Notes under the pieces: model-generated | What the model saw: the letters and a program-made list of their open reading frames with translations, nothing else | Told to the model about the DNA's origin: nothing | Databases searched by the model: none | Part shown: positions 1 through 64,000 of the stretch, piece by piece | How positions within the stretch are numbered: the first letter of the stretch is position 1 | Layout: the number at the start of each line of letters is the position of its first letter | Position numbers and translations under genes: made by a program | Assembly (NCBI RefSeq): GCF_001687335.1 | Contig: NZ_MAGO01000003.1 | Location: forward strand, 1 to 64,000 | Direction of reading: 5' to 3' | DNA length: 64,000 nucleotides | Origin: Dissulfuribacter thermophilus | GTDB taxonomy: Bacteria; Desulfobacterota; Dissulfuribacteria; Dissulfuribacterales; Dissulfuribacteraceae

Positions 1-287
1 TTTTTAAGGATTTCATAATTAGACCCACACGGGGGCCTGTTTTATTTAAAATTCAATATGTTTTAAAATGAATTCTTTTTAACCCCATCCCTCTCCCCAT
101 GAACTTTTAAAAAATGATGTTTTTCAATGTGATATTATTCACAGGAAAGTTTAAAAAATTTAATTTTTGTTGTCAATAGTATTAGAAAACACAAAAAAAT
201 TATTCAAAAGAGGAAAAAACGAGACTATGTTCTGTTTGGGGACGACCCCGCCCATGAAAAAGATAGGATCTTAATTAGGACCAATTA
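1..287. other. Non-coding AT-rich stretch
   Basis: No convincing reading frame, RNA gene or repeat is seen here. The sequence is AT-rich with scattered homopolymer runs. It lies beyond the 3' end of serA, whose downstream hairpin begins at 288. Confidence 0.5.
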
Positions 288-320
288 GGGCGCAGACGTA
301 CAAGTCATACGTCTGCGCCC
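288..320 (-). terminator. Perfect 13-bp hairpin downstream of serA
   Basis: Positions 288-300 (GGGCGCAGACGTA) and 308-320 are perfect reverse complements around a 7-nt loop. The hairpin begins 11 bases past the serA stop codon. On the minus strand only a weak T-rich stretch follows, so it may be a transcript-end or stabilising hairpin rather than a classical intrinsic terminator. Confidence 0.5.
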
Positions 321-331
321 AATAAAAGTCT

Positions 332-1912
332 TTACAGCTCAAGGAGTCTTGCCTGAGTAACCCCTTCTTGAGCAAGCAAGTTGTCGAGTACTTCTTTAGA
401 GACTACTTCGTTCGTAGTAAGAAGAATTACGTTTCTCTTATGACTTGGGTCCTGACCAACTTGCATCCTGGCAATATTTATACCAGCGCTTCCCAAGGTC
501 ATACCAATTCTACCTATTACCCCTGGCCGATCTTCATTATAGATCAATAACATATGCCCCTCTGGTACTGCCTCAAGTCTGAAGTCATTGAGTCGCACCA
601 GCCTTGGCTCCTTTTTCCCAAAAATAGTGCCAGAGATAATATTTTCCTCACTACCACCCTTTACTTTAACTGTAATAAGATTGGTAAAATCTTCTGCAGT
701 ACTGCTCTTGGATTCTGTGACCTTGATTCCCCTTTCTTCAGCAATTATAGGAGCATTAACAGAATTGACGTCTTCCCTAACAGCAGGGGCTAGAAGTTCC
801 TTCAGCATTGCTATGGTGACTGGTTTCGTATCGAGTTCTGCCACATCTCCCTGGTATATCACCTCAACCTCTTCAATTGGCCCTTCAAGTATCTGGGCCT
901 GGAATGCACCTATCTTCTCTCCCAATCCAATGTAGGGAGCGAGCTGGGCAAGAGCTTCACCTGTAACAGATGGTACATTCACGGCATTGCGAACTTCTCC
1001 ATTCAGGAGATAATCACGAATCTGCCGTGCAACTGCAACTGCCACATTTTCCTGAGCCTCTTTTGTAGAAGCACCAAGGTGTGGTGTACATATGAAATTT
1101 TCTAGAGAAAGAAGCTTATTCTCAAGAGTGGTTGGCTCTTTTTCAAAGACATCCAGGGCAGCAGCCTTCAGTTTGCCGCTCTTTAGTGCCTCATAGAGGT
1201 CCTCTTCATTGATAATACCTCCACGGGCACAGTTAACAACAATTGCGCCGTCCTTCATTTTATCAAAAAGATCTTTATTAAGAAGCCACTTTGTCTCTGG
1301 AGTAAGTGGAGTATGGACACTGATATAGTCTGCGCGGGCAAGCACACCATCAAGGTCCATTAGTTCCACCCCCATCCGTTCTGCCAGATCAGGTCTTATA
1401 TGGGGGTCGAAGGCAACCACTTTCATCTTAAGCCCTTGGGCAAGTTGGGCTACAATACTCCCAATCCTTCCGATACCAATGATCCCAAGGGTCTTTCCAG
1501 CCACCTCCTGTCCTAAAAACTTCTTCTTCTCCCATTTTCCTTCCTTCATAGATGCAGTGGCCTGTGGAATGTGGCGGGATACAGCCAGTATCATGGCAAT
1601 AGTATGCTCTGCAGCAGAATTAGTATTCCCACCCGGGGTGTTCATCACCACGATGCCATGTTTGTTACATGCAGGTATATCCACGTTATCAAGACCTGTA
1701 CCTGCCCTTCCAACTACTTTTAACTCATCTGCTGCTTCCACAAGATCAGCAGTTACCTTGGTATTACTCCTAATGATCAGACCATGGACTCCTTTAATTG
1801 CCTGTCTTAACTCTTCTGGGCTAAGTCCAAGCTTTTCCTCTACCTCTATTCCTGCATCTCTTAGTATTTCTATACCTTCATTCGCTATTGGGTCTGTAAC
1901 TAGTACCTTCAT
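332..1912 (-). CDS. serA: D-3-phosphoglycerate dehydrogenase
   Basis: SerA oxidises 3-phosphoglycerate to 3-phosphohydroxypyruvate with NAD+, the first committed step of serine synthesis in the cytoplasm. The 526-residue protein has the long bacterial form: a catalytic domain interrupted by a Rossmann NAD domain (GKTLGIIGIGRIG near residue 140), the catalytic-histidine motif TPHLGAST near 280, an intervening domain at about 320-450, and a C-terminal ACT domain that starts near EGHMLLIYNEDRPGVIG. The ACT domain usually gives serine feedback control. The gene stands alone, with a hairpin downstream and a perfect palindrome in its upstream region. Identification is secure. Confidence 0.97.
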   Translation of the reverse strand: MKVLVTDPIANEGIEILRDAGIEVEEKLGLSPEELRQAIKGVHGLIIRSNTKVTADLVEAADELKVVGRAGTGLDNVDIPACNKHGIVVMNTPGGNTNSAAEHTIAMILAVSRHIPQATASMKEGKWEKKKFLGQEVAGKTLGIIGIGRIGSIVAQLAQGLKMKVVAFDPHIRPDLAERMGVELMDLDGVLARADYISVHTPLTPETKWLLNKDLFDKMKDGAIVVNCARGGIINEEDLYEALKSGKLKAAALDVFEKEPTTLENKLLSLENFICTPHLGASTKEAQENVAVAVARQIRDYLLNGEVRNAVNVPSVTGEALAQLAPYIGLGEKIGAFQAQILEGPIEEVEVIYQGDVAELDTKPVTIAMLKELLAPAVREDVNSVNAPIIAEERGIKVTESKSSTAEDFTNLITVKVKGGSEENIISGTIFGKKEPRLVRLNDFRLEAVPEGHMLLIYNEDRPGVIGRIGMTLGSAGINIARMQVGQDPSHKRNVILLTTNEVVSKEVLDNLLAQEGVTQARLLEL

Positions 1913-1951
1913 AGTCCGTACACCTATCCTTTCTTTATAGTGTAATAGCTA

Positions 1952-1972
1952 TTCGAATATCGAATATTCGAA
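1952..1972. promoter_or_regulatory. Perfect palindrome upstream of serA (candidate operator)
   Basis: The arms TTCGAATAT (1952-1960) and ATATTCGAA (1964-1972) are perfect reverse complements around CGA. The centre is about 50 bp upstream of the serA start, close to a TATAAA-like -10 on the minus strand (1934-1939). Position and symmetry suggest a dimeric repressor or activator site. Which regulator binds is unknown. Confidence 0.45.
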
Positions 1973-2205
1973 CAAATTCTAAGTTTCTATCACTCTAAAC
2001 CACAAAAACCTTATTTTTTAAACTTTTGTTCTATATTTCCCATTATTGTTCATTACTACCACGTAAAATGCCACAAGATAAAAAATTTGAAAAGTCCCCA
2101 CATCCTCTAAGTGTAAGCACCTGCACAGCACAGCTGATGCTATGCGTATCAGGGAAAAGGGTAGTCTCTCCAATCTGAGCCACTTCCAACAAAAGTGATT
2201 GCTTA

Positions 2206-3777
2206 CTATTTGGGCCCTTCCCCATAACCTCCTCCACCTGGTGTCCTTATCTCAATACAATCTCCTTCATTCACTTCCACATGACACTTTCCAGGTAGTA
2301 TCTTCCATTTTATCTGTCCATTTTTTTTGATCCGGTTTATGCCACACCTTCCTGGCTCGCCTCCAAATAGACCATATGGAGGAATTGTCCGCCGTTCAGA
2401 AAGTATGCTGACATGTGCGGGCTTTAAGAACTTAATCCGTCTTATGATCCCATCGCCTCCCCGATATCTTCCTCTTCCCCCAGAATCAGCTCTTAAAGCA
2501 TACTCCTCAACTAAAAATGGATATTGCTGCTCTAGGGCTTCAATAGGAGTATTCAGTGTATTGGTCATATGGGTCTGGATCCCTGACAATCCATCAAGGG
2601 TAGGCCTAGCCCCCATACCTCCACCAATAGTCTCGTAATACGCATATTCATTACCCCATTGATCTATACCACCAATTGCGAGGTTATTCATGGTCCCTGC
2701 ACTTGCAGCTGGAATCTTATTTGGGCATGCCTTTGCCAATGCCCCAAACATTACATCCACAATACGCTGTGAGGTCTCAACATTTCCAGCTGCCACTGGG
2801 CTTGGATACTGGGCATCCACAATAGTGCCTGGCCGTGTAATTACTTGAATTGGTCTAAGCGCCCCTGAATTCACTGGATAGCCTTCTCCTATCAGACAAA
2901 ATACGCAATAATAAACACAAGATCTCGTAACGCTTTTTACAGTGTTTAATCCAGTACCAACAGAAGGATTACTCCTTGAAAAATCTGCGATTAGTGCATC
3001 TTCTTTAATTGTCAAATCTACAACTATCTTGATAGCCTGTTTATCTAGGCCATCATCATCTAGAAAGTCTTCAAAAGAATAGGTCCCATTTGGAATTGCA
3101 CCAATTACGGATCTCGTAACTCTTTCTCCGTAATTGAGTAATTCTTCAATGCATGCCTCTAAAAAGTCTGAGCAGTACCTTTGCAGTAGTTCCTTGATTC
3201 GCATATCGCCACGCCTGAGTGCTGCGACTTGGGCCCTGAGATCACCTTCTCGTTCCTTTGGATTTCTAACCTGGGAAAGGAAGGGATAAAGAAAATCCAA
3301 CATGAGCTCATCTTCTTTATATAAATAGGTGGGGCGGATCAATTCGCCCTCTCTATGAATTGAATTCTCAAGAGGCATTGACCCTGGAGTTACCCCTCCT
3401 ACATCAGCGTGATGGGCACGAGAGACCAGATAATAGCTCGGAGAGTCTGATTTTCCTATGAATACTCCCTTGATTAAGGTAATGTCTGGTAGATGTGTCC
3501 CCCCTGAATATGGATCATTGGTTATGATCACGTCCCCTGGCCTCAATTTAAAGGCCTTTGTAACCTCTTTTACAGTATCAGGCATGGCTCCGAGATGGAC
3601 AGGTATATGGGCAGCCTGGGCAATTAGATTCCCGTTTGCGTCAAATATCGCGCAAGAAAAATCTCTCCTCTCCTTTATATTTGGAGAATAGGCAGCCCGC
3701 TCAAGGACTATGCCCATCTCTTCTGCTATTGAACAAAATGACTTGTTAATTATTTCAATATCTATTGGAGTAGGCAT
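2206..3777 (-). CDS. Hydantoinase B / oxoprolinase family protein (orphan HyuB)
   Basis: The 523-residue protein matches the hydantoinase B (HyuB) family throughout: the N-terminal block with NDPYSGGTHLPDITL, the HHADVGG motif, the PVAAGNVETSQRIVDV segment and the glycine-rich C-terminus TPGGGGYGEG. In known systems (N-methylhydantoinase, acetone/acetophenone carboxylases, 5-oxoprolinase) HyuB works with an ATP-binding HyuA partner. No hyuA is adjacent: fusA is divergent upstream and serA follows. The substrate cannot be predicted. The partner may be encoded elsewhere. Family assignment is firm, function open. Confidence 0.85.
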   Translation of the reverse strand: MPTPIDIEIINKSFCSIAEEMGIVLERAAYSPNIKERRDFSCAIFDANGNLIAQAAHIPVHLGAMPDTVKEVTKAFKLRPGDVIITNDPYSGGTHLPDITLIKGVFIGKSDSPSYYLVSRAHHADVGGVTPGSMPLENSIHREGELIRPTYLYKEDELMLDFLYPFLSQVRNPKEREGDLRAQVAALRRGDMRIKELLQRYCSDFLEACIEELLNYGERVTRSVIGAIPNGTYSFEDFLDDDGLDKQAIKIVVDLTIKEDALIADFSRSNPSVGTGLNTVKSVTRSCVYYCVFCLIGEGYPVNSGALRPIQVITRPGTIVDAQYPSPVAAGNVETSQRIVDVMFGALAKACPNKIPAASAGTMNNLAIGGIDQWGNEYAYYETIGGGMGARPTLDGLSGIQTHMTNTLNTPIEALEQQYPFLVEEYALRADSGGRGRYRGGDGIIRRIKFLKPAHVSILSERRTIPPYGLFGGEPGRCGINRIKKNGQIKWKILPGKCHVEVNEGDCIEIRTPGGGGYGEGPK

Positions 3778-3804
3778 GAGCTTCTCTTACCACAACTTTT
3801 CCCC

Positions 3805-3833
3805 TTGACAACCCATTTTCTAATAGTTAAAAA
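3805..3833 (+). promoter_or_regulatory. Sigma70-type promoter candidate for fusA
   Basis: TTGACA at 3805-3810, a 17-nt spacer, then TAAAAA at 3828-3833. It would start transcription near 3840 and leave a leader of about 140 nt before the fusA start codon. Confidence 0.5.
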
Positions 3834-3982
3834 AGTTGCGTTACCATTCCGGGAGCATATATATAGGCCACAATCTCGAAAATTTTCCCCCAGTTGTTAC
3901 AATAGGAGAGGCAAAAGATTAGGGCTTAGCCCGGAAGGGTATATTATTTTGAAAGGATACTTTAAATTGAGAGGTTTTGACT

Positions 3983-6067
3983 ATGAAACGAGACCCAGCA
4001 AAGATCAGAAACATTGGTATTAGCGCTCACATTGACGCAGGGAAAACGACCCTTACTGAACGCATTCTCTATTATACAAATCGTATACACGCTATTCACG
4101 ACGTTAAAGGAAAAGACGGCGTAGGTGCCACAATGGACTTTATGGAGTTGGAAAAAGAACGTGGCATCACAATTACATCAGCCGCAACCTATTGTGAATG
4201 GCGTGGACACGAAATCAACATTATTGATACTCCAGGCCACGTAGACTTCACAATAGAAGTTGAAAGGGCACTTAGGGTCTTGGATGGCGGTATATTGGTG
4301 CTATGCTCGGTAGGTGGCGTGCAGTCACAGTCAATCACTGTGGATAGGCAGATGAGCCGTTACCACGTCCCCTGTCTTGCATTTGTAAACAAGTGTGACC
4401 GTACAGGGGCAAATCCCTATAAGGTAGTGGAACAGCTCAAGGAAAAACTTGGGCATAATGCAGTACTTATGCAGATTCCCATAGGGCTTGAGTCTGACTT
4501 TGATGGCGTTGTTGACCTAGTTACCATGAAGGCGGTTTATTTTGATGGTTCAAACGGTGAACATGTCCGCTACGAGGAAATCCCATCTGAGCTCGTTGCA
4601 GAGGCGGAAAAAAGACGTGAGGAACTAATCGATGCTGCCAGTATGTTTTCAGATGAGCTCATGGAAGCAGCCCTTGAAGGCGAAATACCAGAAGATCTTC
4701 TGAGAGATGCCATCAGAAAAGGTACTCTAAAACGCGAACTCACACCAGTATTTATGGGCTCAGCCTATAAAAATAAGGGCGTCCAACCACTCTTGGATGC
4801 TGTCACCTATTATTTGCCACACCCAGCTGAAGTTGAAAACAAGGCCCTTGACCTCGATCGCGACGAAGAAGAAGTGGTACTAGAGGCAGATCCTGAAAAG
4901 CCGTTAGTTGCCCTGGCATTTAAGCTAGAGGAAGGACGCTACGGACAGCTCACCTACATCAGGGTCTATCAAGGGACCTTGAGAAAAGGAGACATGATCT
5001 TCAACAACCGCAGTGGACAAAAGGTCAAGGTGGGTAGGGTCGTCCGCATGCATGCCAATCAGATGGAAGACATTGAATCCATCCCTGCTGGCTATATTGG
5101 TGCATTGTTCGGTATTGATTGCGTGTCCGGGGATACATTTACAACCCCAGGCTATAGGTACTCCATGACTTCCATGCATGTACCAGATCCAGTTATCAGC
5201 CTTGCAATTGTTCCTGCTGACAATAAGGCCCAGGTCAATATGAGCAAGGCACTGTCACGTTTCACTAAGGAGGATCCTACTTTCAGGGCCTATGTGAACC
5301 ACGAAACAGGTGAAACCATCATCTCAGGTATGGGAGAGCTACATCTGGAAGTCTATATCGAAAGGATGAAACGTGAATACAATGCAGAGGTCTCAGTAGG
5401 AGCTCCTCAAGTGGCCTACAGGGAAACCATCACCAAGAGGGCTGAATTCAACTACACCCACAAAAAGCAGACTGGTGGTGCAGGTCAGTTTGGACGTGTG
5501 GCAGGTTGGATAGAGCCTCTACCAGACGGAGATTTTGAATTCGAAAGCCAGATCGTAGGAGGTGCAATCCCGACTGAATTTATCCCCTCTTGTGAAAAAG
5601 GATTTAGGGCAAGCATGGAAAAGGGTCTACTCTTGGGCTTTCCAATCACTGGAGTGAAAGTAGTAATTAATGATGGACAGGCCCACTCAGTTGACTCTTC
5701 AGATATGGCATTCCAGGCAGCAGCAAGGGGAGCTTTTAAAGAGGCCTACATGAAGGCAAAGCCAGCAATACTAGAGCCAATTATGAAGGTTGTAGTTGAG
5801 ACCCCTGCAGAATTTCAGGGAGCTGTAATGGGCTCTCTAAATCAGAGAAGGGGTATGATTATCGGTACCCAAGATGAAGGCGACATGTGTGTTATCGAAG
5901 CTGAAGTACCACTGGCCGAGATGTTTGGTTATTCCACAGTACTCAGATCTGCTACTCAGGGTAAAGCCCAGTTCACCATGGAATTTGCAACCTACAAGCA
6001 AGTACCCAAGAATGTGGCTGAGGAGTTAATCAAAAAGGCTCAGGAAGAAAAGAAAAAGGCTGCATAA
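3983..6067 (+). CDS. fusA: Elongation factor G, spdEFG1/mitochondrial-like type
   Basis: This translational GTPase catalyses ribosomal translocation. G1 [10 protein letters not shown], the switch region [14 protein letters not shown] and the NKCD specificity motif are all present in order, followed by domains II-V (694 residues). The ATG at 3983 is chosen over an upstream TTG at 3977 because GAGAGG (3969-3974) sits 8 nt before it. Domain II and later blocks ([61 protein letters not shown]) resemble mitochondrial EF-G1 more than E. coli EF-G. That pattern fits the spdEFG1 class, which pairs with a separate recycling EF-G2. A second fusA elsewhere in the genome is therefore expected. Confidence 0.95.
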
Positions 6068-6121
6068 GCGCGTGCTGTTTAAATGGGTGATATTATATAT
6101 TTAGTTGAGAGGTCACTAACC

Positions 6122-6829
6122 ATGTTAAAACACGATCTTATTAAAAGAAATCCCTTGAGACTCCTAGATAGTGAGGGCTCAAGGATACTAGGCGAAGGAG
6201 AGTTTGGTGGAGTTGTAGCTCGCGCAGGTGTTGGAAAGACCGCATTCTTGGTCCAGGTTGCAATGGATAGCTTGCTCAATGGAAAAAATGTACTACACAT
6301 CTCTCTTGATCAACCTGTTAAAAAGGTATGCCTGTGGTACGAAGAGGTATTCAATTCCATAACTGAGGAATACAATTTCAAAAACGGTAACACCCTGTGG
6401 GAAGAAATCCTCCTCCATAGATTTATTATGACCTTCAAGTCTGGGGACTTTAACATTGAGATCCTGGAAGAACGCCTGAACGATCTCATAGAGCAGGGGA
6501 TCTTTTTCCCACAGGTCTGTCTTGTAGATGGTCTAAAATTTGATGAAACAGTTAGAGAAATATTGAATGAGCTAAAATTGTTGGCAAAAGACCAGGGTTT
6601 TCCCTGCTGGTTTTCAATTAAATCTCATAGAGACGAGCCAAAGGTAGAATCTGGATTTCCAGTCTCTTTAGCCCAGGTGGAAGACCTTTTTGATGTGGTC
6701 TTTGAGCTAGCTCCTTCGACAAACGAAATCGAGATAAGGGTACTAAAAGACAAGGCCGGAAGATTCAAAGATCCCGGTGATCGTGTTGTATTAGACCCTT
6801 CAACATTTTTAATGAAAAAAAGTGATTGA
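6122..6829 (+). CDS. P-loop (RecA-like) ATPase of unknown function
   Basis: This 235-residue cytoplasmic protein has a Walker A-like segment ARAGVGKTAFLVQ, and a hydrophobic strand ending in VCLVDG that could be Walker B. The fold pattern resembles RecA/KaiC/DnaB-type ATPases. The ATG at 6122 is preferred over 6083 because GAGAGG (6107-6112) precedes it. The gene lies 54 nt after fusA and its last codons overlap the next gene (GTGATTGA), so it is probably translationally coupled to the ABC ATPase. No specific family is recognised. The first glycine of a canonical Walker A is replaced by alanine. Confidence 0.75.
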   Translation: MLKHDLIKRNPLRLLDSEGSRILGEGEFGGVVARAGVGKTAFLVQVAMDSLLNGKNVLHISLDQPVKKVCLWYEEVFNSITEEYNFKNGNTLWEEILLHRFIMTFKSGDFNIEILEERLNDLIEQGIFFPQVCLVDGLKFDETVREILNELKLLAKDQGFPCWFSIKSHRDEPKVESGFPVSLAQVEDLFDVVFELAPSTNEIEIRVLKDKAGRFKDPGDRVVLDPSTFLMKKSD

Positions 6830-7811
6830 AAAAAAGGTATCCCTATTAAGGGTTGATAATTTTACCCTTTCCTTTAAAAAAGGATCTTCAAGAGTGCCCC
6901 TTTTAAAGGGGCTTTCTTTTTTTGTAAATCCAGGGGAATCCCTCTGCATTGTAGGGGAATCAGGGTGCGGGAAGACCCTTACATCTCGATCCATTCTCGG
7001 GCTCATAGACCAAAAGATATTTGAAATAGATAGCGGGGAGATCTTATTTAAAGGGCAAAATATCCTTAAATTAAATGAAAAAGACCTGATCAAGATAAGA
7101 GGCAAAGAAATTGCCATGATATTCCAAGAGCCTATGACTGCCCTTAATCCTGTATTTACAATAGGCCAACAAATAGAAGAGATGCTAACCATCCATCTTG
7201 GCTTAACAAAACAACATGCTCGCTCTAAAATTATTGAACTCTTGAAAGCAGTAGGGATTCCTGACCCAGAATATAGGATGCACAGCTATCCTCATGAGCT
7301 TTCTGGTGGCATGCGCCAAAGGGCCATGATTGCAATGGCCATCTCTTGTAATCCATCTCTTTTGATCGCAGATGAACCGACCACTGCATTGGATGTTACA
7401 GTACAAGCCCAAATCCTTTCTCTATTGAAACGTCTAAAACAGTCAAACAATATGGCTCTTATCCTAATAACCCATGACTTAGGGATAGTCTCTACTATAG
7501 CAAATAGAGTCATAATTATGTATGCTGGCTATATTGTTGAAGAGGCTAGTGTATCTGAATTGTTTTCTAATCCACTTCATCCATATACACAGGGGCTTTT
7601 AAAAGCTATTCCGTATGAAATCAATTGCGAAGTAACACAAAAAAGGCGCCTTGAATCAATACCAGGAAATGTTCCGTCAATGGATGAAATAGGCACGGGT
7701 TGCCCATTTCAACCAAGATGCAAAAAACAAATGCCTATGTGTTCAGAAAGGCTTCCACAATTAAAAACAATATCTAAAGGGCAAAGAGTCAGATGCCATT
7801 ATTATAATTAA
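6822..7811 (+). CDS. Oligopeptide/dipeptide-type ABC transporter ATP-binding protein (orphan)
   Basis: This 329-residue OppD/DppD-family ATPase has Walker A GESGCGKT, Q-loop FQEPMTALNP, signature LSGGMRQR, Walker B LLIADEPTTALD and the H-loop histidine in LITHDLG. A C-terminal oligopeptide-transporter extension carries the cysteine cluster GCPFQPRCKKQMPMC. In this family it would power import of peptides or nickel chelates. No permease, OppF or binding-protein gene is adjacent, which is unusual. The GTG start overlaps the stop of the preceding P-loop gene. Family is certain, substrate unknown. Confidence 0.9.
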   Translation: MIEKKVSLLRVDNFTLSFKKGSSRVPLLKGLSFFVNPGESLCIVGESGCGKTLTSRSILGLIDQKIFEIDSGEILFKGQNILKLNEKDLIKIRGKEIAMIFQEPMTALNPVFTIGQQIEEMLTIHLGLTKQHARSKIIELLKAVGIPDPEYRMHSYPHELSGGMRQRAMIAMAISCNPSLLIADEPTTALDVTVQAQILSLLKRLKQSNNMALILITHDLGIVSTIANRVIIMYAGYIVEEASVSELFSNPLHPYTQGLLKAIPYEINCEVTQKRRLESIPGNVPSMDEIGTGCPFQPRCKKQMPMCSERLPQLKTISKGQRVRCHYYN

Positions 7812-8124
7812 GCTTAAAGGACAGCTTGAGAGGTCCTCCAAAGACTAGCACCAGAACACTTTTTTCGCCTTCTGACAAGAAATATGCACTTTTTATGCCC
7901 TTTAATCCAAGCTTTCATGACGAACGAATTTGTCACCCCCGTATAAAAGTGTTGAGTTTTGAGTGTTGAGTTAAAGGAAGAGAACTTTCCACCTTAAACT
8001 TTTTATAACGTCTTCGCCCTCCAGCCTCTGGCTTTTTTTGTACAGGCAGGGCTTGCTTCTCCCTTCTACCTTCTGCCTTCTACCTGTTATACTAGACGAA
8101 TTATCCCAACGGGGATTTTCACGG
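7812..8124. other. Intergenic stretch with short tandem heptamers
   Basis: No gene is seen. Positions 8057-8084 hold four tandem copies of a 7-bp unit TTCT(C/A/G)CC, and around 7950-7975 the motif GTTGAGTT recurs. The stretch separates the convergent ABC ATPase gene and bamD, and adjoins the partial dispersed element at 8125. Confidence 0.4.
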
Positions 8125-8301
8125 CAAATTATGCAGCTCGAAAGCCTTGCAGAATATGCAAGGCTGAGGGTATGCAAAGGACTTAGGTACTTCAAGTCCC
8201 CGACAAAGCAAGGCCATTCAGTAAAGTTGCGAGCCCATTGGGGCTTCAAATCCCTGAAATTTAATCGCCGTATCAAGCAGCACCTTTTGGGTAAAGGGAC
8301 A
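8125..8301 (+). repeat. Partial, decayed copy of the ~255-bp dispersed element (subfamily 2)
   Basis: The left part (AATTATGCAGCTCGAAAGCC, ACTTAGGTACTTCAAG, GGGCTTCAAATCCCTGA) matches the full copy at 25871-26125 read in reverse complement. Homology fades after the CACCTTTTGGGTAAAGG segment and the right terminal repeat is missing. It lies between the convergent ABC ATPase and bamD genes. Confidence 0.7.
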
Positions 8302-8309
8302 AGACCGAT

Positions 8310-9074
8310 CTAGTTAAAAGGCCATAGACTTTTCCAAATAGAACTTGCCTCACCTTCTATCTCCGCAATCTTTCCATCAGGTGATGACAAGAGCTGGCTT
8401 TGCAGATGTTGTGCATCTCTAGCTATAGTAGTATCGGGGTACCTTGCAAGGAGTGTTTTCAATCTAAAAAGTGCCTGTTTTTTCTGTCCTGTCCTAATGT
8501 ACCACTTGGCAACTACAAATTCGTGTGCTGCAAGTCTCTCTCGGGCCACCTTAATTCGCCTTTTTGCTTCAAACGAATACGGCGAATTCGGATATCTCCT
8601 CAGCAGTCTCTCAAAGGTCTCAATCACCTTATGAGTAAAGGTCTGATCTCTATCTGGGGTTGCCATTAACCTGTAATAACAGGTTCCTATCTGAAAGATG
8701 GCATAAGGGATATATTGATGTGTTGGATGGAGCTTTTCAAATTCCTCATACAGGGGGATAGCCTCCTCATAAAGACCTTGAAAGAACTTACAGTCTGCAA
8801 GCCTTAATTCTGCTATTGCTGCATATGGACTGAATGGATAACGATCCTTGATTTTCTGAAATAACTCTTGAGCTAAAATGAATCTACCACGCCTGAAATG
8901 CTGGATAGCTTCTTTTTGAAGCTTTTCTTCAGTCTTTACAGGTTCAAGCTCTTGCCTTTTTTGTTGATTACTAGAAAATGGCCAAATTTTGCCTAAAGTG
9001 CTACATCCACTTAGATACGGCCCAATAAAGAGGATTAACATCAATGGTATCGACGTAGAAATTTTCTTTTTCAT
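8310..9074 (-). CDS. bamD: Outer-membrane assembly lipoprotein BamD
   Basis: BamD is the essential lipoprotein of the BAM complex that inserts beta-barrel proteins into the outer membrane. The protein has a signal peptide ending in the lipobox LSGC (lipidated Cys about residue 24). Tetratricopeptide-like repeats follow (RRGRFILAQELFQKIKDRYP, GLYEEAIPLYEEFEKLHP, and a segment ending RRYPNSPYSFEAKRRI), as in YfiO/BamD. About 254 residues is typical. The ATG at 9074 is preferred over a TTG three codons upstream. It lies 13 nt after trxB and probably shares its transcript. Confidence 0.92.
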   Translation of the reverse strand: MKKKISTSIPLMLILFIGPYLSGCSTLGKIWPFSSNQQKRQELEPVKTEEKLQKEAIQHFRRGRFILAQELFQKIKDRYPFSPYAAIAELRLADCKFFQGLYEEAIPLYEEFEKLHPTHQYIPYAIFQIGTCYYRLMATPDRDQTFTHKVIETFERLLRRYPNSPYSFEAKRRIKVARERLAAHEFVVAKWYIRTGQKKQALFRLKTLLARYPDTTIARDAQHLQSQLLSSPDGKIAEIEGEASSIWKSLWPFN

Positions 9075-9087
9075 ATATCTCAAGATT

Positions 9088-10017
9088 TCAGATCAGTTGA
9101 AATTTTACTCCATAAGCAGCAATTGCGCCATCAGAAACAGCCGTGATTATTTGCCTCAATGGCTTTGACCTGCAATCACCAGCAGCAAACATCCCTGGCA
9201 AACTCGTCTTCATCCAATCATCAGTAATGATGAAACCCTGCTCATCTGTATCTACAATATCTCTAACCAATTCTGTATTGGGGTGGATTCCAATAAAGAC
9301 GAACACCCCTTGAACACTGAGATCAGCTACTTCCCCTGTCTTCACATTTTTTATCTTACAGCTCTGTACCTCGTCCTCTCCATGAATGGCTTCCACTATG
9401 GTATTCCATATGGGTTCAATCTTGGGATGGTTTAGGACCTTGTCCTGAAGGGTCTTTACAGCGCGGAGTTCGTCACGCCTATGTATGAGATAGATCTTTT
9501 CAGCAAATTTAGTTAGGAACAATGCCTCTTGACAGGCACTATCCCCACCTCCTACTACTGCAATAACTTGATCCTTAAAAAAAGGGCCGTCGCATGTTGC
9601 ACAATAACTTACGCCGCGACCTATAAGTTCATTTTCGCCAGGAATTTCCAGATGCTTTGGTCGCGCACCAGTTGCCAGAATTATGGACTTTGAAACAATT
9701 TCGTCTCCAGAAGCCAATTGAGTGACAAATTGATCATAAGAAACCTTGTTTATCCTGACTACCTCGCCATTTCTAAAACAGGCCCCAAATCGTTCAGCGT
9801 GCATTCTCAAATTCTCAATGAGATCGTATCCACTAATCCCATCTTTAAAGCCGAGATAATTATCTACCCAATCTGTCTGAAGTACCTGTCCACCAGGGCT
9901 TAATTTTTCTACTAGGCAGGCGTCTAACCCCGAACGACATGCATAAAGGGCAGCACCAAGTCCAGCTGGTCCTGCCCCAACTATCACACAATCATATGTC
10001 TCTTTGGCCATTGCCAT
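9088..10017 (-). CDS. trxB: Thioredoxin reductase
   Basis: This FAD/NADPH-dependent flavoenzyme reduces oxidised thioredoxin. The N-terminal FAD motif GAGPAG (residues 14-19), the redox-active CATC (Cys139/Cys142), the nucleotide-binding GGGDSA and the FAD-closing motif AAGDCR near the C-terminus are all visible. At 309 residues it is the normal low-molecular-weight form. It sits 23 nt downstream of trxA on the same strand, giving a self-contained thioredoxin module followed by bamD. Confidence 0.96.
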   Translation of the reverse strand: MAMAKETYDCVIVGAGPAGLGAALYACRSGLDACLVEKLSPGGQVLQTDWVDNYLGFKDGISGYDLIENLRMHAERFGACFRNGEVVRINKVSYDQFVTQLASGDEIVSKSIILATGARPKHLEIPGENELIGRGVSYCATCDGPFFKDQVIAVVGGGDSACQEALFLTKFAEKIYLIHRRDELRAVKTLQDKVLNHPKIEPIWNTIVEAIHGEDEVQSCKIKNVKTGEVADLSVQGVFVFIGIHPNTELVRDIVDTDEQGFIITDDWMKTSLPGMFAAGDCRSKPLRQIITAVSDGAIAAYGVKFQLI

Positions 10018-10040
10018 GAGTATTTATAGCATAGAATTCT

Positions 10041-10370
10041 CTAGAGCACCTTGTTCAAAGAAGCCTCTATCATGGCCTTCCCTACTGCACCAGTAATCTG
10101 ATCCACCACCTGACCATCCTTGAAAAGGATAAGTGTTGGAATGGCCCTAATACCAAATTTCCCAGGAGTTACTGGGTTCTCATCAACATTCATCTTTGCG
10201 ATTTTTACCTTTCCATCATAGTCCTCTGCCAACTCTTCAATGACAGGTGCAATAGCCCTGCACGGCCCGCACCATGCAGCCCAAAAATCGACCAACACAG
10301 GAATGTCTGAATTTAAAACCTGGGCTTCAAAGTTGCCATCGGTTACATGAATAACTTTTTCTCCTGCCAT
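10041..10370 (-). CDS. trxA: Thioredoxin
   Basis: This is a small cytoplasmic dithiol oxidoreductase. The active site is WCGPC (Cys34/Cys37), followed by the conserved KMNVDENP and the cis-proline stretch RAIPTLILFKDG. The length of 109 residues is standard. An AAGGAG Shine-Dalgarno precedes the ATG. It is the first gene of the trxA-trxB-bamD series and is reduced by the adjacent TrxB. Confidence 0.97.
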   Translation of the reverse strand: MAGEKVIHVTDGNFEAQVLNSDIPVLVDFWAAWCGPCRAIAPVIEELAEDYDGKVKIAKMNVDENPVTPGKFGIRAIPTLILFKDGQVVDQITGAVGKAMIEASLNKVL

Positions 10371-10675
10371 CTTTTTCTCCTTTATATAATTTAATTTTTA
10401 ACCCAAAATCCGAGAAATAGTTCACAACAACGTAGAATAAACCTCGTACAGTGTCAAGGAGCTTCATTATTAAACAATTCCTAACATCTAAATTATTATA
10501 GAGGCATTAAGTTCATTCCTCTAAAAAATATAAATACAGAAAACAATCTGTGCCAGGCTAACATCCAGCAACTTTTATTATAACACGATTAAAAATCTTT
10601 TTCCTGCAAAGACCTTTCCTATTTTCCATCCAACATAGATTTTTTCCTGTCCAGTTTAAGCGGCCATCCTTTCCC
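10371..10675. other. Divergent intergenic region trxA/ihfA
   Basis: No gene is seen in these 305 bases. The region carries the upstream sequences of trxA (minus) and leads to the ihfA promoter at 10676-10704. It is AT-rich and lacks a recognisable riboswitch. Confidence 0.4.
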
Positions 10676-10704
10676 TTGACAGTTCGTTTTTTTTTCCTTA
10701 TAAA
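10676..10704 (+). promoter_or_regulatory. Near-consensus sigma70 promoter of ihfA
   Basis: TTGACA at 10676-10681, exactly 17 nt, then TATAAA at 10699-10704. It is placed about 47 nt upstream of the chosen ihfA start. Confidence 0.7.
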
Positions 10705-10750
10705 TCAAATGATTGTAGTTGAAGTCCTAATTCGGGGAAAGGGGGTCCTA

Positions 10751-11038
10751 ATGACGCTTACCAAGGCAGATCTAGTTAACAGGCTCTACAAGTCGGAAAT
10801 GTTTAAAAAGACCGACGCTGTAAAATATGTGGAAACGCTGCTCGAAATTATTAAGAGTAGACTCGTAGATGGAGAAGATGTACTCATAAGTGGTTTTGGT
10901 AAATTTTGCGTAAAAGACAAACGTGCACGTCGTGGAAGAAACCCCCACACTGGAGAAGACCTGATACTTGAACCAAGACGCGTGATCACATTTAGACCCT
11001 CTGGTGTGCTAAGAAAAAAAGTCAACGAGAACAAATAG
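10751..11038 (+). CDS. ihfA: Integration host factor alpha-type DNA-binding protein
   Basis: This HU/IHF-family DNA-bending protein has 95 residues from the ATG at 10751, which follows the purine-rich GGGGAAAGGGGG. An upstream in-frame ATG at 10676 is rejected because it overlaps the promoter. The beta-arm region RARRGRNPHTGEDLILEPRR holds the proline that intercalates into bent DNA. MTLTKADLV at the start and RVITFRPSGVLRKKV at the end resemble IHF-alpha. IHF forms heterodimers with a beta subunit, not seen here, so a homodimeric HU-like role remains possible. Confidence 0.88.
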   Translation: MTLTKADLVNRLYKSEMFKKTDAVKYVETLLEIIKSRLVDGEDVLISGFGKFCVKDKRARRGRNPHTGEDLILEPRRVITFRPSGVLRKKVNENK

Positions 11039-11277
11039 CATTTTAAATTGATTCACTCCCTCCTATATACTTGTTAACGAGGATTGCTGAAAAATCCCCT
11101 TTCCACTTAAAACTAGTTTAGTCCATTACCGTCTGAATTAACGGCCTTGCTTCCAGTTGGTGGTTTGTGCTAAACTAATAATCCAATTGACTACATTATA
11201 AGATTCCTGATAGAAATGGAGTCGATTTCAATCTACATTGAACTGATTACTTGTGACTAAATTTCAGGTAATAGATT

Positions 11278-11661
11278 ATGTATGAAGCTATTTGGGTTGG
11301 CGCAGGTGGGTTCATTGGGGCAATACTAAGATACGTCATTAGTGGCTATATTCAAAATTTGTCGCAGAGTGTCTCCTTTCCATACGGAACTCTTGCAGTT
11401 AACGTCATAGGTTGCGTATTCATTGGTACATTATCTCATCTTGCAGAAATAAAAATGGGCATGACAACAGAGATGCGTTTATTGCTCATGATCGGCTTAT
11501 TAGGTTCATTCACCACATTTTCTACATTTGGAAACGAGACAGTCAATCTACTTCAAGACCAAGGCATTTTTGCGGCCTTGATCAACCTCGGTGCTCACAT
11601 TTTCCTGGGACTTTTAGGCGTATTTCTTGGCCGATTTTTAGGAATTTTATTGTGGAGATAA
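11278..11661 (+). CDS. crcB: Fluoride ion channel/exporter CrcB (Fluc)
   Basis: This small inner-membrane protein exports fluoride as a dual-topology dimer. Four hydrophobic segments are visible over 127 residues. Family motifs are GGFIGAILRYV near the start, the GTLAVNVIGC helix (residues about 41-50) with the conserved Asn, and the TTFSTFGNE motif (about 80-88) containing the pore phenylalanine region. A DUF190 gene follows after 4 nt, a common pairing. No fluoride riboswitch could be recognised upstream. Confidence 0.93.
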   Translation: MYEAIWVGAGGFIGAILRYVISGYIQNLSQSVSFPYGTLAVNVIGCVFIGTLSHLAEIKMGMTTEMRLLLMIGLLGSFTTFSTFGNETVNLLQDQGIFAALINLGAHIFLGLLGVFLGRFLGILLWR

Positions 11662-11665
11662 TACA

Positions 11666-12061
11666 ATGCAAATGAAACTTCCGGCAGAAGGCCAACTTCT
11701 CCGTATTTTTATAGGAGAGAGTGACAAATTTGAAGGAAAACCCCTATATGAATGGCTGGTAATTAAGGCCAAAGAACAAGGTTTAGCAGGTGCCACTGTA
11801 ATTCGAGGCCTAATGGGCTTTGGAGCAAATAGCCAAATCCACACCTCTAAAATTTTACGTCTTTCTGTTGATTTGCCTATTATCATAGAAATCGTAGACA
11901 CCCAGGAAAAAATAAAGGCTTTCCTTTCTAATATAAGAGATGTAATCAAGGAGGGATTGGTCACTCTAGAACGGGTAGAGGTTCAAATCTATAGAAGTAA
12001 CCACCAGGATACTGAACCTCAAAAAGACAGTTGCCAGGCTTCCCAAGAAGAATTGGATTAA
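11666..12061 (+). CDS. DUF190 family protein
   Basis: This 131-residue cytoplasmic protein has the DUF190 pattern: GQLLRIFIGESDKFEGKPLYE, then AGATVIRGLMGFG, then PIIIEIVDTQEKI. The family adopts a PII-like ferredoxin fold and is commonly found next to crcB, so a role in fluoride response or CrcB regulation is an inference from context. GGAG within the end of crcB serves as its ribosome-binding site, implying coupled translation. The C-terminal ~20 residues are polar and poorly conserved in appearance. Confidence 0.85.
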   Translation: MQMKLPAEGQLLRIFIGESDKFEGKPLYEWLVIKAKEQGLAGATVIRGLMGFGANSQIHTSKILRLSVDLPIIIEIVDTQEKIKAFLSNIRDVIKEGLVTLERVEVQIYRSNHQDTEPQKDSCQASQEELD

Positions 12062-12088
12062 ACAGGAATAGTATTGAAAAATTAAAAA

Positions 12089-12115
12089 GGGTTATGGTCG
12101 TTTTGTCCATAACCC
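12089..12115 (-). terminator. Intrinsic terminator of tRNA-fMet
   Basis: GGGTTATGG (12089-12097) pairs with CCATAACCC (12107-12115) around 9 nt. On the minus strand the stem is followed by TTTTTAATTTTT, the typical U-tract. It lies 11 nt downstream of the tRNA 3' end. Confidence 0.8.
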
Positions 12116-12125
12116 CTGTGTGCCT

Positions 12126-12202
<77 letters not shown>

Positions 12203-12217
12203 TCAGATGATGCATTA

Positions 12218-12246
12218 TATATAATCAGCTTTGCGGACTATGTCAA
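12218..12246 (-). promoter_or_regulatory. Promoter of tRNA-fMet
   Basis: On the minus strand TTGACA (12241-12246), a 17-nt spacer and TATATA (12218-12223). The predicted start is a few bases before the tRNA 5' end at 12202. Confidence 0.7.
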
Positions 12247-12258
12247 GACAGCCCAATT

Positions 12259-12984
12259 TTATTCCGAAATGTTCACTAGTTCAATTTTCCCAACTACTCC
12301 CAACTTTTCACCTACAATAATGAGACCACCTGCAATTCCTGGGATTTTTTCCAAGCTATTCAATGCGTTTTTAAGCTTGGCACCACTCCTAACGATATTG
12401 CCGATAGAAGTTGCAACGGCATCCGACAGTGATGCTGATTTCGAAATGACAGTAATTGCATCTGCTGCACCATAGCTAAGAGAATGACCTATAGAACCAG
12501 AGGAAGTGCAAACTCCTCTCAGCTCTGACTCAGGAAGGAGCTTTATTCCAATCTTGCCACTAAAAGGAGAATTGCCAGCCCATATACCCACTGTGCACTC
12601 AGATCTGGTATTCACGTAACAATCTCCGCCATTTTCTACTATTACCTCTTGTACCCCTAGCTTGATCAGCCCTTTTCCAACATACTCGGCTATTGCACCA
12701 GCTACCGCGGCCATCGGCCCAACTGAGGCTACCTTGCCAGCCTCTAACATCTCGCGCACAATAGGTGGTGCCAACTCATCAAATGCTAATGGCGAACGTG
12801 AATGCAAAAATTCTGGCCTTTTCCGAATATATTCCTCGATTGCTAGCCTTGCTTCCATAACCAAGGCCTCTGCTTCTCTGACAAGAGGTAAGGTGGCCTG
12901 GATAAAAAGATCTGTCTCTTTGTGGCGAACTCTAAAACGTTCTAGTCCACCTCTAGCACTATGAGCCCTATAAAATCTCTTCAT
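12259..12984 (-). CDS. UPF0280 (ApbE-like) family protein
   Basis: This protein of about 241 residues matches the UPF0280 family, distantly related to the FAD-binding ApbE fold. Marks are MAAVAGAIAEYVG near the middle, VENGGDCYV, the glycine/serine stretch VCTSSGSIGHSLSYGAADA, and SLSDAVATSIGN. These correspond to ApbE-type nucleotide-binding segments, but the biochemical role is not known. The ATG at 12984 overlaps the gpsA stop as ATGA, so translation is coupled. A GTG two codons upstream is an alternative start. Confidence 0.85.
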   Translation of the reverse strand: MKRFYRAHSARGGLERFRVRHKETDLFIQATLPLVREAEALVMEARLAIEEYIRKRPEFLHSRSPLAFDELAPPIVREMLEAGKVASVGPMAAVAGAIAEYVGKGLIKLGVQEVIVENGGDCYVNTRSECTVGIWAGNSPFSGKIGIKLLPESELRGVCTSSGSIGHSLSYGAADAITVISKSASLSDAVATSIGNIVRSGAKLKNALNSLEKIPGIAGGLIIVGEKLGVVGKIELVNISE

Positions 12985-14006
12985 TCCCACTCAGGCCGAA
13001 GTGGTCGCTCTATTAGGGATGTGACAGCCTCATCAGGCTTGATACCCTCATATAGGACCTGATAAACTGCCATCGAAATAGGCATGTCGGTTTGCGTGCG
13101 AACCCCAAGATCATAAAGTGCCCTGGAAGTCTTCACACCTTCTGCTACCATATTCATTGATGATAAAATTGAATTTATATCTTCACCTTTACCCAGACGT
13201 AGGCCAACCTGGCGATTTCTACTAAGATCACCAGTACAAGTCAACACAAGATCTCCCAGGCCAGAGAGGCCTGCAAAGGTTAAAGGGCTAGCTCCAAGGT
13301 TCATGCCCAGCCTGACAATCTCTCGCAGTCCTCTAGTAATCAAAGCAGCCCTGGCATTTAGGCCTAGCCCCATGCCATCTGAAATTCCAACTGCTATTGC
13401 AAGGACATTCTTTACTGCCCCTCCAACCTCTACGCCCCTTACATCGTCTGTAGTATAGACCCTGAAAGTTCCATAAGAAAAAACATCCTGCAGTTGGGCT
13501 GCCAATGTGGAATCTTTAGAGGCGACTGTCACTGCCGTTGGGAGTCCCTGGGCCACCTCTTTAGCAAAGCTTGGCCCTGATAATACGGCAACTTTCTTTG
13601 AAACTTCTATTCCCAGTACATCCTCAATTACTTCAGTCATAAAATAAAGTGTGCCGTTCTCTACCCCTTTGGTGCAGGATACAAAAGCAGCGTTCTCCTT
13701 ATCAGTCTTGCACATTAAGTTATTGAGCTCAGTTACAATTGATCTAAAACCATGGGATGGGACGACAATGAGTATTATGTCTCTTTTCGAGACTGCCTCT
13801 TTTAATGAACTTGTAAGTTGAACATTTTCTGGGATGCTGATACCAGGAAGATATTTTGGATTTTCCCTAAGCATACCAATCTGTTCTAAAAGTAGAGGAT
13901 CTCTCCCCCACAGCACACAGTCCCTTCCAGCCCTGCCTAAATGTACCGCAAGGGCTGTCCCCCAGCTCCCTGCGCCCAATATTGCTATCTTTGGGGAATA
14001 CATCAT
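12981..14006 (-). CDS. gpsA: Glycerol-3-phosphate dehydrogenase [NAD(P)+]
   Basis: GpsA reduces dihydroxyacetone phosphate to sn-glycerol-3-phosphate for phospholipid synthesis. The Rossmann motif ILGAGSWGTALAVHLG opens the protein. SGPSFAKEVAQGLPTAV, the lysine-containing GAVKNVLAIAVGI and the GLGDLVLTCTGDLSRNR block are diagnostic. The chosen start, MMYSPKIAILG (ATG at 14006 or 14003), gives about 341 residues. A longer frame reaching 14087 would run into the dispersed element inserted just upstream (14028-14284), so its extra residues are artefactual. The ribosome-binding site is weak. Confidence 0.95.
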   Translation of the reverse strand: MMYSPKIAILGAGSWGTALAVHLGRAGRDCVLWGRDPLLLEQIGMLRENPKYLPGISIPENVQLTSSLKEAVSKRDIILIVVPSHGFRSIVTELNNLMCKTDKENAAFVSCTKGVENGTLYFMTEVIEDVLGIEVSKKVAVLSGPSFAKEVAQGLPTAVTVASKDSTLAAQLQDVFSYGTFRVYTTDDVRGVEVGGAVKNVLAIAVGISDGMGLGLNARAALITRGLREIVRLGMNLGASPLTFAGLSGLGDLVLTCTGDLSRNRQVGLRLGKGEDINSILSSMNMVAEGVKTSRALYDLGVRTQTDMPISMAVYQVLYEGIKPDEAVTSLIERPLRPEWE

Positions 14007-14022
14007 ATTCAAACTACTTCTT

Positions 14023-14289
14023 TTCCACCTAAATCCTGCAATTGTCGAGTTTGCCCAAGATGCAAGGCGGACCGGAAGCAGACGCACTCAGGCACTTCAC
14101 GCCCCTGACAACGCAGAAACCCGGGTAAAATCGCCAATCCCGCAGGGCAGCCAAATGGGGCAAAAACTTGAAGAACTTGCATTTCACTAAAAAAGTGAAT
14201 CTAAGTAAATACTTTTCATAAAGTAACACCTTAATATAATATTGGAAATGCATTTTTGCCCCCTTTTGCCGTGCAGGATTTAGGTTCCA
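14023..14289 (+). mobile_element. Dispersed element copy A with 5-bp target duplication (element 14028-14284)
   Basis: The 257-bp non-coding element is bounded by perfect 13-bp inverted repeats CCTAAATCCTGCA (14028-14040) and its complement (14272-14284). It is flanked by the direct repeat TTCCA at 14023-14027 and 14285-14289, which indicates insertion. The two internal arms are partly decayed here. It separates gyrA and gpsA, ending 21 nt before the gpsA start, so gpsA must be transcribed through or from it. Confidence 0.88.
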
Positions 14290-14344
14290 ATCAAAGACTA
14301 ATGCCCGTTCAGGCCTCCAAGACTAACCCTTTGTCCCACCTTGT

Positions 14345-16789
14345 TTAATCCTCTGCAAGTCGTGCCACTGCTGCCAGTCTGTCATTATTCTCTAGCTTGA
14401 TTAAACGCACACCCTGTGTGGCCCTGCCAGTAGGCCTGACATCTTGGACCCGTAACCTTATAATCTGACCACTCCTTGCAACAAGCATTACCTCATCATG
14501 ATTTTTTACATGCATTATAGCCACTACTTTGCCAGTCTTTTCTGTAATCTTTAAATTAATTATTCCCTTTCCGCCTCTAGACTGAACTCTGTACTCTGCA
14601 ATCTCAGTACGTTTCCCATAACCTCCTTCAGATACGGTCAATAAGGTTCCTTCATCTCCATTAACCACCACCATACCAACTACTTCATCATCTCCTTCCA
14701 GCCTAATGCCTCTGACTCCTGCTGCAATTCTACCCATAGGTCTGACGTCCGATTCATGAAATCTGATACTCATTCCATTTTTTGTCCCTAAAAGGACATG
14801 CGAATCACCGCTTGTAATCTCAGCTGCAATCAGTTCATCTCCTTCATTTACATTTGCAGCTATTATTCCAGAGGGTCTAGGTCTGGAAAAGGCCTCAAGA
14901 CTAGTCTTTTTAATGATACCATTCTTTGTGGCCATAACCACAAAACTGTCTTTATGAAACTCTCGGACAGGAATTACTGCTGTTATGCGCTCATCTTCCT
15001 TACTTTCCAAGGGGAGTAGATTCACCAATGCCTTACCCCTGCTCGCTCTCGATGCCTGAGGTATTTCGTGAACCCTGAGCCAATAGAGCCTTCCTCTATT
15101 ACTAAAGCACAGGAAATAGTCATGGGTTGAGGCCACAAAAAGTCTTTCTATGAAGTCCTCATACTTTGTAGAGAGACCTGTCACCCCTTTTCCACCCCTT
15201 TTCTGACTCCTATATAGACTAAGGGGGTTTCTCTTGATATATCCCTTATGAGACAGGGTGACCACCATGTCTTCTTCTACTATGAGATCCTCAATACTGA
15301 AATCCTTGACCTCGTCTATGATATTTGTACGCCTTGGATCTGCGTATTCGTTTTTAATCTCAATTAATTCTTTTTCTATTATCTCCATTACCCGACTTTC
15401 GTTAGCGAGTATATCTTTATACTCAGCAATGGCCTTGAGGATCTCTTCATATTCTTGAATTATTTTGTCCCGTTCCAACCCAGTTAAACGTTGGAGTCTC
15501 ATATCCAAGATGGCCTGGGCCTGGATAGCAGTAAGCTTAAAACGCTCAATCAGTCCAGTCTTGGCCTCTTGGGGAGTCTTGGAGGAACGAATCAATGCCA
15601 CACACTCATCAAGATTTTCAATGGCAATCTTAAGACCTTCAAGGATATGCGCCCTTTCTTCTGCCTTCTTGAGATCATATGTGGTGCGCCTTATTACAAT
15701 GGTCTTTCTGTGCTCGAGAAAGTGGGCCAATAATTCTTTTAGATTCAAAAGCTCAGGTCTACCATTTACTATGGCCAAGAGGATGATTCCAAAAGAGCTC
15801 TCCATCAAGGTGTGCTTGTAAAGGTGATTCAATACAACCTCTGCAACACCATCCTTCTTGAGCTCAATAACTATTCTTATGCCATCTCGGTCTGACTCAT
15901 CTCTTACCTCGTGAATCCCCTCGATCTTTTTCTGCTGACTCAAAAGAACTATTTTCTCAATCAGTTTTGCCTTATTAACCTGATATGGGATCTCTGATAT
16001 CACAATAAATTCACGGCCTTTTGCAGGCCTCTCTACTGATGCGCGAGCCCTGATTTTTATAATTCCCTTTCCTGTCTCATATGCCGATTTTATGCCAGAT
16101 CGACCACAAATAAAGCCTGCAGTGGGGAAATCAGGCCCTGGAATATACTTCATTAACTGAGCAACACTTATGTTTGGATCGTGAATCATGGCCACAAGGG
16201 CATCTACTACCTCTCCCAGATTGTGAGGAGGTATATTTGTTGCCATGCCAACTGCAATACCGGCAGCGCCATTAATAAGGAGATTTGGTATCCTTGAGGG
16301 GAGTACTACTGGTTCTTTGAGGGAGTTATCATAATTGGGTACAAAATCCACTGTCTCCTTTTCAATATCTGCCATAAGTTCATGGGCAAGCTTTTTTAAC
16401 CTCACCTCTGTGTACCTCATGGCAGCAGGAGCATCACCATCTATAGAACCAAAATTTCCCTGGCCATCCACAAGGGGATACCTCATGGCAAAATCTTGAG
16501 CCATTCTCACTATGGTATCATATACGGCTGCGTCACCGTGTGGATGATATTTACCTATTACGTCACCCACTATTCTCGCCGATTTTTTATATGGTTTGTT
16601 ATAGTCATTTCTCAGTTCGTGCATTGCATAGAGGATGCGTCTATGCACTGGTTTTAAACCATCTCTAACATCCGGGAGGGCACGGCCGATAATTACGCTC
16701 ATTGCGTAATCCAGGTATGACTTCTTGAGTTCAGCGGCAATGTCACAAGTGTCAGCGCGTTCTTTAAACAACTCTTCTTGTTCAGACAT
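14345..16789 (-). CDS. gyrA: DNA gyrase subunit A
   Basis: This type II topoisomerase subunit breaks and reseals DNA to introduce negative supercoils. The catalytic tyrosine is Tyr126 in AAMRYTE. The quinolone-determining region reads [19 protein letters not shown] (residues 80-98). The C-terminal wrapping domain begins after the GyrA box QKRGGKG, which distinguishes gyrase from ParC, and shows six blade-like repeats. The length of 814 residues is normal. Residue 87, aligned with E. coli Ser83, is alanine. It starts 16 nt after nikR, so the two may be co-transcribed. Confidence 0.97.
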
Positions 16790-16805
16790 GAGCTTAAGCC
16801 TCCAA

Positions 16806-17240
16806 TTAACTAAGTGTTGCCCCGGTAGTTGTCATTGTGAGGGTGCAATGTTTTACGCCTTTTAAGGCCTTTAATCTGTTAGACAAGTCTTTAAGCGTTT
16901 TTGGACGACCTTTTACAATTGCAACTTCTAGGCAATTGTGATGGTCCAGGTGGACGTGTTGAGAAACGATAACTGTATCAGGGAAGGCGTGCTGAATGTC
17001 GAGGATTGAGTCCACCAGTTCTCTCTTATGGTGATCATAAACATAAGTGATTGTGCCGACAACAATGCGTTCCCCGTGTTCCTCTTCCCATTCCTGGGCC
17101 ACCAGCTTTTCCCTGATCAGATCTCTAATGGCTTCTGACCTATTTTTATATTGTCTTTTTCTTATATAAGAATCAAACGATTCTATAAGATCTGTGGGAA
17201 TTGATACGCCAAAACGTGTTATTGATGAATTACCTGCCAT
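16806..17240 (-). CDS. nikR: Nickel-responsive transcriptional regulator NikR
   Basis: This is a ribbon-helix-helix repressor with an ACT-like nickel domain. The N-terminal [17 protein letters not shown] strand-helix is followed by the second RHH helix [13 protein letters not shown]. The high-affinity nickel ligands are all present with E. coli spacing: His84, His95, His97 and Cys103 (HVHLDHHNC). At 144 residues it is slightly longer than E. coli NikR. It would control nickel uptake or nickel-enzyme genes, none of which is adjacent. Its 16-nt spacing to gyrA is an unusual neighbourhood. Confidence 0.94.
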
Positions 17241-17446
17241 TTGTCCGCCTTTTTACCACAAATATTTACTAAGTGTCAACAAACACAATCTAAATCTATC
17301 AGCATTTCAATTTTAGCTCTTTTAAAAAAAATTAGCCACCCTATTGCGGAAAATCACTCCACATACAGAAGATACAAATCACTATTTGGGCTTTCGCAGG
17401 GTCGCCAGAGAATAAAATGACTGTGGACTGATCTATTTAACCAGGA

Positions 17447-19225
17447 TCATTTCCCGTCAATGATCTGGGGTCTCAGTAATATAATTAACTCCCTTTTGTT
17501 TGAAAAATCCCTTGTATTTTTAAAGGCATTACCAACTATGGGGATATCTCCCACAATAGGGACCTTGGTCTCTTTAGTATCATTGAGTTCGTCAATCAGT
17601 CCGCCAATAATTAGAAATTCGCCACTTCTCACCTTAGCCATGGTAGTCATTTCCCTTAATGTTACTCTCGGGAGTCCAACTTCGCTATTAACGGTATTTG
17701 AGCCAAAACTCCTGTACTCAATGGGCTCTTGCAGTTGAGATGTTACAGGAGTTATCTGGAGCACAACCTCATCATTGCCAGCAATTTGGGCCATTACTGA
17801 GAAGCCCAAACCAGACAAAATGCTCTGAGTTTCTACAGAATAGGTAATTATACCAGTTTCCGAATCTACTGTGGATTCTACCCTGTCTATATACCGCACA
17901 CTTTCCCCCACAGTCAACATGGCTGCTTGCCCATTCATCAAGGTCAGCTTTGGATTTGACAGGACCCTTACGTGACCATACTCGTTTAAGGCATTTAGCA
18001 ACAAATCAAAGGCCTTACTCTGAAGATTAACTTGGCTTATAAATTTGACTCCATCGGTAGGATAGATTCTTCCCCCATCGCCAAACAAGACGTTGAAGCC
18101 AAACCTCGAATCCTTTAAAAGGCTGCTCCAATCCACTCCAGCAGAATGGGTCTTTTCCAAACGAACTTCCAGGATCTTTGCCTCAATTACAACCTGCTTT
18201 GATAGCTCACTATTTAGCGTGGAAATGTATGACGCAACCTGTTCTAGAATAGACCGCGGGGCTGTTACTGTTATAATACCAAGGGGCTTATCAATGGTAT
18301 AGAAAAATCCTTCACGACTTCTAGGAGACGATATCGTCTTTTGAATTTTAGTGGATTTATCCTGTGAACGGGTCAAGCCTTCGGCGGCAAGGGCTCTGTC
18401 TAAACAGAGGGCCTGTTGAGCTGGTCTTGATGGATATTGTCGCCTACAGGCCTCACGAATTTGTGCTTCTCTTTGTGCTGTTAAATCACTCTGGATTTCA
18501 GTAGACGCTTGAGTAGTGGCGAGGTCAAGTATCCTATCGAGATTAGATTTTATTGTCTCCCAAATATCTAATTGATCTCCACTGTGTTCAAGAGACACTG
18601 TACCTCGAACCATGCCCTGAGCAGTCTCTTGGCTCCCTAAAAGGTCACCACCTACGCTAGTTTTATACGTTCCAGTCAAAAAAGGGGCTGGGACATAAAA
18701 TCGTTGAGTATCTTTATATTTAATTATGATGGTATTTTTTTTGAATTCATAAAAGTAATCGTGTTGTCTGAGAATATTCGTTAATGTCTCCCAAAAATCA
18801 TCTTTAGATTTTATATTCACTTCAACAGGTGCACTTTGATCTACGTCGCTAGCCCAGCTTATGGAAAACCCCTTAAGTTCTGAGAGCCTTTTCATGACTT
18901 CTTTTAAAGGAACTGGGCCTCCTTGAGACGAAATATCTGCTCCTACTGGTAATTTAGGAAGCCCATTAGCAGTCTCCTTCAAAGATACATCTTTTACTTT
19001 AAAAGCTGGCTCCCACTGGATAGGAGGACGCACGATCTTATTTTTTACCACTTTCTTGTTAAGAGTATTGGAAATACTACCTTTAATTTCTTTATCTTCT
19101 GATACCCTAGTGGTGGGAGATTTAATATTAGTATTAGGAGCGCATCCGGTAAAAAAAAGCCCCAAGAAGATCACTAAGACTAGACAGCCGGCCCGCATGA
19201 GTCTAGCAAATGTAAAAAAAATCAT
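17447..19225 (-). CDS. Type IV pilus secretin (PilQ/MshL family), lipoprotein
   Basis: This is an outer-membrane secretin pore for pilus extrusion. The chosen ATG at 19225 follows GGGGGGTG and opens a signal peptide ending in the lipobox FTGC. An earlier in-frame ATG at 19270 would overlap the preceding gene. An STN-like domain (PLKEVMKRLSELKGFSISW) leads to a secretin N-domain (VTAPRSILEQVASYISTLN). The C-terminal secretin domain (QVVIEAKILEV, VRVLSNPKLTLMNGQ, EFLIIGGLIDE and VPIVGDIPIVGNAFKN) follows. The MshL-type subfamily fits best. It is the last gene of the pil cluster. Confidence 0.9.
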   Translation of the reverse strand: MIFFTFARLMRAGCLVLVIFLGLFFTGCAPNTNIKSPTTRVSEDKEIKGSISNTLNKKVVKNKIVRPPIQWEPAFKVKDVSLKETANGLPKLPVGADISSQGGPVPLKEVMKRLSELKGFSISWASDVDQSAPVEVNIKSKDDFWETLTNILRQHDYFYEFKKNTIIIKYKDTQRFYVPAPFLTGTYKTSVGGDLLGSQETAQGMVRGTVSLEHSGDQLDIWETIKSNLDRILDLATTQASTEIQSDLTAQREAQIREACRRQYPSRPAQQALCLDRALAAEGLTRSQDKSTKIQKTISSPRSREGFFYTIDKPLGIITVTAPRSILEQVASYISTLNSELSKQVVIEAKILEVRLEKTHSAGVDWSSLLKDSRFGFNVLFGDGGRIYPTDGVKFISQVNLQSKAFDLLLNALNEYGHVRVLSNPKLTLMNGQAAMLTVGESVRYIDRVESTVDSETGIITYSVETQSILSGLGFSVMAQIAGNDEVVLQITPVTSQLQEPIEYRSFGSNTVNSEVGLPRVTLREMTTMAKVRSGEFLIIGGLIDELNDTKETKVPIVGDIPIVGNAFKNTRDFSNKRELIILLRPQIIDGK

Positions 19226-19244
19226 TACACCCCCCACTTTTTTA

Positions 19245-20435
19245 TTATCTAAATCTTGCATCGGTATCACTGGCTATTTCCTTGAGTCTTGAACGTGCAA
19301 ATTCCTTGGCATAACTGGGGACATTATTGCCTCCATTTAGTATGGCTATATATTCAGAGACTGCCTTATCAAAACAATTTAAGCCTTCATATGCTTTAGC
19401 TCTGAGAAGAAGGCAATCCGGAGTAACTTTAAATTGAGCGTCAATGCGATTTAGAATTCGAAGGGTTTCTCTATAGAGACCGCTGGAAAATGTGAATACC
19501 GCATAGTTATAAAGAGACTCAAAAGATACGTCTGGCATTGAGGCTGCACGCTCAAAATAATTAATTGCCTCATCACCTCTACCCATTCTGGCCAAGGCCA
19601 CTGCTGCAAGTGTGGCAGCCTCACTATCCTTTGGATTTATCTTTAAGGCCAACTTTGCAAAATTTAAAGCAGTGAGTTCCTCATTTGCCCTCCCCAAGGC
19701 CAAACTTGAAATCTTCTTTGCAAGAAGGGCATTATCAGGCCAGATCTCCGATGCCTTTTTATACAGGAGTAGGGCCCCGTGAATGTCACCTGATTGCTCC
19801 CTCTTCTCCCCTTCTTTGATTAGAGTCTGGGCCTCATCTATTGCTGAAATAGAGGTTTTAGGGATATTTCCTTTCTTAACTACCAGCCCTGCCCCTTGTC
19901 GAATATCAGGGATGAGTAGCTCAGAAGTTTTATTTACCTGGAGAGTCCCAGCAGTCCAACTACCTTGTAAACCATTGTCTCCAACCCATGTGATCTCCTT
20001 TCCTGCTGGGAAGATCATAATCGTATTGAACCGTTCAATACTGGAGAGCCCTTTTAAACTCTTTATTACGTCTAGGACAAACGGCCATGGTACATCCTTT
20101 AAAGCAAGGGTAATGGTCCCTGAGACTGATTCATCCACAACAATATTCTTTCCACTAATTTCCCCCAATAATCTAAATACATTGTGAAGATCCATTTTAT
20201 AAAAGTCCACACTAATGCGTTGAACCGTTTGTTCTGCATTGAATTTTGACCGCTCTTTTTTAGCTTGAGGTTCGTATTTTTTATCCTTGAATCCTTTGCT
20301 ATTTGTCCTATTTTCAAGTTCTGCAATCCACTGTTTAACATCAAATGTATCGTTAGCTGAACAAGAGCTCTCGAAATGAAAAACTATTATCCATAGTAGC
20401 AAAAAACACGGTACAATAATATTTAAACACTTCAT
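19245..20435 (-). CDS. STN domain plus TPR protein of the pilus cluster
   Basis: This 396-residue exported protein has an N-terminal signal peptide, then a short secretin/TonB N-terminal (STN) domain (VDFYKMDLHNVFRLLGEISG, then ITLALKDVPWPFVLDVIKSL). From about residue 205 it has four or more TPR motifs (GDIHGALLLYKKASEIWPDN, LNFAKLALKINPKDSEA, GRGDEAINYFERAASMPD). An STN domain of this kind usually lies inside PilQ; here it is on a separate polypeptide fused to TPRs, somewhat like MshN. It probably sits in the periplasm and helps assemble or dock the secretin. Its start overlaps the pilP stop. Confidence 0.8.
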   Translation of the reverse strand: MKCLNIIVPCFLLLWIIVFHFESSCSANDTFDVKQWIAELENRTNSKGFKDKKYEPQAKKERSKFNAEQTVQRISVDFYKMDLHNVFRLLGEISGKNIVVDESVSGTITLALKDVPWPFVLDVIKSLKGLSSIERFNTIMIFPAGKEITWVGDNGLQGSWTAGTLQVNKTSELLIPDIRQGAGLVVKKGNIPKTSISAIDEAQTLIKEGEKREQSGDIHGALLLYKKASEIWPDNALLAKKISSLALGRANEELTALNFAKLALKINPKDSEAATLAAVALARMGRGDEAINYFERAASMPDVSFESLYNYAVFTFSSGLYRETLRILNRIDAQFKVTPDCLLLRAKAYEGLNCFDKAVSEYIAILNGGNNVPSYAKEFARSRLKEIASDTDARFR

Positions 20436-20989
20436 TACTCTTCCTCCGGATGGAGTAAAAGGACTCTCTTTCTGGGGACTATGTTCCCTTGAATGTCTTC
20501 TATCTGTTCTGTTACTATGACCCTGTCATGTAGTATGGCTGTTACCCTGCCCTGATTAAATCCAATGTTATCGCCAACTCTGATTATATAACCAATGCCA
20601 GCAGAATCTTGGGCCATAGCAATCGAGCCCTTTCCATTTACCTCTACTATCCCGACGAGAGTCAATTGACCCACATCCATGCACTCAAGTGGGGAACCAC
20701 AGGTCTTATTATTGACCCTTTGGTCAAGTGGATTTCGCTTTTGTCGCTTTATTTGTTTTTGTTTTAATGAGGTCTGAAGAAATGGCCTAAAAGGATCTGG
20801 CTTACCCCTCGCATCATAGCGATAATCTGTTTTGGCTAAAAGTCGTTGTAGACGAAGTTCTAGTTCCTTCAGGTGACTGAGCTGTTCAGTTGCTTTTTCT
20901 GCTGCCGCTAAAAAAGAAGGGGTAAAAAAGACAACGGACAGGGAAATTAGAAGTGCAATATAGAGATTATATTTTTTATTCTCATTCAT
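20435..20989 (-). CDS. pilP: Type IV pilus assembly lipoprotein-like PilP
   Basis: This 184-residue periplasmic component links the inner-membrane PilNO platform to the secretin. An N-terminal signal/anchor (LYIALLISLSVVFFTPSFLA) is followed by the family block PDPFRPF and the C-terminal beta-domain. That domain has VGQLTLVGIVEVNGKGSIAM, GYIIRVGDNIGFNQGRVTAI and IPR-like endings typical of PilP. The usual lipobox cysteine is not obvious, so it may be anchored by the hydrophobic segment. It lies 20 nt after pilO. Confidence 0.87.
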   Translation of the reverse strand: MNENKKYNLYIALLISLSVVFFTPSFLAAAEKATEQLSHLKELELRLQRLLAKTDYRYDARGKPDPFRPFLQTSLKQKQIKRQKRNPLDQRVNNKTCGSPLECMDVGQLTLVGIVEVNGKGSIAMAQDSAGIGYIIRVGDNIGFNQGRVTAILHDRVIVTEQIEDIQGNIVPRKRVLLLHPEEE

Positions 20990-21009
20990 AACGAGACTAC
21001 CTAACTCTT

Positions 21010-21789
21010 TTACTTCTTTGTCTTCCTTCCTTTTTGTCTATGGGCCTTTTGTTCCTCCTCTGTAAGGAACCTGTAGGTCACTGCAGTGCACTTAGTGCTA
21101 ATTATCCACACTGGGCCTCTATCTGGGGCGGTCTCTGTTTGCATATCAAGGGCCTGCCCCTTTAAGCCACTGGCTTGATTGAGAGGAGGGCCTGTTTTTG
21201 CTCCAGGGCTTTTTTCTGCGGTAGCTGTCTTACTCCATATTTCTCTTTCCTCTCTTGCACCTCCCATTGAAATATCACGGATATGAACTATCCTTGCCAT
21301 TTTAGTAATCTTGTCAAAAAACCTCATAGTATTGTGAAATGGCCCTTGAATACTAAGACTTACAGGGATCTCTGCATAAAACTCCCTTTTGATCTCTGGC
21401 CCTGGCCTAAAGGATAGGAAATCAAGGTGCTCTTCATTTCCAAGAGAAGATATCTCCGTGAGAATTGCTGGTATATCTTTTGATTCAGGTAAGAGCTTCA
21501 TGGCCTTTTTTAACACTTTGTCCATCTCCTTCAATTCAGCCTCTAATTCCGGGATCATTTTTGCCTTTTTCTGTAATATCAGAACCTCTTGTCTTAACAT
21601 GGGGATTTTTCCAGAAATACCGTCAAGCTCTTGAAGCCTAGGGGCAAGGAACAAAAACCAAAATGCAATACATGGAATAGAAAAGGCGATGATACATATT
21701 AGGAGTTTTTGCCAAAAAGGCATAAGGTATACATACTGCTCTAGACCAACTGGGATCTTAAAAGTGGCCTTTTTTATTGAAATTTTCAT
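21010..21789 (-). CDS. pilO: Type IV pilus inner-membrane protein PilO
   Basis: PilO is a bitopic protein that dimerises with PilN. The ATG at 21789 is chosen because AGGAAGAG lies just upstream; a frame starting at 21834 lacks such a site. One transmembrane helix (KLLICIIAFSIPCIAFWFLF) is followed by a coiled coil (LRQEVLILQKKAKMIPELEA) and the ferredoxin-like domain. That domain has LDFLSFRPGPEIKREFYAEI and SLSIQGPFHNTMRFFDKITK. The C-terminal tail is basic. A dispersed element (21882-22138) separates it from pilN. Confidence 0.9.
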   Translation of the reverse strand: MKISIKKATFKIPVGLEQYVYLMPFWQKLLICIIAFSIPCIAFWFLFLAPRLQELDGISGKIPMLRQEVLILQKKAKMIPELEAELKEMDKVLKKAMKLLPESKDIPAILTEISSLGNEEHLDFLSFRPGPEIKREFYAEIPVSLSIQGPFHNTMRFFDKITKMARIVHIRDISMGGAREEREIWSKTATAEKSPGAKTGPPLNQASGLKGQALDMQTETAPDRGPVWIISTKCTAVTYRFLTEEEQKAHRQKGRKTKK

Positions 21790-21881
21790 CTGAACTCTTC
21801 CTTTATCAAGGTAAGATGCACCGTCAATAATCATCGGGACAAGTCAGATTACCCATCTCTTTGCCCCCAGATCTTTAAGCA

Positions 21882-22138
21882 CCTAAATCCTGCAATTGAC
21901 GAGTTTGCCCTTTGATATCGAGGAGCGAGGGGCGAAGACGTACTTAGGTACTTCGAGCCCCGAGCAACAAAGAAGATTGGGCAAAATCGCCAATCCCGAA
22001 GGGCGGCAAAAGGGAGCAAAAAATATGGAATATGGATTCACCCCAAAAGTGAATTTGAGGAAAAACCAAATATTGGCTAATCCCTTATATAATCGTTTAC
22101 AATCCATTTTTGCCCCCTTTTGCCGTGCAGGATTTTGG
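21882..22138 (+). mobile_element. Dispersed element copy B inside the pil operon
   Basis: This 257-bp element has left terminus CCTAAATCCTGCA (21882-21894) and right terminus TGCAGGATTTTGG (22126-22138), with one mismatch. The internal arms and the TTCACCCC...GTGAAT hairpin are retained. Flanking 5-mers (AAGCA and GACGA) do not match, so no target duplication is left. It lies between pilN and pilO, 28 nt after the pilN stop, in an operon that is usually contiguous. Confidence 0.85.
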
Positions 22139-22165
22139 GACGAAATTTGTACCCCCAAATAACGC

Positions 22166-22717
22166 TTACGATGCACCCTCCGCTAACTCAATTATTAGGC
22201 CGAATTCCATAAGTTCATTGCCCTTAATATTCTTTTTCCTTGTGTTACTTAAGGTAACTGAAGCGACCATTGAAGATCCCTGTAGCCTACGCATGAATAG
22301 AGCCACTGTATGATTGTCCAACGCAACACCTGAAACAGTTATTTTAGATCCAGACAGATTCACTCGTTTGAGCCATACCCTATCAATAGGTACGGCAGTT
22401 ACCACCTCATCAAGTGCCCGTACTGCAAAATTGCGCCCATGTTGTAGTTTTTCAATGGAAGAAAATTTATTCTCAATTTCTTTACGTTTCTTATTAACCA
22501 GGGCTATCTTTTTATTGACGTAGGAAAGTTGTTTTTTCTGTTGCTCGAGTCGGGCTATCTCTTCCCTTTTAGTCGTAAGTTTCCCTTGAACAGTAATCCC
22601 TACGGCAAGAAAAATTGTTAATAATAGCAATAAGGTAAGAAAGAATACGGAAATTTGCTTGCGTACTGCTTCTTTTCTCTTCCACTGTCTAACTGGTAAC
22701 AAATTTACCTTAATCAC
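22166..22717 (-). CDS. pilN: Type IV pilus inner-membrane protein PilN
   Basis: This 183-residue bitopic protein begins with the canonical MIKVNLLPVR, the segment that binds PilM. It continues with one transmembrane helix (SVFFLTLLLLLTIFLAVGIT) and a coiled coil (EEIARLEQQKKQLSYVNKKI). A PilN periplasmic domain containing VPIDRVWLKRVNLSGSKITVSG ends the protein. Together with PilM, PilO and PilP it forms the alignment complex. It starts 46 nt after pilM. Confidence 0.92.
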   Translation of the reverse strand: MIKVNLLPVRQWKRKEAVRKQISVFFLTLLLLLTIFLAVGITVQGKLTTKREEIARLEQQKKQLSYVNKKIALVNKKRKEIENKFSSIEKLQHGRNFAVRALDEVVTAVPIDRVWLKRVNLSGSKITVSGVALDNHTVALFMRRLQGSSMVASVTLSNTRKKNIKGNELMEFGLIIELAEGAS

Positions 22718-22763
22718 CTTGACCCGTCCTCACTCTCTATATTTAACCTTCGACACAGAATTC

Positions 22764-23840
22764 CTAATCCTCAACTCGAATTGCAAGTCCAGTGGCTATA
22801 GCAAATTGGGGCGCCACACTAGAAAGATAATCCCTATCAATCTTATCATCTTTATCCATATTACAAAATGGATCAAAGCGTTTTGTCTCAATGCCAATTA
22901 CATCCTCAAAAACGTCGCATATGCCCCTAAGTAGTGAACTTCCACCAGTCAAATAGAGCGACTTTGGTGCGTCTAAGGGCTCTGAATTGCTCTTAAAAAA
23001 TTCAATTGCTTTTCTCACCTCATGAGCCCAGTCCTCAACATAATCCTTGACAATTTTACTCACGTCTCTTGCAATTATAGGATCATCAATTCCCTTGATT
23101 TTTATGACCTCTGCCTCAGAAAATTCTATCCCCAATGCCTCTCCAATAGTCTTGGTTATTTGTCCTCCCCCTATGGACATATCCCTTGTAAAGAGGGGCA
23201 TGCCAGCTTTGATAATACTAAAGGTACTCTTACTTGCGCCAATATCCATCAGCACCACGCTGTCATTAATTACACCCTTTGCCCCCTCGAAGGCATTTCC
23301 TATGGCAAATCCGTCTACATCTATTACAGCTGGCCTGATCCCAGAATTTTGCAACAGGTCCGCATATGAATCCACGACCTCCTTTTTGGCTGCCACAAGA
23401 AATATCTCGCTTCCCTGCTCGCCTTTAGGTGTTTTTGACGGACCTATCAAATTAAAATCTAAATATACCTCCTCTATCTCAAAGGGTACGTAATTTTCTG
23501 CTTCGAAAATGAGATTTTCCTCAATGTCACGTTCATTGTCATAGGGGACATTTATCTTTTTTACTATTACAGAATACCCTGAAACAGAACTAGCTCCTCT
23601 TCGTAGCTTTGGTTGGCAATTCTGTATCAAGGCCTTAAGGGTATTCTCAAGGGTCTCAGGTTCTCGCACGGCTCCATCAACAATTGCCTCTTTAGGGACA
23701 AGTGCACGACCAAGCCTTCTTAAACGTCTATTCTGTCCACTTCCAGTCAGTTCTACAAGCTTAATTGTATGTGAACCGATGTCTATTCCAACGAGAGGCC
23801 TAGGCCTTTTCTTAAACATCGCATAAGTCCCAATCTTCAT
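22764..23840 (-). CDS. pilM: Type IV pilus assembly ATPase-fold protein PilM
   Basis: PilM is a cytoplasmic actin/FtsA-like protein that binds the PilN N-terminus and ATP. The phosphate-1 motif VGIDIGSHTIKLVEL opens the protein. DIGASKSTFSIIKAGMP is the second phosphate-binding loop, and LYLTGGSSLLRGICD the adenosine motif. At 358 residues it is full length. It is the first gene of the cluster. The ATG at 23840 is used, with a second possible ATG 7 codons later. Confidence 0.93.
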   Translation of the reverse strand: MKIGTYAMFKKRPRPLVGIDIGSHTIKLVELTGSGQNRRLRRLGRALVPKEAIVDGAVREPETLENTLKALIQNCQPKLRRGASSVSGYSVIVKKINVPYDNERDIEENLIFEAENYVPFEIEEVYLDFNLIGPSKTPKGEQGSEIFLVAAKKEVVDSYADLLQNSGIRPAVIDVDGFAIGNAFEGAKGVINDSVVLMDIGASKSTFSIIKAGMPLFTRDMSIGGGQITKTIGEALGIEFSEAEVIKIKGIDDPIIARDVSKIVKDYVEDWAHEVRKAIEFFKSNSEPLDAPKSLYLTGGSSLLRGICDVFEDVIGIETKRFDPFCNMDKDDKIDRDYLSSVAPQFAIATGLAIRVED

Positions 23841-24047
23841 ATTTTTAAAACCTTATTCCGAATATCATTGACCCAAATAAAAAAAAAGCTTATAAAACTG
23901 GTCCAACTATTGGACTCAACATGTTAAATTTACACCTGAAAACATTATCGGCAATTTATAACTTTTTCATTATAATTAAAAAAATTTTTACATATTTATA
24001 CCTTCAATACCTGTTATCGACATTTTTAGATTTTAAGGACATGCCAT

Positions 24048-25847
24048 ATGTATAACATAAATAAAATCAGAAATTTTTCCATTATAGCCCACATTGACCA
24101 CGGCAAAAGCACCCTTGCTGACAGGATTCTTGAATTTACTGGTGCGGTCACGGACCGAGAAATGAAGCAGCAATTTTTAGACCAAATGGACATAGAAAGG
24201 GAAAGGGGGATCACAATAAAGGCCCAGACCGTAAGATTAAAATACAAGGCCTTAAATGGCGAAGAATATATTTTAAACCTCATCGATACCCCCGGCCACG
24301 TGGATTTTTCCTATGAAGTCTCCAGAAGTTTGGCAGCCTGTGAAGGGGCGTTATTGGTAGTGGATGCCAGCCAAGGAGTAGAGGCACAAACCCTGGCAAA
24401 CTGCTATCTTGCCATTGAAAACGACCTGGAGATCATCCCAGTATTGAACAAAATAGACCTTCCAAGTGCAGACCCAGAGAGGGTCAAACAGGAAATTGAA
24501 GAGGTAATAGGTTTAGATGCCCAAGATGCGATTCTCGCCAGCGCAAAAGAAGGTATAGGCACCCAAGAAATACTTGAGGCAGTAGTTCATCAAATTCCTG
24601 CTCCAACAGGTGACCCAGAGGCCCCTCTTCAGGCCCTCATCTTTGATTCATGGTTTGATCCATATCAGGGTGTAGTGGTGCTAGTGAGGATTGTAAATGG
24701 AACCCTTAAGCCTGATATGAAGATTCGTATGATGGCCAGCGGCAATACCTATGAGGTGGGCTCAGTGGGTATATTTACTCCTACTTTAAAAAAGACAGAC
24801 TCCCTCCAAGCAGGCGAAGTTGGATTCATTACAGCGGCCATTAAGCAGGTTAGAGACGTACAGATTGGAGATACCATTACTGAGGAAAAAAGACCTGCCT
24901 TAAAGCCACTTCCTGGCTTTAAGCCTGTTAAATCAATGGTCTTTTGTGGTCTTTATCCAGTAGATTCCGGCCAGTATGAACAGCTAAAAGAGGCGGTTGA
25001 AAAACTATGGTTGAATGATCCAGCCTTCTCCTATGAACCCGAGCAGTCAGCAGCACTTGGTTTTGGATTTAGATGTGGCTTTTTGGGCCTCCTTCACATG
25101 GAAATAGTAAAAGAACGTCTGGAACGGGAATTTGAGCTCACACTTTTGAGTACCGCCCCAAGCGTTTCATATAAAGTCTTGCTCAAAGATGGATCAACGA
25201 TATACGTCCAAAACCCAGCCCAAATGCCACCACAGGAAAAGATAGAGTGCATTATGGAGCCACGGGTTAGGATGGAGATCTATGTGCCGAGGGCCTATGT
25301 AGGCCCAGTTATGGGCCTATGTGATGAAAAAAGAGGCAAACAACTAGACATGAAATATTTGAGTCAAGACAGAGTGCTATTAACCTACGAACTCCCCTTT
25401 AATGAAATAGTTTTAGATTTCTACGATAAATTAAAGTCAGTAACGCGAGGTTATGCATCAATTGACTATGAATTGACTGATTATAAACCAGCTGAAATGG
25501 TAAAGATGGATATCCTCATTAACAAAGTGCCTGTAGACGCCCTTTCAATAATCGTACATAAGGACAAGGCCTACTATAGAGGACGCGAACTAGTAAGTAA
25601 GCTCCGTTCGGTCATACCAAGGCAGCTTTTCGAGGTAGTTATCCAGGCGGCTATTGGAAGCAGAGTAATTGCAAGAGAACGAGTAGCTCCTCTAAGAAAA
25701 GATGTTACAGCCAAGTGTTACGGCGGAGATATAACGAGAAAACGAAAGCTCCTGGAAAAACAAAAAGAGGGGAAAAAGAGGATGAAACAAGTAGGCAGAG
25801 TGGAGATCCCTCAAGAGGCATTTTTAAGTGTGCTCAAAACGGACTGA
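24048..25847 (+). CDS. lepA: Elongation factor 4 (LepA)
   Basis: LepA is a ribosome-binding GTPase involved in back-translocation and ribosome assembly. The motifs [33 protein letters not shown] and [10 protein letters not shown] are all present, as is the LepA-specific C-terminal domain ([29 protein letters not shown] region). The length of 599 residues is standard. AAGGA precedes the ATG. It lies upstream of lepB, the same order as the lepA-lepB operon of E. coli, but the gap here is filled by a dispersed element. Confidence 0.97.
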
Positions 25848-25870
25848 ATAACTCCTCATTTTTCCTTTAT

Positions 25871-26125
25871 CCCGGATTATGCACTTCAAATGCCTGAAGA
25901 AAGTAATTTCTATGAATTATTGCATAGTTAGCATGCATCTTTTCCCGTTGTGCCTTCACCCAAAAGGTGAAGTTCAATCCGTAATAAATCCTCAGGCATT
26001 TGAAGCCGCAAGGGGCTCGCAATCTTACCGAGGTCTCTTTGTTGTCGGGCACTTGAAGTACCAAAGTACGTCTGCGTGCCCTCCGCCTCGCATCTTCGGC
26101 AAACTTGCGAGCTGCATAATCCGGG
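25871..26125 (-). mobile_element. Dispersed element copy E, subfamily 2, between lepA and lepB
   Basis: This 255-bp non-coding element has perfect 13-bp inverted repeats CCCGGATTATGCA (25871-25883) and its complement (26113-26125). It aligns with the other subfamily only when reverse-complemented. Internal arms pair perfectly or nearly so: 25884-25897 with 25992-26005 (14/14), and 26015-26032 with 26094-26112. A CTTCACC/GGTGAAG hairpin caps one arm (25954-25972). Flanks TTTAT and TTGAT match at 4 of 5 bases. Confidence 0.85.
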
Positions 26126-26162
26126 TTGATTTCCATCTAAAAGAGAGATAGACTCCCGTAAA

Positions 26163-26810
26163 ATGTTGTCAAAGAAGATGGAAGCAGAAAAATTTCAACG
26201 ATCATGGCAGGCAGTCTTATGGGAATATGCCCAGGCAATACTAATTGCCCTTATTCTCGCACTGTTTATCAGGACATTTTTTGTTCAGGCATTCAAGATA
26301 CCCTCAGGCTCCATGATAAAAACTCTGCTTATTGGTGACCATATACTGGTTAACAAAATGGCATATGGGGTCCGAAATCCCATCACCAGAAATTCCTGGA
26401 TCGAATTTTCCAAACCCAAAAGGGGTGATGTAATCGTTTTCATTTATCCAGTTGACCGTTCTAAGGACTTCATAAAAAGGGTGATAGGAGTTGCTGGTGA
26501 CACGATTGAAATCAGAGACAAAAAGGTCTATGTGAACGGAACACTCTTCCCTGATCCACCCGGAGTACAACATACTGATCCCAGGATTCTCCCAGCATCA
26601 GTACAACCGAGAGACAATTTTGGGCCAGTGGTCGTACCTGCAGGTCATCTCTTCGTCATGGGAGACAATAGAGACCAAAGTTATGACAGCAGATTTTGGG
26701 GCTTTGTCCCGGTTAAAGATGTGAAGGGAAAAGCCTTTATAATATACTGGTCATGGGATTCACAACATTTTAGGCCTAGACTTAATAGAATTGGCCATCT
26801 AATTAAATAA
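26163..26810 (+). CDS. lepB: Signal peptidase I
   Basis: LepB is a membrane serine protease that removes signal peptides from exported proteins. One N-terminal transmembrane helix (AILIALILALFIRTFFVQAF) precedes the catalytic serine Ser50 in PSGSM. The general base is Lys105 in KRVIGVAGD, and box E is GDNRDQSYDSRFWG. At 215 residues it is the compact Desulfobacterota-type form. The residue usually proline after SGSM-x is lysine (SGSMIKTL). The gene begins 37 nt beyond the dispersed element and lies directly before an ftsB-like gene. Confidence 0.95.
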   Translation: MLSKKMEAEKFQRSWQAVLWEYAQAILIALILALFIRTFFVQAFKIPSGSMIKTLLIGDHILVNKMAYGVRNPITRNSWIEFSKPKRGDVIVFIYPVDRSKDFIKRVIGVAGDTIEIRDKKVYVNGTLFPDPPGVQHTDPRILPASVQPRDNFGPVVVPAGHLFVMGDNRDQSYDSRFWGFVPVKDVKGKAFIIYWSWDSQHFRPRLNRIGHLIK

Positions 26811-26811
26811 T

Positions 26812-27150
26812 ATGCACCATTCCTCAATAAGGACACCTAGAGGCTCTAGAGCCAAGAGAAAAAAGACACAAGGACTTAATCTTAGAGAAAAGCTCTTAAT
26901 GTGTTTTGTGTTTTTTTTATTCGTATGGGTAACAATTGGGCCATTTGGACTATGGAGACTGCATAGGCTCAAGACAGAACGTGACAATTTAATTGCCCAA
27001 CAGGTCCAATTTGCCAAACACAACCAGTTGTTGCAGGAAAAAATTAAAATATTAAAAGAAGATAAAAAGGCCCAGGAAGAACTAGTAAGAAGCGAGCTCG
27101 GTTGGGTTAGAGACAACGAATTACTTTATTTATTCCATAACGAGAAATAA
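26812..27150 (+). CDS. FtsB/DivIC-like septum formation protein
   Basis: This 112-residue bitopic protein has a basic N-terminus, a transmembrane helix (LLMCFVFFLFVWVTIGPFG) and then a leucine-zipper-like coiled coil (LHRLKTERDNLIAQQVQFAK and the following ~30 residues). It ends in a short domain ending ELVRSELGWVRDNELLYLF, as in FtsB/DivIC. These proteins link the divisome FtsQ-FtsL complex. It starts 1 nt after the lepB stop and is probably co-expressed. Family assignment rests on architecture and the C-terminal motif. Confidence 0.82.
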   Translation: MHHSSIRTPRGSRAKRKKTQGLNLREKLLMCFVFFLFVWVTIGPFGLWRLHRLKTERDNLIAQQVQFAKHNQLLQEKIKILKEDKKAQEELVRSELGWVRDNELLYLFHNEK

Positions 27151-27183
27151 AATAGATTTAACATTCTTTTCGAGACGGGACAA

Positions 27184-27378
27184 ATGTTAAGACAAAGAGA
27201 TGTAACGGCTTTCAAAGAATATTTAAAAAGCGGACAATGGGAAGAGGACTTTGACTACCGCACCCCTGACGGACAGGCGGAAATGCTAGATCTCATAGAG
27301 GAAATTTTTGAATTGTGTGAAATAGCGGATGAAATCCTCACTAAAAAACTTTATAAAAATATGAGAGGCGAAGAATAA
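27184..27378 (+). CDS. Small acidic hypothetical protein
   Basis: This 64-residue protein is helical and strongly acidic in its C-terminal half (QAEMLDLIEEIFELCEIADE). No family is recognised. It lies 33 nt after the ftsB-like gene and 25 nt before the next small gene, on the same strand, which supports its being real. A purine-rich GAGACGGGA stands just upstream of the ATG. Confidence 0.5.
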   Translation: MLRQRDVTAFKEYLKSGQWEEDFDYRTPDGQAEMLDLIEEIFELCEIADEILTKKLYKNMRGEE

Positions 27379-27403
27379 ATACTAATTTCGTAAATTAGAC
27401 ACC

Positions 27404-27784
27404 ATGATCAGGACAAAAATGTTTTTAAAATATGCAAGGATGAATCTCCAAGAGGCCGAGACCGCCATTGAGGAGAAAGACTTTTCAAAGGGAAAATTAA
27501 AGTGTAAAGACTGTGCAATCTCACTTGTTAAGGCAGTGCGGGAGGCGTTTCCAAGAAAAGACCTGAATTTAGAACCAGTTGATCTAAATAAATTGCAGTC
27601 GCTCATTTTCGACCTCACAGACTCCAAAGATATTGCTACCAAAGCTTCTGAACTCCTAAAACAAATTCTAGATGAAGCCGACCCTAAATCTTCTTCCAAA
27701 ATTGAGGCAGATAAATTACTTTCACTGACCAGATCTCTCTTTCAAATCATACACGACATCTTCACTCCAACACCCCCTATATAG
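27404..27784 (+). CDS. Small helical hypothetical protein
   Basis: This 126-residue protein is predicted all-helical. Its opening (FLKYARMNLQEAETAIEEKD, then GKLKCKDCAISLVKAV) is weakly reminiscent of HEPN-type four-helix bundles, but the catalytic R-x4-6-H motif is not seen, so no function is claimed. It belongs to a run of short co-directional genes between ftsB-like and DUF1178. Confidence 0.55.
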   Translation: MIRTKMFLKYARMNLQEAETAIEEKDFSKGKLKCKDCAISLVKAVREAFPRKDLNLEPVDLNKLQSLIFDLTDSKDIATKASELLKQILDEADPKSSSKIEADKLLSLTRSLFQIIHDIFTPTPPI

Positions 27785-27821
27785 AATTGCGAATCTTTAA
27801 CAAAAGTGTTATTTCTTGTCT

Positions 27822-28244
27822 ATGATTGCATACGACCTAGCATGTGAAAACGACCATATTTTTGAGGCATGGTTTAAGGATTCTGCATCCTTCGAAGATC
27901 AGAAGGAAAAAGGGTTAATTGTATGCCCAATCTGCGGAAGTTCCAATATTCGAAAACATCCCTCTTCGTTTGCAATCCTCAAAGGCAGCCAGAGGAATTC
28001 AGAAGGGAATAAACAGACTGATATCGCACTTGAGATACTGAAAAAAGTTCAAGACTATGTAATAAATAATACTGAAGATGTAGGCATCAAGTTTACTGAG
28101 ACCGCCTTAAAGATGCATTATGGTCTCATGGAGCCCAAAAATATAAGAGGTATCGCAACAGAAGAACAGGAAAAAATATTGAAGGATGAAGGGATCGATT
28201 TTTTTAAGATCCCCGTCCCTAAAAAAAGGGCACAAGGTACATAA
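27822..28244 (+). CDS. DUF1178 family zinc-ribbon protein
   Basis: This protein of about 140 residues opens with MIAYDLACENDHIFEAWFKD and continues to a CPICGS knuckle, the DUF1178 signature (related to FmdB-type zinc ribbons). The cysteines near residues 8 and the CxxC pair would bind one zinc. The function is unknown. ATG at 27822 is preferred to an in-frame TTG at 27816. It starts 37 nt after the previous gene, and the SlyD-like gene follows after 2 nt. Confidence 0.82.
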   Translation: MIAYDLACENDHIFEAWFKDSASFEDQKEKGLIVCPICGSSNIRKHPSSFAILKGSQRNSEGNKQTDIALEILKKVQDYVINNTEDVGIKFTETALKMHYGLMEPKNIRGIATEEQEKILKDEGIDFFKIPVPKKRAQGT

Positions 28245-28246
28245 CT

Positions 28247-28774
28247 ATGGAAGAACGTATAGAGATAAAGATTGAAAAAGGCCATTGGGTAGTAATGGAT
28301 TATGTAGTCAAATTAAAAACTGGTAAAGTAATCGATTCATCTGAAAAGGCTGGAGGACCTGTGGCATTCGTATGTGGAGAGGGCGATTTTCCAGAACCAG
28401 TAGAAAATGGAATTATTGGATTAGCTCCAGGCGATACCAGTTTAATACCTGTCCCCCCTCAATACACATACGGTCTCTATGACCCTAAAAAGGTCTGTTT
28501 AGTAGCCACTGAAAGGATTACAGAACCAGTAGAAATAGGAAAAGTAGTTAAGGCTCCTGATGAATTCGGAATTAAGCGCCCAGCTGTTGTCCGTGCAGTG
28601 TGGGATGGTGCCATAATGCTCGACTTTAACCATCCTCTAGCAGGACAAGTCCTCCATTTTGAGGTCTATATTAAGGAAGTCAGATCTTCTCAACCTGAGA
28701 TTAAACAGATACCAGCCCAAGAAGTACCAGAAAATGGAGCACATACAACTACTGAGTTAGGTGGAATGTCGTGA
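28247..28774 (+). CDS. FKBP-type peptidyl-prolyl isomerase, SlyD-like
   Basis: This 175-residue isomerase/chaperone has the FKBP half-domain (YVVKLKTGKVIDSSEKAGGP, PGDTSLIPVPPQYTYGLYDP) interrupted by an insert-in-flap chaperone domain. The fold is closed by LDFNHPLAGQVLHFEVYIKEV, the classic SlyD motif. There is no histidine-rich metal tail, unlike E. coli SlyD, so it is closer to the short SlyD/SlpA forms. The stop overlaps the mqnE start (TGATG), suggesting coupling with the menaquinone operon. Confidence 0.9.
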   Translation: MEERIEIKIEKGHWVVMDYVVKLKTGKVIDSSEKAGGPVAFVCGEGDFPEPVENGIIGLAPGDTSLIPVPPQYTYGLYDPKKVCLVATERITEPVEIGKVVKAPDEFGIKRPAVVRAVWDGAIMLDFNHPLAGQVLHFEVYIKEVRSSQPEIKQIPAQEVPENGAHTTTELGGMS

Positions 28775-29865
28775 TGGAGGCTCTCATTGAAAAAGAAGGC
28801 CTTTCTCAAATTTACGAAAAGGTCATTCAAGGCAAACGTCTTAGCAGAGAAGATGGAATTAGACTCTTCAAAACACAGAATCTTCCTGTAATTGCTTTCC
28901 TTGCCAATATTATAAGAGAAAGGCTAAATGGAGACAAAACCTTTTATATCTATAATCAGCACATAAACTATTCGAATGTTTGTAAAAATCTCTGTAAATT
29001 TTGTGCCTTTGGTAAAGAAAAAAGTTCTCCTCATGCCTTTGAAATGACCCTGGATGACATTGAAGATGAAGTAAAAAAGAGATTAAACGAACCAATTAGA
29101 GAGATTCACATTGTAGGAGGATGTCATCCAGACCTTCCATACGAATTTTATCTGGAAATGTTGAAAAGGATAAAAAAAATCAGGCCAGAGTGTCACATCC
29201 AGGCCTTTACATGTGTCGAAATCGCGCATATTGCACAAATCGCAGATAAATCCATAGAGGACACTCTGAAAGATTTAGTGGATTCAGGCCTAGGCTCCAT
29301 TCCAGGTGGTGGTGCTGAAGTCTTTAGCCCTAGGATTAGAGAACGGCTTTGCCCAGAAAAATTGAGTGGTCAAGGGTGGCTGGAGGTGGCAAAGGCAGCT
29401 CATAGAATGGGCATTAAATCTAATGCAACCATGCTTTATGGTCACATAGAATCCATTGAAGAACGTCTGGATCACCTAATAGCATTGAGGGAAGCTCAGG
29501 ATGAAACTGGAGGTTTTTTATGCTTCATTCCTCTTGCATTTCATCCCAAAAATACTGAGTTAGAATCCATATCGCCTACAGGTGGAGTAGATGATCTAAA
29601 AACCATTGCCATTAGTCGTCTAATGCTCGACAACTTCCCTCACATTAAGGCCTACTGGATAATGCTAGGGACCAAGGTAGCCCAGATAGCTCTTTCCTTT
29701 GGTGCTGATGACCTGGATGGGACAGTACTTGAAGAGAAGATCACCCACATGGCAGGGGCAGAGACGGAAAAGGCCTTGTCCAGAGATGAAATTGAGAGGA
29801 TTATAAAAGCGGCAGGTAGGATTCCTATTGAAAGAGACACGTTGTACAATGAGATTCCAACTTAA
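28774..29865 (+). CDS. mqnE: Aminofutalosine synthase (radical SAM)
   Basis: MqnE joins an enolpyruvyl-benzoate intermediate to S-adenosylmethionine in the futalosine route to menaquinone. The radical-SAM cluster motif is CKNLCKFC (about Cys70/74/77). Downstream blocks HIVGGCHPDLPYEFY, IPGGGAEVFSPRIRERLCPEK and the C-terminal LGTKVAQIALSFGADDLDGT are MqnE/MqnC-type. At about 363 residues the length is normal. The ATG at 28774 overlaps the previous stop; a GTG one codon earlier is possible. It is the first of four consecutive mqn genes. Confidence 0.94.
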   Translation: MEALIEKEGLSQIYEKVIQGKRLSREDGIRLFKTQNLPVIAFLANIIRERLNGDKTFYIYNQHINYSNVCKNLCKFCAFGKEKSSPHAFEMTLDDIEDEVKKRLNEPIREIHIVGGCHPDLPYEFYLEMLKRIKKIRPECHIQAFTCVEIAHIAQIADKSIEDTLKDLVDSGLGSIPGGGAEVFSPRIRERLCPEKLSGQGWLEVAKAAHRMGIKSNATMLYGHIESIEERLDHLIALREAQDETGGFLCFIPLAFHPKNTELESISPTGGVDDLKTIAISRLMLDNFPHIKAYWIMLGTKVAQIALSFGADDLDGTVLEEKITHMAGAETEKALSRDEIERIIKAAGRIPIERDTLYNEIPT

Positions 29866-29926
29866 AAAATTTGTTGTTTCAAATAAATACCGTATAGTAT
29901 CAGGGCATTAAGTTAAACGGGTTTTC

Positions 29927-30994
29927 ATGAAACATATATACAAAAAGCTTATCCAGGGAAAAAGAATCACAGAACAAGAGGCATTGACTCTACTTAATTC
30001 AGCGCCATTGACTGATCTGGGTGCCATTTCATATGATATCAGATACAGGATCAATCCAGAGCCAATAGTAACCTATGTCATTGATAGAAACATAAACTAT
30101 ACAAATATATGTCTGTCTGGCTGTAAATTTTGTGCGTATTTTCGGGCCCCAGGAGACCCAGAAGGTTACATTCTGAGCGATGAAGAACTCAAAAAAAAGA
30201 TTGAAGAGACCCTAGCCTTAGGGGGGACACAGATCTTACTTCAAGGGGGGCTACATCCCGAACTATCAATTGAATATTATGAGAGGCTGTTTAGCTTTAT
30301 AAAGGAAAACTTTTCTATTCACATCCATGCGCTCAGTCCTCCTGAGGTAATCCACATCTCTAAACTTTCAGGCCTTTCCATTGAAGACGTATTAAGGCGT
30401 CTTAAGGCAAGTGGCCTTGATTCCATACCTGGTGGTGGCGCTGAAATCCTCGTAGATAGCGTAAGGGCTATTATATCGCCTAATAAGGCCAGTTCTCATG
30501 AATGGCTTTTAGTCATGGAAAAGGCCCATGAGCTCGGTATGCGTACCACAGCGACTATGATGTTTGGCCATGTAGAGACCAAGGCTCAACGTATTGAGCA
30601 CCTGTCTAAACTCCGGGCCCTCCAGGACAGGACTCAGGGTTTTACAGCCTTTATTCCATGGCCTTTCCAACCCCGAAATACAGCGCTTTCTGTTCCGCCC
30701 TCAACTGGGGATGACTATCTAAGGACCCTTGCTGTTTCCAGAATATTTCTTGATAACTTTCAAAATATCCAGGCCTCATGGGTTACCCAAGGCCCTAAGG
30801 TTGCTCAAATCGCATTGTTTTTTGGTGCAAACGACTTTGGCAGCACCATGATAGAAGAAAATGTGGTGGCAGCAACCGGCGTATCTCATAGACTATCTGA
30901 AAGAGAAATAAGAAGACTCATAAATGAAGCTGGATTTACCCCCAAACAGAGGCTCATGGACTATACCTTAGTGAAAAAGGACCTTTTAGAATGA
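29927..30994 (+). CDS. mqnC: Cyclic dehypoxanthinyl futalosine synthase (radical SAM)
   Basis: MqnC performs the radical cyclisation of dehypoxanthine futalosine in menaquinone synthesis. The cluster motif is CLSGCKFC (Cys62/66/69), with GGTQILLQGGLHPEL, SIPGGGAEILVDSVR and AFIPWPFQPRNTAL. It is paralogous to the preceding MqnE, with the distinguishing GLHP and PFQP blocks of MqnC. At 355 residues it is full length. A 61-nt gap separates it from mqnE. It overlaps the next gene by 4 nt. Confidence 0.94.
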   Translation: MKHIYKKLIQGKRITEQEALTLLNSAPLTDLGAISYDIRYRINPEPIVTYVIDRNINYTNICLSGCKFCAYFRAPGDPEGYILSDEELKKKIEETLALGGTQILLQGGLHPELSIEYYERLFSFIKENFSIHIHALSPPEVIHISKLSGLSIEDVLRRLKASGLDSIPGGGAEILVDSVRAIISPNKASSHEWLLVMEKAHELGMRTTATMMFGHVETKAQRIEHLSKLRALQDRTQGFTAFIPWPFQPRNTALSVPPSTGDDYLRTLAVSRIFLDNFQNIQASWVTQGPKVAQIALFFGANDFGSTMIEENVVAATGVSHRLSEREIRRLINEAGFTPKQRLMDYTLVKKDLLE

Positions 30995-32253
30995 AAACTA
31001 CTCCTGTTGTCCTACATAGTGCTCCATGGATAATTCCCATCAGTCAAAAGCCCATTAGGGATGGGGCAGTAGCTATATTTGAAGGCAAGATAATAGACGT
31101 CGGCCCTGCAAAGGACTTAAGAATTCGGTTTCCAGGCCATAAGGAAGTACCTCATCCCGAGGCCGTCCTCATGCCAGCATTAGTAAATGCTCACTGCCAT
31201 TTAGAACTCTCCCCTCTAAAATGGAGATTGACACCCTCTGGATCCTTTTCTGCCTGGATCAATGCCCTCATAAAGGCAAGAGAAAATATCTCTCCAGAGG
31301 AATGGATTCCAGCCATAGAAAAGGCAATAGATGAATTAGTTAGTGGGGGGGCAATCATTATTGGAGACGTTGGCAACACTGGACTGGTCCCGTCCATGAT
31401 GCATGAAGCCCAAAATAACTGGCCTGTTAGGGGAATACATTTCTTGGAAATAATACAACCAGAAGAAGCCACTGGTGAACAGAATCCCCAATTTAATATT
31501 GATTTTCACAAAGAAGCGGAATCAATTTTTGCAGTTAATTGTCCCATGCCTGTGACACTTTCTGCTCATGCAGTACACACAGTAGAAGAAAAGACACTTA
31601 TGGAGATAAAACATAGAAATAATTTGAGTGGTCTTCCCTTTACTCTGCATGTTGCAGAATCACCAGAGGAAATGGAATATCTCCAAAACGGAAGCGGCCC
31701 CATGATTGATTTACTCAAATCCCGTGGCCGCGACTTAAAAAGGCTACGTATTCCTGGCAAAGGCCCCATCAGTTATTTACACGAATTAGGGTTACTTGAC
31801 AAAAATTCTCTACTTGTCCACTGCGTTCATGTAACCGATGGAGATCTCGATGTAATTCAGGCTACAGGAGCAAACGTGTGCCTATGCCCCAGAAGCAATA
31901 CTTTTTTAGGGGTGGGGACGCCCCCTGCAAGTAAAATGTTTGAAAAGGGAATCAACTGCGCCCTTGGCACTGACAGCCTTGCAAGTAATGACAAGCTAGA
32001 TCTTTTTGCAGAAATGACTGCACTTTCCCGACTTGCCCCTAATTGCCCACCATCTCAAATCATCAGAACCGCCACTTTGGGAGGGGCCATGGCCCTTGGT
32101 CTGGAATCTCAATTTGGTTCTATTGAGTCTGGGAAAAATTCTCCTATACTTGCCCTTTCTGGCTCTAACATCCCATCCTCCCCTCAGGAAGTCGAAGAGA
32201 GCATCATATGGGGAGGATCGAAAGAGGCCTTTGAGATCGAGGTCCTCTGGTAA
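30991..32253 (+). CDS. Amidohydrolase, probable aminodeoxyfutalosine deaminase
   Basis: This 420-residue amidohydrolase-superfamily enzyme has the metal motif NAHCHLE, the HVAESPEEMEY histidine, HCVHVTDGDL, and the final aspartate in LGTDSLASN. In this operon the expected role is deamination of 6-amino-6-deoxyfutalosine (MqnF/MqnX step), an inference from context. Chlorohydrolase-type activities on other purines are an alternative. It overlaps mqnC by 4 nt and shares TAATG with mqnA, so all are co-translated. Confidence 0.85.
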   Translation: MKTTPVVLHSAPWIIPISQKPIRDGAVAIFEGKIIDVGPAKDLRIRFPGHKEVPHPEAVLMPALVNAHCHLELSPLKWRLTPSGSFSAWINALIKARENISPEEWIPAIEKAIDELVSGGAIIIGDVGNTGLVPSMMHEAQNNWPVRGIHFLEIIQPEEATGEQNPQFNIDFHKEAESIFAVNCPMPVTLSAHAVHTVEEKTLMEIKHRNNLSGLPFTLHVAESPEEMEYLQNGSGPMIDLLKSRGRDLKRLRIPGKGPISYLHELGLLDKNSLLVHCVHVTDGDLDVIQATGANVCLCPRSNTFLGVGTPPASKMFEKGINCALGTDSLASNDKLDLFAEMTALSRLAPNCPPSQIIRTATLGGAMALGLESQFGSIESGKNSPILALSGSNIPSSPQEVEESIIWGGSKEAFEIEVLW

Positions 32254-33164
32254 TGTTATTAAAGGTTGGAATCGTAAATTTCATAAACACTGCTCCCTTC
32301 TACCTACCATGGAGGGGAATTGGTGATCCCCCACAATGGAAAGTGGTTGAAGGCCCACCTTCCCTCTTAAATCAGTTATTAAACCAAGGAAAGATCCAGG
32401 CAGGTCTTGTATCTTCCTTTGAATATGGCCAAAATTACAGAAAATATCTTCTGTTGAGGGATATTTCAATCAGCGCCACTGGTACTGTAAAAAGCGTCCT
32501 ATTATTGAGTCCAGTCCCCATTGAAGATATAAGAAACATTAGCATTACCATTACCCCTAAAACGGCTACTTCTGTAATGCTACTAAGGATTATTCTCTCA
32601 AGCTTTTATGGGCTCAAATTCAACAAAGACTTTTCATTTTCAAGGGGAACTATAGAAGATGCAAAGAGGAAAAATAGCCCCTACCTAGCGATTGGCGACG
32701 AGGCCCTTAGACTATTGACGCAGCAATTTTCAAACGATATCACCACGTCATCCACAAGTGATTGTGCTATTCCATCCGTAGAACCAGAAGGGCCACTAGA
32801 CAATTGCTTACCAAACTTCAAATATGTCTATGACCTTGCAGAGATCTGGATGAGGGAAACAGGCCTACCCTTTGTATTTGCCGTCCTTGCCTTAGATAGA
32901 CATGCGGTCCTTGAAAATCCAGAGGCATATAAAGAACTCTATAATCACATCCAGGCATGCCTCAATATTGGGGAAAAAGATATAGAGACCATAAGTAAAA
33001 AAGTGGCTCCCAGGATCCCAATGACCCCAGGACATTGCCTTTCTTACCTAAGAGGGATCGAATTCGATTTTGACAACCGAAAGAGAGAGGGGCTCCTCCT
33101 ATATTTCAAATTTTTAAAGGATCTTAACGTGTTAGATAAAATGCCTGAATTGAATTTTCTTTAG
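32253..33164 (+). CDS. mqnA: Chorismate dehydratase
   Basis: MqnA converts chorismate to 3-enolpyruvyl-benzoate, the entry step of the futalosine pathway. The protein has a periplasmic-binding-like fold: KVGIVNFINTAPFYLPW at the start, AGLVSSFEYGQNY, the ITPKTATSVMLLRIIL block and LAIGDEALRLL. At 303 residues it is slightly longer than most because of an insertion near residues 165-190. Its ATG overlaps the preceding stop. MqnB and MqnD are not in the window. Confidence 0.93.
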   Translation: MLLKVGIVNFINTAPFYLPWRGIGDPPQWKVVEGPPSLLNQLLNQGKIQAGLVSSFEYGQNYRKYLLLRDISISATGTVKSVLLLSPVPIEDIRNISITITPKTATSVMLLRIILSSFYGLKFNKDFSFSRGTIEDAKRKNSPYLAIGDEALRLLTQQFSNDITTSSTSDCAIPSVEPEGPLDNCLPNFKYVYDLAEIWMRETGLPFVFAVLALDRHAVLENPEAYKELYNHIQACLNIGEKDIETISKKVAPRIPMTPGHCLSYLRGIEFDFDNRKREGLLLYFKFLKDLNVLDKMPELNFL

Positions 33165-33194
33165 GACTCTAACCCTCAATAAATGGCGAAATAA

Positions 33195-33233
33195 ATCCTG
33201 CATGCCGAACCTCAACCATTCGACATGCAGGAT
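33195..33233. terminator. Hairpin between convergent mqnA and gltX
   Basis: ATCCTGCATG (33195-33204) pairs perfectly with 33224-33233 across a 19-nt loop. It sits in the 93-bp gap between convergent genes and may end both transcripts, though no T-tract is present. The TCCTGCA core also occurs in the dispersed-element termini, so it could be a remnant. Confidence 0.4.
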
Positions 33234-33257
33234 AAATAGACCAAAACAAATTAGGGG

Positions 33258-34745
33258 CTAATTTATATTCTCGATTGATTCCAAGCGCTCAATGACCTTA
33301 TCTTTTCCAATTGCCACCATACAATCAAAAATGCCTGGTCCTTTGAGTTGCCCAGTTATCAATGTCCTGATTCCATTGATAATTATACCCGGTTTCACTC
33401 CTTTGGACTCACAAAAATCCCTAACTACCTCTTCAGTACTCTCCAGGGTCCACTGTTCCAGAGTTTTCAGTTTTTGGGCGAGTTCAGGAAGTAGTTCCTT
33501 AAGTTCAGGGTGTTTTACAATGTTCTTTTTCCAGGCCTTTTCATCTATCTCAAATTCATCGGAAAAATATGCTCGGCCAGCTCCAACAAAGTCCTTTAAT
33601 GTATGAAACCTTGACCTGATGAGATCAATAGTTCCAAGGAACCACTCTCTCCGATCGCCTGCATATGATTCATCCCAGAGCCCTTCGTTTCTCAATTCCC
33701 TCTCTACATATTCAGCAAGTTCCTCCACGGGGATTGTCCTTAAATAATGAGCATTTATGGAAAGGGCCTTGGGATCAGTAAAAAACTTCTTCTGTTTCTC
33801 CTTATCCTCAGGATTAAAGTTGAATACGGAGTTAGCCTTGCTTATGCCCTCTAATGAAAATGCCTCGATTAATTCTTCCCTAGAAAAAATCTCTCTGTTA
33901 TCAGGGGTATGCCATCCAAGTAACACCAAAAAATTTACCAGTGCCCAAGGCAGAAACCCCTTTTCTCTATAAAATTGAACGCTGACTACCTCTCCGTGGG
34001 TACGCTTCGAGATCTTTCTCTTCTTTGGATCCAAGGTAAGGGGCATATGAGCAAAGACTGGAGGCTGTTTTCCAAGGGCCTCATAAATAAGAATTTGACG
34101 AATAGTATTGGCCATATGGTCTTGGCCACGAATTATATGCGTAATCCCGTCCCTGATATCGTCAACAACATTACAAAGCAAATATAGAGGCCTACCATTG
34201 GATCGTACAATGACAAAATCCTCAATTTCAGAGTAATCCTTTTCAATCCGACCCAGGACCTGATCATCATAGCCTATACGACCACTACGCTTCGGGACCT
34301 TAAAGCGAATAACATAAGGGAGCCCCATGGCCTCCTTTTCTCTTATTTCCGCCTCTGTTAGATTCCGACACGTCCCGTCATAACCGATACTTCTCTTTTC
34401 CTGTAATGCCTGTTTCCTCTTTCTTTCTAACTCCTCTTTAGTACAAAAGCACTTATAGGCCTTCCCTTCATTCAGGAGTCTTTTAGCGGTCTCGATGTGC
34501 TCTTCCTGAAAATCGCTTTGGAAATATGGCCCCTCATCCCAGTCTAATCCAAGCCACTTGAGTCCATCGAGGATTCCTTCCACAGACTCTTTTGTCGAAC
34601 GCTCAACATCGGTATCCTCTATCCTCAAAATGAACTTTCCATTGTGTTTCTTTGCGTATAGCCAATTAAAAATAGCGGTTCTAGCCCCACCAATGTGTAA
34701 ATAGCCTGTGGGACTCGGCGGAAATCTTACAATTACTTCAGACAT
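33258..34745 (-). CDS. gltX: Glutamyl-tRNA synthetase
   Basis: GltX charges tRNA-Glu with glutamate. The class I signatures are PPSPTGYLHIGGARTAIFNW (HIGH region) and KISKRTHG (KMSKS region). A zinc motif CFC...Y-x3-C lies near residues 98-126. The anticodon-binding helical domain follows. At 495 residues the size is standard. It lies downstream of glnS on the same strand, separated by dispersed element copy C. Confidence 0.96.
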   Translation of the reverse strand: MSEVIVRFPPSPTGYLHIGGARTAIFNWLYAKKHNGKFILRIEDTDVERSTKESVEGILDGLKWLGLDWDEGPYFQSDFQEEHIETAKRLLNEGKAYKCFCTKEELERKRKQALQEKRSIGYDGTCRNLTEAEIREKEAMGLPYVIRFKVPKRSGRIGYDDQVLGRIEKDYSEIEDFVIVRSNGRPLYLLCNVVDDIRDGITHIIRGQDHMANTIRQILIYEALGKQPPVFAHMPLTLDPKKRKISKRTHGEVVSVQFYREKGFLPWALVNFLVLLGWHTPDNREIFSREELIEAFSLEGISKANSVFNFNPEDKEKQKKFFTDPKALSINAHYLRTIPVEELAEYVERELRNEGLWDESYAGDRREWFLGTIDLIRSRFHTLKDFVGAGRAYFSDEFEIDEKAWKKNIVKHPELKELLPELAQKLKTLEQWTLESTEEVVRDFCESKGVKPGIIINGIRTLITGQLKGPGIFDCMVAIGKDKVIERLESIENIN

Positions 34746-34770
34746 CTCTTAACATCCTCTCCTTTTCATC

Positions 34771-35034
34771 AACTACCTAAATCCTGCAATTGGCGAGTTT
34801 GCCCAAGATACGAGGAGCGAGGGGCGAAGACGTACTTAGGTACTTCGAGCCCCGAGCGACAAAGTAGATTGGGCAAAATCGCCAATCCCAAAGGGCGGCA
34901 AAAGGGAGCAAAAACACAAAATATAGATTCACCCAAAAAGTGAATTTCGTGAAAAGCCAGATGTTAGCTAATACTCTATAAAATCGTAAATAATTCATTT
35001 TTGCCCCCTTTTGCCGTGCAGGATTTAGGAACTA
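34771..35034 (+). mobile_element. Dispersed element copy C with 5-bp target duplication (element 34776-35029)
   Basis: This is the best-preserved copy, 254 bp. Terminal repeats 34776-34788 and 35017-35029 are perfect (13 bp). Flanks AACTA at 34771-34775 and 35030-35034 are a perfect 5-bp duplication. Arm 1 pairs 34789-34806 with 34869-34886 (17 of 18). Arm 2 pairs 34897-34914 with 34998-35015 (17 of 18) and is capped by an ATTCAC/GTGAAT hairpin. It lies between glnS and gltX and overlaps the glnS 3' end. Confidence 0.92.
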
Positions 35035-36713
35035 TTTTTTCGGCGCCTTAACTTTTCCCATGTATCCTTTAGCGTCACAATTCTATTAAATACCAATTGA
35101 TCTTGCCGTGAATCTTTCGAGTCAAGGCAGAAATATCCCTGACGTTCAAACTGATAACGTTCGCCAACTTTGGCATTGGCAAGCCCTGGCTCAAGCTTAC
35201 AGCCTTTTAAAACCACCAGTGATTCAGGATTTAAGAACTCTGTAAAGTGTGGCCCACCTTTCCCCCTGTCTGGATTTGGATCTTTAAACAGCCTGTCATA
35301 TAGCCTTACTTCTGCGTCAACAGCATGGGCCTGGGAGACCCAGTGGAGCGTTGCCTTTACCTTTCTGCCATCTGGGGCATTACCACCTTTAGTCTCTGGG
35401 TCATAAATACATCTCAGCTCTACAACCTTACCTGATGAATCTTTGATGACGTCAACACACTTTATAAAATATGCATATCTAAGTCTAACTTCCCTACCTG
35501 GAGCAAGCCTATAAAATTTCTTGGGTGGATCTTCCATAAAATCTGTCTCTTCGATGTAGATAACCTTAGAAAATGGCACTAGCCTGGTGCCCTGATCAGG
35601 GTCTTCTGGATTGTTTATACATTCAAGTTCTTCTGTCTTTCCATCTGGATAATTTTCAATAACCACCTTTAGTGGTCTTAGGACTCCCATTACCCTAGGT
35701 GCAGTCTTGTTAAGTTCCTCTCTAATGCAGTGTTCGAGAAGGGCTATGTCAACGACACTATCCCTTTTGGCCACCCCTATCCTCTTACAAAATTCTCTGA
35801 TGGCAGATGGGGGAATGCCTCTTCTCCTGAGTCCTGAAATCGTGGGCATCCTTGGATCATCCCAGCCATCCACAAAGCCTTTCTCCACGAGCTCCTTGAG
35901 CTTTCTTTTACTCATTACTGTGTAGCTTAGATTTAATCTCGCAAACTCAATCTGTTGAGGATGGCAAGGGACCTCGAGTTCATCCAGTATCCAATCATAA
36001 AGGGGTCTATGGTCCTCAAATTCCAGAGTACATATTGAGTGAGTTATTCCCTCTATTGAATCTGAAAGGCAATGGGCAAAATCATAAGTAGGATAAATAC
36101 ACCACTTGTCACCTGTCCTGTGATGTGGGACGTGCAGTATTCTATAAAGTACTGGATCCCTCATGTTGATATTTCCTGAGGCCATATCGATCTTGGCCCT
36201 AAGCACCCTTTCTCCTTCCTTAAATTCGCCTTTTCTCATCCTTTCAAAGAGATCTAAATTCTCTTCTACACTCCTGTTTCTATATGGACTTTCTTTTCCT
36301 GGTTCAGTGAGGGTGCCTCTATATTGTCTGATCTCCTCTGGACTAAGATCACATACATATGCTTTTCCACGTTTTATGAGTTCTACTGCATATTCATAGA
36401 GTCTTTCAAAATAGTCAGATGCAAAATAAAGATGCTCTCCCCAATCATAGCCGAGCCAGCGCACATCTTCTTTTATTGATTCAACAAATTCCTCTTCCTC
36501 TTTAGTAGGATTTGTATCATCAAATCTTAGGTGGCACCTACCGCCAAATTCCTCGGCTAGGCCAAAGTTGAGCACGATACTCTTGGCATGGCCAATATGT
36601 AAATAACCATTTGGCTCAGGAGGAAATCTTGTAATGACTGTCTTGTGTTTACCAGTTGAGAGATCATGCTCAATTATATCTTTTATAAAATTAGGTGGCA
36701 CCTTATCTTTCAT
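35025..36713 (-). CDS. glnS: Glutaminyl-tRNA synthetase
   Basis: GlnS charges tRNA-Gln directly with glutamine. The class I motifs are [16 protein letters not shown] and VMSKRKL. Two beta-barrel anticodon-binding domains follow ([19 protein letters not shown]-type block [20 protein letters not shown]). At 562 residues it is the usual bacterial size. The last sense codon and the TAA stop are supplied by the terminal repeat of element copy C, so the native C-terminus has been altered by a residue or more. Presence beside gltX means Gln-tRNA need not be made by amidation. Confidence 0.96.
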
Positions 36714-36950
36714 GGCTTGAGAACTCCATTATTTATTAATTATTGAATAGTTATTAAGTTATTATTAAGTAGTTGTTATATTCGCTATTCATTGCACAGT
36801 GTCATTTCCTACTTAGCCAACTATCTGAAGTTTAAAACACCTTGTTGCACTTCTATAATGACCAAATATTTTTCTCCCTTCACAGAGAGTCAAGGAGGTA
36901 ATAGTGCACACAATAACAAAACAACTACCTAATAACAACTTAATAACTTT
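36714..36950. repeat. Large imperfect inverted repeat upstream of glnS
   Basis: Positions 36751-36778 and 36919-36946 are reverse complements at 25 of 28 bases, separated by 140 nt; the whole unit spans 196 bp. The ends do not resemble the 255-bp element and no target duplication is recognised. It lies between the sat-operon terminator and glnS, so it is either a leader structure of glnS or a second kind of palindromic element. Confidence 0.5.
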
Positions 36951-36984
36951 AAAAAGCCGCTCTAAGATAATAGAGCGGCTTTTT
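36951..36984 (-). terminator. Intrinsic terminator of the sat operon
   Basis: AAAAAGCCGCTCT (36951-36963) pairs with 36972-36984 around 8 nt, with A and T runs on the two sides, so it can act in either direction. It lies 30 nt past the end of the small gene that follows sat. Confidence 0.85.
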
Positions 36985-37013
36985 CCTCAAAAAGCTATGT
37001 TCTTTTTAATGGA

Positions 37014-37370
37014 TTAATCAATTTCAGGAGCTGGCAGGAACTCTGATTCCTTTGCAGCAAGCTCTTTAATTTCATCAGATTTTGCAAGAACTGCTTCGAC
37101 TACGTCATCACCAAGGGACTTTTTCTCTGCCACCTGGTTGAAGAGCTCACGCAAAAAGGCAACAGGAACATCGGTGATAGCGTTCCTTGAGTCGGTTCTT
37201 GCTGTATCAAATGTTTCGAGAACTTTGTTCTTGGTCTCTTCAGAGACGTGTACCTCCACGAGCTTGAGCTCGCCAGCAAACCTGTATTTGATATTATCTT
37301 CAAGGCCAGTGCCCTTTAGCTTGGCCATACGATTTTCATCCAGAAGGACATCTATGAAATAATCTGCCAT
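37014..37370 (-). CDS. Conserved-looking small protein downstream of sat
   Basis: This 118-residue acidic, soluble protein starts MADYFIDVLLDENRMAKLKG. No family is recognised. It lies 28 nt after sat with an AGGAGG site before its ATG, and a strong terminator follows it, so it forms a two-gene operon with sat. A role linked to sulfate activation or sulfur metabolism is only inferred from position. It has no cysteines and no membrane segment. Confidence 0.75.
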   Translation of the reverse strand: MADYFIDVLLDENRMAKLKGTGLEDNIKYRFAGELKLVEVHVSEETKNKVLETFDTARTDSRNAITDVPVAFLRELFNQVAEKKSLGDDVVEAVLAKSDEIKELAAKESEFLPAPEID

Positions 37371-37398
37371 TTTCTTACCTCCTTACAAACATTCTATT

Positions 37399-38757
37399 TT
37401 AAAGGTCCTTTAAGTCCACTTCCAACTCTTTCTCTTTGTTAATCACGTACTTCTCGTTGCAGAATGGATAACCAAAGTGCTTCCACCACTTCACAACTAC
37501 CTTGAATACCTCAGGACGCATAATGATGCTTGGGGGTTGGACACCCTGTGCAACCATACCGCGGAGGAAGCTTCCGCTGAGCTTCTCACGCTCGTGACCA
37601 CAGGTCTCGCTGTATGCCATCTCCTTACAGGTTGGGCAGAAGGAGAATTCTCTCATGTTCTGTGGTCTGATCTCGAGTCCATATGGGACGTCAGTTGGTG
37701 GTGCATCAAACCCAAAACTTGGAATCCCTTCATTCCAGAGGATCTGGGTTGACCACTTATCATAGTATTCACCTACTGCTGCATGGTCACGTCCGAACAT
37801 GTGGTGTGTACATCCCATGTTCTGACGAATGATTCCATGGAGGAGGCTCTCCAAGGGGTTACCATAACGCATATCCCAGAGACAGATTGTTGGAAGGTGT
37901 CTTGAATTCTTGATGTAGCCACCGGTGTTGACAGCCTCATGACCTTCGCAGATAGCCTCATCTGGATAGTCACCACGGCGTTTCACACCAATGATAGCAT
38001 TTACAAGAATACCATGGCAGGGTTCAAGGTCACCTGTAAAGGCGGCATTTTTCATTAGGAATTCATGGCCAACGTGTGGCACATTACGGGTCTGGTGGTT
38101 AATGACTGTCCTCCAGCCCCTCTTGTCAAACTCTTCCCTTGCCTTTCTTGGTGGATACCAGAAACGGTCAAAGGGTGGGCGAAATACTGGCTCATTAATG
38201 ATGGTGTACTTACCTGCAAGGACTATTGGATTGAGGCTCTTATAAATAACCCAACCAGGATGTTTTTTATTGAACCTTTCTCTTACAACCTCTGGATTAT
38301 CTTCGGGAGTTCCAAAAGTCTTGTGTGCAAGCTCTTCTGTATCTGAGATCTCCCAGACCTCCTCGATATCAAGGATTGCAAAAGGCTTACCTTTGAGATT
38401 GAGGACAAGCCTGTCACCAGAGCCTACACCAAGCTTCTTGTAATCTTCTTTGCTGATGTCGAAAACAAGTGGATATGGGAAGATCCACTCGTTCAATAGC
38501 CTCCTCTCCTTTAAGATCCTCTCTACTTCGGCCTGGCACATGGAGCCTTCTACGGGACTGAAAAATCCATAGCAGATACTCATAATCTCGCGATAGACAT
38601 TTCTAACTGGAACACCTGTTTCATAATGAAGTGTTGGCTGGATGTCATAGGTGGGGCACCCCTTGATCATCTTCTTCGCACGCTCAGGGTCCCTAACAAC
38701 GCGCTCCACGAGTCTGCCTCCATGAGGCAATGGCCTTTTAATTAAGAAACGTGACAT
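37399..38757 (-). CDS. sat: Sulfate adenylyltransferase (dissimilatory type)
   Basis: Sat interconverts sulfate plus ATP with adenosine-5'-phosphosulfate. It acts first in sulfate reduction, or last in sulfite oxidation and sulfur disproportionation. The active-site motifs are QTRNVPHVGHE and GRDHAAVGEYY. The C-terminal zinc site CPTCKEMAYSETCGH is typical of the homo-oligomeric enzyme of sulfate reducers. At 452 residues no APS-kinase domain is present. A strong AAGGAGGTG site precedes the ATG. The apr and qmo genes often linked to sat are not in this window. Confidence 0.96.
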   Translation of the reverse strand: MSRFLIKRPLPHGGRLVERVVRDPERAKKMIKGCPTYDIQPTLHYETGVPVRNVYREIMSICYGFFSPVEGSMCQAEVERILKERRLLNEWIFPYPLVFDISKEDYKKLGVGSGDRLVLNLKGKPFAILDIEEVWEISDTEELAHKTFGTPEDNPEVVRERFNKKHPGWVIYKSLNPIVLAGKYTIINEPVFRPPFDRFWYPPRKAREEFDKRGWRTVINHQTRNVPHVGHEFLMKNAAFTGDLEPCHGILVNAIIGVKRRGDYPDEAICEGHEAVNTGGYIKNSRHLPTICLWDMRYGNPLESLLHGIIRQNMGCTHHMFGRDHAAVGEYYDKWSTQILWNEGIPSFGFDAPPTDVPYGLEIRPQNMREFSFCPTCKEMAYSETCGHEREKLSGSFLRGMVAQGVQPPSIIMRPEVFKVVVKWWKHFGYPFCNEKYVINKEKELEVDLKDL

Positions 38758-38895
38758 TCGGACACCTCCTTGGTTTTTTAATAAGAATTTCCGCTTAGGA
38801 ATTCGAAAGATAGCACAACAAATCAGCCATTACAAGGGAACAAATTTCGTATATTTTTTATTTTTAATTAAGGAAATAATGTGAAACAAAAAACA

Positions 38896-38920
38896 AAAGG
38901 CCCCAACAAATGGGGCCTTT
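38896..38920 (-). terminator. Intrinsic terminator of the NrfD-like gene
   Basis: AAAGGCCCCA (38896-38905) pairs with 38911-38920 across a 5-nt loop, followed on the minus strand by TGTTTTTTGTTT. It lies 26 nt beyond the stop of the NrfD-like gene and separates it from sat. Confidence 0.85.
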
Positions 38921-38945
38921 ATAAGACTATTAAATGTGAGAAAAT

Positions 38946-40142
38946 TTACTGCTGTTCAGACGAATCAGAAGGAGTATTGAAAACTATTTCACCAAAAAGG
39001 AATAAGGTAAAAGCTAAAGCAATTCCACCAATTAACATCATATTTTCATGAAGAGATGGTACATAACTATAGTATTGTGGAATATTGACTATATTATATT
39101 CATGAAAGTGAGGAATTAGTTGACCAACTATGACAAGATCGTAATATTTAAAGAAGATTCCAACAAGAGTAATCAATCCAGCTGCTGAAAGTGCAGTAAT
39201 ATTTTTGGCCCTTGTACTAACCAAGATCAGCAGTGGTATTACAATGGCAAGAGCAACTTCTCCAAACCAAAAGTTGGTAGAATAGTCACCCTGAACCAAA
39301 TATATCAGGGCCTCAGGATTATGACTTAGAGCGGGATTATAACCCAAATATGCCTTCCAACCTGTAAATACTGCGGCAATACATAAGAGCACCATCATGA
39401 GCTTGCCCACTGCACTAAGCGCCCTTGATTCTCCGCTAGTTGGTTCCTCGCCCTTGACCTTAAAGGCGAACCAATTAAAAAAAAGGATCCCAGCACAACC
39501 GAGAAGGGTGGCATAGGTGAAAAAGTAAAGAGGCATGTACTGTTCCACCCAAAACTGCCTTGAACCAACTAACGACATATCAGCCTTCATGTTAAGATTT
39601 GCTGCACTCACAGCAATTAGCGCAAGCGCTCCAAAGATTCTGGCTGCCTTATAATTTTCCCTGTGGAGCATGAGGAAATTAATCACCATTAAGAGCAAAT
39701 AACTACTATAAATAGTACTCTTCCACCAAATATTTGACTCTGGATGTGGACTCAATACTGCATATATTGGGACTCGCCATGGATTTTCCAGCTCTAGGGA
39801 GATGCTCATTAGGGCACAACTTATGGCAACTATTGCCAAAAGCACTGTCCTTTTTACTATTGGCTTAAAACTCTCAATACCAAAAACCTGGCCTAAAGAA
39901 GCAACTATACAGAGCCCAGTTGATAAACATGCAAAAAATGCGTATCCAGATATAAGGATACCCCATGGTACTTCTCTAGTAGTACCAAATACGTGATCAT
40001 GACCAACAATCATTGCATGAAGAGCAAAGGAAATGCCCACTACAGTTAGAGACGCAAATGCCAACATTAAATATATAGGCAACGGAGAAGTTATATGCCC
40101 TGCAACCCTCGGTTCAATAGGGACAGATGTTGATTTTGACAT
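38946..40142 (-). CDS. NrfD/PsrC-family quinone-interacting membrane protein
   Basis: This polytopic membrane protein of 398 residues has about ten hydrophobic helices and no cofactor-binding cysteines, as in PsrC, DsrP and QrcD subunits that exchange electrons with menaquinone. Landmarks are WGILISGYAFFACLSTGLCI near the start and LENPWRVP. The ATG at 40142 is preceded by AAGGAGGT. A longer reading frame to 40358 is rejected because its extra residues would overlap uvrB's start region. No iron-sulfur or cytochrome partner is adjacent, which is unusual. Its position beside sat suggests a respiratory role. Confidence 0.88.
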   Translation of the reverse strand: MSKSTSVPIEPRVAGHITSPLPIYLMLAFASLTVVGISFALHAMIVGHDHVFGTTREVPWGILISGYAFFACLSTGLCIVASLGQVFGIESFKPIVKRTVLLAIVAISCALMSISLELENPWRVPIYAVLSPHPESNIWWKSTIYSSYLLLMVINFLMLHRENYKAARIFGALALIAVSAANLNMKADMSLVGSRQFWVEQYMPLYFFTYATLLGCAGILFFNWFAFKVKGEEPTSGESRALSAVGKLMMVLLCIAAVFTGWKAYLGYNPALSHNPEALIYLVQGDYSTNFWFGEVALAIVIPLLILVSTRAKNITALSAAGLITLVGIFFKYYDLVIVGQLIPHFHEYNIVNIPQYYSYVPSLHENMMLIGGIALAFTLFLFGEIVFNTPSDSSEQQ

Positions 40143-40304
40143 GGCTGACCTCCTTGATTCTTGTGAATTTTTATTTAAACGATAGCACCTTATTTGTAGA
40201 CATGCAATAAAAAGGAAGCTATTTTTTTGCTGGTTAACTAATTGTAAAAAAAAGCAAAAATTATAATTTTCAATCACTAACACGAAAGGATTTTTTTCAA
40301 AAAA

Positions 40305-42320
40305 ATGGAAAACAATACTTTTAAATTGAAAGCGCCCTTCAGCCCCAGTGGTGATCAACCCAAGGCAATAGAAAAACTATCTCAAGGAGTACTTGCTGGC
40401 AAACGCCACCAGGTACTTTTGGGTGTCACAGGATCTGGTAAGACCTTTACTATGGCCAATATTATAAACAGGTGTGGGAAACCCACCCTAGTCATTGCGC
40501 CAAACAAGACCCTGGCAGCCCAGCTATTTGGAGAACTTAAGGCCCTATTTCCCGAGAATGCAGTGGAATATTTTGTGAGCTACTATGATTACTATCAACC
40601 AGAGGCCTACATTCCCCAATCGGATACCTACATCGAAAAAGATGCTTCTATAAATGAATTTATTGACCGATTAAGACATAGTGCCACAAGGGCAGTACTG
40701 ACTAGACGCGACGTAATCATTGTCGCAAGCGTTTCCTGCATATATGGCCTAGGATCTCCGGAAGAATACGAAGAAATGAACCTTTTTCTAAAAAAAGGGG
40801 ACATTCGTTCAAGGGAAGAGATTATCGATCACCTCGTTTCCATGCTTTACGAAAGGGTGGATCACGACCTTAGAAGGGGTAGCTTTAGGGTTAGGGGAGA
40901 CATTATCGACATTTTCCCCTCCCATGAAGAAAACCGAGTTGTTCGAGTAGAACTATTTGGTGATGAGATAGAAGAAATATTCATAATTGATCCAGTTACT
41001 GGAAAAAGGACCGGGGCCATTCAAAGTGTACTTATTTATCCTACCAGCCACTATGTAACTACAAGGGACAGACTAAAACGCGCCATTAAGACCATAAAGG
41101 CAGAACTCGAAGAACGCCTTCGAGAGCTTAGGAATGAAAAAAAACTCGTAGAGGCCCAGCGTTTGGAAGAAAGGACAAATCTTGATTTGGAGATGCTGGA
41201 AGAATTGGGATACTGTCCCGGCATTGAAAATTATTCAAGGCATTTGTCCGGGAGAAAACCTGGTGACCCACCTCCTACTCTACTTGACTATTTCCCAAAA
41301 GACTTTCTCGTCTTCATTGACGAAAGCCACATTACTGTTCCCCAGATTAGAGGCATGTTTAGAGGCGACAGATCAAGAAAACAGACCCTAGTAGACTACG
41401 GATTCAGGCTACCTTCTGCGCTAGATAACCGTCCTCTAACATTTGAGGAATTCGAAAGCATGGTACCTCAGGTAATATATGTGTCAGCAACCCCAGGCCC
41501 GTATGAACTCCAACAGGCTAGAGGAGAAGTTGTGGAACAAATTATTAGACCCACAGGCCTTTTGGATCCTGAGATGGTGGTAAGGCCAGCTACTAATCAA
41601 GTTGACGATCTTATTGGTGAAATTCAGAAACGACTCAAAAAAAATCACAGGGTCCTTGTCACCACCCTCACTAAACGCATGGCAGAAGAACTTACAGATT
41701 ATTTAAATGACTTGGGTATAAAGGCCAAGTACCTCCATTCAGACATCTCTACCATTGAACGGAGCAAAATTATCCAGGGACTTAGGAGGGGGGATTTTCA
41801 TGTCCTTGTAGGCATAAACCTCTTGAGAGAGGGGCTCGACATGCCCGAGGTATCCCTTGTGGCAGTACTCGATGCAGATAAAGAAGGCTTTTTGAGATCA
41901 GAGCGTTCTCTCATTCAAACAGCAGGACGTGCTGCCAGAAATTCAGAGGGGCTTGTCATACTCTATGGTGATACCATTACTGAATCAATGAAAAAGGCCT
42001 TGGAAGAGACAAAAAGGAGGAGGGCTATTCAAGAACAGTATAATTTAGACCATGGCCTTGTACCCAAAACTATCATGAAATCCCCAAAAGAGGCCCTTGC
42101 AGCCCTTTATGAGACAGAAGAACAGATTACTTCAGAGACTCTGGGCGAAAAGGATACCCTTTATCACGGAACAGATCTGAGTGAAGGAGATTTAAAGAAG
42201 CTTCTGAAGAAAATCGAAAGAGAAATGAAAGAGGCTGCAAAGCAATTGGATTTTGAACGCGCCGCAATTTTAAGGGATCAATTTTTGGAATTAAGAGTCC
42301 GTCTGGAATCAAAAAAATAG
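40305..42320 (+). CDS. uvrB: UvrABC system protein B
   Basis: UvrB is the damage-verification helicase-like subunit of nucleotide excision repair. Walker A is GVTGSGKTF near residue 40, followed by the beta-hairpin [12 protein letters not shown]. Other marks are VIYVSATPG, the helicase motif QTAGRAARN and the C-terminal UVR domain ([20 protein letters not shown]) that binds UvrC. At 671 residues it is complete. It is divergent from the NrfD-like gene with a 162-bp gap. Confidence 0.97.
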
Positions 42321-42396
42321 CATATTCCAGAAAAATGGAATTTTATTCCAACAATCTGGAAACTTAGGGGAATTTTGCCTTTAATCCTGAACTGCT

Positions 42397-42867
42397 TTAG
42401 CTACTCAATATTTGAACCAGCCTCTCCCTATATTCCTCATGGACTGATGGTGTAAAAGCCAGACCTGCCTCATACCAACCGTCTAAAAAACTTGGCTTTG
42501 TCCACCTGACGCATGCAGTTATATCCATTAATGGCCTTCTATTTTCACCATATAGCCAGAAGTCATAGCATTCCCCCTGTTTCAATGGTTCTGCTAGCAT
42601 AATCCGCATTCCACCAAGACTCATGTCAATTGTAAAACTATTTGGCTGATCTGGTGCCGTCTGCGTTGCACAGGGTATAATTTTCCTTATCCTGTTATAC
42701 TTTCTCCTATCATCTTCTTTTTCTCTGCCAGAATTTTCATACTGCTTATACCTTACACATTCTGAATATCTGCCCAGACAATAAAAATCTTTGTGGATAG
42801 TTAGTGGGATATACATACCGCTATCCGGGATTAGACAAATGTCATCTGCAAAAAATGGGCAATCCAT
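42397..42867 (-). CDS. PilZ-domain protein with a cysteine-rich N-terminus
   Basis: This 156-residue protein has a C-terminal PilZ domain with the c-di-GMP motifs RRKYNRI (RxxxR, about residues 74-80) and DMSLGGMRI (D/NxSxxG). It probably senses c-di-GMP. The N-terminal ~40 residues hold four cysteines (CPFFADDIC ... CLGRYSEC) spaced like a metal or iron-sulfur site. It follows uvrB convergently. A link to the pilus system is possible but not shown. Confidence 0.85.
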   Translation of the reverse strand: MDCPFFADDICLIPDSGMYIPLTIHKDFYCLGRYSECVRYKQYENSGREKEDDRRKYNRIRKIIPCATQTAPDQPNSFTIDMSLGGMRIMLAEPLKQGECYDFWLYGENRRPLMDITACVRWTKPSFLDGWYEAGLAFTPSVHEEYRERLVQILSS

Positions 42868-43623
42868 AATCTTTCCCTCTAATAAAATCTACAATTAAAG
42901 ATATAAAGACCATGCATAAGTTAGTTTATCCTTTTATTTAAAGCTAAAACCGTGCCAAACTATGTTATTATCGACCAATAAAACTGCTGCAGGTTCTCCC
43001 CATAATAGCAGTACCTAGGTGATCCTTTTGGCACGAATGCTTTATAACAATTTTCGCATACCAAACCCTCCATGAAGATTTAGCACTCTATTTCATGTGC
43101 CCCCTATTCTACGGTCCTCACCCACCAGTACTTCGAAGTCACCCATAGAATCAAAAAGTGCTTGAGTATTTTCCCTTATTCGCTGGACATTTGAGTCGAA
43201 GACCTTAATATTTTTTTTGTTGGACGCTGCTCTAAAGCCTCTGACCTCATTACTATCTCCAAAAAGACGACTGACAATTTATCGAACTTTTAAAATTTGT
43301 CCAGTAATATATTAAATCTTAAATGTCTTAGCTTTGCAACACCTATAGGCAGTTAATTCTAATATTAACTACCATGAAACATAACTAGCATTTTTCTATT
43401 AAATTTATCTATATTTTCAATACAAACAAAATAAAAGCGGACTGCAATAAAGTTTAGAAGGATACTTTCATAAATACCATTAATTTATTTTTTATGTAGT
43501 TTGAGATATGTCCTCACCAATTATTAGATCACAAAGAAGGCACTAAAGAAAATTGAAAAGGAATTGAGATAGTGAATTCAAAGATTTTGTTTGTGAGCAT
43601 GCAGGCAAGACAGGTAAAAAAAA
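42868..43623. other. Long intergenic region (756 bp)
   Basis: No intact gene is seen. On the minus strand 43278-43093 is an open stretch of about 61 codons without a start (listed separately). The rest is AT-rich, with a small GTTAAT/ATTAAC hairpin near 43350. Its length is unusual for this gene-dense window. Confidence 0.5.
43093..43278 (-). pseudogene. Possible gene remnant
   Basis: The minus-strand frame reads about 61 codons without a stop and has protein-like composition (NKKNIKVFDSNVQRIRENTQ, then ALFDSMGDFEVLVGEDRRI). It lacks ATG, GTG or TTG at its beginning, where an in-frame TAA stands. It may be the 3' end of a decayed gene. The family is not recognised. Confidence 0.3.
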
Positions 43624-43721
43624 TGGCGGAAGCGCATGGGAATCGAACCCACCCACGAGGCTCCTCACCCCGTGCACCGGATTTGAAGTCCGGGAGGGCC
43701 ACCAGCGCCCTTTCCGCTTCC
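43624..43721 (-). tRNA. selC: Selenocysteine tRNA (anticodon TCA)
   Basis: This 98-nt tRNA-like gene on the minus strand has loop CTTCAAA (anticodon TCA reading UGA), a long variable arm and the extended structure of tRNA-Sec. Acceptor arms GGAAGCG and CGCTTCC pair, and GCCA is encoded at the 3' end. It implies that the organism recodes UGA with SelA, SelB and SelD, which are not in this window. A run of eight T follows the CCA. Confidence 0.95.
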
Positions 43722-43729
43722 AAATAAAA

Positions 43730-43758
43730 TTTTTATATATATTTTGAAAGGCTGTCAA
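43730..43758 (-). promoter_or_regulatory. Promoter candidate for tRNA-Sec
   Basis: On the minus strand TTGACA (43753-43758), a 17-nt spacer and TAAAAA (43730-43735), ending 8 nt before the tRNA 5' end. TATAAA with a 15-nt spacer (43732-43737) is an alternative. Confidence 0.5.
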
Positions 43759-43786
43759 GATATAGCATATGGAGAAAACTTAAAAC

Positions 43787-46159
43787 ATGGAGATTGTAAT
43801 CCGAGGAGTATTTGAAAACAATTTAAAAATAGATGAACTCAGACTCCCTTTGTGGAAGGTTATTTGTTTAATAGGGCCCTCTGGCTCGGGGAAATCTACT
43901 CTGGCCAGAGAGGTCTTATATAAGGAAGGCAAGCGCCTCTATCTAGAGGGTTTAGGCCTAAAGGCTGAACAGTGGTCGTTCAATGATTTTCATAGACCCA
44001 AAGCAGAATTTATTAAGGGCCTGCCTCCAACAATATATCTGGATCAAATCCCAGAAAGGTTCACAAGCCGTTCCAGTCTTGCCTCTTACGCAGACCTTTC
44101 TACCCCATTAAGACTCCTATTCTCAATATTGGGGCAGGCTTTCTGCCCTTCATGTAATATCCCAATAAAAAAGACATCCATATCCTCAATTAAAACCCAT
44201 CTACTGGGATTGTCTCCAGGAACGCCTTTTGCCATCATGACCCCAATACCCAAACCAATCACCACTATTCCCCTAAAAGAGGCGTTGGAATGGATCATAA
44301 AACAGGGTTTTGTCCGTATAGAGATAAATGACGAATTCATTTTAGTAGAAGACATCTCAGACCTTGACAAAGTTAAAGACCTCAAAAAGGTAAACATCGT
44401 AATTGACAGGCTCATCTTAAAAGAAGGAGTCGATGCTAGAATCGAAGACGCTATTAGAGTCGCAGAATCCCTGGGCTCAAGAGTCATTAGGTGCCTTATA
44501 TTGCCTAAAAAAGGTGTTTCCCAAAAGGAATCTCTAGAATTCTCTCTTGACATGACCTGCCCTAGATGCCTGACGAATTTTCCGGAATTGGGCCCTCACC
44601 TTCTATCTCGTAGGCACCCTCTGGGACAGTGTCCAGACTGTAAAGGCAGTGGCTGCAATTCGTGTGACAATACTGGTTTGAGTCCGTTTAGTAGAACACT
44701 AAAACTTCATGGGCTATCATACACCCAAGTCCTGGAAAAAAATGTTTTGGAAGTTTCTAGCTTTTTAAATAGTTTCTCCTCCTCTTCTATAGAGCACGAA
44801 ATAGCAGGTCCTATTTACACTTCTCTCAAGGATAAATTGGCAACCTTACAAAAAGCTAATCTTTCTTATCTCGAATTATCAAGGCCCCTTACTTCAATAT
44901 CGCGAGGAGAACTGCAAAGACTCAGAATCTGTGTCCAAATACATAGGGCCCTTAGCGGCACACTAGTGATTCTAGACGAGCCCACCATCGGGCTTCATCC
45001 AAAGGAATTTGGCCTCCTCAAAAAGCTTGTTGATGAGCTAAAAGCAACAGGGAACACAGTACTTATAATAGAACACGATGAATCAATCTTAAAATATTCC
45101 GATTGGGTATGCGAATTGGGGCCAGGCAGCGGAGAACGAGGAGGAAAAGTTGTATTCAATGGTCCTGTAAGAGAATATTTAAAAACACAGGGCAAAAATA
45201 ACGGGATAAATTCTTCTAGATCAGTCAAAAAGGATACAACCCATAACCGGATCAAACCCCATAGAGCCCCTTCAACTCACCTTACAGTTAGGATTCATAA
45301 TGAGGCCTCCATAAAAATTCCATTAAATGCCATCACAGTAATTACTGGGGTTTCAGGTTCAGGTAAGACTACATTTGCCATGAAGACCCTGGTACCGAAG
45401 CTAAAAGATAGGAGGCTGACTTGCCATATTCTTGACCAATCTCCTTTAAGGGGGGGAAAGACGTCTTTAATATCCACGTACCTAGGGATATTCACTGAAA
45501 TTAGAGAACTTTTTTCAAAGACCAAAGAAGCTAGGCTCAGAGGGTTCATGAGTTCTTTTTTCAGTCTATCAAAAGATGGTGGGCGATGTGCAGAATGTAA
45601 AGGAACCGGTTACACAAACCTTGATCTCAAATACCTTCCACCTATAGATGTCAAATGTCCTATATGTGATGGAAGGCGTTACAGAGAGGACGTGATGAAA
45701 TGTTACTACAAGGGAAAAAATATTCATGAAGTGTTGTCTATGACTGTTGGTGAAGCGGTCAATTTTTTTTCAAGAATTCCAGCAATTCGTTCCCCCCTAC
45801 AATCCCTTGTTAGTTCTGGATTGCACTATCTTGTCTTAGGGCAACCCATTTCTACCCTTTCTGGAGGCGAACGCATGAGACTCCGCCTAAGCCTCATATT
45901 GTCTAAGAAAATAAGGGCAAAAAAATCCCTTACTAACCATGCGCTTATATTAGATGAACCTAGTGCTGGGCTTTATATAGATGATCTACGGTCACTAGTA
46001 AACCAGATCAAAACTCTTGTGAATAATGGTATGACTGTGATTATAATTGACCACGAAGAATTGATATTAGATGCAGCAAACATGATCATAGAGTTTGAAC
46101 CTGGGGGCGGTCCATCTGGTGGGAGAATCATTAATGCTACAAATTCACTAGGTGGCTGA
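43787..46159 (+). CDS. Divergent UvrA-like ABC ATPase
   Basis: This 790-residue protein has the tandem-ABC layout of UvrA: Walker A GPSGSGKST and GVSGSGKTT, Walker B VILDEPTIGLHP and LILDEPSAGLY. Zinc-type cysteines lie in CPRC...CPDC-KGSGCNSC and CAECKGTGY...CPICDGRRY. It is shorter than canonical UvrA (about 940). The first signature reads SRGELQR instead of SGGEAQR, so it is a UvrA paralogue (UvrA2-like) rather than the main repair protein. It could function in DNA-damage recognition or tolerance of DNA-binding drugs. It stands close to uvrB but beyond tRNA-Sec. Confidence 0.88.
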   Translation: MEIVIRGVFENNLKIDELRLPLWKVICLIGPSGSGKSTLAREVLYKEGKRLYLEGLGLKAEQWSFNDFHRPKAEFIKGLPPTIYLDQIPERFTSRSSLASYADLSTPLRLLFSILGQAFCPSCNIPIKKTSISSIKTHLLGLSPGTPFAIMTPIPKPITTIPLKEALEWIIKQGFVRIEINDEFILVEDISDLDKVKDLKKVNIVIDRLILKEGVDARIEDAIRVAESLGSRVIRCLILPKKGVSQKESLEFSLDMTCPRCLTNFPELGPHLLSRRHPLGQCPDCKGSGCNSCDNTGLSPFSRTLKLHGLSYTQVLEKNVLEVSSFLNSFSSSSIEHEIAGPIYTSLKDKLATLQKANLSYLELSRPLTSISRGELQRLRICVQIHRALSGTLVILDEPTIGLHPKEFGLLKKLVDELKATGNTVLIIEHDESILKYSDWVCELGPGSGERGGKVVFNGPVREYLKTQGKNNGINSSRSVKKDTTHNRIKPHRAPSTHLTVRIHNEASIKIPLNAITVITGVSGSGKTTFAMKTLVPKLKDRRLTCHILDQSPLRGGKTSLISTYLGIFTEIRELFSKTKEARLRGFMSSFFSLSKDGGRCAECKGTGYTNLDLKYLPPIDVKCPICDGRRYREDVMKCYYKGKNIHEVLSMTVGEAVNFFSRIPAIRSPLQSLVSSGLHYLVLGQPISTLSGGERMRLRLSLILSKKIRAKKSLTNHALILDEPSAGLYIDDLRSLVNQIKTLVNNGMTVIIIDHEELILDAANMIIEFEPGGGPSGGRIINATNSLGG

Positions 46160-46208
46160 GTTACTTTCCAAGACCTTCATCGGACCCGCCTGCCCCCATC
46201 AACAGAGC

Positions 46209-46580
46209 CTAATCATCGTCGTCCCAGTCCTCTGGAAGGTCTTGAGACTTTTGGGTCTGTGGCTTGGGCTCTGTCTTTATTTCTGCCTGTTTTTTCGCAT
46301 TATTAAGGCTTTTTTCACGTTCTTCCTTACTCCACTGTTCTGTCTTTTTCTTCAGCCGATTACTCAATAAAAGCAGGTTTTTTATACCTCCTGCCAATCC
46401 AAATAGAAAAAAGATTATAGTAAACCATGGATGGGTTCTTCCCTCAAAGACGTCCGTATCCAGCCAGTAACCGAACCAGACCCCGGCAAAGGTTGAAAAG
46501 ACCATGGCAGCACCCATGGTGGAAGCATGGGCTAGAATACGAAAGATCTCATTTAGGTATTTCTTAGTCTCAGGTCTCAT
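46209..46580 (-). CDS. atpZ: AtpZ/AtpI-type ATP synthase accessory protein, copy 1
   Basis: This 123-residue protein has two hydrophobic helices (GAAMVFSTFAGVWFGYWLD and PWFTIIFFLFGLAGGI), matching the F0F1-ATPase AtpZ/gene-1 family that assists Fo assembly or magnesium/calcium handling. The polar C-terminal tail of about 45 residues ends in DLPEDWDDDD. It lies downstream of atpE copy 1 beyond a terminator. A second copy at 48904-49164 has lost this tail. Confidence 0.87.
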   Translation of the reverse strand: MRPETKKYLNEIFRILAHASTMGAAMVFSTFAGVWFGYWLDTDVFEGRTHPWFTIIFFLFGLAGGIKNLLLLSNRLKKKTEQWSKEEREKSLNNAKKQAEIKTEPKPQTQKSQDLPEDWDDDD

Positions 46581-46666
46581 AAATCAGCATGAAGGGAACC
46601 CCGGTCCCGATCCTCGAGTGTTTACTACATCTCTGTCGGCTAGGGCCCCTCTCAAAAAAACAAAAA

Positions 46667-46691
46667 AGCGGTGAAAGTTACTTTCACCGCT
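46667..46691 (-). terminator. Intrinsic terminator after atpE copy 1
   Basis: AGCGGTGAAAG (46667-46677) pairs perfectly with 46681-46691 across a 3-nt loop. On the minus strand it is followed by TTTTTTGTTTTTTT. It sits between atpE and atpZ copy 1 and so may limit atpZ expression. Confidence 0.85.
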
Positions 46692-46750
46692 ATACTTCAT
46701 TGGGGTCCCCTCTGGGAATTCTGTCTGACCTGTGTCGTAAATCTCTTCCC

Positions 46751-47852
<1,102 letters not shown>

Positions 47853-48392
47853 AGTTACAGGGCCTCCTTAAAGATTATGTATAGTGGTTCATTGCATTGA
47901 TCAAAAAGGAGCGGCAAGATAACCCCTCTAATATCCTCCCCTTTTTGAAGTACTCCCAATCTATCGAAAACGATTGAATGAATCGCCATTCAGCGCAACA
48001 GTCAAAAAAATTTCTTTTCAAATCAACCTATTGCACTGAATATTGCCTCATTCATACATCAAAATATAGGGAGCTAGCAACAAATACGCTCCCTACTTGA
48101 ACATACGTTATTAGCACAAACCCCATGGGGTGTCAATAGCAAAAGACCACTCAAAAACCCAGCAGTTTGAGTATTAATTCACTCAGTTTTCTGTTTCAAT
48201 TCCAATATAACCATCATCTAGGACATAAACATCGTCAGCCATGAATTTATACCAGAAGGGACCACTCTACCCATGGATAGCCAGACCTTCGGCTGCGGCC
48301 ATTAGTCTAATGGAAGAGGGAAAATCTCTAGCATTTTCCCAGACAATTCGTCATTTTAACCCCAAATAGTGTATCGTGATTAAGATGTCAGC
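47853..48392. other. 540-bp gap between atpI and atpB
   Basis: No gene is seen. The stretch contains a weak hairpin (AGGGAGC 48068-48074 with 48088-48094) that could end the atpI transcript. It presumably also holds the atpB promoter. Such a gap inside an atpI-atpB unit is unusual. Confidence 0.4.
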
Positions 48393-48788
48393 CTAGTTTG
48401 GGTTTTTCTTCCTTACAAGCTTCATCTGGATCACCAGCAGAAAAAAGGTAATTGGAACTACTGAGACACCAACAAATATCCCTACCAAACTGAATTTACC
48501 AGGGAATTTCAGAACAAAGGTACCGATTACTATAATGGCAAGGAGCAGCCTGGTAAACATTCCTATAAAGTATACTATCTGGGAACGCCATTTTACGATG
48601 CGTTTCGTGTCTCTCAAGACGCCGACAGCATTCAAAGCGGCAACCACTCCACCAAGGGCAATTCCCCTTACACCTTCAGGGGTCCACCAGACATTGGCCC
48701 CTGCAAGCAACGCTACCAGGATAAACCAGATTCCGATTAAAAACCGCTTTGCAAGGCCTTCATCGAGCTCGCCTATCCACATCAACAT
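48393..48788 (-). CDS. atpI: ATP synthase subunit I-like protein
   Basis: This 131-residue membrane protein has four hydrophobic segments (FLIGIWFILVALLAGANVWW; GIALGGVVAALNAVGVL; FIGMFTRLLLAIIVIGTFVL; GVSVVPITFFLLVIQM), the AtpI (ATP_synt_I) pattern. It is a non-essential assembly helper for the c-ring. GAGGA precedes the start, and this ribosome-binding region overlaps the decayed tail of atpZ copy 2. Confidence 0.82.
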   Translation of the reverse strand: MLMWIGELDEGLAKRFLIGIWFILVALLAGANVWWTPEGVRGIALGGVVAALNAVGVLRDTKRIVKWRSQIVYFIGMFTRLLLAIIVIGTFVLKFPGKFSLVGIFVGVSVVPITFFLLVIQMKLVRKKNPN

Positions 48789-48796
48789 GGCCCAAT

Positions 48797-48903
48797 CCTC
48801 AACATCCCAGTCCTTTGGAAGATCTCGGAGTCTCCGATGCTCCTACATAGGCTCTTTTCTCTTCTCTCCCAACTCATCTTCATGGTTAAGGCTATTTTCA
48901 TAG
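48797..48903 (-). pseudogene. Decayed 3' tail of atpZ copy 2
   Basis: Beyond the atpZ copy 2 stop the DNA still aligns with the tail coding region of copy 1. Examples are AGATCTTCCAAAGGACTGGG against AGACCTTCCAGAGGACTGGG, and the GCCTTAA-x2-ATG segment. Stops and indels break the frame. It shows that the duplicate once carried the full acidic tail. Confidence 0.7.
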
Positions 48904-49164
48904 CTATTCCCTGCTCCATTGTTCCAGCTTTCTCTTGTTCCGATCATTCAACAAAAACAGGTTCCTTATACCTCCTGCAAGTCCGAATAGGAAGAAGACT
49001 ATAGTAAACCATGGATGGGTCCTCCCATCAAAGACGTCTCTGTCCAGCCAGTAACCGAACCAGACCCCGGCAAAGGTTGAGAATACCATGGCTACGCCCA
49101 TAGTAGATGCGTGGGATAGGCTACGCAGGATTTCGTTGAGGTGTTTCTTGGTCTCAGGTCTCAT
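48904..49164 (-). CDS. AtpZ-type ATP synthase accessory protein, copy 2 (tail-less)
   Basis: This 86-residue protein is about 80% identical over its length to copy 1 and keeps both membrane helices (GVAMVFSTFAGVWFGYWLD; PWFTIVFFLFGLAGGI). It ends at EQWSRE, where copy 1 continues for about 35 residues. Premature termination followed the duplication. It may still be functional because the membrane core is intact. Confidence 0.83.
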   Translation of the reverse strand: MRPETKKHLNEILRSLSHASTMGVAMVFSTFAGVWFGYWLDRDVFDGRTHPWFTIVFFLFGLAGGIRNLFLLNDRNKRKLEQWSRE

Positions 49165-49290
49165 AATTCAACATGATGGGGCCCCAGTCCTTGTCCTGAG
49201 GAGGTGTTTTTACTGCTCAGTGGGCTGGAGCCATTTCCCTGAATCAAAAAATTCGGTAGATCTGCCTACCATTGCCGTAAGTCTCGTCCC

Positions 49291-49653
<363 letters not shown>

Positions 49654-49670
49654 TTAATTTACTTCTATTT

Positions 49671-49720
49671 TATTCCAAATATGCTTAAGCCACTTCCTCT
49701 CAAAAACCTATAATAGGCAG
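49671..49720 (-). pseudogene. Relic of the atpB 3' end upstream of atpE copy 2
   Basis: Positions 49671-49720 align at constant offset (2540) with 47131-47180, the last codons of atpB, at roughly three quarters of bases (for example ATGCTTAAGCCA against GTGCTTCAGCCA, and TAATAGGCAG against TAACAGGCAG). The stop and frame are lost. It shows that the duplicated block extended into atpB. Confidence 0.65.
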
Positions 49721-49891
49721 CTCTTAAAAAAAAATCTGCAGCTGACTCTTTAAGGCTTAGGCCCAGCAACTTCATCTGTCTTCCTGAGTCCTGTCTCCCA
49801 GAAGGTAGTTAAGGTATTTGCGCCCCTACCTTTCAGCCTGTTCAAGATTGAGTTAGCATAGGGATGTATTTCAGTCAATTTTAAAAAAAAA

Positions 49892-51181
49892 TTACACAAG
49901 CTCGCGCATTGCTTCATAGGCCGAAGCAATCGTATTTTCAATGTCTTCCCAATCGTGCGCTAATGATACGAAGGCCGCCTCAAACTGGGATGGGGCAAGC
50001 CATATATTCTGTTCAAGCATTTCCCGGAAAAATGCACCATACATCTCAGTATTGGATGAAAGGGCATCGTCAAAATTGGTTACTGGCCCAGAGGTTCCAA
50101 AGAACGTGGTCATCATGGAGCCAATCCTTTGGGTGGCACAGGTTATCCCAAGATCAGCAGCCACACTACACAGCCCTTCCTCAAGTCTTTGAGCCTTCTC
50201 TTCCAGAGCTTCATACGTACCTGGCCTCATGAGCACATCCAAGGTTGCAATGCCTGCGGCAGTGGCAAGAGGATTCCCAGATAGGGTCCCTGCCTGGTAG
50301 ACCGGTCCTTCAGGGGCTATCATATCCATTATATCTCTTCTTCCACCATATGCCCCAACAGGAAGGCCGCCTCCTATTATCTTGCCTAGACAAGTAAGAT
50401 CCGGGATGACCCCAAAATACTCCTGTGCTCCTCCTAGCCCAAGCCTAAAGCCTGTAATGACCTCGTCGAAAATTAAAACAATGTCGAGTTCCTTAGTCCA
50501 CTTCCTGAGAGTCTCCAAATACCCCTCTTTTGGCAGGATTACCCCCATATTGGCTGGCACAGGCTCGACTATGACAGCGGCAATCTCTTTGGCCTCTTTG
50601 TCAAAGACGGCCTTGAGGGCGTCTAAGTCGTTAAATGGAATTGCAATGGTATTGGCAACTATCTCTTCAGGCACACCAGGGCTTCCTGGTATACCGAGAG
50701 TGGCCACCCCTGAGCCTGCCTTCACAAGAAATGAATCTGCATGCCCATGATAGCATCCGTCGAACTTCACTATCTTCTTCCTGCCAGTAAACCCCCGGGC
50801 TAGCCTGATGGCGCTCATAGTAGCCTCAGTACCAGAATTTACGAGCCTCACCTTTTCAATGGAAGGCACGAGCTGCGTAATACGCTCAGCCAATTCTACC
50901 TCCCTCCATGTTGGAGCGCCAAAGCTTGTACCCTGCCTAAGCGCCTCCTCCACGGCGGATACAACATGGGGATGTAAATGCCCTAAGATCATGGGACCCC
51001 ACGAACACACGTAATCTATATAAAAGTTACCGTCCTCATCATATATGTAACACCCTTGTGCCTCTTTTACGAATGGAGGATCGCATCCCACAGACTTACA
51101 AGCGCGCACAGGGCTATTTACGCCACCTGGAATCACTTCTTTTGCCTTTTCAAAATAGATCTTGGAAATGTTCTGCCCCAT
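49892..51181 (-). CDS. hemL: Glutamate-1-semialdehyde 2,1-aminomutase
   Basis: This PLP enzyme forms 5-aminolevulinate in the C5 pathway of haem, sirohaem and cobamide synthesis. [30 protein letters not shown] and the PLP-lysine motif [15 protein letters not shown] (class III aminotransferase) are present. At 429 residues it is complete. AGGAGG precedes the ATG. Sirohaem supply is relevant to a sulfite-reducing organism. Confidence 0.96.
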
Positions 51182-51553
51182 TACTGTCCTCCTAGGAATT
51201 AGTAATAAAAATTTTTTTCACTATATACATAAGCCCTATACAAGGCAAGAAGCCCTGAGTGATGGCCAGGACTCCGTCCAAATCACAATAGGGCCAGGCA
51301 AAAGACGCGAGGGTGGAGGCACCCCCCGCCTTTGCCTCCTCGATACTTGGTGGTTATCCTCGGAAAGCGCCTGGCCACAGATAGTCCCATTCAATCATCC
51401 TCCCTGCCCCTTGACTCACGGGCATGAACCAGAAGATTGCGGCCCTGCACAGCCCTTTCCACAGGCCACGGTCATTCCCACTGCCCCTTATACCTCGACA
51501 CCGAGTTTGACGTGGCCCTGGAGTGATGACGAGATCCGATAAGAGCTATTTAT
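51182..51553. other. GC-richer intergenic stretch upstream of hemL
   Basis: Positions about 51240-51540 are visibly richer in G and C than the surroundings. Open frames occur on the plus strand (one reaches 51542), but none resembles a known family and none has a good ribosome-binding site. It may be a decayed gene or foreign DNA. Confidence 0.35.
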
Positions 51554-51627
51554 CCCAGATTATGCAGCTCGAAAGCCTTGCCGAAGATGCAAGGCGGAGG
51601 ATACACAGACGTACTTAGGTACTTCAA
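51554..51627 (+). repeat. Truncated copy of the dispersed element (subfamily 2, left end only)
   Basis: The left terminus CCCAGATTATGCA (51554-51566) and the next ~60 bp (GCTCGAAAGCCTTGCCGAAG, GACGTACTTAGGTACTTCAA) match copy E in reverse complement. Homology stops at about 51627, 13 nt before the stop of the polyferredoxin gene. Confidence 0.75.
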
Positions 51628-51640
51628 CTGATCAAGCCCC

Positions 51641-52642
51641 CTAAAAAGATGGATGTCCAAATGAGTTCATCATTGAATAGAACTTCTTAAACATCAATGG
51701 AGAAACCACAGTATCCCAAAGCCCTGTAAGCTTAGCAACGACCCAAAAGGCAAGAAATAGGCCTACAATGCCTATGGGCAACAGAAATGGATTCATGCTT
51801 CTACCCATAAAAGAAGGGGTCAAACAGCCCTTTTTAGGACAACTAGCCACACATTCTTCACATCCGATGCAGTCTGGATCGAAAATTTCTAGTTTCTCAG
51901 ATACTGCAATGCCCGATGGACATGCCTCTTTACACCTCTTACAGTTTATACAACTTTCTGGATCACGTTTTATACGAGTTGGACTCAAAATGGAAATTAT
52001 CCCTAAAAAGGCACCATAAGGGCACAAATATCTACACCAAATATTTGCTACAAACAAAGAGGCAATTGCCAAGAATGTGATCACATAAATAGTAGTAGAC
52101 GAAGGGTGCAAGAAAAACTTTAACATCTTTGCATCAACTGCGACATTATAGGGACTCTGGATAAATGCATCCACAGACTTTAAATCCATTTTAAAAAATA
52201 TTACATATAGGAAAAAGGCTAGAAGCACATATTTAGGAAGCCCCAAAATGACACCAATCCCTCTCTTTATAGGGATCCTTACTTTTAAAAAGCGGCCTAT
52301 TTTCTCCACAATACTCGACAAAAAGCCAACTGGACAGATCCACCCGCAAAATCCCTTTCTAAAAACAAATGCTATCGCTATGGCCGCTATTAAAATAGTT
52401 AGCCCAGCTGGATGAATCATATCGTATTGCCCCGTTTGAATAAGCCTCCTTAGGCCAAGTAGGGCACTTATTGGGAGAAAGGCCTCTACAGACGGGGGCC
52501 TGGGAACAAATTGTTCACTGTTTCCAATGGCCCATTCATAGAAGCAAAAAAACCTATAACCAATGTAAAGACAAAAAAGTGCAAACGATCCCTGTACAGC
52601 GATTCTTACTAACTTTATGACCTTATAGTTCTTCAGATCCAT
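51641..52642 (-). CDS. Membrane 4Fe-4S polyferredoxin (NapH/CcoG-like)
   Basis: This 333-residue protein has five or so transmembrane helices, two membrane-side CxxxCP motifs (CGWICPVGF and CRYLCPYGA) and two ferredoxin-type clusters (CINCKRCKEACP and CIGCEECVASCPKKGC). This layout occurs in NapH, NosR-C-terminal and YccM proteins that pass electrons from quinol to periplasmic or cytoplasmic partners. ATG at 52642 is chosen over a TTG at 52666. The electron acceptor is not indicated by neighbours. Confidence 0.88.
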   Translation of the reverse strand: MDLKNYKVIKLVRIAVQGSFALFCLYIGYRFFCFYEWAIGNSEQFVPRPPSVEAFLPISALLGLRRLIQTGQYDMIHPAGLTILIAAIAIAFVFRKGFCGWICPVGFLSSIVEKIGRFLKVRIPIKRGIGVILGLPKYVLLAFFLYVIFFKMDLKSVDAFIQSPYNVAVDAKMLKFFLHPSSTTIYVITFLAIASLFVANIWCRYLCPYGAFLGIISILSPTRIKRDPESCINCKRCKEACPSGIAVSEKLEIFDPDCIGCEECVASCPKKGCLTPSFMGRSMNPFLLPIGIVGLFLAFWVVAKLTGLWDTVVSPLMFKKFYSMMNSFGHPSF

Positions 52643-52775
52643 AGTATAACCCTTTACCTCGCTCAAAATATTTGATTGTCAATATAATATAATATCTATT
52701 TCCACAAAAGACCTTGATTAAAATCAAGTCCAATCCTCCGCTTTTAATCTTCTCCTGTAAGGCTTTTTATGCTAA

Positions 52776-53028
52776 CCTAAATTATGCAATTGGCGATTTT
52801 GCCCAAGATGTGAGGCGCGAGGAGTGAAGGCATACTTAGGTATTCCGAACCCCGAGCAACAAAGTAGATTGGGTAAAAGCGCCAATCCCGAAGGGCGCCA
52901 AAAGGGGACAAAAAATAGAGATTGGGATTCACCGAAAAAGTGAATTTGGCGATGTGGTTGATATTGGCTGACAAGCTATAAAATCTTGAAAAATCATTTT
53001 TGTCCTCTTTTGCCGTGCAGGATTTAGG
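52776..53028 (+). mobile_element. Dispersed element copy D
   Basis: This 253-bp copy has left terminus CCTAAATTATGCA (two changes from the other copies) at 52776-52788 and intact right terminus at 53016-53028. Internal arms and the TTCACC/GTGAAT hairpin are present. No flanking duplication (GCTAA and GGAAA). It lies between divergent genes and touches the ribosome-binding site of the plus-strand gene. Confidence 0.85.
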
Positions 53029-53037
53029 GGAAAAAAT

Positions 53038-54447
53038 ATGCCTACTATCACCTTCCTTGGTGCCGCACAAACCGTAACCGGTTCATGTCATTTACTCACC
53101 TTTAAAAACAGGCGTTATCTTTTAGACTGTGGGCAATTTCAAGGGCCCTGGCACATAGAAAAGAGAAACTACGAGCCTATAGGCCTAGTCCCTTCGGCAT
53201 TACATGGGGTGATCTTAAGCCATGGGCATCTAGATCACTGTGGTAGACTGCCACTTATTTGCAGTGCAGGCTTTGCTGGGAAGATTTATTGCACTCATCC
53301 CACAAAGGATATTGCCATGCTCATACTCCTGGATTCGGCCCATCTTCTAAAAGAGGAGTTTTTATGGAAAAGAAGAAAACTGGAAAGGATAGGCATCAAG
53401 GCAAAGGCTCCCTTGTATTCGGTTGAAGACGTATGGTATTGCCATGAAAACTTCGCTACCCCCGTGTCTTTTGGGCAACGAATAAAATTGAGCCGCGAGC
53501 TTGAATTGATATTACATCTTAATGACGCAGGGCATGTCCTAGGATCTGCTCAGATTTACTTGGATTACAGGCCCAAGAAGGGGAAGCCATTAAAAATCTT
53601 GTATAGTGGAGATCTCGGAGATGGAGGGAGACCTCTGGTTAATGATCCAACGCCACCAGAGTCCCCAGTTGATGTACTCATCATGGAATCTACCTATGGA
53701 GACAGAGAACACAGGAGCTACAAAGACTCAATAGAAGAATTCCGAGAAGAGGTATTAAGGACCATAAAAAATAAAGGTACAGTACTTATTCCTACCTTTG
53801 CATTGGAACGGGCACAGGAAATCCTTTATCATATAGGACAAATGAAAAGAGAACGTCTTATTTCTAAAAACGTACCTGTCTTTCTTAATAGTCCCCTTGC
53901 CATAAATATTACTAGGGTATTTTTAAAACACCGTTCCTTTTGTCAAAAGGCACTTGTTGACGATATGCAAAAGAGGATTCCACCATTCGCTTTTCCCGGC
54001 CTAAAATTTACTGAAACAGCCGAGGAATCGAGGATGATTCATAGTGTTCCTTCTCCCAAGATCGTCATAGCTGGTTCAGGAATGATCACAGGGGGAAGGA
54101 TCAAACACCATTTAAAACATGACCTTTGGAAAGAAAATACTACTGTTATTATAGTAGGATATCAGGCCCGAGACACACTTGGGCGCAAACTTATTGACGG
54201 TGCCAAGACTGTAAAAATCTTTGGAGAAGAGATTACAGTAAAGGCCAGGATTGTAACCATAAATGGTTTCTCAGCACATGCTGGCAAGAGCCAGCTCATT
54301 AAATATGCCCAATTGGCCAGGCCCAAAAAGGTATTTTTAGTACACGGCGAGCCTGACCCCCTTCAACACTTAAAACGGTCTCTCAAAGGGGTGCTCCCCA
54401 GATCCGAAATTATCATCCCGGAGTTCAAGGGGCAGTATCGTTTATGA
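53038..54447 (+). CDS. Metallo-beta-lactamase/beta-CASP family RNase-like hydrolase
   Basis: This 469-residue protein has the MBL metal motif SHGHLDH (His62, His64, Asp66, His67), [10 protein letters not shown] and [10 protein letters not shown]. The beta-CASP motifs ([12 protein letters not shown], and the histidine-bearing [10 protein letters not shown] near the end) follow. This group (CPSF-like/YSH1) cleaves RNA in archaea and is probably an RNase in bacteria. The ribosome-binding GGGG lies partly in the terminal repeat of element D. The 3' end overlaps tyrS by 23 bp convergently. Confidence 0.9.
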
Positions 54448-55642
54448 CCCGTAAAAATCTCCTCTTGCCTAGCTTGATAACGGATTCAGGCGCGTCAAAG
54501 ACGACCTCTTCACTGGTTACTCTTTCGCCATCTATTTTTAAAGCACCTTGTTTTATTAAACGCCTTGCTTCTGAGGTGCTTTGGGCAAGGCCATTATCCT
54601 TTAAAAATGTAGGAAGATATATCTTTTCCCCAGCAATTATCTTCACTGCAGGTATATCGTCTGGTACCTTTTTTTTGGAAAAGGTTTCGATAAAGGCCTC
54701 CTTAGCATTGCTGGCCTCATTTTTCCCGTGAAATCTCTCAACAATTTCAAAAGCCAACTCCATCTTTACGTCTCTGGGATTTACACTGCCGTTTTCTATC
54801 TTTGTTTTAAACTCCTCTATCTCCTCTAAGGATTTTCTACTCAAGAGTTCAAAATATCTAAACATTAGATCATCAGAAATGGACATCAACTTTCCGAACA
54901 TGTCTTTGGCCGGTTCAGTAATACCTACGTAATTGCCCAGGGATTTACTCATCTTATTTACGCCATCGAGACCCTCCAAAAGAGGCATCGTTATCACCAC
55001 TTGGGGCTCTTGGCCATATTCTCGCTGAAGATCCCTTCCTACGAGGAGATTAAACTTTTGGTCTGTACCTCCCAACTCAACGTCAGCCTTGAGTGCTACA
55101 GAGTCATAGCCCTGTATCAATGGATAGATAAATTCATGAATTGCGATTGGACGTCCGTCGTGAAAGCGTTTCTTAAAATCATCTCTCTCGAGCATTCTCG
55201 CAACCGTATGTTTGGCTGCTAAACGAATTAAATCTATGGCCTTTAACTCATTCATCCAGGAACTGTTAAAGCAAACCTTGGTCTTTTCTGGGTCTAGTAT
55301 CTTAAATATTTGTTCTTTATAGGTCTTTGCGTTTTCTTGGACCTCTTCGGGGGTAAGGGCAGGGCGCGTTTCATTCTTTCCAGTAGGATCGCCAATTAGC
55401 CCTGTAAAGTCTCCTATCAAAAAATAAATTTCGTGCCCAAGATCCTGAAAATGCTTTAATTTTTGAATCAACACCGTATGGCCTAAATGTAGGTCAGGTG
55501 CAGTAGGATCAAATCCGGCTTTGACCCTAAGGCCCCTTCCTTCTTTATGGGCCTTTTTCAATTTTTCTACCAGTTCGTTTTCATCAATAATCTCAACTGC
55601 ACCTCTACGAATCAGCTCAAGTTGTCTTTGTATGTCGTCCAT
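54425..55642 (-). CDS. tyrS: Tyrosyl-tRNA synthetase
   Basis: TyrS charges tRNA-Tyr. The class I motifs are [14 protein letters not shown] (HIGH) and NKMSKSLGN (KMSKS). A C-terminal S4 RNA-binding domain follows ([20 protein letters not shown]). At 405 residues with the KMSKS spelling it is of the TyrZ type. It lies downstream of rny on the same strand. Confidence 0.96.
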
Positions 55643-55720
55643 TTATGCCCCCTACTTGTAACTAATCACGGAGTAAAGCACAGTCTATATTCTGTCACTC
55701 CTCAAACTGTCAATACGAGC

Positions 55721-57283
55721 CTATTTTGCGTACTCCACAGCTCTTGTCTCTCTAATTACAGTCACTTTAATCTGGCCAGGATAACTTAACTCACTTTCAA
55801 TCTTTTTGGCAACTTCACGGCTAAGCAGTAGTGCCTCTTCATCCGACACCTTGGTACTTTCAACAAGTATCCTGATTTCACGACCTGCCTGTATGGCGTA
55901 TGATTTTTGTACCCCAGGAAAGGATTTTGCAATATTTTCCAAATCCTGCAAGCGTTTCACATAAGTTTCAAGCATCTCTTTTCTTGCCCCAGGACGCGCT
56001 CCTGAAAGGGCGTCAGCAGCCTGGACCAGTACTGCAATCTCCGTCTCAGGCTTTACATCTTCGTGATGAGCTGCTATGGCGTGAATTACATCTTCGCTTT
56101 CTCCATATTTTCTAGCAATATCTGCTCCAATTATTGCGTGAGGGCCCTCAATTTCATGGTCAACAGCCTTACCTATATCATGGAGTAGTCCTGCACGCTT
56201 TGCCTTCTTCTCATCAAGTCCTAGTTCCGCCGCCATAATTCCAGCTAAGAACGCTACTTCAACAGAGTGCTGAAGCACGTTTTGTGCAAAACTGGTCCTA
56301 TATTTTAATTTTCCCAACAACTTCACTAACTCTGGATGTATACCATAGACACCCACATCAAATGTCGCCTGCTCGCCTGCCTCTCTTATGGTTACATCCA
56401 ACTCTTTTTCTACCTTTTGGACTACCTCTTCTATCCTAGCTGGATGAATCCTGCCGTCTGCCACTAAACGCTCTAAGGCAATACGAGCGACTTCTCGCCT
56501 TATTGGATTAAAGCCTGAAAGGAGTACAGCCTCTGGTGTGTCATCAATGATAAGGTCAACACCGGTTGCAGCTTCCAGTGCCCTAATATTCCTACCTTCC
56601 CGACCAATTATTCGGCCCTTCATCTCATCACTGGGCAAAGCTACAACCGAAACAGTCCTCTCTGCCACAAAGTCTCCAGCATACCTAGAAATCGCAAGAG
56701 ATATAATTTCTCGGGCCTTCTTTTCAGCCTGTTCTTTAGTCTCTGATTCGACCTTTTTTAATAGACGGGCGGCATCCTGACGAATATCTGCCTCAACAAG
56801 CTTAAGGAGGTGCTCCTTTGCCTCCTGTTGAGTCATATTGGAAATCTTTTCAAGCTGTGCCTTTTCCTCTTCACGTATTTGTTCAATTTCTTTTTCTCTC
56901 TTTAAAAGCTTTGCCTCAGTGGCCTTGATTTCAGTCTCCTTCTCAAGTATCTCGATCTCTTTTTTATCAATAAGCTCTTGTTTTTTGTCCAGTTGGGCCT
57001 CTTTTTGCTGTAGGCGTCTTTCTAGGGAATTGATCTCCCTTTTCTTTTCCCGAATTTCCTCTTCTGATTCTTTACGAAGACGATAGGCCTCTTCCTTGCC
57101 ATGGACCAAGGCATCTTTTTTAATACGTTCTGCCTCTTCCTTGGCCTTGGCAATGATGAGTTCTGCCTCTTGACGCCTTTTTTCTAGATCGTCTTTGACG
57201 CCTCGTTTACCAATAATAATGCCAATGGCCATTCCAGCGCAGAGGCACAATATACCTATTATGAGACCATAGACAAAATTCAT
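55721..57283 (-). CDS. rny: Ribonuclease Y
   Basis: This is a membrane-anchored endoribonuclease that initiates mRNA decay. An N-terminal transmembrane helix ([20 protein letters not shown]) is followed by a long coiled coil (about residues 30-200), a KH domain ([20 protein letters not shown]) and an HD domain ([15 protein letters not shown]). ATG at 57283 is preferred over a GTG at 57295 because AGGAGG lies too close to the GTG. About 520 residues is standard. It follows 6S RNA, zapA and the ZapB-like gene on the same strand. Confidence 0.96.
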
Positions 57284-57595
57284 CCCGGGTGTCACCTCCT
57301 AATGATTTCAGGATGGCCACACCCCATACCCACACAGGGCTTAACACTGAGCTCCAGAACGGACCAGGTGGAAATAAAAGTGGCAAATTTTATTTGAAGG
57401 AAAACAATTTAGGTTTGTCTAAATCTTACATCCCACATTGTCTTTTTGAGGTCTGATATATTCAACTACTCCATTTGCCAAAATTCATTTAATGAAAAAC
57501 ACAAAACAAAGTCATATATGGCAACTGGCTAAAATCCTTTTATTTCCAACCCAGTACCGCAATATATATGAACCCAGATGGGGTTATAGCCAAAA

Positions 57596-57776
57596 TACCC
57601 CCGCTTGTGCCGTGTCTACAGGGTTCATTGAACCTGACCTAGTCAGGTGGGCGTCTCATCCGCAAGGCGTCAGACAGGGATGTTTTCCCCGTCATCGGCT
57701 CGCGAAGCGGAGACCCCCTTGTACGGGGTGTTGGCTCAACGAACTTCCTGTTTGATCACGGTCACAGCAGGGGAAG
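57596..57776 (-). ncRNA. ssrS: 6S RNA
   Basis: On the minus strand this ~180-nt sequence folds into a long rod. The closing stem pairs CCCCTGCTGTGACCGTG (57757-57773) with CACGGCACAAGCGGGG (57599 to about 57614). An interior region holds GTTCGTTGAGCC opposite GGTTCAATGAACC, and an apical stem-rich part follows. The 6S RNA binds the sigma70 RNA-polymerase holoenzyme. Its place directly downstream of zapA is the classic ssrS location. Confidence 0.82.
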
Positions 57777-57796
57777 TCCATTTCAAAATCTGCCTC

Positions 57797-57824
57797 ATTA
57801 TAATACATTTACTGGAAAACGCAA
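57797..57824 (-). promoter_or_regulatory. Promoter candidate for 6S RNA
   Basis: On the minus strand TATAAT (57797-57802) with TTGCGT 16 nt upstream (57819-57824). Transcription would start near 57790, slightly before the closing stem. Confidence 0.5.
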
Positions 57825-57840
57825 AATCCTATTGTATATT

Positions 57841-58119
57841 TCAATTACAATATGTGGAAATGTTCTTTAAAAGGGTTTCTATTCGTTCCTCTAGCACTTG
57901 AAGCTCTTTTTGGGCAGAAAAATAGTCCTTTGCAATGGAAAGCACAGTAAGAACAATCTGTTTGTGGGCAGGAAGATTTGAATGAGAGGAAGATACATCC
58001 CTTGCAACCCTTTCAACATAAGACACAAGGTCCTTCAGATCGATATCTTCCTCTTCCCTTTGCGTTAAATAATAACTATGCCCAAAAAACTCTAGCCTTA
58101 CCTTTGGACCATCTTGCAC
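57841..58119 (-). CDS. zapA: Cell division protein ZapA
   Basis: ZapA binds and bundles FtsZ at the division site. The 92-residue protein shows the ZapA head (VRLEFFGHSYYLTQREEEDI) and helical tail (YFSAQKELQVLEERIETLLK). It lies 21 nt after the coiled-coil gene and directly before the 6S RNA. The size is typical. Confidence 0.9.
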   Translation of the reverse strand: MQDGPKVRLEFFGHSYYLTQREEEDIDLKDLVSYVERVARDVSSSHSNLPAHKQIVLTVLSIAKDYFSAQKELQVLEERIETLLKNISTYCN

Positions 58120-58140
58120 TTTAACGCCTTAAGATAACTC

Positions 58141-58506
58141 TTAACCAAAAACAATATTGGATTCCTCTGGAGAAGATTCTGGTTCCTCTGATGAAAATTC
58201 GGACGCATCCTGATTGCCTAAATCATCATCACTACCTGAATCATGCTCACCTTGGTCAACTTCTGCCAGTGGTTTATTGTCATCCTGGTCAATTGAATCT
58301 ATACGATCCAATATTTCCTTTATCTTTTCCCTGGCCAGTTGCTTCTGCAATTCAAGATCGTCAATCCTTTCATTGGCCTGCCTCAGCTCCTCACTGAGCC
58401 TATCGATTTCCTGTTTAAGTTCCATGTTTTCACGTTGCACACTGTCTAAGCGGTCCATTAAGGCCCCGACCTTAGACTCAAGCAATACCATCAGATCCTG
58501 TTCCAT
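58141..58506 (-). CDS. ZapB-like coiled-coil protein
   Basis: This 121-residue protein begins MEQDLMVLLESKVGALMDRL and is a continuous coiled coil to about residue 70, followed by a highly acidic disordered tail (residues about 75-121). ATG at 58506 follows GGGGGA. The longer frame to 58599 has no good site. Its position directly before zapA and its length fit a ZapB/ZapA-partner role, but the sequence is too repetitive for firm assignment. Confidence 0.72.
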   Translation of the reverse strand: MEQDLMVLLESKVGALMDRLDSVQRENMELKQEIDRLSEELRQANERIDDLELQKQLAREKIKEILDRIDSIDQDDNKPLAEVDQGEHDSGSDDDLGNQDASEFSSEEPESSPEESNIVFG

Positions 58507-58644
58507 ATTACTAATCCCCCTTTCAAAAATATCTGGGTCTGTATCTGTGTGTTGGTCTATTATTTCAACCACTACAACCAGCTGGTCAAGCGAACACACT
58601 GGTCACAGGCCAGTACTATTACATCATCGGTCTAACAATATAAA

Positions 58645-59613
58645 CTATAAAACTTTCTTGGAAAACGGGGGTACTAATTCGTGTTTTAAAATTTCACTAT
58701 TCTCTATATAGGAAAATGCGCTTATTTGTGCCCCTTCCCGAATAATTGAATTACCCTTAATTACGGCAAATGGGCCAATTGTGACATCTTTTTCAATCGT
58801 TACATCCAATCCAATGTAAATTGAATCTGGCATAATCATGGTTACTCCATTTTCCATATGTCTTTTTCTCACTCTGTCAAGAAGGACGGATTCAGCAAAG
58901 GCCAAATCATTTCTAGAATTAACGCCGATAGCTTCACTTGGATCATCCAATGGCAACGCATTAACCTTCATCTCAAAATTACGTGCAAGGGTAACTATAT
59001 CAGTGAGGTAAAATTCTTTCTGTTTATTTTTATTTTCGATCATACTCAAAAAATGAAATAATACATTAGAATCAATACAATAGGTGCCAGTATTTATTTC
59101 ATTAATTGCTCTTTGTTCTTGTGTAGCATCTTTTTCCTCCACAATACCCATGACTTCACCGTTACCAGAACGAACAATTCTACCGTAACCAGTTGGATCC
59201 TCAACATAAGCAGATAATACAGTAACCTGATTTCCCTCGCCAATATGATGTGAATAAAGGGATTGGATAGTAGTAGGCCTAAATAACGGCATATCACCGC
59301 ACATAATAAGGCATGGGCCAGAATATTCCCTAAGATTCGGCATGGCACAACTAACAGCATGAGCCGTACCAAGCTGCTCCTCCTGATAGACTATTTGGGG
59401 TGACCACTTTGAGATATGAGGTTCAATCTCTTTTGCTCCGTGCCCAAGTACAACAATAATCCTCTTTATGCCAGCTTGAGACAACACTTCTAACGGATAA
59501 TAAATCAATGGACGATCAAGCAATCTGTGAAGTACCTTGGGTTTGGAAGACCGCATCCTAGTACCTTTTCCTGCAGCTAGGACAATTGCAAAAAAACAGG
59601 AATAGTCGACCAC
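58645..59613 (-). CDS. UDP-GlcNAc pyrophosphorylase domain protein (short GlmU)
   Basis: This 322-residue protein has the GlmU uridyltransferase domain (VLAAGKGTRMRSSKPKVLH, IVYQEEQLGTAHAVSCAMP, CGDMPLF, NEINTGTYC). It has only the first few hexapeptide repeats of the left-handed helix (IGLDVTIEKDVTIGPFAVIK). The acetyltransferase half of full-length GlmU (about 450) is missing, and no continuation is seen downstream. It could make UDP-GlcNAc from GlcNAc-1-P supplied by a separate acetyltransferase, or be a truncated gene. It lies beyond the atp operon terminator. Confidence 0.85.
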   Translation of the reverse strand: MVDYSCFFAIVLAAGKGTRMRSSKPKVLHRLLDRPLIYYPLEVLSQAGIKRIIVVLGHGAKEIEPHISKWSPQIVYQEEQLGTAHAVSCAMPNLREYSGPCLIMCGDMPLFRPTTIQSLYSHHIGEGNQVTVLSAYVEDPTGYGRIVRSGNGEVMGIVEEKDATQEQRAINEINTGTYCIDSNVLFHFLSMIENKNKQKEFYLTDIVTLARNFEMKVNALPLDDPSEAIGVNSRNDLAFAESVLLDRVRKRHMENGVTMIMPDSIYIGLDVTIEKDVTIGPFAVIKGNSIIREGAQISAFSYIENSEILKHELVPPFSKKVL

Positions 59614-59633
59614 TTAGCCCCTCCTAAAATAAA

Positions 59634-59659
59634 AAAGGGCAAGCTTGAGCTTGCCCTTT
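59634..59659 (-). terminator. Terminator of the atp operon
   Basis: AAAGGGCAAGCT (59634-59645) pairs perfectly with 59648-59659, followed on the minus strand by TTTATTTTAGG. The plus-strand side also carries a T-run, so it can act both ways. It lies 19 nt after the atpC stop. Confidence 0.85.
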
Positions 59660-59678
59660 ACTTCTTCTTTTTTTTTAA

Positions 59679-60092
59679 CTAGCTGTGTTGGGCTACCTTC
59701 AATCTCACGAGGGCCCTATGTAATGCGGCCATGGCTCTGGCCTCATCTATTGCAGCTTGCCCTGCAGCTGCCTCCTGCAGCCTCTTTTCTGCTCTTTCCT
59801 TGGCCTTTAGTGCCCTATCTACATCAATTTCATCCGACCTCTCGGCAGCTTCTGCGAGGACTGTCATTTTATTGTTGGATACCTCACAAAAGCCTCCGCT
59901 CACTGCCATACGAATAGTTTGTCCATCATTGGTAATACGCATCTCACCTATCTTCAGAGATGCTAAGAGCGGAGCATGATTCGCCATTACACCGAACTCG
60001 CCGTCTTCACCAGGCGCTGTGGCGAGATCTACCTCTTCGCTAATTACAACCCTTGAAGGTGTTACTACCTCTAGAAGGAGTTTATTTGGCAT
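59679..60092 (-). CDS. atpC: ATP synthase F1 subunit epsilon
   Basis: This is the 137-residue central-stalk subunit that couples rotation and can inhibit hydrolysis. It opens MPNKLLLEVVTPSRVVISEE and has GEDGEFGVMANHAPLL, both typical, then the C-terminal helical hairpin (VDRALKAKERAEKRLQEAAA). It starts 24 nt after atpD and ends the operon. Confidence 0.95.
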   Translation of the reverse strand: MPNKLLLEVVTPSRVVISEEVDLATAPGEDGEFGVMANHAPLLASLKIGEMRITNDGQTIRMAVSGGFCEVSNNKMTVLAEAAERSDEIDVDRALKAKERAEKRLQEAAAGQAAIDEARAMAALHRALVRLKVAQHS

Positions 60093-60116
60093 ATCTCTTA
60101 CCCATTATGTGTATTT

Positions 60117-61529
<1,413 letters not shown>

Positions 61530-61556
61530 TTAAACCTCCCTAATTGTAGGCGTTAA

Positions 61557-62438
61557 TTAGCCCTTAAGAGCCTCTGCACCGCCCACTATATCCATCAATT
61601 CTTTCGTAATTGCAGCCTGGCGGGCTTTATTAAAACTTAATGTGAGTGTATGCAGCATATCCTCACAAGCCCTTGTAGCATTATCCATCGCAGTCATACG
61701 TGCGGCCTGTTCACTTGCAGCTGTTTCAAGCATTGCTGCCATAATCTGGACATTCACATACATTGGCATCAAGTTATTGAGTATCCGTTCAGGTTCAGGT
61801 TCATAAATGTATGTAGGTTTAGGCCCATTGTCCTCAGCCTCCTCTCCCCCAAGGCCTTCCTTGGATATTGGCAGAAGCCGTTTAAACGTAGGCTTTTGAG
61901 TGACTACGTTTATAAATCTGCCATACAACAACTGGACCTGATCTACCTGTTCTTCGAGGAACATATCGATCGCTACCTTACCTATCCTCTTAGCATCCTG
62001 CATCTGAATATATGCCATGCAGTCAATAGCATGAGCGACCACTTCAAATGCAGATTTTCTTAAATAATGAAATCCCTTCTTGCCAATGCATGCAAATTTT
62101 ACTTCCTTTCCCTCTTCGGCCTGTGCTTTTGCAAATTTCTCAGCTGCGTTTATTATATTTGCATTGAATGCCCCGCAGAGCCCCCTGTCAGCAGTCACAA
62201 CGATGGCTAAGACCTTCTTTACTGGCCTTATGGCCATAAGAGGAAAGGAATTGGGATTAACAGAGCCACCTAGGTCGCCAATGACTGCTGCAAATTTCTC
62301 CGCGTATGGCCGAAAATTCTCCATATTCTCTTGGGCGCCGCGGAGCTTGGCAGCAGCCACCATGTTCATTGCCTTGGTGATCTGCTGGGTTTTTTTAATT
62401 CCGTTTATCTTTAGTTTAATATCCTTTAGTGAAGGCAT
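61557..62438 (-). CDS. atpG: ATP synthase F1 subunit gamma
   Basis: This is the rotor shaft. The N-terminal helix (MPSLKDIKLKINGIKKTQQI) and C-terminal helix (FNKARQAAITKELMDIVGGA) are typical. TADRGLCGAFNANI is the conserved core motif. The length of 293 residues is normal. It lies 23 nt after atpA. Confidence 0.95.
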   Translation of the reverse strand: MPSLKDIKLKINGIKKTQQITKAMNMVAAAKLRGAQENMENFRPYAEKFAAVIGDLGGSVNPNSFPLMAIRPVKKVLAIVVTADRGLCGAFNANIINAAEKFAKAQAEEGKEVKFACIGKKGFHYLRKSAFEVVAHAIDCMAYIQMQDAKRIGKVAIDMFLEEQVDQVQLLYGRFINVVTQKPTFKRLLPISKEGLGGEEAEDNGPKPTYIYEPEPERILNNLMPMYVNVQIMAAMLETAASEQAARMTAMDNATRACEDMLHTLTLSFNKARQAAITKELMDIVGGAEALKG

Positions 62439-62461
62439 TGTAGCTGATCTCCGCTAACTAC

Positions 62462-63988
62462 TTACTTTATGTTCCTGTTTGCCTTAAATTGCTGGACGAA
62501 GTTAGAAATAGTTGCATTCATTTTTTTGTCCAGCGCATCATCAATTGCCTGCTTATCTCTCAACTCCTGGAATATGTCTGGCTGATTCTTCTCAATATAA
62601 TCGTACAATTCTCGCTCAAATTCCTGTAGTACTTCAACTGGCAGCTCGTCTAATAGCCCCCTGGTACCAGCATAGATAATAACGACCTGCTTCTCCATTG
62701 GTAATGGCTGATACTGAGGTTGTTTGAGTATCTCAACGAGCCTTTCACCACGTCTGAGCTGCTGCTGTGTAGCCTTATCCAGATCACTACCGAACTGAGC
62801 AAATGCAGCCAATTCCCTGTACTGAGCCAGATCCAAACGAAGAGTACCGGCAACCTGTTTCATTGCCTTAACCTGAGCCGCACCACCGACCCTGGAAACG
62901 GACAGACCGACATTAATTGCAGGGCGGATACCAGCGAAGAATAGGCCCGGTTCAAGATAAACCTGACCGTCTGTAATGGAGATAACGTTTGTTGGAATGT
63001 ATGCAGACACGTCCCCCTGCTGGGTCTCAATAATGGGAAGTGCTGTCAAGCTGCCAGCTCCGAGTTCATCACTTAATTTTGCAGCCCTCTCTAGAAGTCT
63101 TGAGTGGTTATAGAAGATATCGCCAGGATATGCCTCACGTCCTGGTGGACGTCTGAGAAGAAGAGACATTTCCCTGTATGCCACGGCCTGCTTGGAAAGA
63201 TCATCATATATGATTAGGGCATGTTTTCCATTATCCCTAAAATATTCACCCATGGCGCATCCTGCAAATGCACTGAGATACTGCAGAGATGCCGGCTCAC
63301 TAGCACTTGCAGCAACAACAGTTGTGTAATCCATTGCACCATGGCGCCTCAAAGCTTCAACTACCAAGGCGACAGTTGCTTGCTTCTGCCCAATTGCTAC
63401 GTAAATACAGTAAACGCCTGTATTCTTTTGAGCAATAATGGCATCAACGCCGATTGCAGTCTTTCCAATCTGGCGGTCACCGATAATCAATTCACGCTGA
63501 CCTTTTCCAATTGGGGTCATTGAGTCAATAGCCTTGAGACCTGTATAACAGGGCTCATGCACGGGCTTTCTCTCAATAACACCCGGAGCCTTCATCTCAA
63601 TCCTTCGGTACTCGGTTGCTTTAATAGGCCCCTTGCCGTCAATAGGATTCCCAAGAGCATCGACAACACGTCCTAGGAGGGCTTCACCCACAGGCACCTG
63701 GGCAATTTTGCCTGTACGTTTCACGAGATCGCCCTCTTTAATCTGTGTACAATCACCCATGACTGCCACACCTACGTTGTCTTGTTCGAGGTTCAGGGCG
63801 ACACCCATTATTCCGCCTGGGAACTCAAGAAGCTCCATGGCCATGCAGTTTCTAACTCCATAGACACGGGCGATGTTGTCACCGACTGACAACACCGTGC
63901 CAGTTTCGGCAAGGTCTATTTGTTTCTCATAATCCTGGATCTGTTTTTTAATTATGTCACTTATTTCTGCTGCTTTTATCTGTGCCAT
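62462..63988 (-). CDS. atpA: ATP synthase F1 subunit alpha
   Basis: This is the non-catalytic nucleotide-binding F1 subunit. Walker A is GDRQIGKTA near residue 170, [20 protein letters not shown] is the Walker B region, and [20 protein letters not shown] follows. At 508 residues it is complete. The start lies 12 nt from the window edge; atpH and atpF are expected just outside. The F1 genes lie some 10 kb from the Fo a/c genes. Confidence 0.97.
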
Positions 63989-64000
63989 TATCCGAGTTCA

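What the first reader, a model, noticed from the sequence alone, without database searches (positions are those of the whole stretch)
14023..14289. A family of ~255-bp non-coding mobile elements with 13-bp terminal repeats and 5-bp target duplications
Full copies occur at 14028-14284, 21882-22138, 34776-35029, 52776-53028 and (subfamily 2) 25871-26125, all 253-257 bp. Two copies have perfect terminal repeats CCTAAATCCTGCA and perfect 5-bp flanking duplications (TTCCA at 14023/14285; AACTA at 34771/35030). No transposase lies in any copy, so this looks like a MITE family mobilised in trans, at a density of about one per 10 kb. I do not recognise it as a described family.
Basis: seen in the sequence. 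Interest (0 to 1): 0.8.

Follow-up and report, generated by a model that had tools for sequence, protein, structure and literature searches.

The report
Transposase-less IS1380-type mobile elements (MITEs)
The genome of a deep-sea sulfur bacterium (very probably Dissulfuribacter thermophilus) carries about 80 places with a ~255-base jumping DNA element that has no gene of its own, bears the ends and target-site marks of the IS1380 transposon family, and keeps an unusually well preserved branched fold.

Summary
Five full copies (253-257 bp) lie at the stated coordinates; two have perfect 13-bp inverted ends and perfect 5-bp target duplications. Over all loci fetched, 51 of 81 end pairs are flanked by exact 5-bp repeats and none by 4, 6 or 7. 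A relative has a clean empty site at lepA-lepB. None of 37 full copies sampled in this genome interrupts a gene (70% of control positions do). IS1380 elements of relatives have the same 13-bp ends (CCCAAATTATGCA, CCCGGATTATGCA), and this genome holds an IS1380 fossil. For CCTAAATCCTGCA-ended copies the link is indirect (hybrid-ended copies, shared body, likeness to ISEcp1); no autonomous IS with exactly those ends was found. New: both subfamilies are collinear, nearly constant in length, and share a branched fold supported by strong covariation; its 5' hairpin occurs in 41 of 297 genomes of the phylum, in some without these ends. What keeps the fold (transposition, RNA function, or arm-to-arm conversion) is open.

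The parts
14023..14289 (+). Full subfamily-1 copy 14028-14284 with perfect ends 14028-14040/14272-14284 and TSD TTCCA (14023-14027, 14285-14289); between gpsA and a gene at 14345-16789
21882..22138 (+). Full subfamily-1 copy between pilN and pilO; one mismatch in right end, no TSD; no element at this junction in 29 relatives
25871..26125 (-). Full subfamily-2 copy, ends CCCGGATTATGCA, in minus orientation between lepA (EF4) and signal peptidase I; TSD TTTAT/TTGAT; empty site in G002
34771..35034 (+). Full subfamily-1 copy 34776-35029 with TSD AACTA, between two tRNA synthetase genes; its right end supplies the TAA stop of the gene at 35025-36713
52776..53028 (+). Full copy with hybrid ends (CCTAAATTATGCA left, CCTAAATCCTGCA right), no TSD
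8125..8302 (+). Partial, decayed subfamily-2 copy
51554..51655 (+). Partial subfamily-2 copy (end CCCAGATTATGCA plus part of the 5' hairpin)
14041..14138 (+). Conserved 5' hairpin (P2) of the 14028 copy
   Evidence: model R1
21895..21994 (+). Conserved 5' hairpin (P2) of the 21882 copy
   Evidence: model R1
26015..26112 (-). Conserved 5' hairpin (P2) of the 25871 copy
   Evidence: model R1
34789..34886 (+). Conserved 5' hairpin (P2) of the 34776 copy
   Evidence: model R1
52789..52886 (+). Conserved 5' hairpin (P2) of the 52776 copy
   Evidence: model R1

Best explanation
A family of non-autonomous transposons (MITEs) of the IS1380 type. Each copy is a ~255-bp non-coding cassette whose 13-bp ends (CCTAAATCCTGCA, CCCAAATTATGCA or CCCGGATTATGCA) are IS1380-type ends. 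An IS1380-family transposase supplied in trans acts on these ends and inserts the cassette into AT-rich, intergenic 5-bp targets (WTNAW), which are duplicated. In this genome (very probably Dissulfuribacter thermophilus S69) only a fossil transposase fragment was found, so the copies are probably stranded now, or depend on a transposase lost from or missing in the draft. The inside is a conserved branched hairpin structure, not a shortened transposase gene. SHOWN: dispersal, TSDs, an empty site, no coding content, conserved pairing, IS1380 elements with the same 13-bp ends in relatives. INFERRED: mobilisation by that transposase, its action on the CCTAAATCCTGCA ends, and any role of the fold.
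For: 45 matching segments and 109 end matches in the genome, 83 core-bearing places. 51 of 81 end pairs with exact 5-bp TSD, none with 4, 6 or 7; 27 of 37 full copies in this genome. Clean empty site at lepA-lepB in G002 and no element at pilN-pilO in 29 relatives. 0 of 37 copies in a long open frame against 248 of 356 control positions. IS1380 transposase in G029 passes the NCBIfam IS1380 cut-off (195.9 vs 180 bits) and lies beside CCCAAATTATGCA. In G017 a 1672-bp decayed IS1380 element with both ends lies ~1.1 kb from a subfamily-2 MITE with TSD TTCAT. IS 5' tip matches the MITE hairpin-side tip in 11 of 13 end bases and 8 of the next 9. IS1380 fossil in this genome. ISEcp1 right end reads CCTAAATTCCACGT inward, and a 5-bp duplication TCATA is reported for it (PMC7864471).
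Against: No intact IS1380 transposase in this genome. No autonomous IS with exactly CCTAAATCCTGCA ends found in 47 genomes. Some copies lack TSDs (21882, 52776). No transposition was observed.
Confidence: 0.87

Rival explanations
1. The element is chiefly a multicopy structured RNA, or a DNA hairpin bound by a host protein, that happens to spread by transposition; the branched fold is kept by selection for a cellular function such as mRNA stabilisation, termination or nucleoid binding.
For: Strong covariation, near-constant length, the 5' hairpin recurring in 41 of 297 genomes of the phylum, in some without these ends.
Against: No Rfam family; no promoter- or terminator-like site in the copy scanned; G-T cells exceed A-C cells only 112 to 70; sites are not conserved between relatives.
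Confidence: 0.2
2. The pairing is kept without selection: arms of the palindrome are homogenised by template switching or arm-to-arm conversion, so covariation is a by-product of a MITE's inverted-repeat form.
For: Watson-Crick pairs dominate and G-T excess is small, as expected for DNA-level copying; long stems are typical of MITEs (general knowledge; PMC11578231 for a folded MITE).
Against: Apical loop and bulge motifs of the 5' hairpin, which pairing does not explain, are also conserved; length is kept as well.
Confidence: 0.35
3. The CCTAAATCCTGCA-ended copies are moved by a transposase of a different family, and only the CCCAAATTATGCA and CCCGGATTATGCA copies by IS1380.
For: No IS with exactly CCTAAATCCTGCA ends found.
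Against: Hybrid-ended copies with one end of each type and an exact TSD (L006, L023), the same body, same TSD length and target type, and resemblance to ISEcp1 ends.
Confidence: 0.1
4. The copies are old fixed repeats (REP- or ERIC-like) at orthologous sites, not mobile elements.
For: Copies in the genome are mostly 70-96% identical, so many are old.
Against: Exact 5-bp TSDs at most full copies; absence from the orthologous pilN-pilO and lepA-lepB sites in relatives.
Confidence: 0.02

Closest known systems
IS1380 family insertion sequences (ISEcp1; the IS1380 elements of the relatives)
   Same: Ends beginning CC with the same or similar 13 bp, 5-bp target duplications
   Different: The elements here have no transposase gene, are ~255 bp instead of ~1.7 kb (G017 element), and carry an unrelated branched hairpin inside
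Chunjie MITE of Geobacter uraniireducens (178-235 bp, inserted in an operon; described in review PMC10969869)
   Same: Size class, intergenic or in-operon location, TIRs and DRs, many partial copies, host in the former Deltaproteobacteria
   Different: End sequence and IS family could not be compared: the original paper is not held
MITEPye1 of Paracoccus yeei, IS1182-type (PMC11578231)
   Same: Non-autonomous, IS-like ends, direct repeats, RNA-level stem-loop, intergenic
   Different: Different IS family, 1-3 copies per chromosome, and no covariation analysis in the passages read
Multicopy nucleotide sequences of Geobacter metallireducens and G. bemidjiensis (PMC2700814, PMC2996986)
   Same: Abundant intergenic repeats, some palindromic, in related bacteria; one class 'similar to multicopy sequences in many other genomes'
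   Different: Their sequences are in supplements that could not be read; described there as putative regulator-binding sites or RNAs, not as IS1380 MITEs

Membership tests
MITE (non-autonomous DNA transposon) | Terminal inverted repeats | tested here: met
   13-bp ends, perfect in three of five window copies
MITE (non-autonomous DNA transposon) | Target-site duplication of fixed length | tested here: met
   51 of 81 end pairs exact at 5 bp, 0 at 4, 6 or 7
MITE (non-autonomous DNA transposon) | Short, no transposase gene | tested here: met
   253-257 bp; ORFs of 120 aa or more only touch the borders
MITE (non-autonomous DNA transposon) | Many dispersed copies and empty sites in relatives | tested here: met
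MITE (non-autonomous DNA transposon) | Movement in trans by an IS transposase | not testable with these tools
   needs a transposition assay
IS1380-derived element | Ends shared with an IS1380 element, CCCAAATTATGCA/CCCGGATTATGCA types | tested here: met
   13 of 13 identity with IS1380 ends in G009, G011, G017, G019, G029
IS1380-derived element | Ends shared with an IS1380 element, CCTAAATCCTGCA type | tested here: inconclusive
   10 of 13 identity with IS1380 ends, hybrid copies exist; no exact IS found
IS1380-derived element | Target duplication of the length made by IS1380 elements (5 bp reported for ISEcp1) | tested here: met
   5 bp; TCATA for ISEcp1 (PMC7864471)
IS1380-derived element | IS1380 transposase in the same genome | tested here: inconclusive
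   only a fossil at C9:118607-118877; draft assembly has gaps
Described RNA family (Rfam) | Match at or above gathering score | tested here: not met
Chunjie MITE | End sequence and IS family | not tested
   original paper not held

The most novel reading that the evidence does not exclude
The inside of the element is a selected nucleic-acid structure: a ~100-nt hairpin with conserved apical motifs, found across the phylum in several mobile settings, that was captured by IS1380 ends and spread as a fixed-length branched cassette because the structure itself helps transposition (hairpin folding, transposase or host-factor binding) or acts as an RNA in the transcripts it lands in.
Probability: 0.3. 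Interest if true: 0.65.

Novelty: new variant of a known kind. Interest (0 to 1): 0.45.

Why it matters
No IS1380-type MITE family turned up in the papers searched, and this one runs through an order of bacteria that includes sulfur disproportionators (subfamily-2 query: 30 of 47 genomes). It enters operons such as pilN-pilO without breaking genes, gives a natural record of IS1380 end specificity (three end types and hybrids), and offers a test of whether MITE interiors can be selected structures: the fold is kept across strongly diverged copies with dozens of covarying pairs. ISEcp1, known for mobilising resistance genes, belongs to the same IS family, so end and target preferences may be comparable.

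Tried and rejected
The first alignment of the five copies as given misaligned the 25871 copy because it lies in the opposite orientation; corrected. PF13701 search of this genome found nothing; a relative's transposase as query found the fossil. A blind search for inverted repeats around IS1380 genes recovered a matching end pair of this type only for the G017 element. L063 (G025) has TGCAGGTTTTAGG near an IS1380 gene but in the wrong orientation for an end of that IS; rejected. The 42825-42925 end pair in the window is probably chance (2 mismatches in each end, no TSD). RNA-strand test by G-T against A-C cells, 112 to 70, judged inconclusive. Promoter and terminator scan of one copy found nothing. 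Weak Rfam matches (a microRNA and Xist, far below gathering) taken as chance. Literature search for strings of the hairpin motif gave no relevant paper. Chunjie paper not held.

Full report
OBSERVATION. Two have perfect 13-bp ends and perfect 5-bp duplications. A search of the genome (27 contigs, 2,524,199 bp; the window is C3:1-64000) with the first copy gives 45 matching segments, and the 13-mer end occurs 109 times at up to one mismatch against 2 for the reversed control. A covariance model of the 5' hairpin finds 92 matches; nine are the same place on the other strand, leaving 83 places, about one per 30 kb, so the window is richer than average. Some end pairs enclose only ~60-150 bp, as shortened derivatives would.

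ORGANISM. The published draft of Dissulfuribacter thermophilus S69 has 27 contigs and 2,524,218 bp (PMC5276818); this genome has 27 contigs and 2,524,199 bp. The identification is an inference from that match; the same right end occurs in two uncultured Deltaproteobacteria MAGs.

MOBILITY. In all loci fetched by then, 81 end pairs 40-340 bp apart were found; 51 have an exact 5-bp direct repeat at the borders and none has one of 4, 6 or 7 bp; the duplicated targets follow WTNAW. Some of the 81 are overlapping or spurious pairings, so the true fraction is probably higher. In this genome 27 of 37 sampled full-length copies have the exact duplication, and none of the 37 interrupts a long open frame once the element is removed in silico, against 248 of 356 control positions. 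Between pilN and pilO the spacer is 331 bp here; in 29 relatives the genes overlap or have shorter spacers (up to 188 bp) that do not show this element. Between lepA and lepB the spacer is 315 bp here and 43 bp in G002 of the same family; removing the element and one duplication copy restores a run TCCTTGATTTCC that is continuous in G002, apart from a 10-bp indel beside it.

MOBILISER. No copy encodes a protein, and the genome has no PF13701 match. Relatives carry IS1380-family transposases, most of them broken. The best, in G029, is cut by a contig end but otherwise open, and NCBIfam names it IS1380 family transposase above the cut-off. The ends next to these genes are CCCAAATTATGCA or CCCGGATTATGCA, letter for letter the ends of subfamily 2 and of a set of subfamily-1-bodied copies in this genome (L013, L018, L022, L024). 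In G017 a 1672-bp decayed IS with both ends lies about 1.1 kb from a subfamily-2 MITE flanked by TTCAT. The 5' tip of that IS matches the MITE's hairpin-side tip in 11 of the 13 end bases and 8 of the next 9; the other tip matches less well. This genome keeps a fossil of an IS1380 transposase at C9:118607-118877 (47-57% identity, interrupted) with a degenerate end TCCAAATTATGTA about 200 bp downstream. The CCTAAATCCTGCA end is linked by hybrid copies with one end of each type (52776 in the window; L006 and L023 elsewhere, the latter two with exact TSDs), by the shared body, and by likeness to the ISEcp1 right end (CCTAAATTCCACGT read inward; PMC7864471). An IS with exactly that end was not found, so for that end type the assignment is inference.

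ANATOMY. Read from the hairpin side, both subfamilies have one plan: a 13-bp terminal stem; a ~98-nt 5' hairpin with conserved motifs (AAGATGCGAGG, GACGTACTTNGGTACTTC, GACAACAAAGCAGATT); usually a small CCC-GGG hairpin; and an 18-bp 3' stem closing a loop with a further small hairpin. Lengths cluster at 250-259 bp (55 of 81), and most subfamily-2 copies are exactly 255. On 39 copies this fold pairs 92.1% of cells (81.1% when 3' letters are shuffled, at most 44.5% when slid), with 339 both-side changes (131 shuffled) and a covariation score of 0.345 (0.161 shuffled, at most 0.097 slid); no shuffle of 500 reaches these. The shuffles do not remove relatedness, but the slid versions keep it and fall far below; the structure was derived from the same sequences, which favours it somewhat. 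Folding energies of three copies also exceed their shuffles (z -12.0, -3.3, -8.7). Pairing is therefore kept; what keeps it is not decided. G-T cells outnumber A-C cells 112 to 70, a weak hint of RNA-level selection on this strand that I do not rely on.

REACH. The subfamily-1 query matches 16 of 41 genomes searched (this one and 40 relatives); the subfamily-2 query matches 30 of 47. The 5' hairpin model matches 41 of 297 genomes drawn from the phylum. In G054, of another family of the phylum, it sits in a 257-bp element with ends CCTAAACGTTGCA and a 4-bp flanking match, the same plan with other ends; in G236 and G318 it lies inside a ~122-bp palindrome (AGGCTGCTCAAAAAGC...) with no duplication seen.

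MECHANISM. Most likely an IS1380 transposase acts on the 13-bp ends in trans and moves the cassette into AT-rich 5-bp targets. The absence from genes can reflect both target preference and selection. In the 34776 copy the right end supplies the TAA stop codon of the neighbouring synthetase gene (open frame ends at 35025, inside the end 35017-35029), so insertion there changed only the last codons.

KNOWN OR NEW. MITEs and IS1380 elements are known. I found no IS1380-type MITE in the papers searched, and ISfinder was not available, so novelty of the family is provisional. The nearest described elements, Chunjie and the Geobacter multicopy sequences, could not be compared by sequence. The unusual part is the branched, covarying, length-constant interior; that interior, rather than the MITE label, is what would reward a follow-up.

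Noticed in passing
window 35017-35034: The right end of the 34776 copy provides the TAA stop codon of the tRNA synthetase gene at 35025-36713; several other copies in the genome also sit within a few codons of the end of an open frame.
   Followed up: partly
L225 and L229, around 1490-1625: In other families of the phylum the same hairpin motifs occur in a ~122-bp palindrome (AGGCTGCTCAAAAAGC...GCTTTTTGAGCAGCCT) present in many copies, without IS-like ends or a target duplication: a possible separate REP-like family.
   Followed up: partly
window 46209-49567: A segment of an ATP synthase F0 gene cluster is duplicated: 300 bp at 96% (46728-47027 and 49268-49567, over an ATP synthase subunit C gene) and 279 bp at 81% (46323-46601 and 48907-49185).
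   Followed up: partly
window 33258-36713: Two class I E/Q-type tRNA synthetase genes lie side by side, separated only by the 34776 MITE copy.
   Followed up: no
window 43628-43721 and 57594-57776: Selenocysteine tRNA and 6S RNA genes, both on the minus strand.
   Followed up: no
L015:1-257 (G000 contig C21): This contig begins exactly at the first base of a full MITE copy, so assembly breaks fall on these repeats and an IS could be hidden in a gap.
   Followed up: no
G000 C1:26641-26724, C3:113754-113814, C9:135460-135529, C15:34040-34122: Very short end pairs (about 60-85 bp) with exact CCTAAATCCTGCA at both sides: deletion derivatives or a second, tiny MITE type.
   Followed up: no

Follow-up and report, generated by a model that had tools for sequence, protein, structure and literature searches.

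The element located between pilN and pilO belongs to a family of repeats that, judging by their ends and target sites, are very probably non-autonomous miniature transposons (MITEs) of IS1380 type, a reading to which we assign a probability of roughly 0.92. Related copies lie at several other gene junctions within the window, by which we mean the whole 64,000-nucleotide stretch of DNA analysed, and many more are found elsewhere in the same genome and in related genomes.

Copies in the window

The pilN-pilO element (copy B) is a T1 MITE on the plus strand with boundaries exactly at 21882-22138. Its sequence runs CCTAAATCC...GGATTTTGG, and its terminal inverted repeats, given as plus-strand sequence, are CCTAAATCCTGCA on the left (21882-21894) and TGCAGGATTTTGG on the right (22126-22138). 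The adjacent genes, pilN (22166-22717; PF05137) and pilO (21010-21834; PF04350), are encoded on the minus strand, and the element is therefore antiparallel to transcription. The target-site duplication (TSD) of copy B has decayed (AAGCA/GACGA).

Two additional T1 copies on the plus strand are also found between minus-strand genes. Copy A (14028-14284) is located at the gyrA-gpsA junction and has the TSD TTCCA (14023-14027 and 14285-14289), and copy C (34776-35029) is located at the glnS-gltX junction and has the TSD AACTA (34771-34775 and 35030-35034). Copy E is a T2 MITE on the minus strand (25871-26125) between the plus-strand genes lepA and lepB, and has terminal repeats CCCGGATTATGCA and a TSD with one mismatch (TTTAT/TTGAT). 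Copy G, a T2 left-end fragment on the plus strand (51554-51630; model positions 1-76 of 257), separates a polyferredoxin gene from hemL. Checking the flanking genes of these five copies with NCBIfam and Pfam bore out a preliminary description of this DNA, according to which A, B, C, E and the partial copy G lie between co-directional genes and share one orientation, which is antiparallel to transcription in all five cases.

The same description placed the two other copies at divergent or convergent junctions, and this is also correct. A T1 MITE on the plus strand at 52776-53028, in whose flanks no clear TSD is present, lies between divergent genes for a polyferredoxin and a beta-CASP metallo-hydrolase, and a truncated T2 MITE on the plus strand at 8126-8304 (model positions 4-180 of 257) occupies a convergent junction. 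A short palindrome at 33191-33237, also at a convergent junction, has T1-like ends (AAATCCTGCATG...CATGCAGGAT) and no orientation, and is perhaps a minimal deletion derivative.

Several features of the window that are distinct from the repeats also were observed. Some segments among the ATP synthase Fo genes at 46209-49638 are present twice: two genes for subunit c (46751-47164 and 49291-49638) lie within DNA that is 96% identical over 300 nucleotides, and a second repeat pair (46323-46601 and 48907-49185) is 81% identical. The minus strand carries genes for a selenocysteine tRNA (43628-43721; RF01852) and for 6S RNA (57594-57776; RF00013). Two neighbouring radical SAM genes at 28771-30994, whose products have CofH/MqnC C-terminal domains, perhaps act in the futalosine pathway for menaquinone.

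Structure of the elements

The family comprises two subfamilies, T1 and T2, each of about 257 nucleotides and each represented by a model of 257 positions. The ends of T1 elements come in two forms, CCTAAATCCTGCA or CCCAAATTATGCA, and those of T2 elements read CCCRGATTATGCA. Inverted ends and a predicted four-way-junction fold, on either strand, are common to both subfamilies. In the predicted fold, the terminal inverted repeats pair as a stem. A left arm, which encloses a nested hairpin around GACGTACTTAGGTACTTC, is followed by a small hairpin with two or three C-G pairs and then by a right arm, which is long and encloses the nested hairpin TTCACC...GTGAA. Stem sequences differ between T1 and T2 at equivalent places, and the architecture is unchanged. 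For T1, the predicted energies of the two strands are -114 and -105 kcal/mol, and the fold should thus be very stable either way. A TATAAT-like motif recurs in the right-arm loop, about 50 nucleotides from the right end, in most T1 copies.

The elements are abundant, with more than 75 copies or fragments, and at about 257 nucleotides are too short to encode a transposase. The 13-mer CCTAAATCCTGCA has 63 exact occurrences in the 2.5-Mb genome, as compared with two places for a control pattern with up to one mismatch. Some pairs of this 13-mer are merely 60 to 150 bp apart, and look like internally deleted copies. At positions 3017-3834 of locus L043 (G000:C1:53032-53849), a T2 copy lies between two outward-facing stretches that resemble the T1 right end and are 818 bp apart; this arrangement is perhaps what is left of a larger element that had two right ends.

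Evidence for transposition

The 5-bp target duplications, together with the short or overlapping state of the orthologous junctions, establish that the repeats are transposon insertions. Exact pairs of flanking 5-mers are present in 41 of 62 T1 copies and in 15 of 25 T2 copies, whereas random re-pairing of the right flanks predicts 1.4 and 2.2, respectively. For neither subfamily is there a comparable excess of matching flanks at any length other than 5 bp. The targets are A/T-rich, and conform to TTNAA for T1 and to ATNAT for T2.

Orthologous junctions lack the additional DNA. The gap between glnS and gltX is 279 nucleotides here, 39 nucleotides in a genome of the same family (G002), and -1 to 76 nucleotides elsewhere. 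The gap between pilN and pilO is 331 nucleotides here; in 23 relatives, these genes mostly overlap or are separated by fewer than 30 nucleotides, the exceptions being 47, 84 and 171. The elements thus have the features by which MITEs are recognized: terminal inverted repeats, a TSD of fixed length, a short and multicopy sequence without a transposase, and an empty site in a relative.

Relation to IS1380 elements

IS1380 elements such as ISEcp1 start with CC and generate a 5-bp duplication. The repeats described here resemble insertion sequences of the IS1380 family, and MITEs derived from them, in having CC..ATTATGCA ends and in duplicating 5 bp of A/T-rich targets, and ends of the CC..ATTATGCA form adjoin IS1380 transposases recognized by NCBIfam or Pfam within the same order. 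They differ in being about 257 nucleotides long, in having no transposase, and in forming two subfamilies that share a four-way fold with unlike stem sequences.

Nine of the 46 genomes from the order have a match to PF13701, the IS1380 transposase, and the D. thermophilus genome (G000) has none. The transposase genes in the order are mostly degraded, and the T1b/T2 terminal 13-mer CCC[AG][AG]ATTATGCA is found nearby at six loci (L163, L165, L167, L169, L171 and L174), of which L163 scores above the NCBIfam cut-off for IS1380. At L168, a degraded transposase is flanked by the sequences CCCGGATTATGCAGC...GCTGCATAATTTGGG, which are spaced by 1672 bp. This element is pseudogenised: its transposase fragments match below the cut-off, and its flanking 5-mers are unequal (TTATA/ATTAA). 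Some of the transposase loci partly overlap (L167 with L172, and L168 with L173).

The transposase-linked ends have the CCC[AG][AG]ATTATGCA form of T1b and T2, and no transposase-bearing element was found with the exact T1 end CCTAAATCCTGCA. An IS-sized element with exact T1 ends was also sought, and the matches listed for D. thermophilus and twelve relatives include no two exact ends that face each other suitably at a distance of 0.8 to 3 kb.

Because the IS1380 transposases of the order carry the T1b/T2 13-mer, and because this genome has no detectable transposase of that type, its copies are probably stranded IS1380-type MITEs. An IS1380-type transposase would have recognized the ends and moved the elements by DDE transposition, and its later loss from the genome would have left the copies without a partner. 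An autonomous IS1380 partner in the same genome, which is no defining requirement for such descent, was not found.

Stop codons and operon junctions

Many copies between co-directional genes begin 0 to 5 nucleotides past the upstream stop codon. A TAA is present within the T1 terminal repeat (as part of CCTAA), and in the case of copy C, the stop codon of glnS is now the TAA within the terminal repeat of the element. The preferred target, TTNAA, often covers a stop codon (TAA, TGA or TAG), and an insertion at the end of the upstream gene of an operon would cost little. A stop-rich target combined with a built-in TAA would therefore make operon junctions cheap landing sites, and the low cost of such insertions may be the reason that copies closely follow an upstream stop codon or, like copy C, supply it.

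Orientation relative to transcription

Orientation was tallied from at most 40 scored candidates per genome and query, a large but non-exhaustive collection in which related copies are only partly independent of each other. Genes were called by a home-made codon-bias script. Among copies of at least 40 bits in D. thermophilus, T1 elements between co-directional genes are oriented opposite to transcription in 21 cases and with it in 8 (18:8 without the window), and the corresponding numbers for T2 are 10:8 (8:8 without the window). Of the 42 T1 copies that reach 40 bits in this genome, 11 are located where the flanking genes diverge or converge. In relatives, T1 copies of at least 30 bits are divided 21:9, and T2 copies at further loci, identified by a scan of genome contigs, are divided 10:5 after removal of duplicates.

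When own and related genomes are pooled outside the window, 57 copies are oriented opposite to transcription versus 30 with it (66%; 95% CI 55-75%; P = 0.005). The skew is 38:17 for T1 alone (P = 0.0065) and 19:13 for T2 alone (P = 0.38), and the difference between the subfamilies is not significant (P = 0.25, as computed before the 10:5 T2 loci were joined). According to the preliminary description, a genome-wide tally near 50:50 would speak against its claim. The tally is not near an even division for T1 or for the pooled set, although T2 by itself is compatible with 50:50.

The same description argued that random insertion would rarely yield five of five copies in one orientation. A bias does exist outside the window, at approximately 2:1, but the probability of a common orientation for all five under 50:50 is 0.06. 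Nor does unanimity hold as a rule for the family, given the tally elsewhere and given that the five window copies mix two subfamilies. The orientation skew is real and modest, about two to one, and the window is unrepresentative, lying at the lucky end of this weaker skew.

Possible origins of the skew

An RNA structure that acts on polycistronic mRNA through processing, attenuation or stabilisation could cause one orientation to be kept, and ERIC sequences in Yersinia, whose effect is orientation dependent (PMC2229807), provide a precedent. The 57:30 skew is in keeping with such a function, as are the high predicted stability of the fold on either strand and the divergence of the paired arms of T1 and T2 under a constant architecture. 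However, one third of the co-directional copies face the other way, and many copies are located at divergent or convergent junctions. Variation is lower in stems than in the right-arm loop (5.0% versus 8.4%), but a palindromic transposon also predicts conservation of stems. Changes in T2 stems, when read on the mRNA strand, keep pairing in 23 cases and break it in 11, which is suggestive only; in contrast, stem transitions on the mRNA strand of co-directional T1 copies are evenly divided, with 49 that keep a wobble pair and 46 that break pairing.

Searches for known RNA signals also do not favour this explanation. At the Rfam gathering threshold, the window matches only tRNA, tRNA-Sec and 6S RNA, with no match for the elements. 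A consensus scan of copy C revealed no Rho-independent terminator (a GC-rich hairpin followed by a T-run) and no sigma-70 promoter. Moreover, an RNA element of fixed orientation is expected to show a consistent orientation, and the observed division is 66:34, not near 100:0. We therefore consider an RNA-level function improbable, and the transcribed-RNA role proposed in the preliminary description is unsupported for these transposon insertions.

Alternatively, the sense orientation might be selected against after insertion, if the right-arm loop of T1 contained an outward promoter. Most T1 copies have a TATAAT motif, or a version with one mismatch, at a near-constant position, and the motif would point outward in the sense orientation, but a -35 hexamer at normal spacing is not seen by eye, and copy C lacks a promoter that passes the consensus scan. 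Copies without a clear TSD are also not more skewed: the opposite and sense orientations number 27:8 among T1 copies in which a TSD can be recognised and 14:9 among the others (P = 0.24 for a difference between the two groups). Because copies with a clear TSD are at least as skewed, the skew is not visibly growing with decay, and slow purging is not favoured. An outward promoter is thus a doubtful explanation.

The skew could also be set at insertion, as a by-product of target asymmetry, if target sites tended to supply a stop codon when read along the coding strand. Upstream gaps of 0 to 5 nucleotides are frequent, as this predicts. Among stop-bearing TSDs of co-directional T1 copies in the opposite orientation, 12 have the stop on the coding strand only and 6 on the other strand only, and the corresponding numbers for sense copies are 4 and 0. 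However, TTNAA and ATNAT are nearly palindromic, the stop-strand bias is merely 7:4 at divergent junctions and 22:16 overall, and the pyrimidine content of flanks at sites that are not co-directional is about 0.51 to 0.53. Target asymmetry is unlikely to be the cause, and does not clearly explain the skew.

Replication direction, in which the leading or lagging strand determines orientation and thereby mimics a transcriptional bias, has very little to recommend it. Orientations look clustered on some contigs, but with the leading strand assigned from GC skew at fourfold sites, T1 copies are divided 20 lagging to 18 leading, and the gene-relative skew occurs in both classes (11:3 and 8:4). A replichore bias was rejected on the basis of the 20:18 division.

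Transcription or translation in progress might instead orient copies as they insert into operons, for example if insertion were coupled to whichever strand is exposed near stop codons. This specific mechanism seems distinctly unlikely, but if it were true, the skew would show that an IS1380-type transposase chooses its targets in a transcription-coupled manner, and would not be a sign of later selection. Overall, we favour the inference that the skew reflects either weak selection on insertions or an effect of transcription at the time of insertion, and not a conserved RNA device.

Comparison with known repeats

Small mobile sequences of bacteria, including ERIC, RUP, Correia/NEMIS and CIR, have been reviewed (PMC2229807). 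ERIC elements are 127 bp, and their orientation reportedly matters for the effect on the stability of upstream mRNA (PMC2229807). The elements described here are like ERIC/IRU sequences of enterobacteria in being intergenic, palindromic and MITE-like, and in often occurring between co-directional genes, but their orientation skew is partial and any RNA effect would be hypothetical. RUP elements of Streptococcus pneumoniae are 107 bp and have ends that match those of IS630-Spn1 (PMC2229807). They are similarly short, multicopy and non-autonomous, and are tied to an insertion sequence by their ends; however, RUP uses TA targets, whereas here the duplications are 5 bp, the link is to IS1380, and the partner is absent from the genome. 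CIR elements of Caulobacter are intergenic and have two long arms with a linker (PMC2229807), an arrangement that the present elements share. CIR elements are about 110 bp, are based on GANTC sites, and have no established mobility, whereas the target duplications demonstrate mobility here.

No named MITE of this group was found in the open literature. Matches to the shared core were confined to metagenome-assembled genomes that bear the label Deltaproteobacteria, Thermodesulfobacteriota or Thermodesulfobacteriaceae, in a search from which records of the D. thermophilus genome were possibly left out.

The well-supported identity as a mobile element replaces the earlier guess of an RNA regulator, and connects IS1380 ends with a repeat that is abundant between genes in one deltaproteobacterial order. 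The two-to-one skew, which extends over dozens of insertions, offers a testable contrast between selection against one orientation and insertion that is guided by transcription.

What the first reader, a model, noticed from the sequence alone, without database searches (positions are those of the whole stretch)
25871..26125. Two subfamilies share a fold although the pairing arms have different sequences
Copy E and copy C align over the whole element, but their arms differ. Arm 1 starts ATTGGCGA/TCGCCAAT in C and GCTCGCAA/TTGCGAGC in E. Arm 2 is GGCAAAAGGG.../...CCCCTTTTGCC in C and CTTCAAATGCCTGA/TCAGGCATTTGAAG (perfect) in E. A capping hairpin (TTCACC/GGTGAA) is also kept. Many compensatory changes mean that the structure, not the sequence, is selected. 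The fold is a three-way junction: terminal stem plus two capped arms.
Basis: seen in the sequence. Interest (0 to 1): 0.78.

Follow-up and report, generated by a model that had tools for sequence, protein, structure and literature searches.

The report
Mobile hairpin element with conserved RNA fold
The stretch is one of dozens of copies of a small non-coding mobile DNA element whose folded shape, not its letters, is preserved, and the same folded core turns up in jumping elements with unrelated ends across many bacterial phyla although it is in no RNA catalogue searched, which points to an unrecognised working RNA (or single strand) carried by mobile elements.

Summary
Window 25871-26125 is a 255-bp miniature inverted-repeat transposable element (MITE). 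It has 13-bp terminal repeats and mostly 5-bp target duplications, and 45 full copies of the two subfamilies (E and C) were extracted from this genome. IS1380-family transposase relics with the same ends lie in related genomes, none in this one.

The arms do swap sequence between subfamilies. By a tree-aware test, E, C and relatives alone give only modest covariation (6 of 45 pairs). A 34-sequence alignment of the core arm across phyla makes it clear (13 of 25 pairs; outer-stem pairs mostly E<1e-3).

The core (GATGCRAGGCG - hairpin - ACAACGCAGCAGAT inside a freely varying stem) occurs in Desulfobacterota, Nitrospirota, Acidobacteriota, Pseudomonadota, Bacillota, Bacteroidota, Actinomycetota and Myxococcota, up to about 146 copies per genome and inside MITEs with unrelated ends. 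It has no Rfam match. G.U pairs far exceed A.C on one strand (45 vs 7), so that single strand, probably as RNA, is what folds. Its molecular function is not shown.

The parts
25871..26125 (-). whole element, copy E (core strand = window minus)
   Evidence: own-genome copies; consensus fold; single fold; RNA model R1 match 26015-26112 minus
25871..25883 (.). terminal inverted repeat CCCGGATTATGCA (closing stem P1, one side)
   Evidence: same ends on IS1380-family relics in relatives
26113..26125 (.). terminal inverted repeat TGCATAATCCGGG (closing stem P1, other side)
25866..25870 (.). left target duplication TTTAT (right partner 26126-26130 TTGAT, imperfect); exact 5-bp duplications flank most other copies
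26105..26112 (-). arm 1 (P2) 5' side GCTCGCAA
26015..26022 (-). arm 1 (P2) 3' side TTGCGAGC
26082..26096 (-). conserved internal-loop strand AAGATGCGAGGCGGA (core, 5' side)
   Evidence: conserved across phyla while flanking stems change
26032..26046 (-). conserved internal-loop strand GACAACAAAGAGACC (core, 3' side; GACAACGCAGCAGAT in many relatives)
26047..26081 (-). P3 hairpin GGGCAC/GTGCCC with apical GTAC/GTAC
26006..26015 (-). mini-hairpin CCCCTTGCGG (CCCGAAGGG in C copies), third arm of the junction
25992..26005 (-). arm 2 (P4) 5' side CTTCAAATGCCTGA
25884..25897 (-). arm 2 (P4) 3' side TCAGGCATTTGAAG
25954..25972 (-). capping hairpin CTTCACC-TTTTG-GGTGAAG in arm 2
14028..14284 (+). copy of subfamily C, between gpsA-like and gyrA genes; duplication TTCCA/TTCCA
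21882..22138 (+). copy of subfamily C, between pilN and pilO
34776..35029 (+). copy of subfamily C, between two class I tRNA synthetase genes; duplication AACTA/AACTA
52776..53028 (+). copy of subfamily C
8136..8234 (+). degenerate E-type copy (core domain)
   Evidence: RNA model R1, 45.6 bits
51554..51650 (+). truncated E-type copy

Best explanation
The element is a non-autonomous DNA transposon (MITE). It was moved in trans by an IS1380-family transposase that recognises only the terminal repeats (strongly supported). Its interior is not IS residue but an independent structured module: a core arm with conserved internal loops, a mini-hairpin and a second arm, closed by whatever terminal repeat the local transposase requires (shown). 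The folded single strand carrying GATGCRAGGCG...ACAACGCAGCAGAT is the unit of selection (shown by covariation; choice of strand shown by G.U over A.C asymmetry). That strand most likely acts as RNA, in transcripts that read into the element, by presenting its conserved internal loops to a widely conserved cell factor that decides the transcript's fate (processing, stability or termination), which makes the element tolerable or transmissible. This last step is inferred; the partner is unknown.
For: Terminal repeats and exact 5-bp duplications in most full copies; 186 terminal-repeat matches versus 4 for the reversed control pattern. IS1380-family (PF13701) relics bounded by CCCRRATTATGCAGNWC in relatives G011, G017 and G019 share little beyond the ends with the MITE. 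Consensus fold with changes on both sides in 28 of 43 pairs; core domain covariation 0.301 versus 0.173 shuffled. RNA model R1 found the domain in 43 of 297 phylum genomes. A 25-base pattern hit Nitrospirota, Pseudomonadota, Bacillota, Bacteroidota, Acidobacteriota, Actinomycetota and Myxococcota, while stems turned over completely. Cross-phylum covariation 0.541 versus 0.147; 13 of 25 pairs significant against a tree-aware null. Same predicted architecture in Acidobacteriota (238 bp, 3-bp TTA/TAA duplications) and Guyparkeria (268 bp) with unrelated ends. G.U 45 versus A.C 7 in 37 divergent stems, slid control 168:144. No Rfam match.
Against: Within subfamilies, distinct G.U and A.C events are nearly equal (91 versus 79), so most copies drift; P3 shows no G.U excess (11 versus 18). 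No promoter or transcript was identified, and no IS1380 transposase is in this genome. Core-strand orientation against flanking genes is biased in some sets (42:12, 17:3, 11:0) but not in E, Acidobacteriota or Geothermobacter, so a cost of read-through is not general. DNA hairpins also tolerate G.T better than A.C.
Confidence: 0.6

Rival explanations
1. The folded single-stranded or cruciform DNA, not RNA, is the functional form: a hairpin read by a recombinase, nuclease or replication factor, as integron attC sites and REP/RAYT hairpins are.
For: Both strands fold; G.T is also the best-tolerated DNA mismatch, so the asymmetry would fit a single DNA strand; no promoter is needed; dispersed copies in many phyla.
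Against: The duplications and terminal repeats of E and C are those of a double-strand DDE transposon. Y1/RAYT transposase is absent from 7 of 20 genomes that carry the core. The same core occurs with different terminal repeats and duplication lengths.
Confidence: 0.2
2. It is an ordinary MITE. The palindromic arms are kept by template switching (quasipalindrome repair) or simple ancestry, with no selection on the fold.
For: C versus E alone is close to one contrast (6 of 45 pairs); hairpin DNA is prone to such repair (general knowledge); many copies carry broken pairs.
Against: Cross-phylum covariation against a tree-aware null; conserved non-palindromic loops within completely replaced stems; strand-specific G.U excess, which a symmetric DNA repair process should not give.
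Confidence: 0.07
3. The element works as a transcription terminator or mRNA 3'-end stabiliser placed after genes, as REP/BIME and ERIC repeats do, with no special core chemistry.
For: Copies lie in short intergenic gaps, in several families with one end a few bases past a stop codon; stable hairpins on both strands.
Against: In the orientation-biased sets the mRNA carries the complement of the strand favoured by the G.U excess. Plain hairpins do not require conserved internal-loop sequence across phyla. The copies seen by eye have no T-run next to the hairpins (not scanned).
Confidence: 0.13

Closest known systems
Bacterial MITEs in general (Correia/NEMIS, ERIC, Nezha, Chunjie, QMITE; review PMC10969869)
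   Same: Under 500 bp, terminal inverted repeats, AT-rich target duplications, intergenic, multicopy, stable predicted RNA folds
   Different: Here the interior fold is conserved across phyla and across unrelated terminal repeats, with conserved internal loops; the passages of the review read here describe no such shared module
IS1380-family derived MITE
   Same: Terminal repeat and first bases identical to IS1380-family (PF13701) relics in relatives; 5-bp duplication (5 bp for ISEcp1 is from memory)
   Different: Interior is not a deletion product of the IS; no transposase in this genome
REP/BIME repeats and RAYT (GTAG/CGTC families, PMC3733652)
   Same: Dispersed extragenic palindromes, some dimeric in opposite orientation, often downstream of genes
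   Different: REPs are 20-40 bp and tagged GTAG or CGTC at the foot; here 85-110 nt core arms with conserved internal loops, and no consistent Y1 transposase
Integron attC sites
   Same: Structure conserved while stem sequence varies; single-strand recognition is conceivable
   Different: By inspection the terminal repeats lack the RYYYAAC/GTTRRRY boxes (recalled consensus); association with integrases was not tested
Bridge RNA / transposon-associated RNAs (IS110, PMC11208160)
   Same: Structured RNA tied to a mobile element, covariation used as evidence
   Different: IS110 RNA is encoded by the autonomous element and guides its recombinase; here the module is passenger in elements with differing ends and target duplications, and no guide function is indicated

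Membership tests
MITE | short (<500 bp) element with terminal inverted repeats | tested here: met
   255 bp, 13-bp repeats in most full copies
MITE | target-site duplication | tested here: met
   exact 5-bp duplication in most full copies, imperfect in copy E itself
MITE | no transposase gene; no conserved ORF | tested here: met
   stops occur at about shuffled frequency; the open frames of E are not shared by the C, G011 or G017 consensus
MITE | ends match an autonomous element | tested here: met
   IS1380-family relics in G011, G017 and G019 have the same ends; none intact with these ends was found
IS1380-derived MITE | transposase present in the same genome | tested here: not met
   no PF13701 match in G000
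IS1380-derived MITE | interior derived from the IS | tested here: not met
   little similarity beyond the terminal repeat, no core in the relics
REP/BIME with RAYT | association with a Y1 (RAYT) transposase | tested here: not met
   no PF01797 match in 7 of 20 genomes with the core
REP/BIME with RAYT | 20-40 bp palindrome with GTAG or CGTC foot | tested here: not met
   size and termini differ (definition from PMC3733652)
Any Rfam 15 family | score at or above gathering threshold, or E<1, over the element | tested here: not met
   no match on the element in any search
Integron attC | RYYYAAC/GTTRRRY core sites cut by IntI | tested here: inconclusive
   not visible at the ends by inspection; no recombination test possible
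Self-cleaving ribozyme | cleavage activity | not testable with these tools
   none of the known ribozyme families in Rfam matches

The most novel reading that the evidence does not exclude
The core is a new class of functional RNA, possibly catalytic or required for mobility, that travels as an interchangeable module among DNA transposons with unrelated ends and transposases across bacterial phyla: an RNA-assisted or RNA-protected DNA transposon system.
Probability: 0.2. Interest if true: 0.93.

Novelty: new variant of a known kind. Interest (0 to 1): 0.75.

Why it matters
Bacterial MITEs are usually seen as transposon debris kept alive only by their ends. Here a folded module with conserved internal loops and freely varying stems is preserved across at least eight phyla and across several unrelated terminal-repeat families, with up to about 146 detected copies per genome, and it is missing from Rfam. 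That implies a shared molecular partner or activity for a very abundant class of repeats and makes it testable in culturable hosts (Pseudomonas, Comamonas, Herbaspirillum, Streptomyces, Geothermobacter). It also means that many intergenic regions annotated as empty carry a structured RNA candidate.

Tried and rejected
RAYT/Y1 mobilisation: rejected as a general mover, no Y1 gene in 7 of 20 core-bearing genomes. Interior as a shrunken IS1380: rejected. Known RNA family: none. Coding element: E has open frames on both strands (P=0.005), but the relatives' and C consensus do not. Kink-turn: tandem G.A pairs are present, but the bulge lies on the wrong side (inspection), so not claimed. G.U/A.C test within subfamilies: no signal by distinct events, attributed to drift of dead copies; on P3 across phyla: no signal. 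Orientation bias as a general rule: rejected, it differs by family. Literature: searches for MITE covariation, three-way junction and the core sequence itself found no description; the library holds only open-licence papers, so prior description in subscription journals cannot be excluded.

Full report
Observation. The 255 bp at 25871-26125 lie between lepA and lepB. They begin CCCGGATTATGCA and end TGCATAATCCGGG. A search of the own genome gave 44 matched stretches to E and 45 to a C copy; 45 full-length copies of the two subfamilies were extracted and oriented (21 E, 24 C). Most are flanked by exact 5-bp AT-rich duplications (TTTAT, ATTAT, ATAAT, AACTA and others). Terminal-repeat-like sites number 186, against 4 for the reversed pattern.

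Fold. An alignment of 67 full elements from this genome and relatives gives a consensus with a closing stem (the terminal repeats), arm 1 (P2 and its continuation), a mini-hairpin (CCCGAAGGG in C) and arm 2 (P4); 28 of 43 pairs have at least one sequence changed on both sides with the pair kept. P3 with its apical GTAC/GTAC, at the tip of arm 1, appears in the single folds and holds up in the pair count. Single folds of E (both strands) and of a C copy are far more stable than shuffles (z -8.7, -8.2, -10.7). The core domain alone scores covariation 0.301 versus 0.173 in shuffles and at most 0.078 when slid. Covariation in the closing stem is discounted because the transposase needs matching ends.

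How strong is the local evidence? I wrote a tree-aware null in the style of R-scape: FastTree tree, Fitch changes per column redistributed over branches, APC-corrected G statistic. On E, C and relatives, 6 of 45 pairs reach E<0.05. The two subfamilies are therefore suggestive rather than conclusive, because they represent few independent arm replacements.

Wider family. A covariance model of the core arm matched 43 of 297 genomes sampled from the phylum; ends differ between them (CCTAAACGTTGCA, CCCGGATAATTCA, a long GTGTCRACC type). Hits lie in Nitrospirota, Desulfobacterota, Geothermobacter, Pseudomonas, Comamonas, Herbaspirillum, Guyparkeria, Streptomyces, Lachnospiraceae, other Clostridia, Selenomonadales, Bacteroidota, Acidobacteriota and Myxococcales. 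Phylum names follow the record titles. The loops are shared (partly by construction of the pattern), whereas the outer stem is unconstrained by the pattern and still pairs: 82% of the first 12 positions are Watson-Crick or wobble in 35 non-redundant stems, against about 45-50% when slid. Cross-phylum alignment A3 gives a covariation score of 0.541 versus 0.147, and the tree-aware test gives 13 of 25 pairs significant, most outer-stem pairs at E<1e-3. Copy numbers by the second model are at least 146 in a Selenomonadales genome, 146 in Geothermobacter, 116 in an Acidobacteriota genome, 91 in a Nitrospirota genome and 60 in Guyparkeria; at most 150 candidates per genome were scored, so these are lower bounds.

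Whole architecture elsewhere. Elements of 238 bp in the Acidobacteriota genome (TTA/TAA duplications, ends GGGTTCGCGCAA) and of 268 bp in Guyparkeria (ends GGGAARSTCTGCACGAA) are predicted to fold as the same closing stem, core arm, mini-hairpin and second arm with unrelated sequence. In Guyparkeria L377 the second arm holds a second core in reverse orientation.

Mobility. PF13701 (IS1380 family) is absent from the own genome but present as relics in five of the core-bearing relatives searched; in G011, G017 and G019 the relics are bounded by CCCRRATTATGCAGNWC, the ends of E. The relics lack the core. The MITE is therefore an interior module inside borrowed ends, not a shrunken IS.

RNA or DNA. 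In divergent stems, G.U exceeds A.C on the strand reading GATGCRAGGCG: 26 to 4 in 24 stems at most 60% alike and 45 to 7 in 37 stems at most 70% alike, while slid controls give 168 to 144 for the latter set (earlier set 58 to 16). Under a symmetric DNA process the two should be equal. This points to one strand folding alone, most simply as RNA. Against it, P3 shows no such excess and copies within subfamilies show none by distinct events.

Context. C copies in co-directional gene pairs have the core strand antisense to the genes in 17 of 20 cases, E in 5 of 12 (one of these 12 is a copy with E ends and C arms). Across phyla it is 42 to 12 and 11 to 0 in Selenomonadales, but no bias appears in Geothermobacter, Acidobacteriota or Guyparkeria. 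In several single-core families the 3' end abuts the stop codon of the antisense gene, which may partly reflect target choice. I therefore do not build the mechanism on orientation.

Shown: mobile element, its ends, duplications, fold, covariation, breadth, absence from Rfam, strand asymmetry. Strongly supported: IS1380-family mobilisation of E. Inferred: that the acting molecule is RNA, and that it works by engaging a conserved factor when transcripts read into the element. Unknown: the partner, any catalysis, and whether the core aids transposition.

Noticed in passing
window 25879-26151 (+) and E copies: The consensus of subfamily E is free of stops over the whole element in one frame on each strand (P=0.005 by shuffling), and about half of the E and C copies have at least one fully open frame, though no frame is shared by the C, G011 or G017 consensus.
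   Followed up: partly
L377, L376 (Guyparkeria); L375 (Acidobacteriota genome); L137, L140: The second arm of some elements appears to hold a second core in reverse orientation, so the ancestral element may be an inverted pair of core hairpins, as in REP/BIME pairs.
   Followed up: partly
G000, for example C3:113754-113814, C1:26641-26724, C2:151738-151806: Very short (61-152 bp) element-end pairs with the same terminal repeats, probably internal-deletion derivatives that have lost the core.
   Followed up: no
window 46323-47027 and 48907-49567: A direct duplication about 2.5 kb apart (279 nt at 81% and 300 nt at 96% identity), unrelated to the element.
   Followed up: no
window 21882-22138: A C copy sits between pilN and pilO, normally tightly co-transcribed genes, so the element is tolerated inside an operon.
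   Followed up: no
C copies such as L041, L043, L049 (arm 2, near the 3' end): TATAAT lies near the 3' end of arm 2 in many C copies on the core strand and could be an outward promoter; not tested.
   Followed up: no
window 43624-43721 and 57594-57776: A selenocysteine tRNA gene and a 6S RNA gene, both minus strand, ordinary annotations.
   Followed up: no
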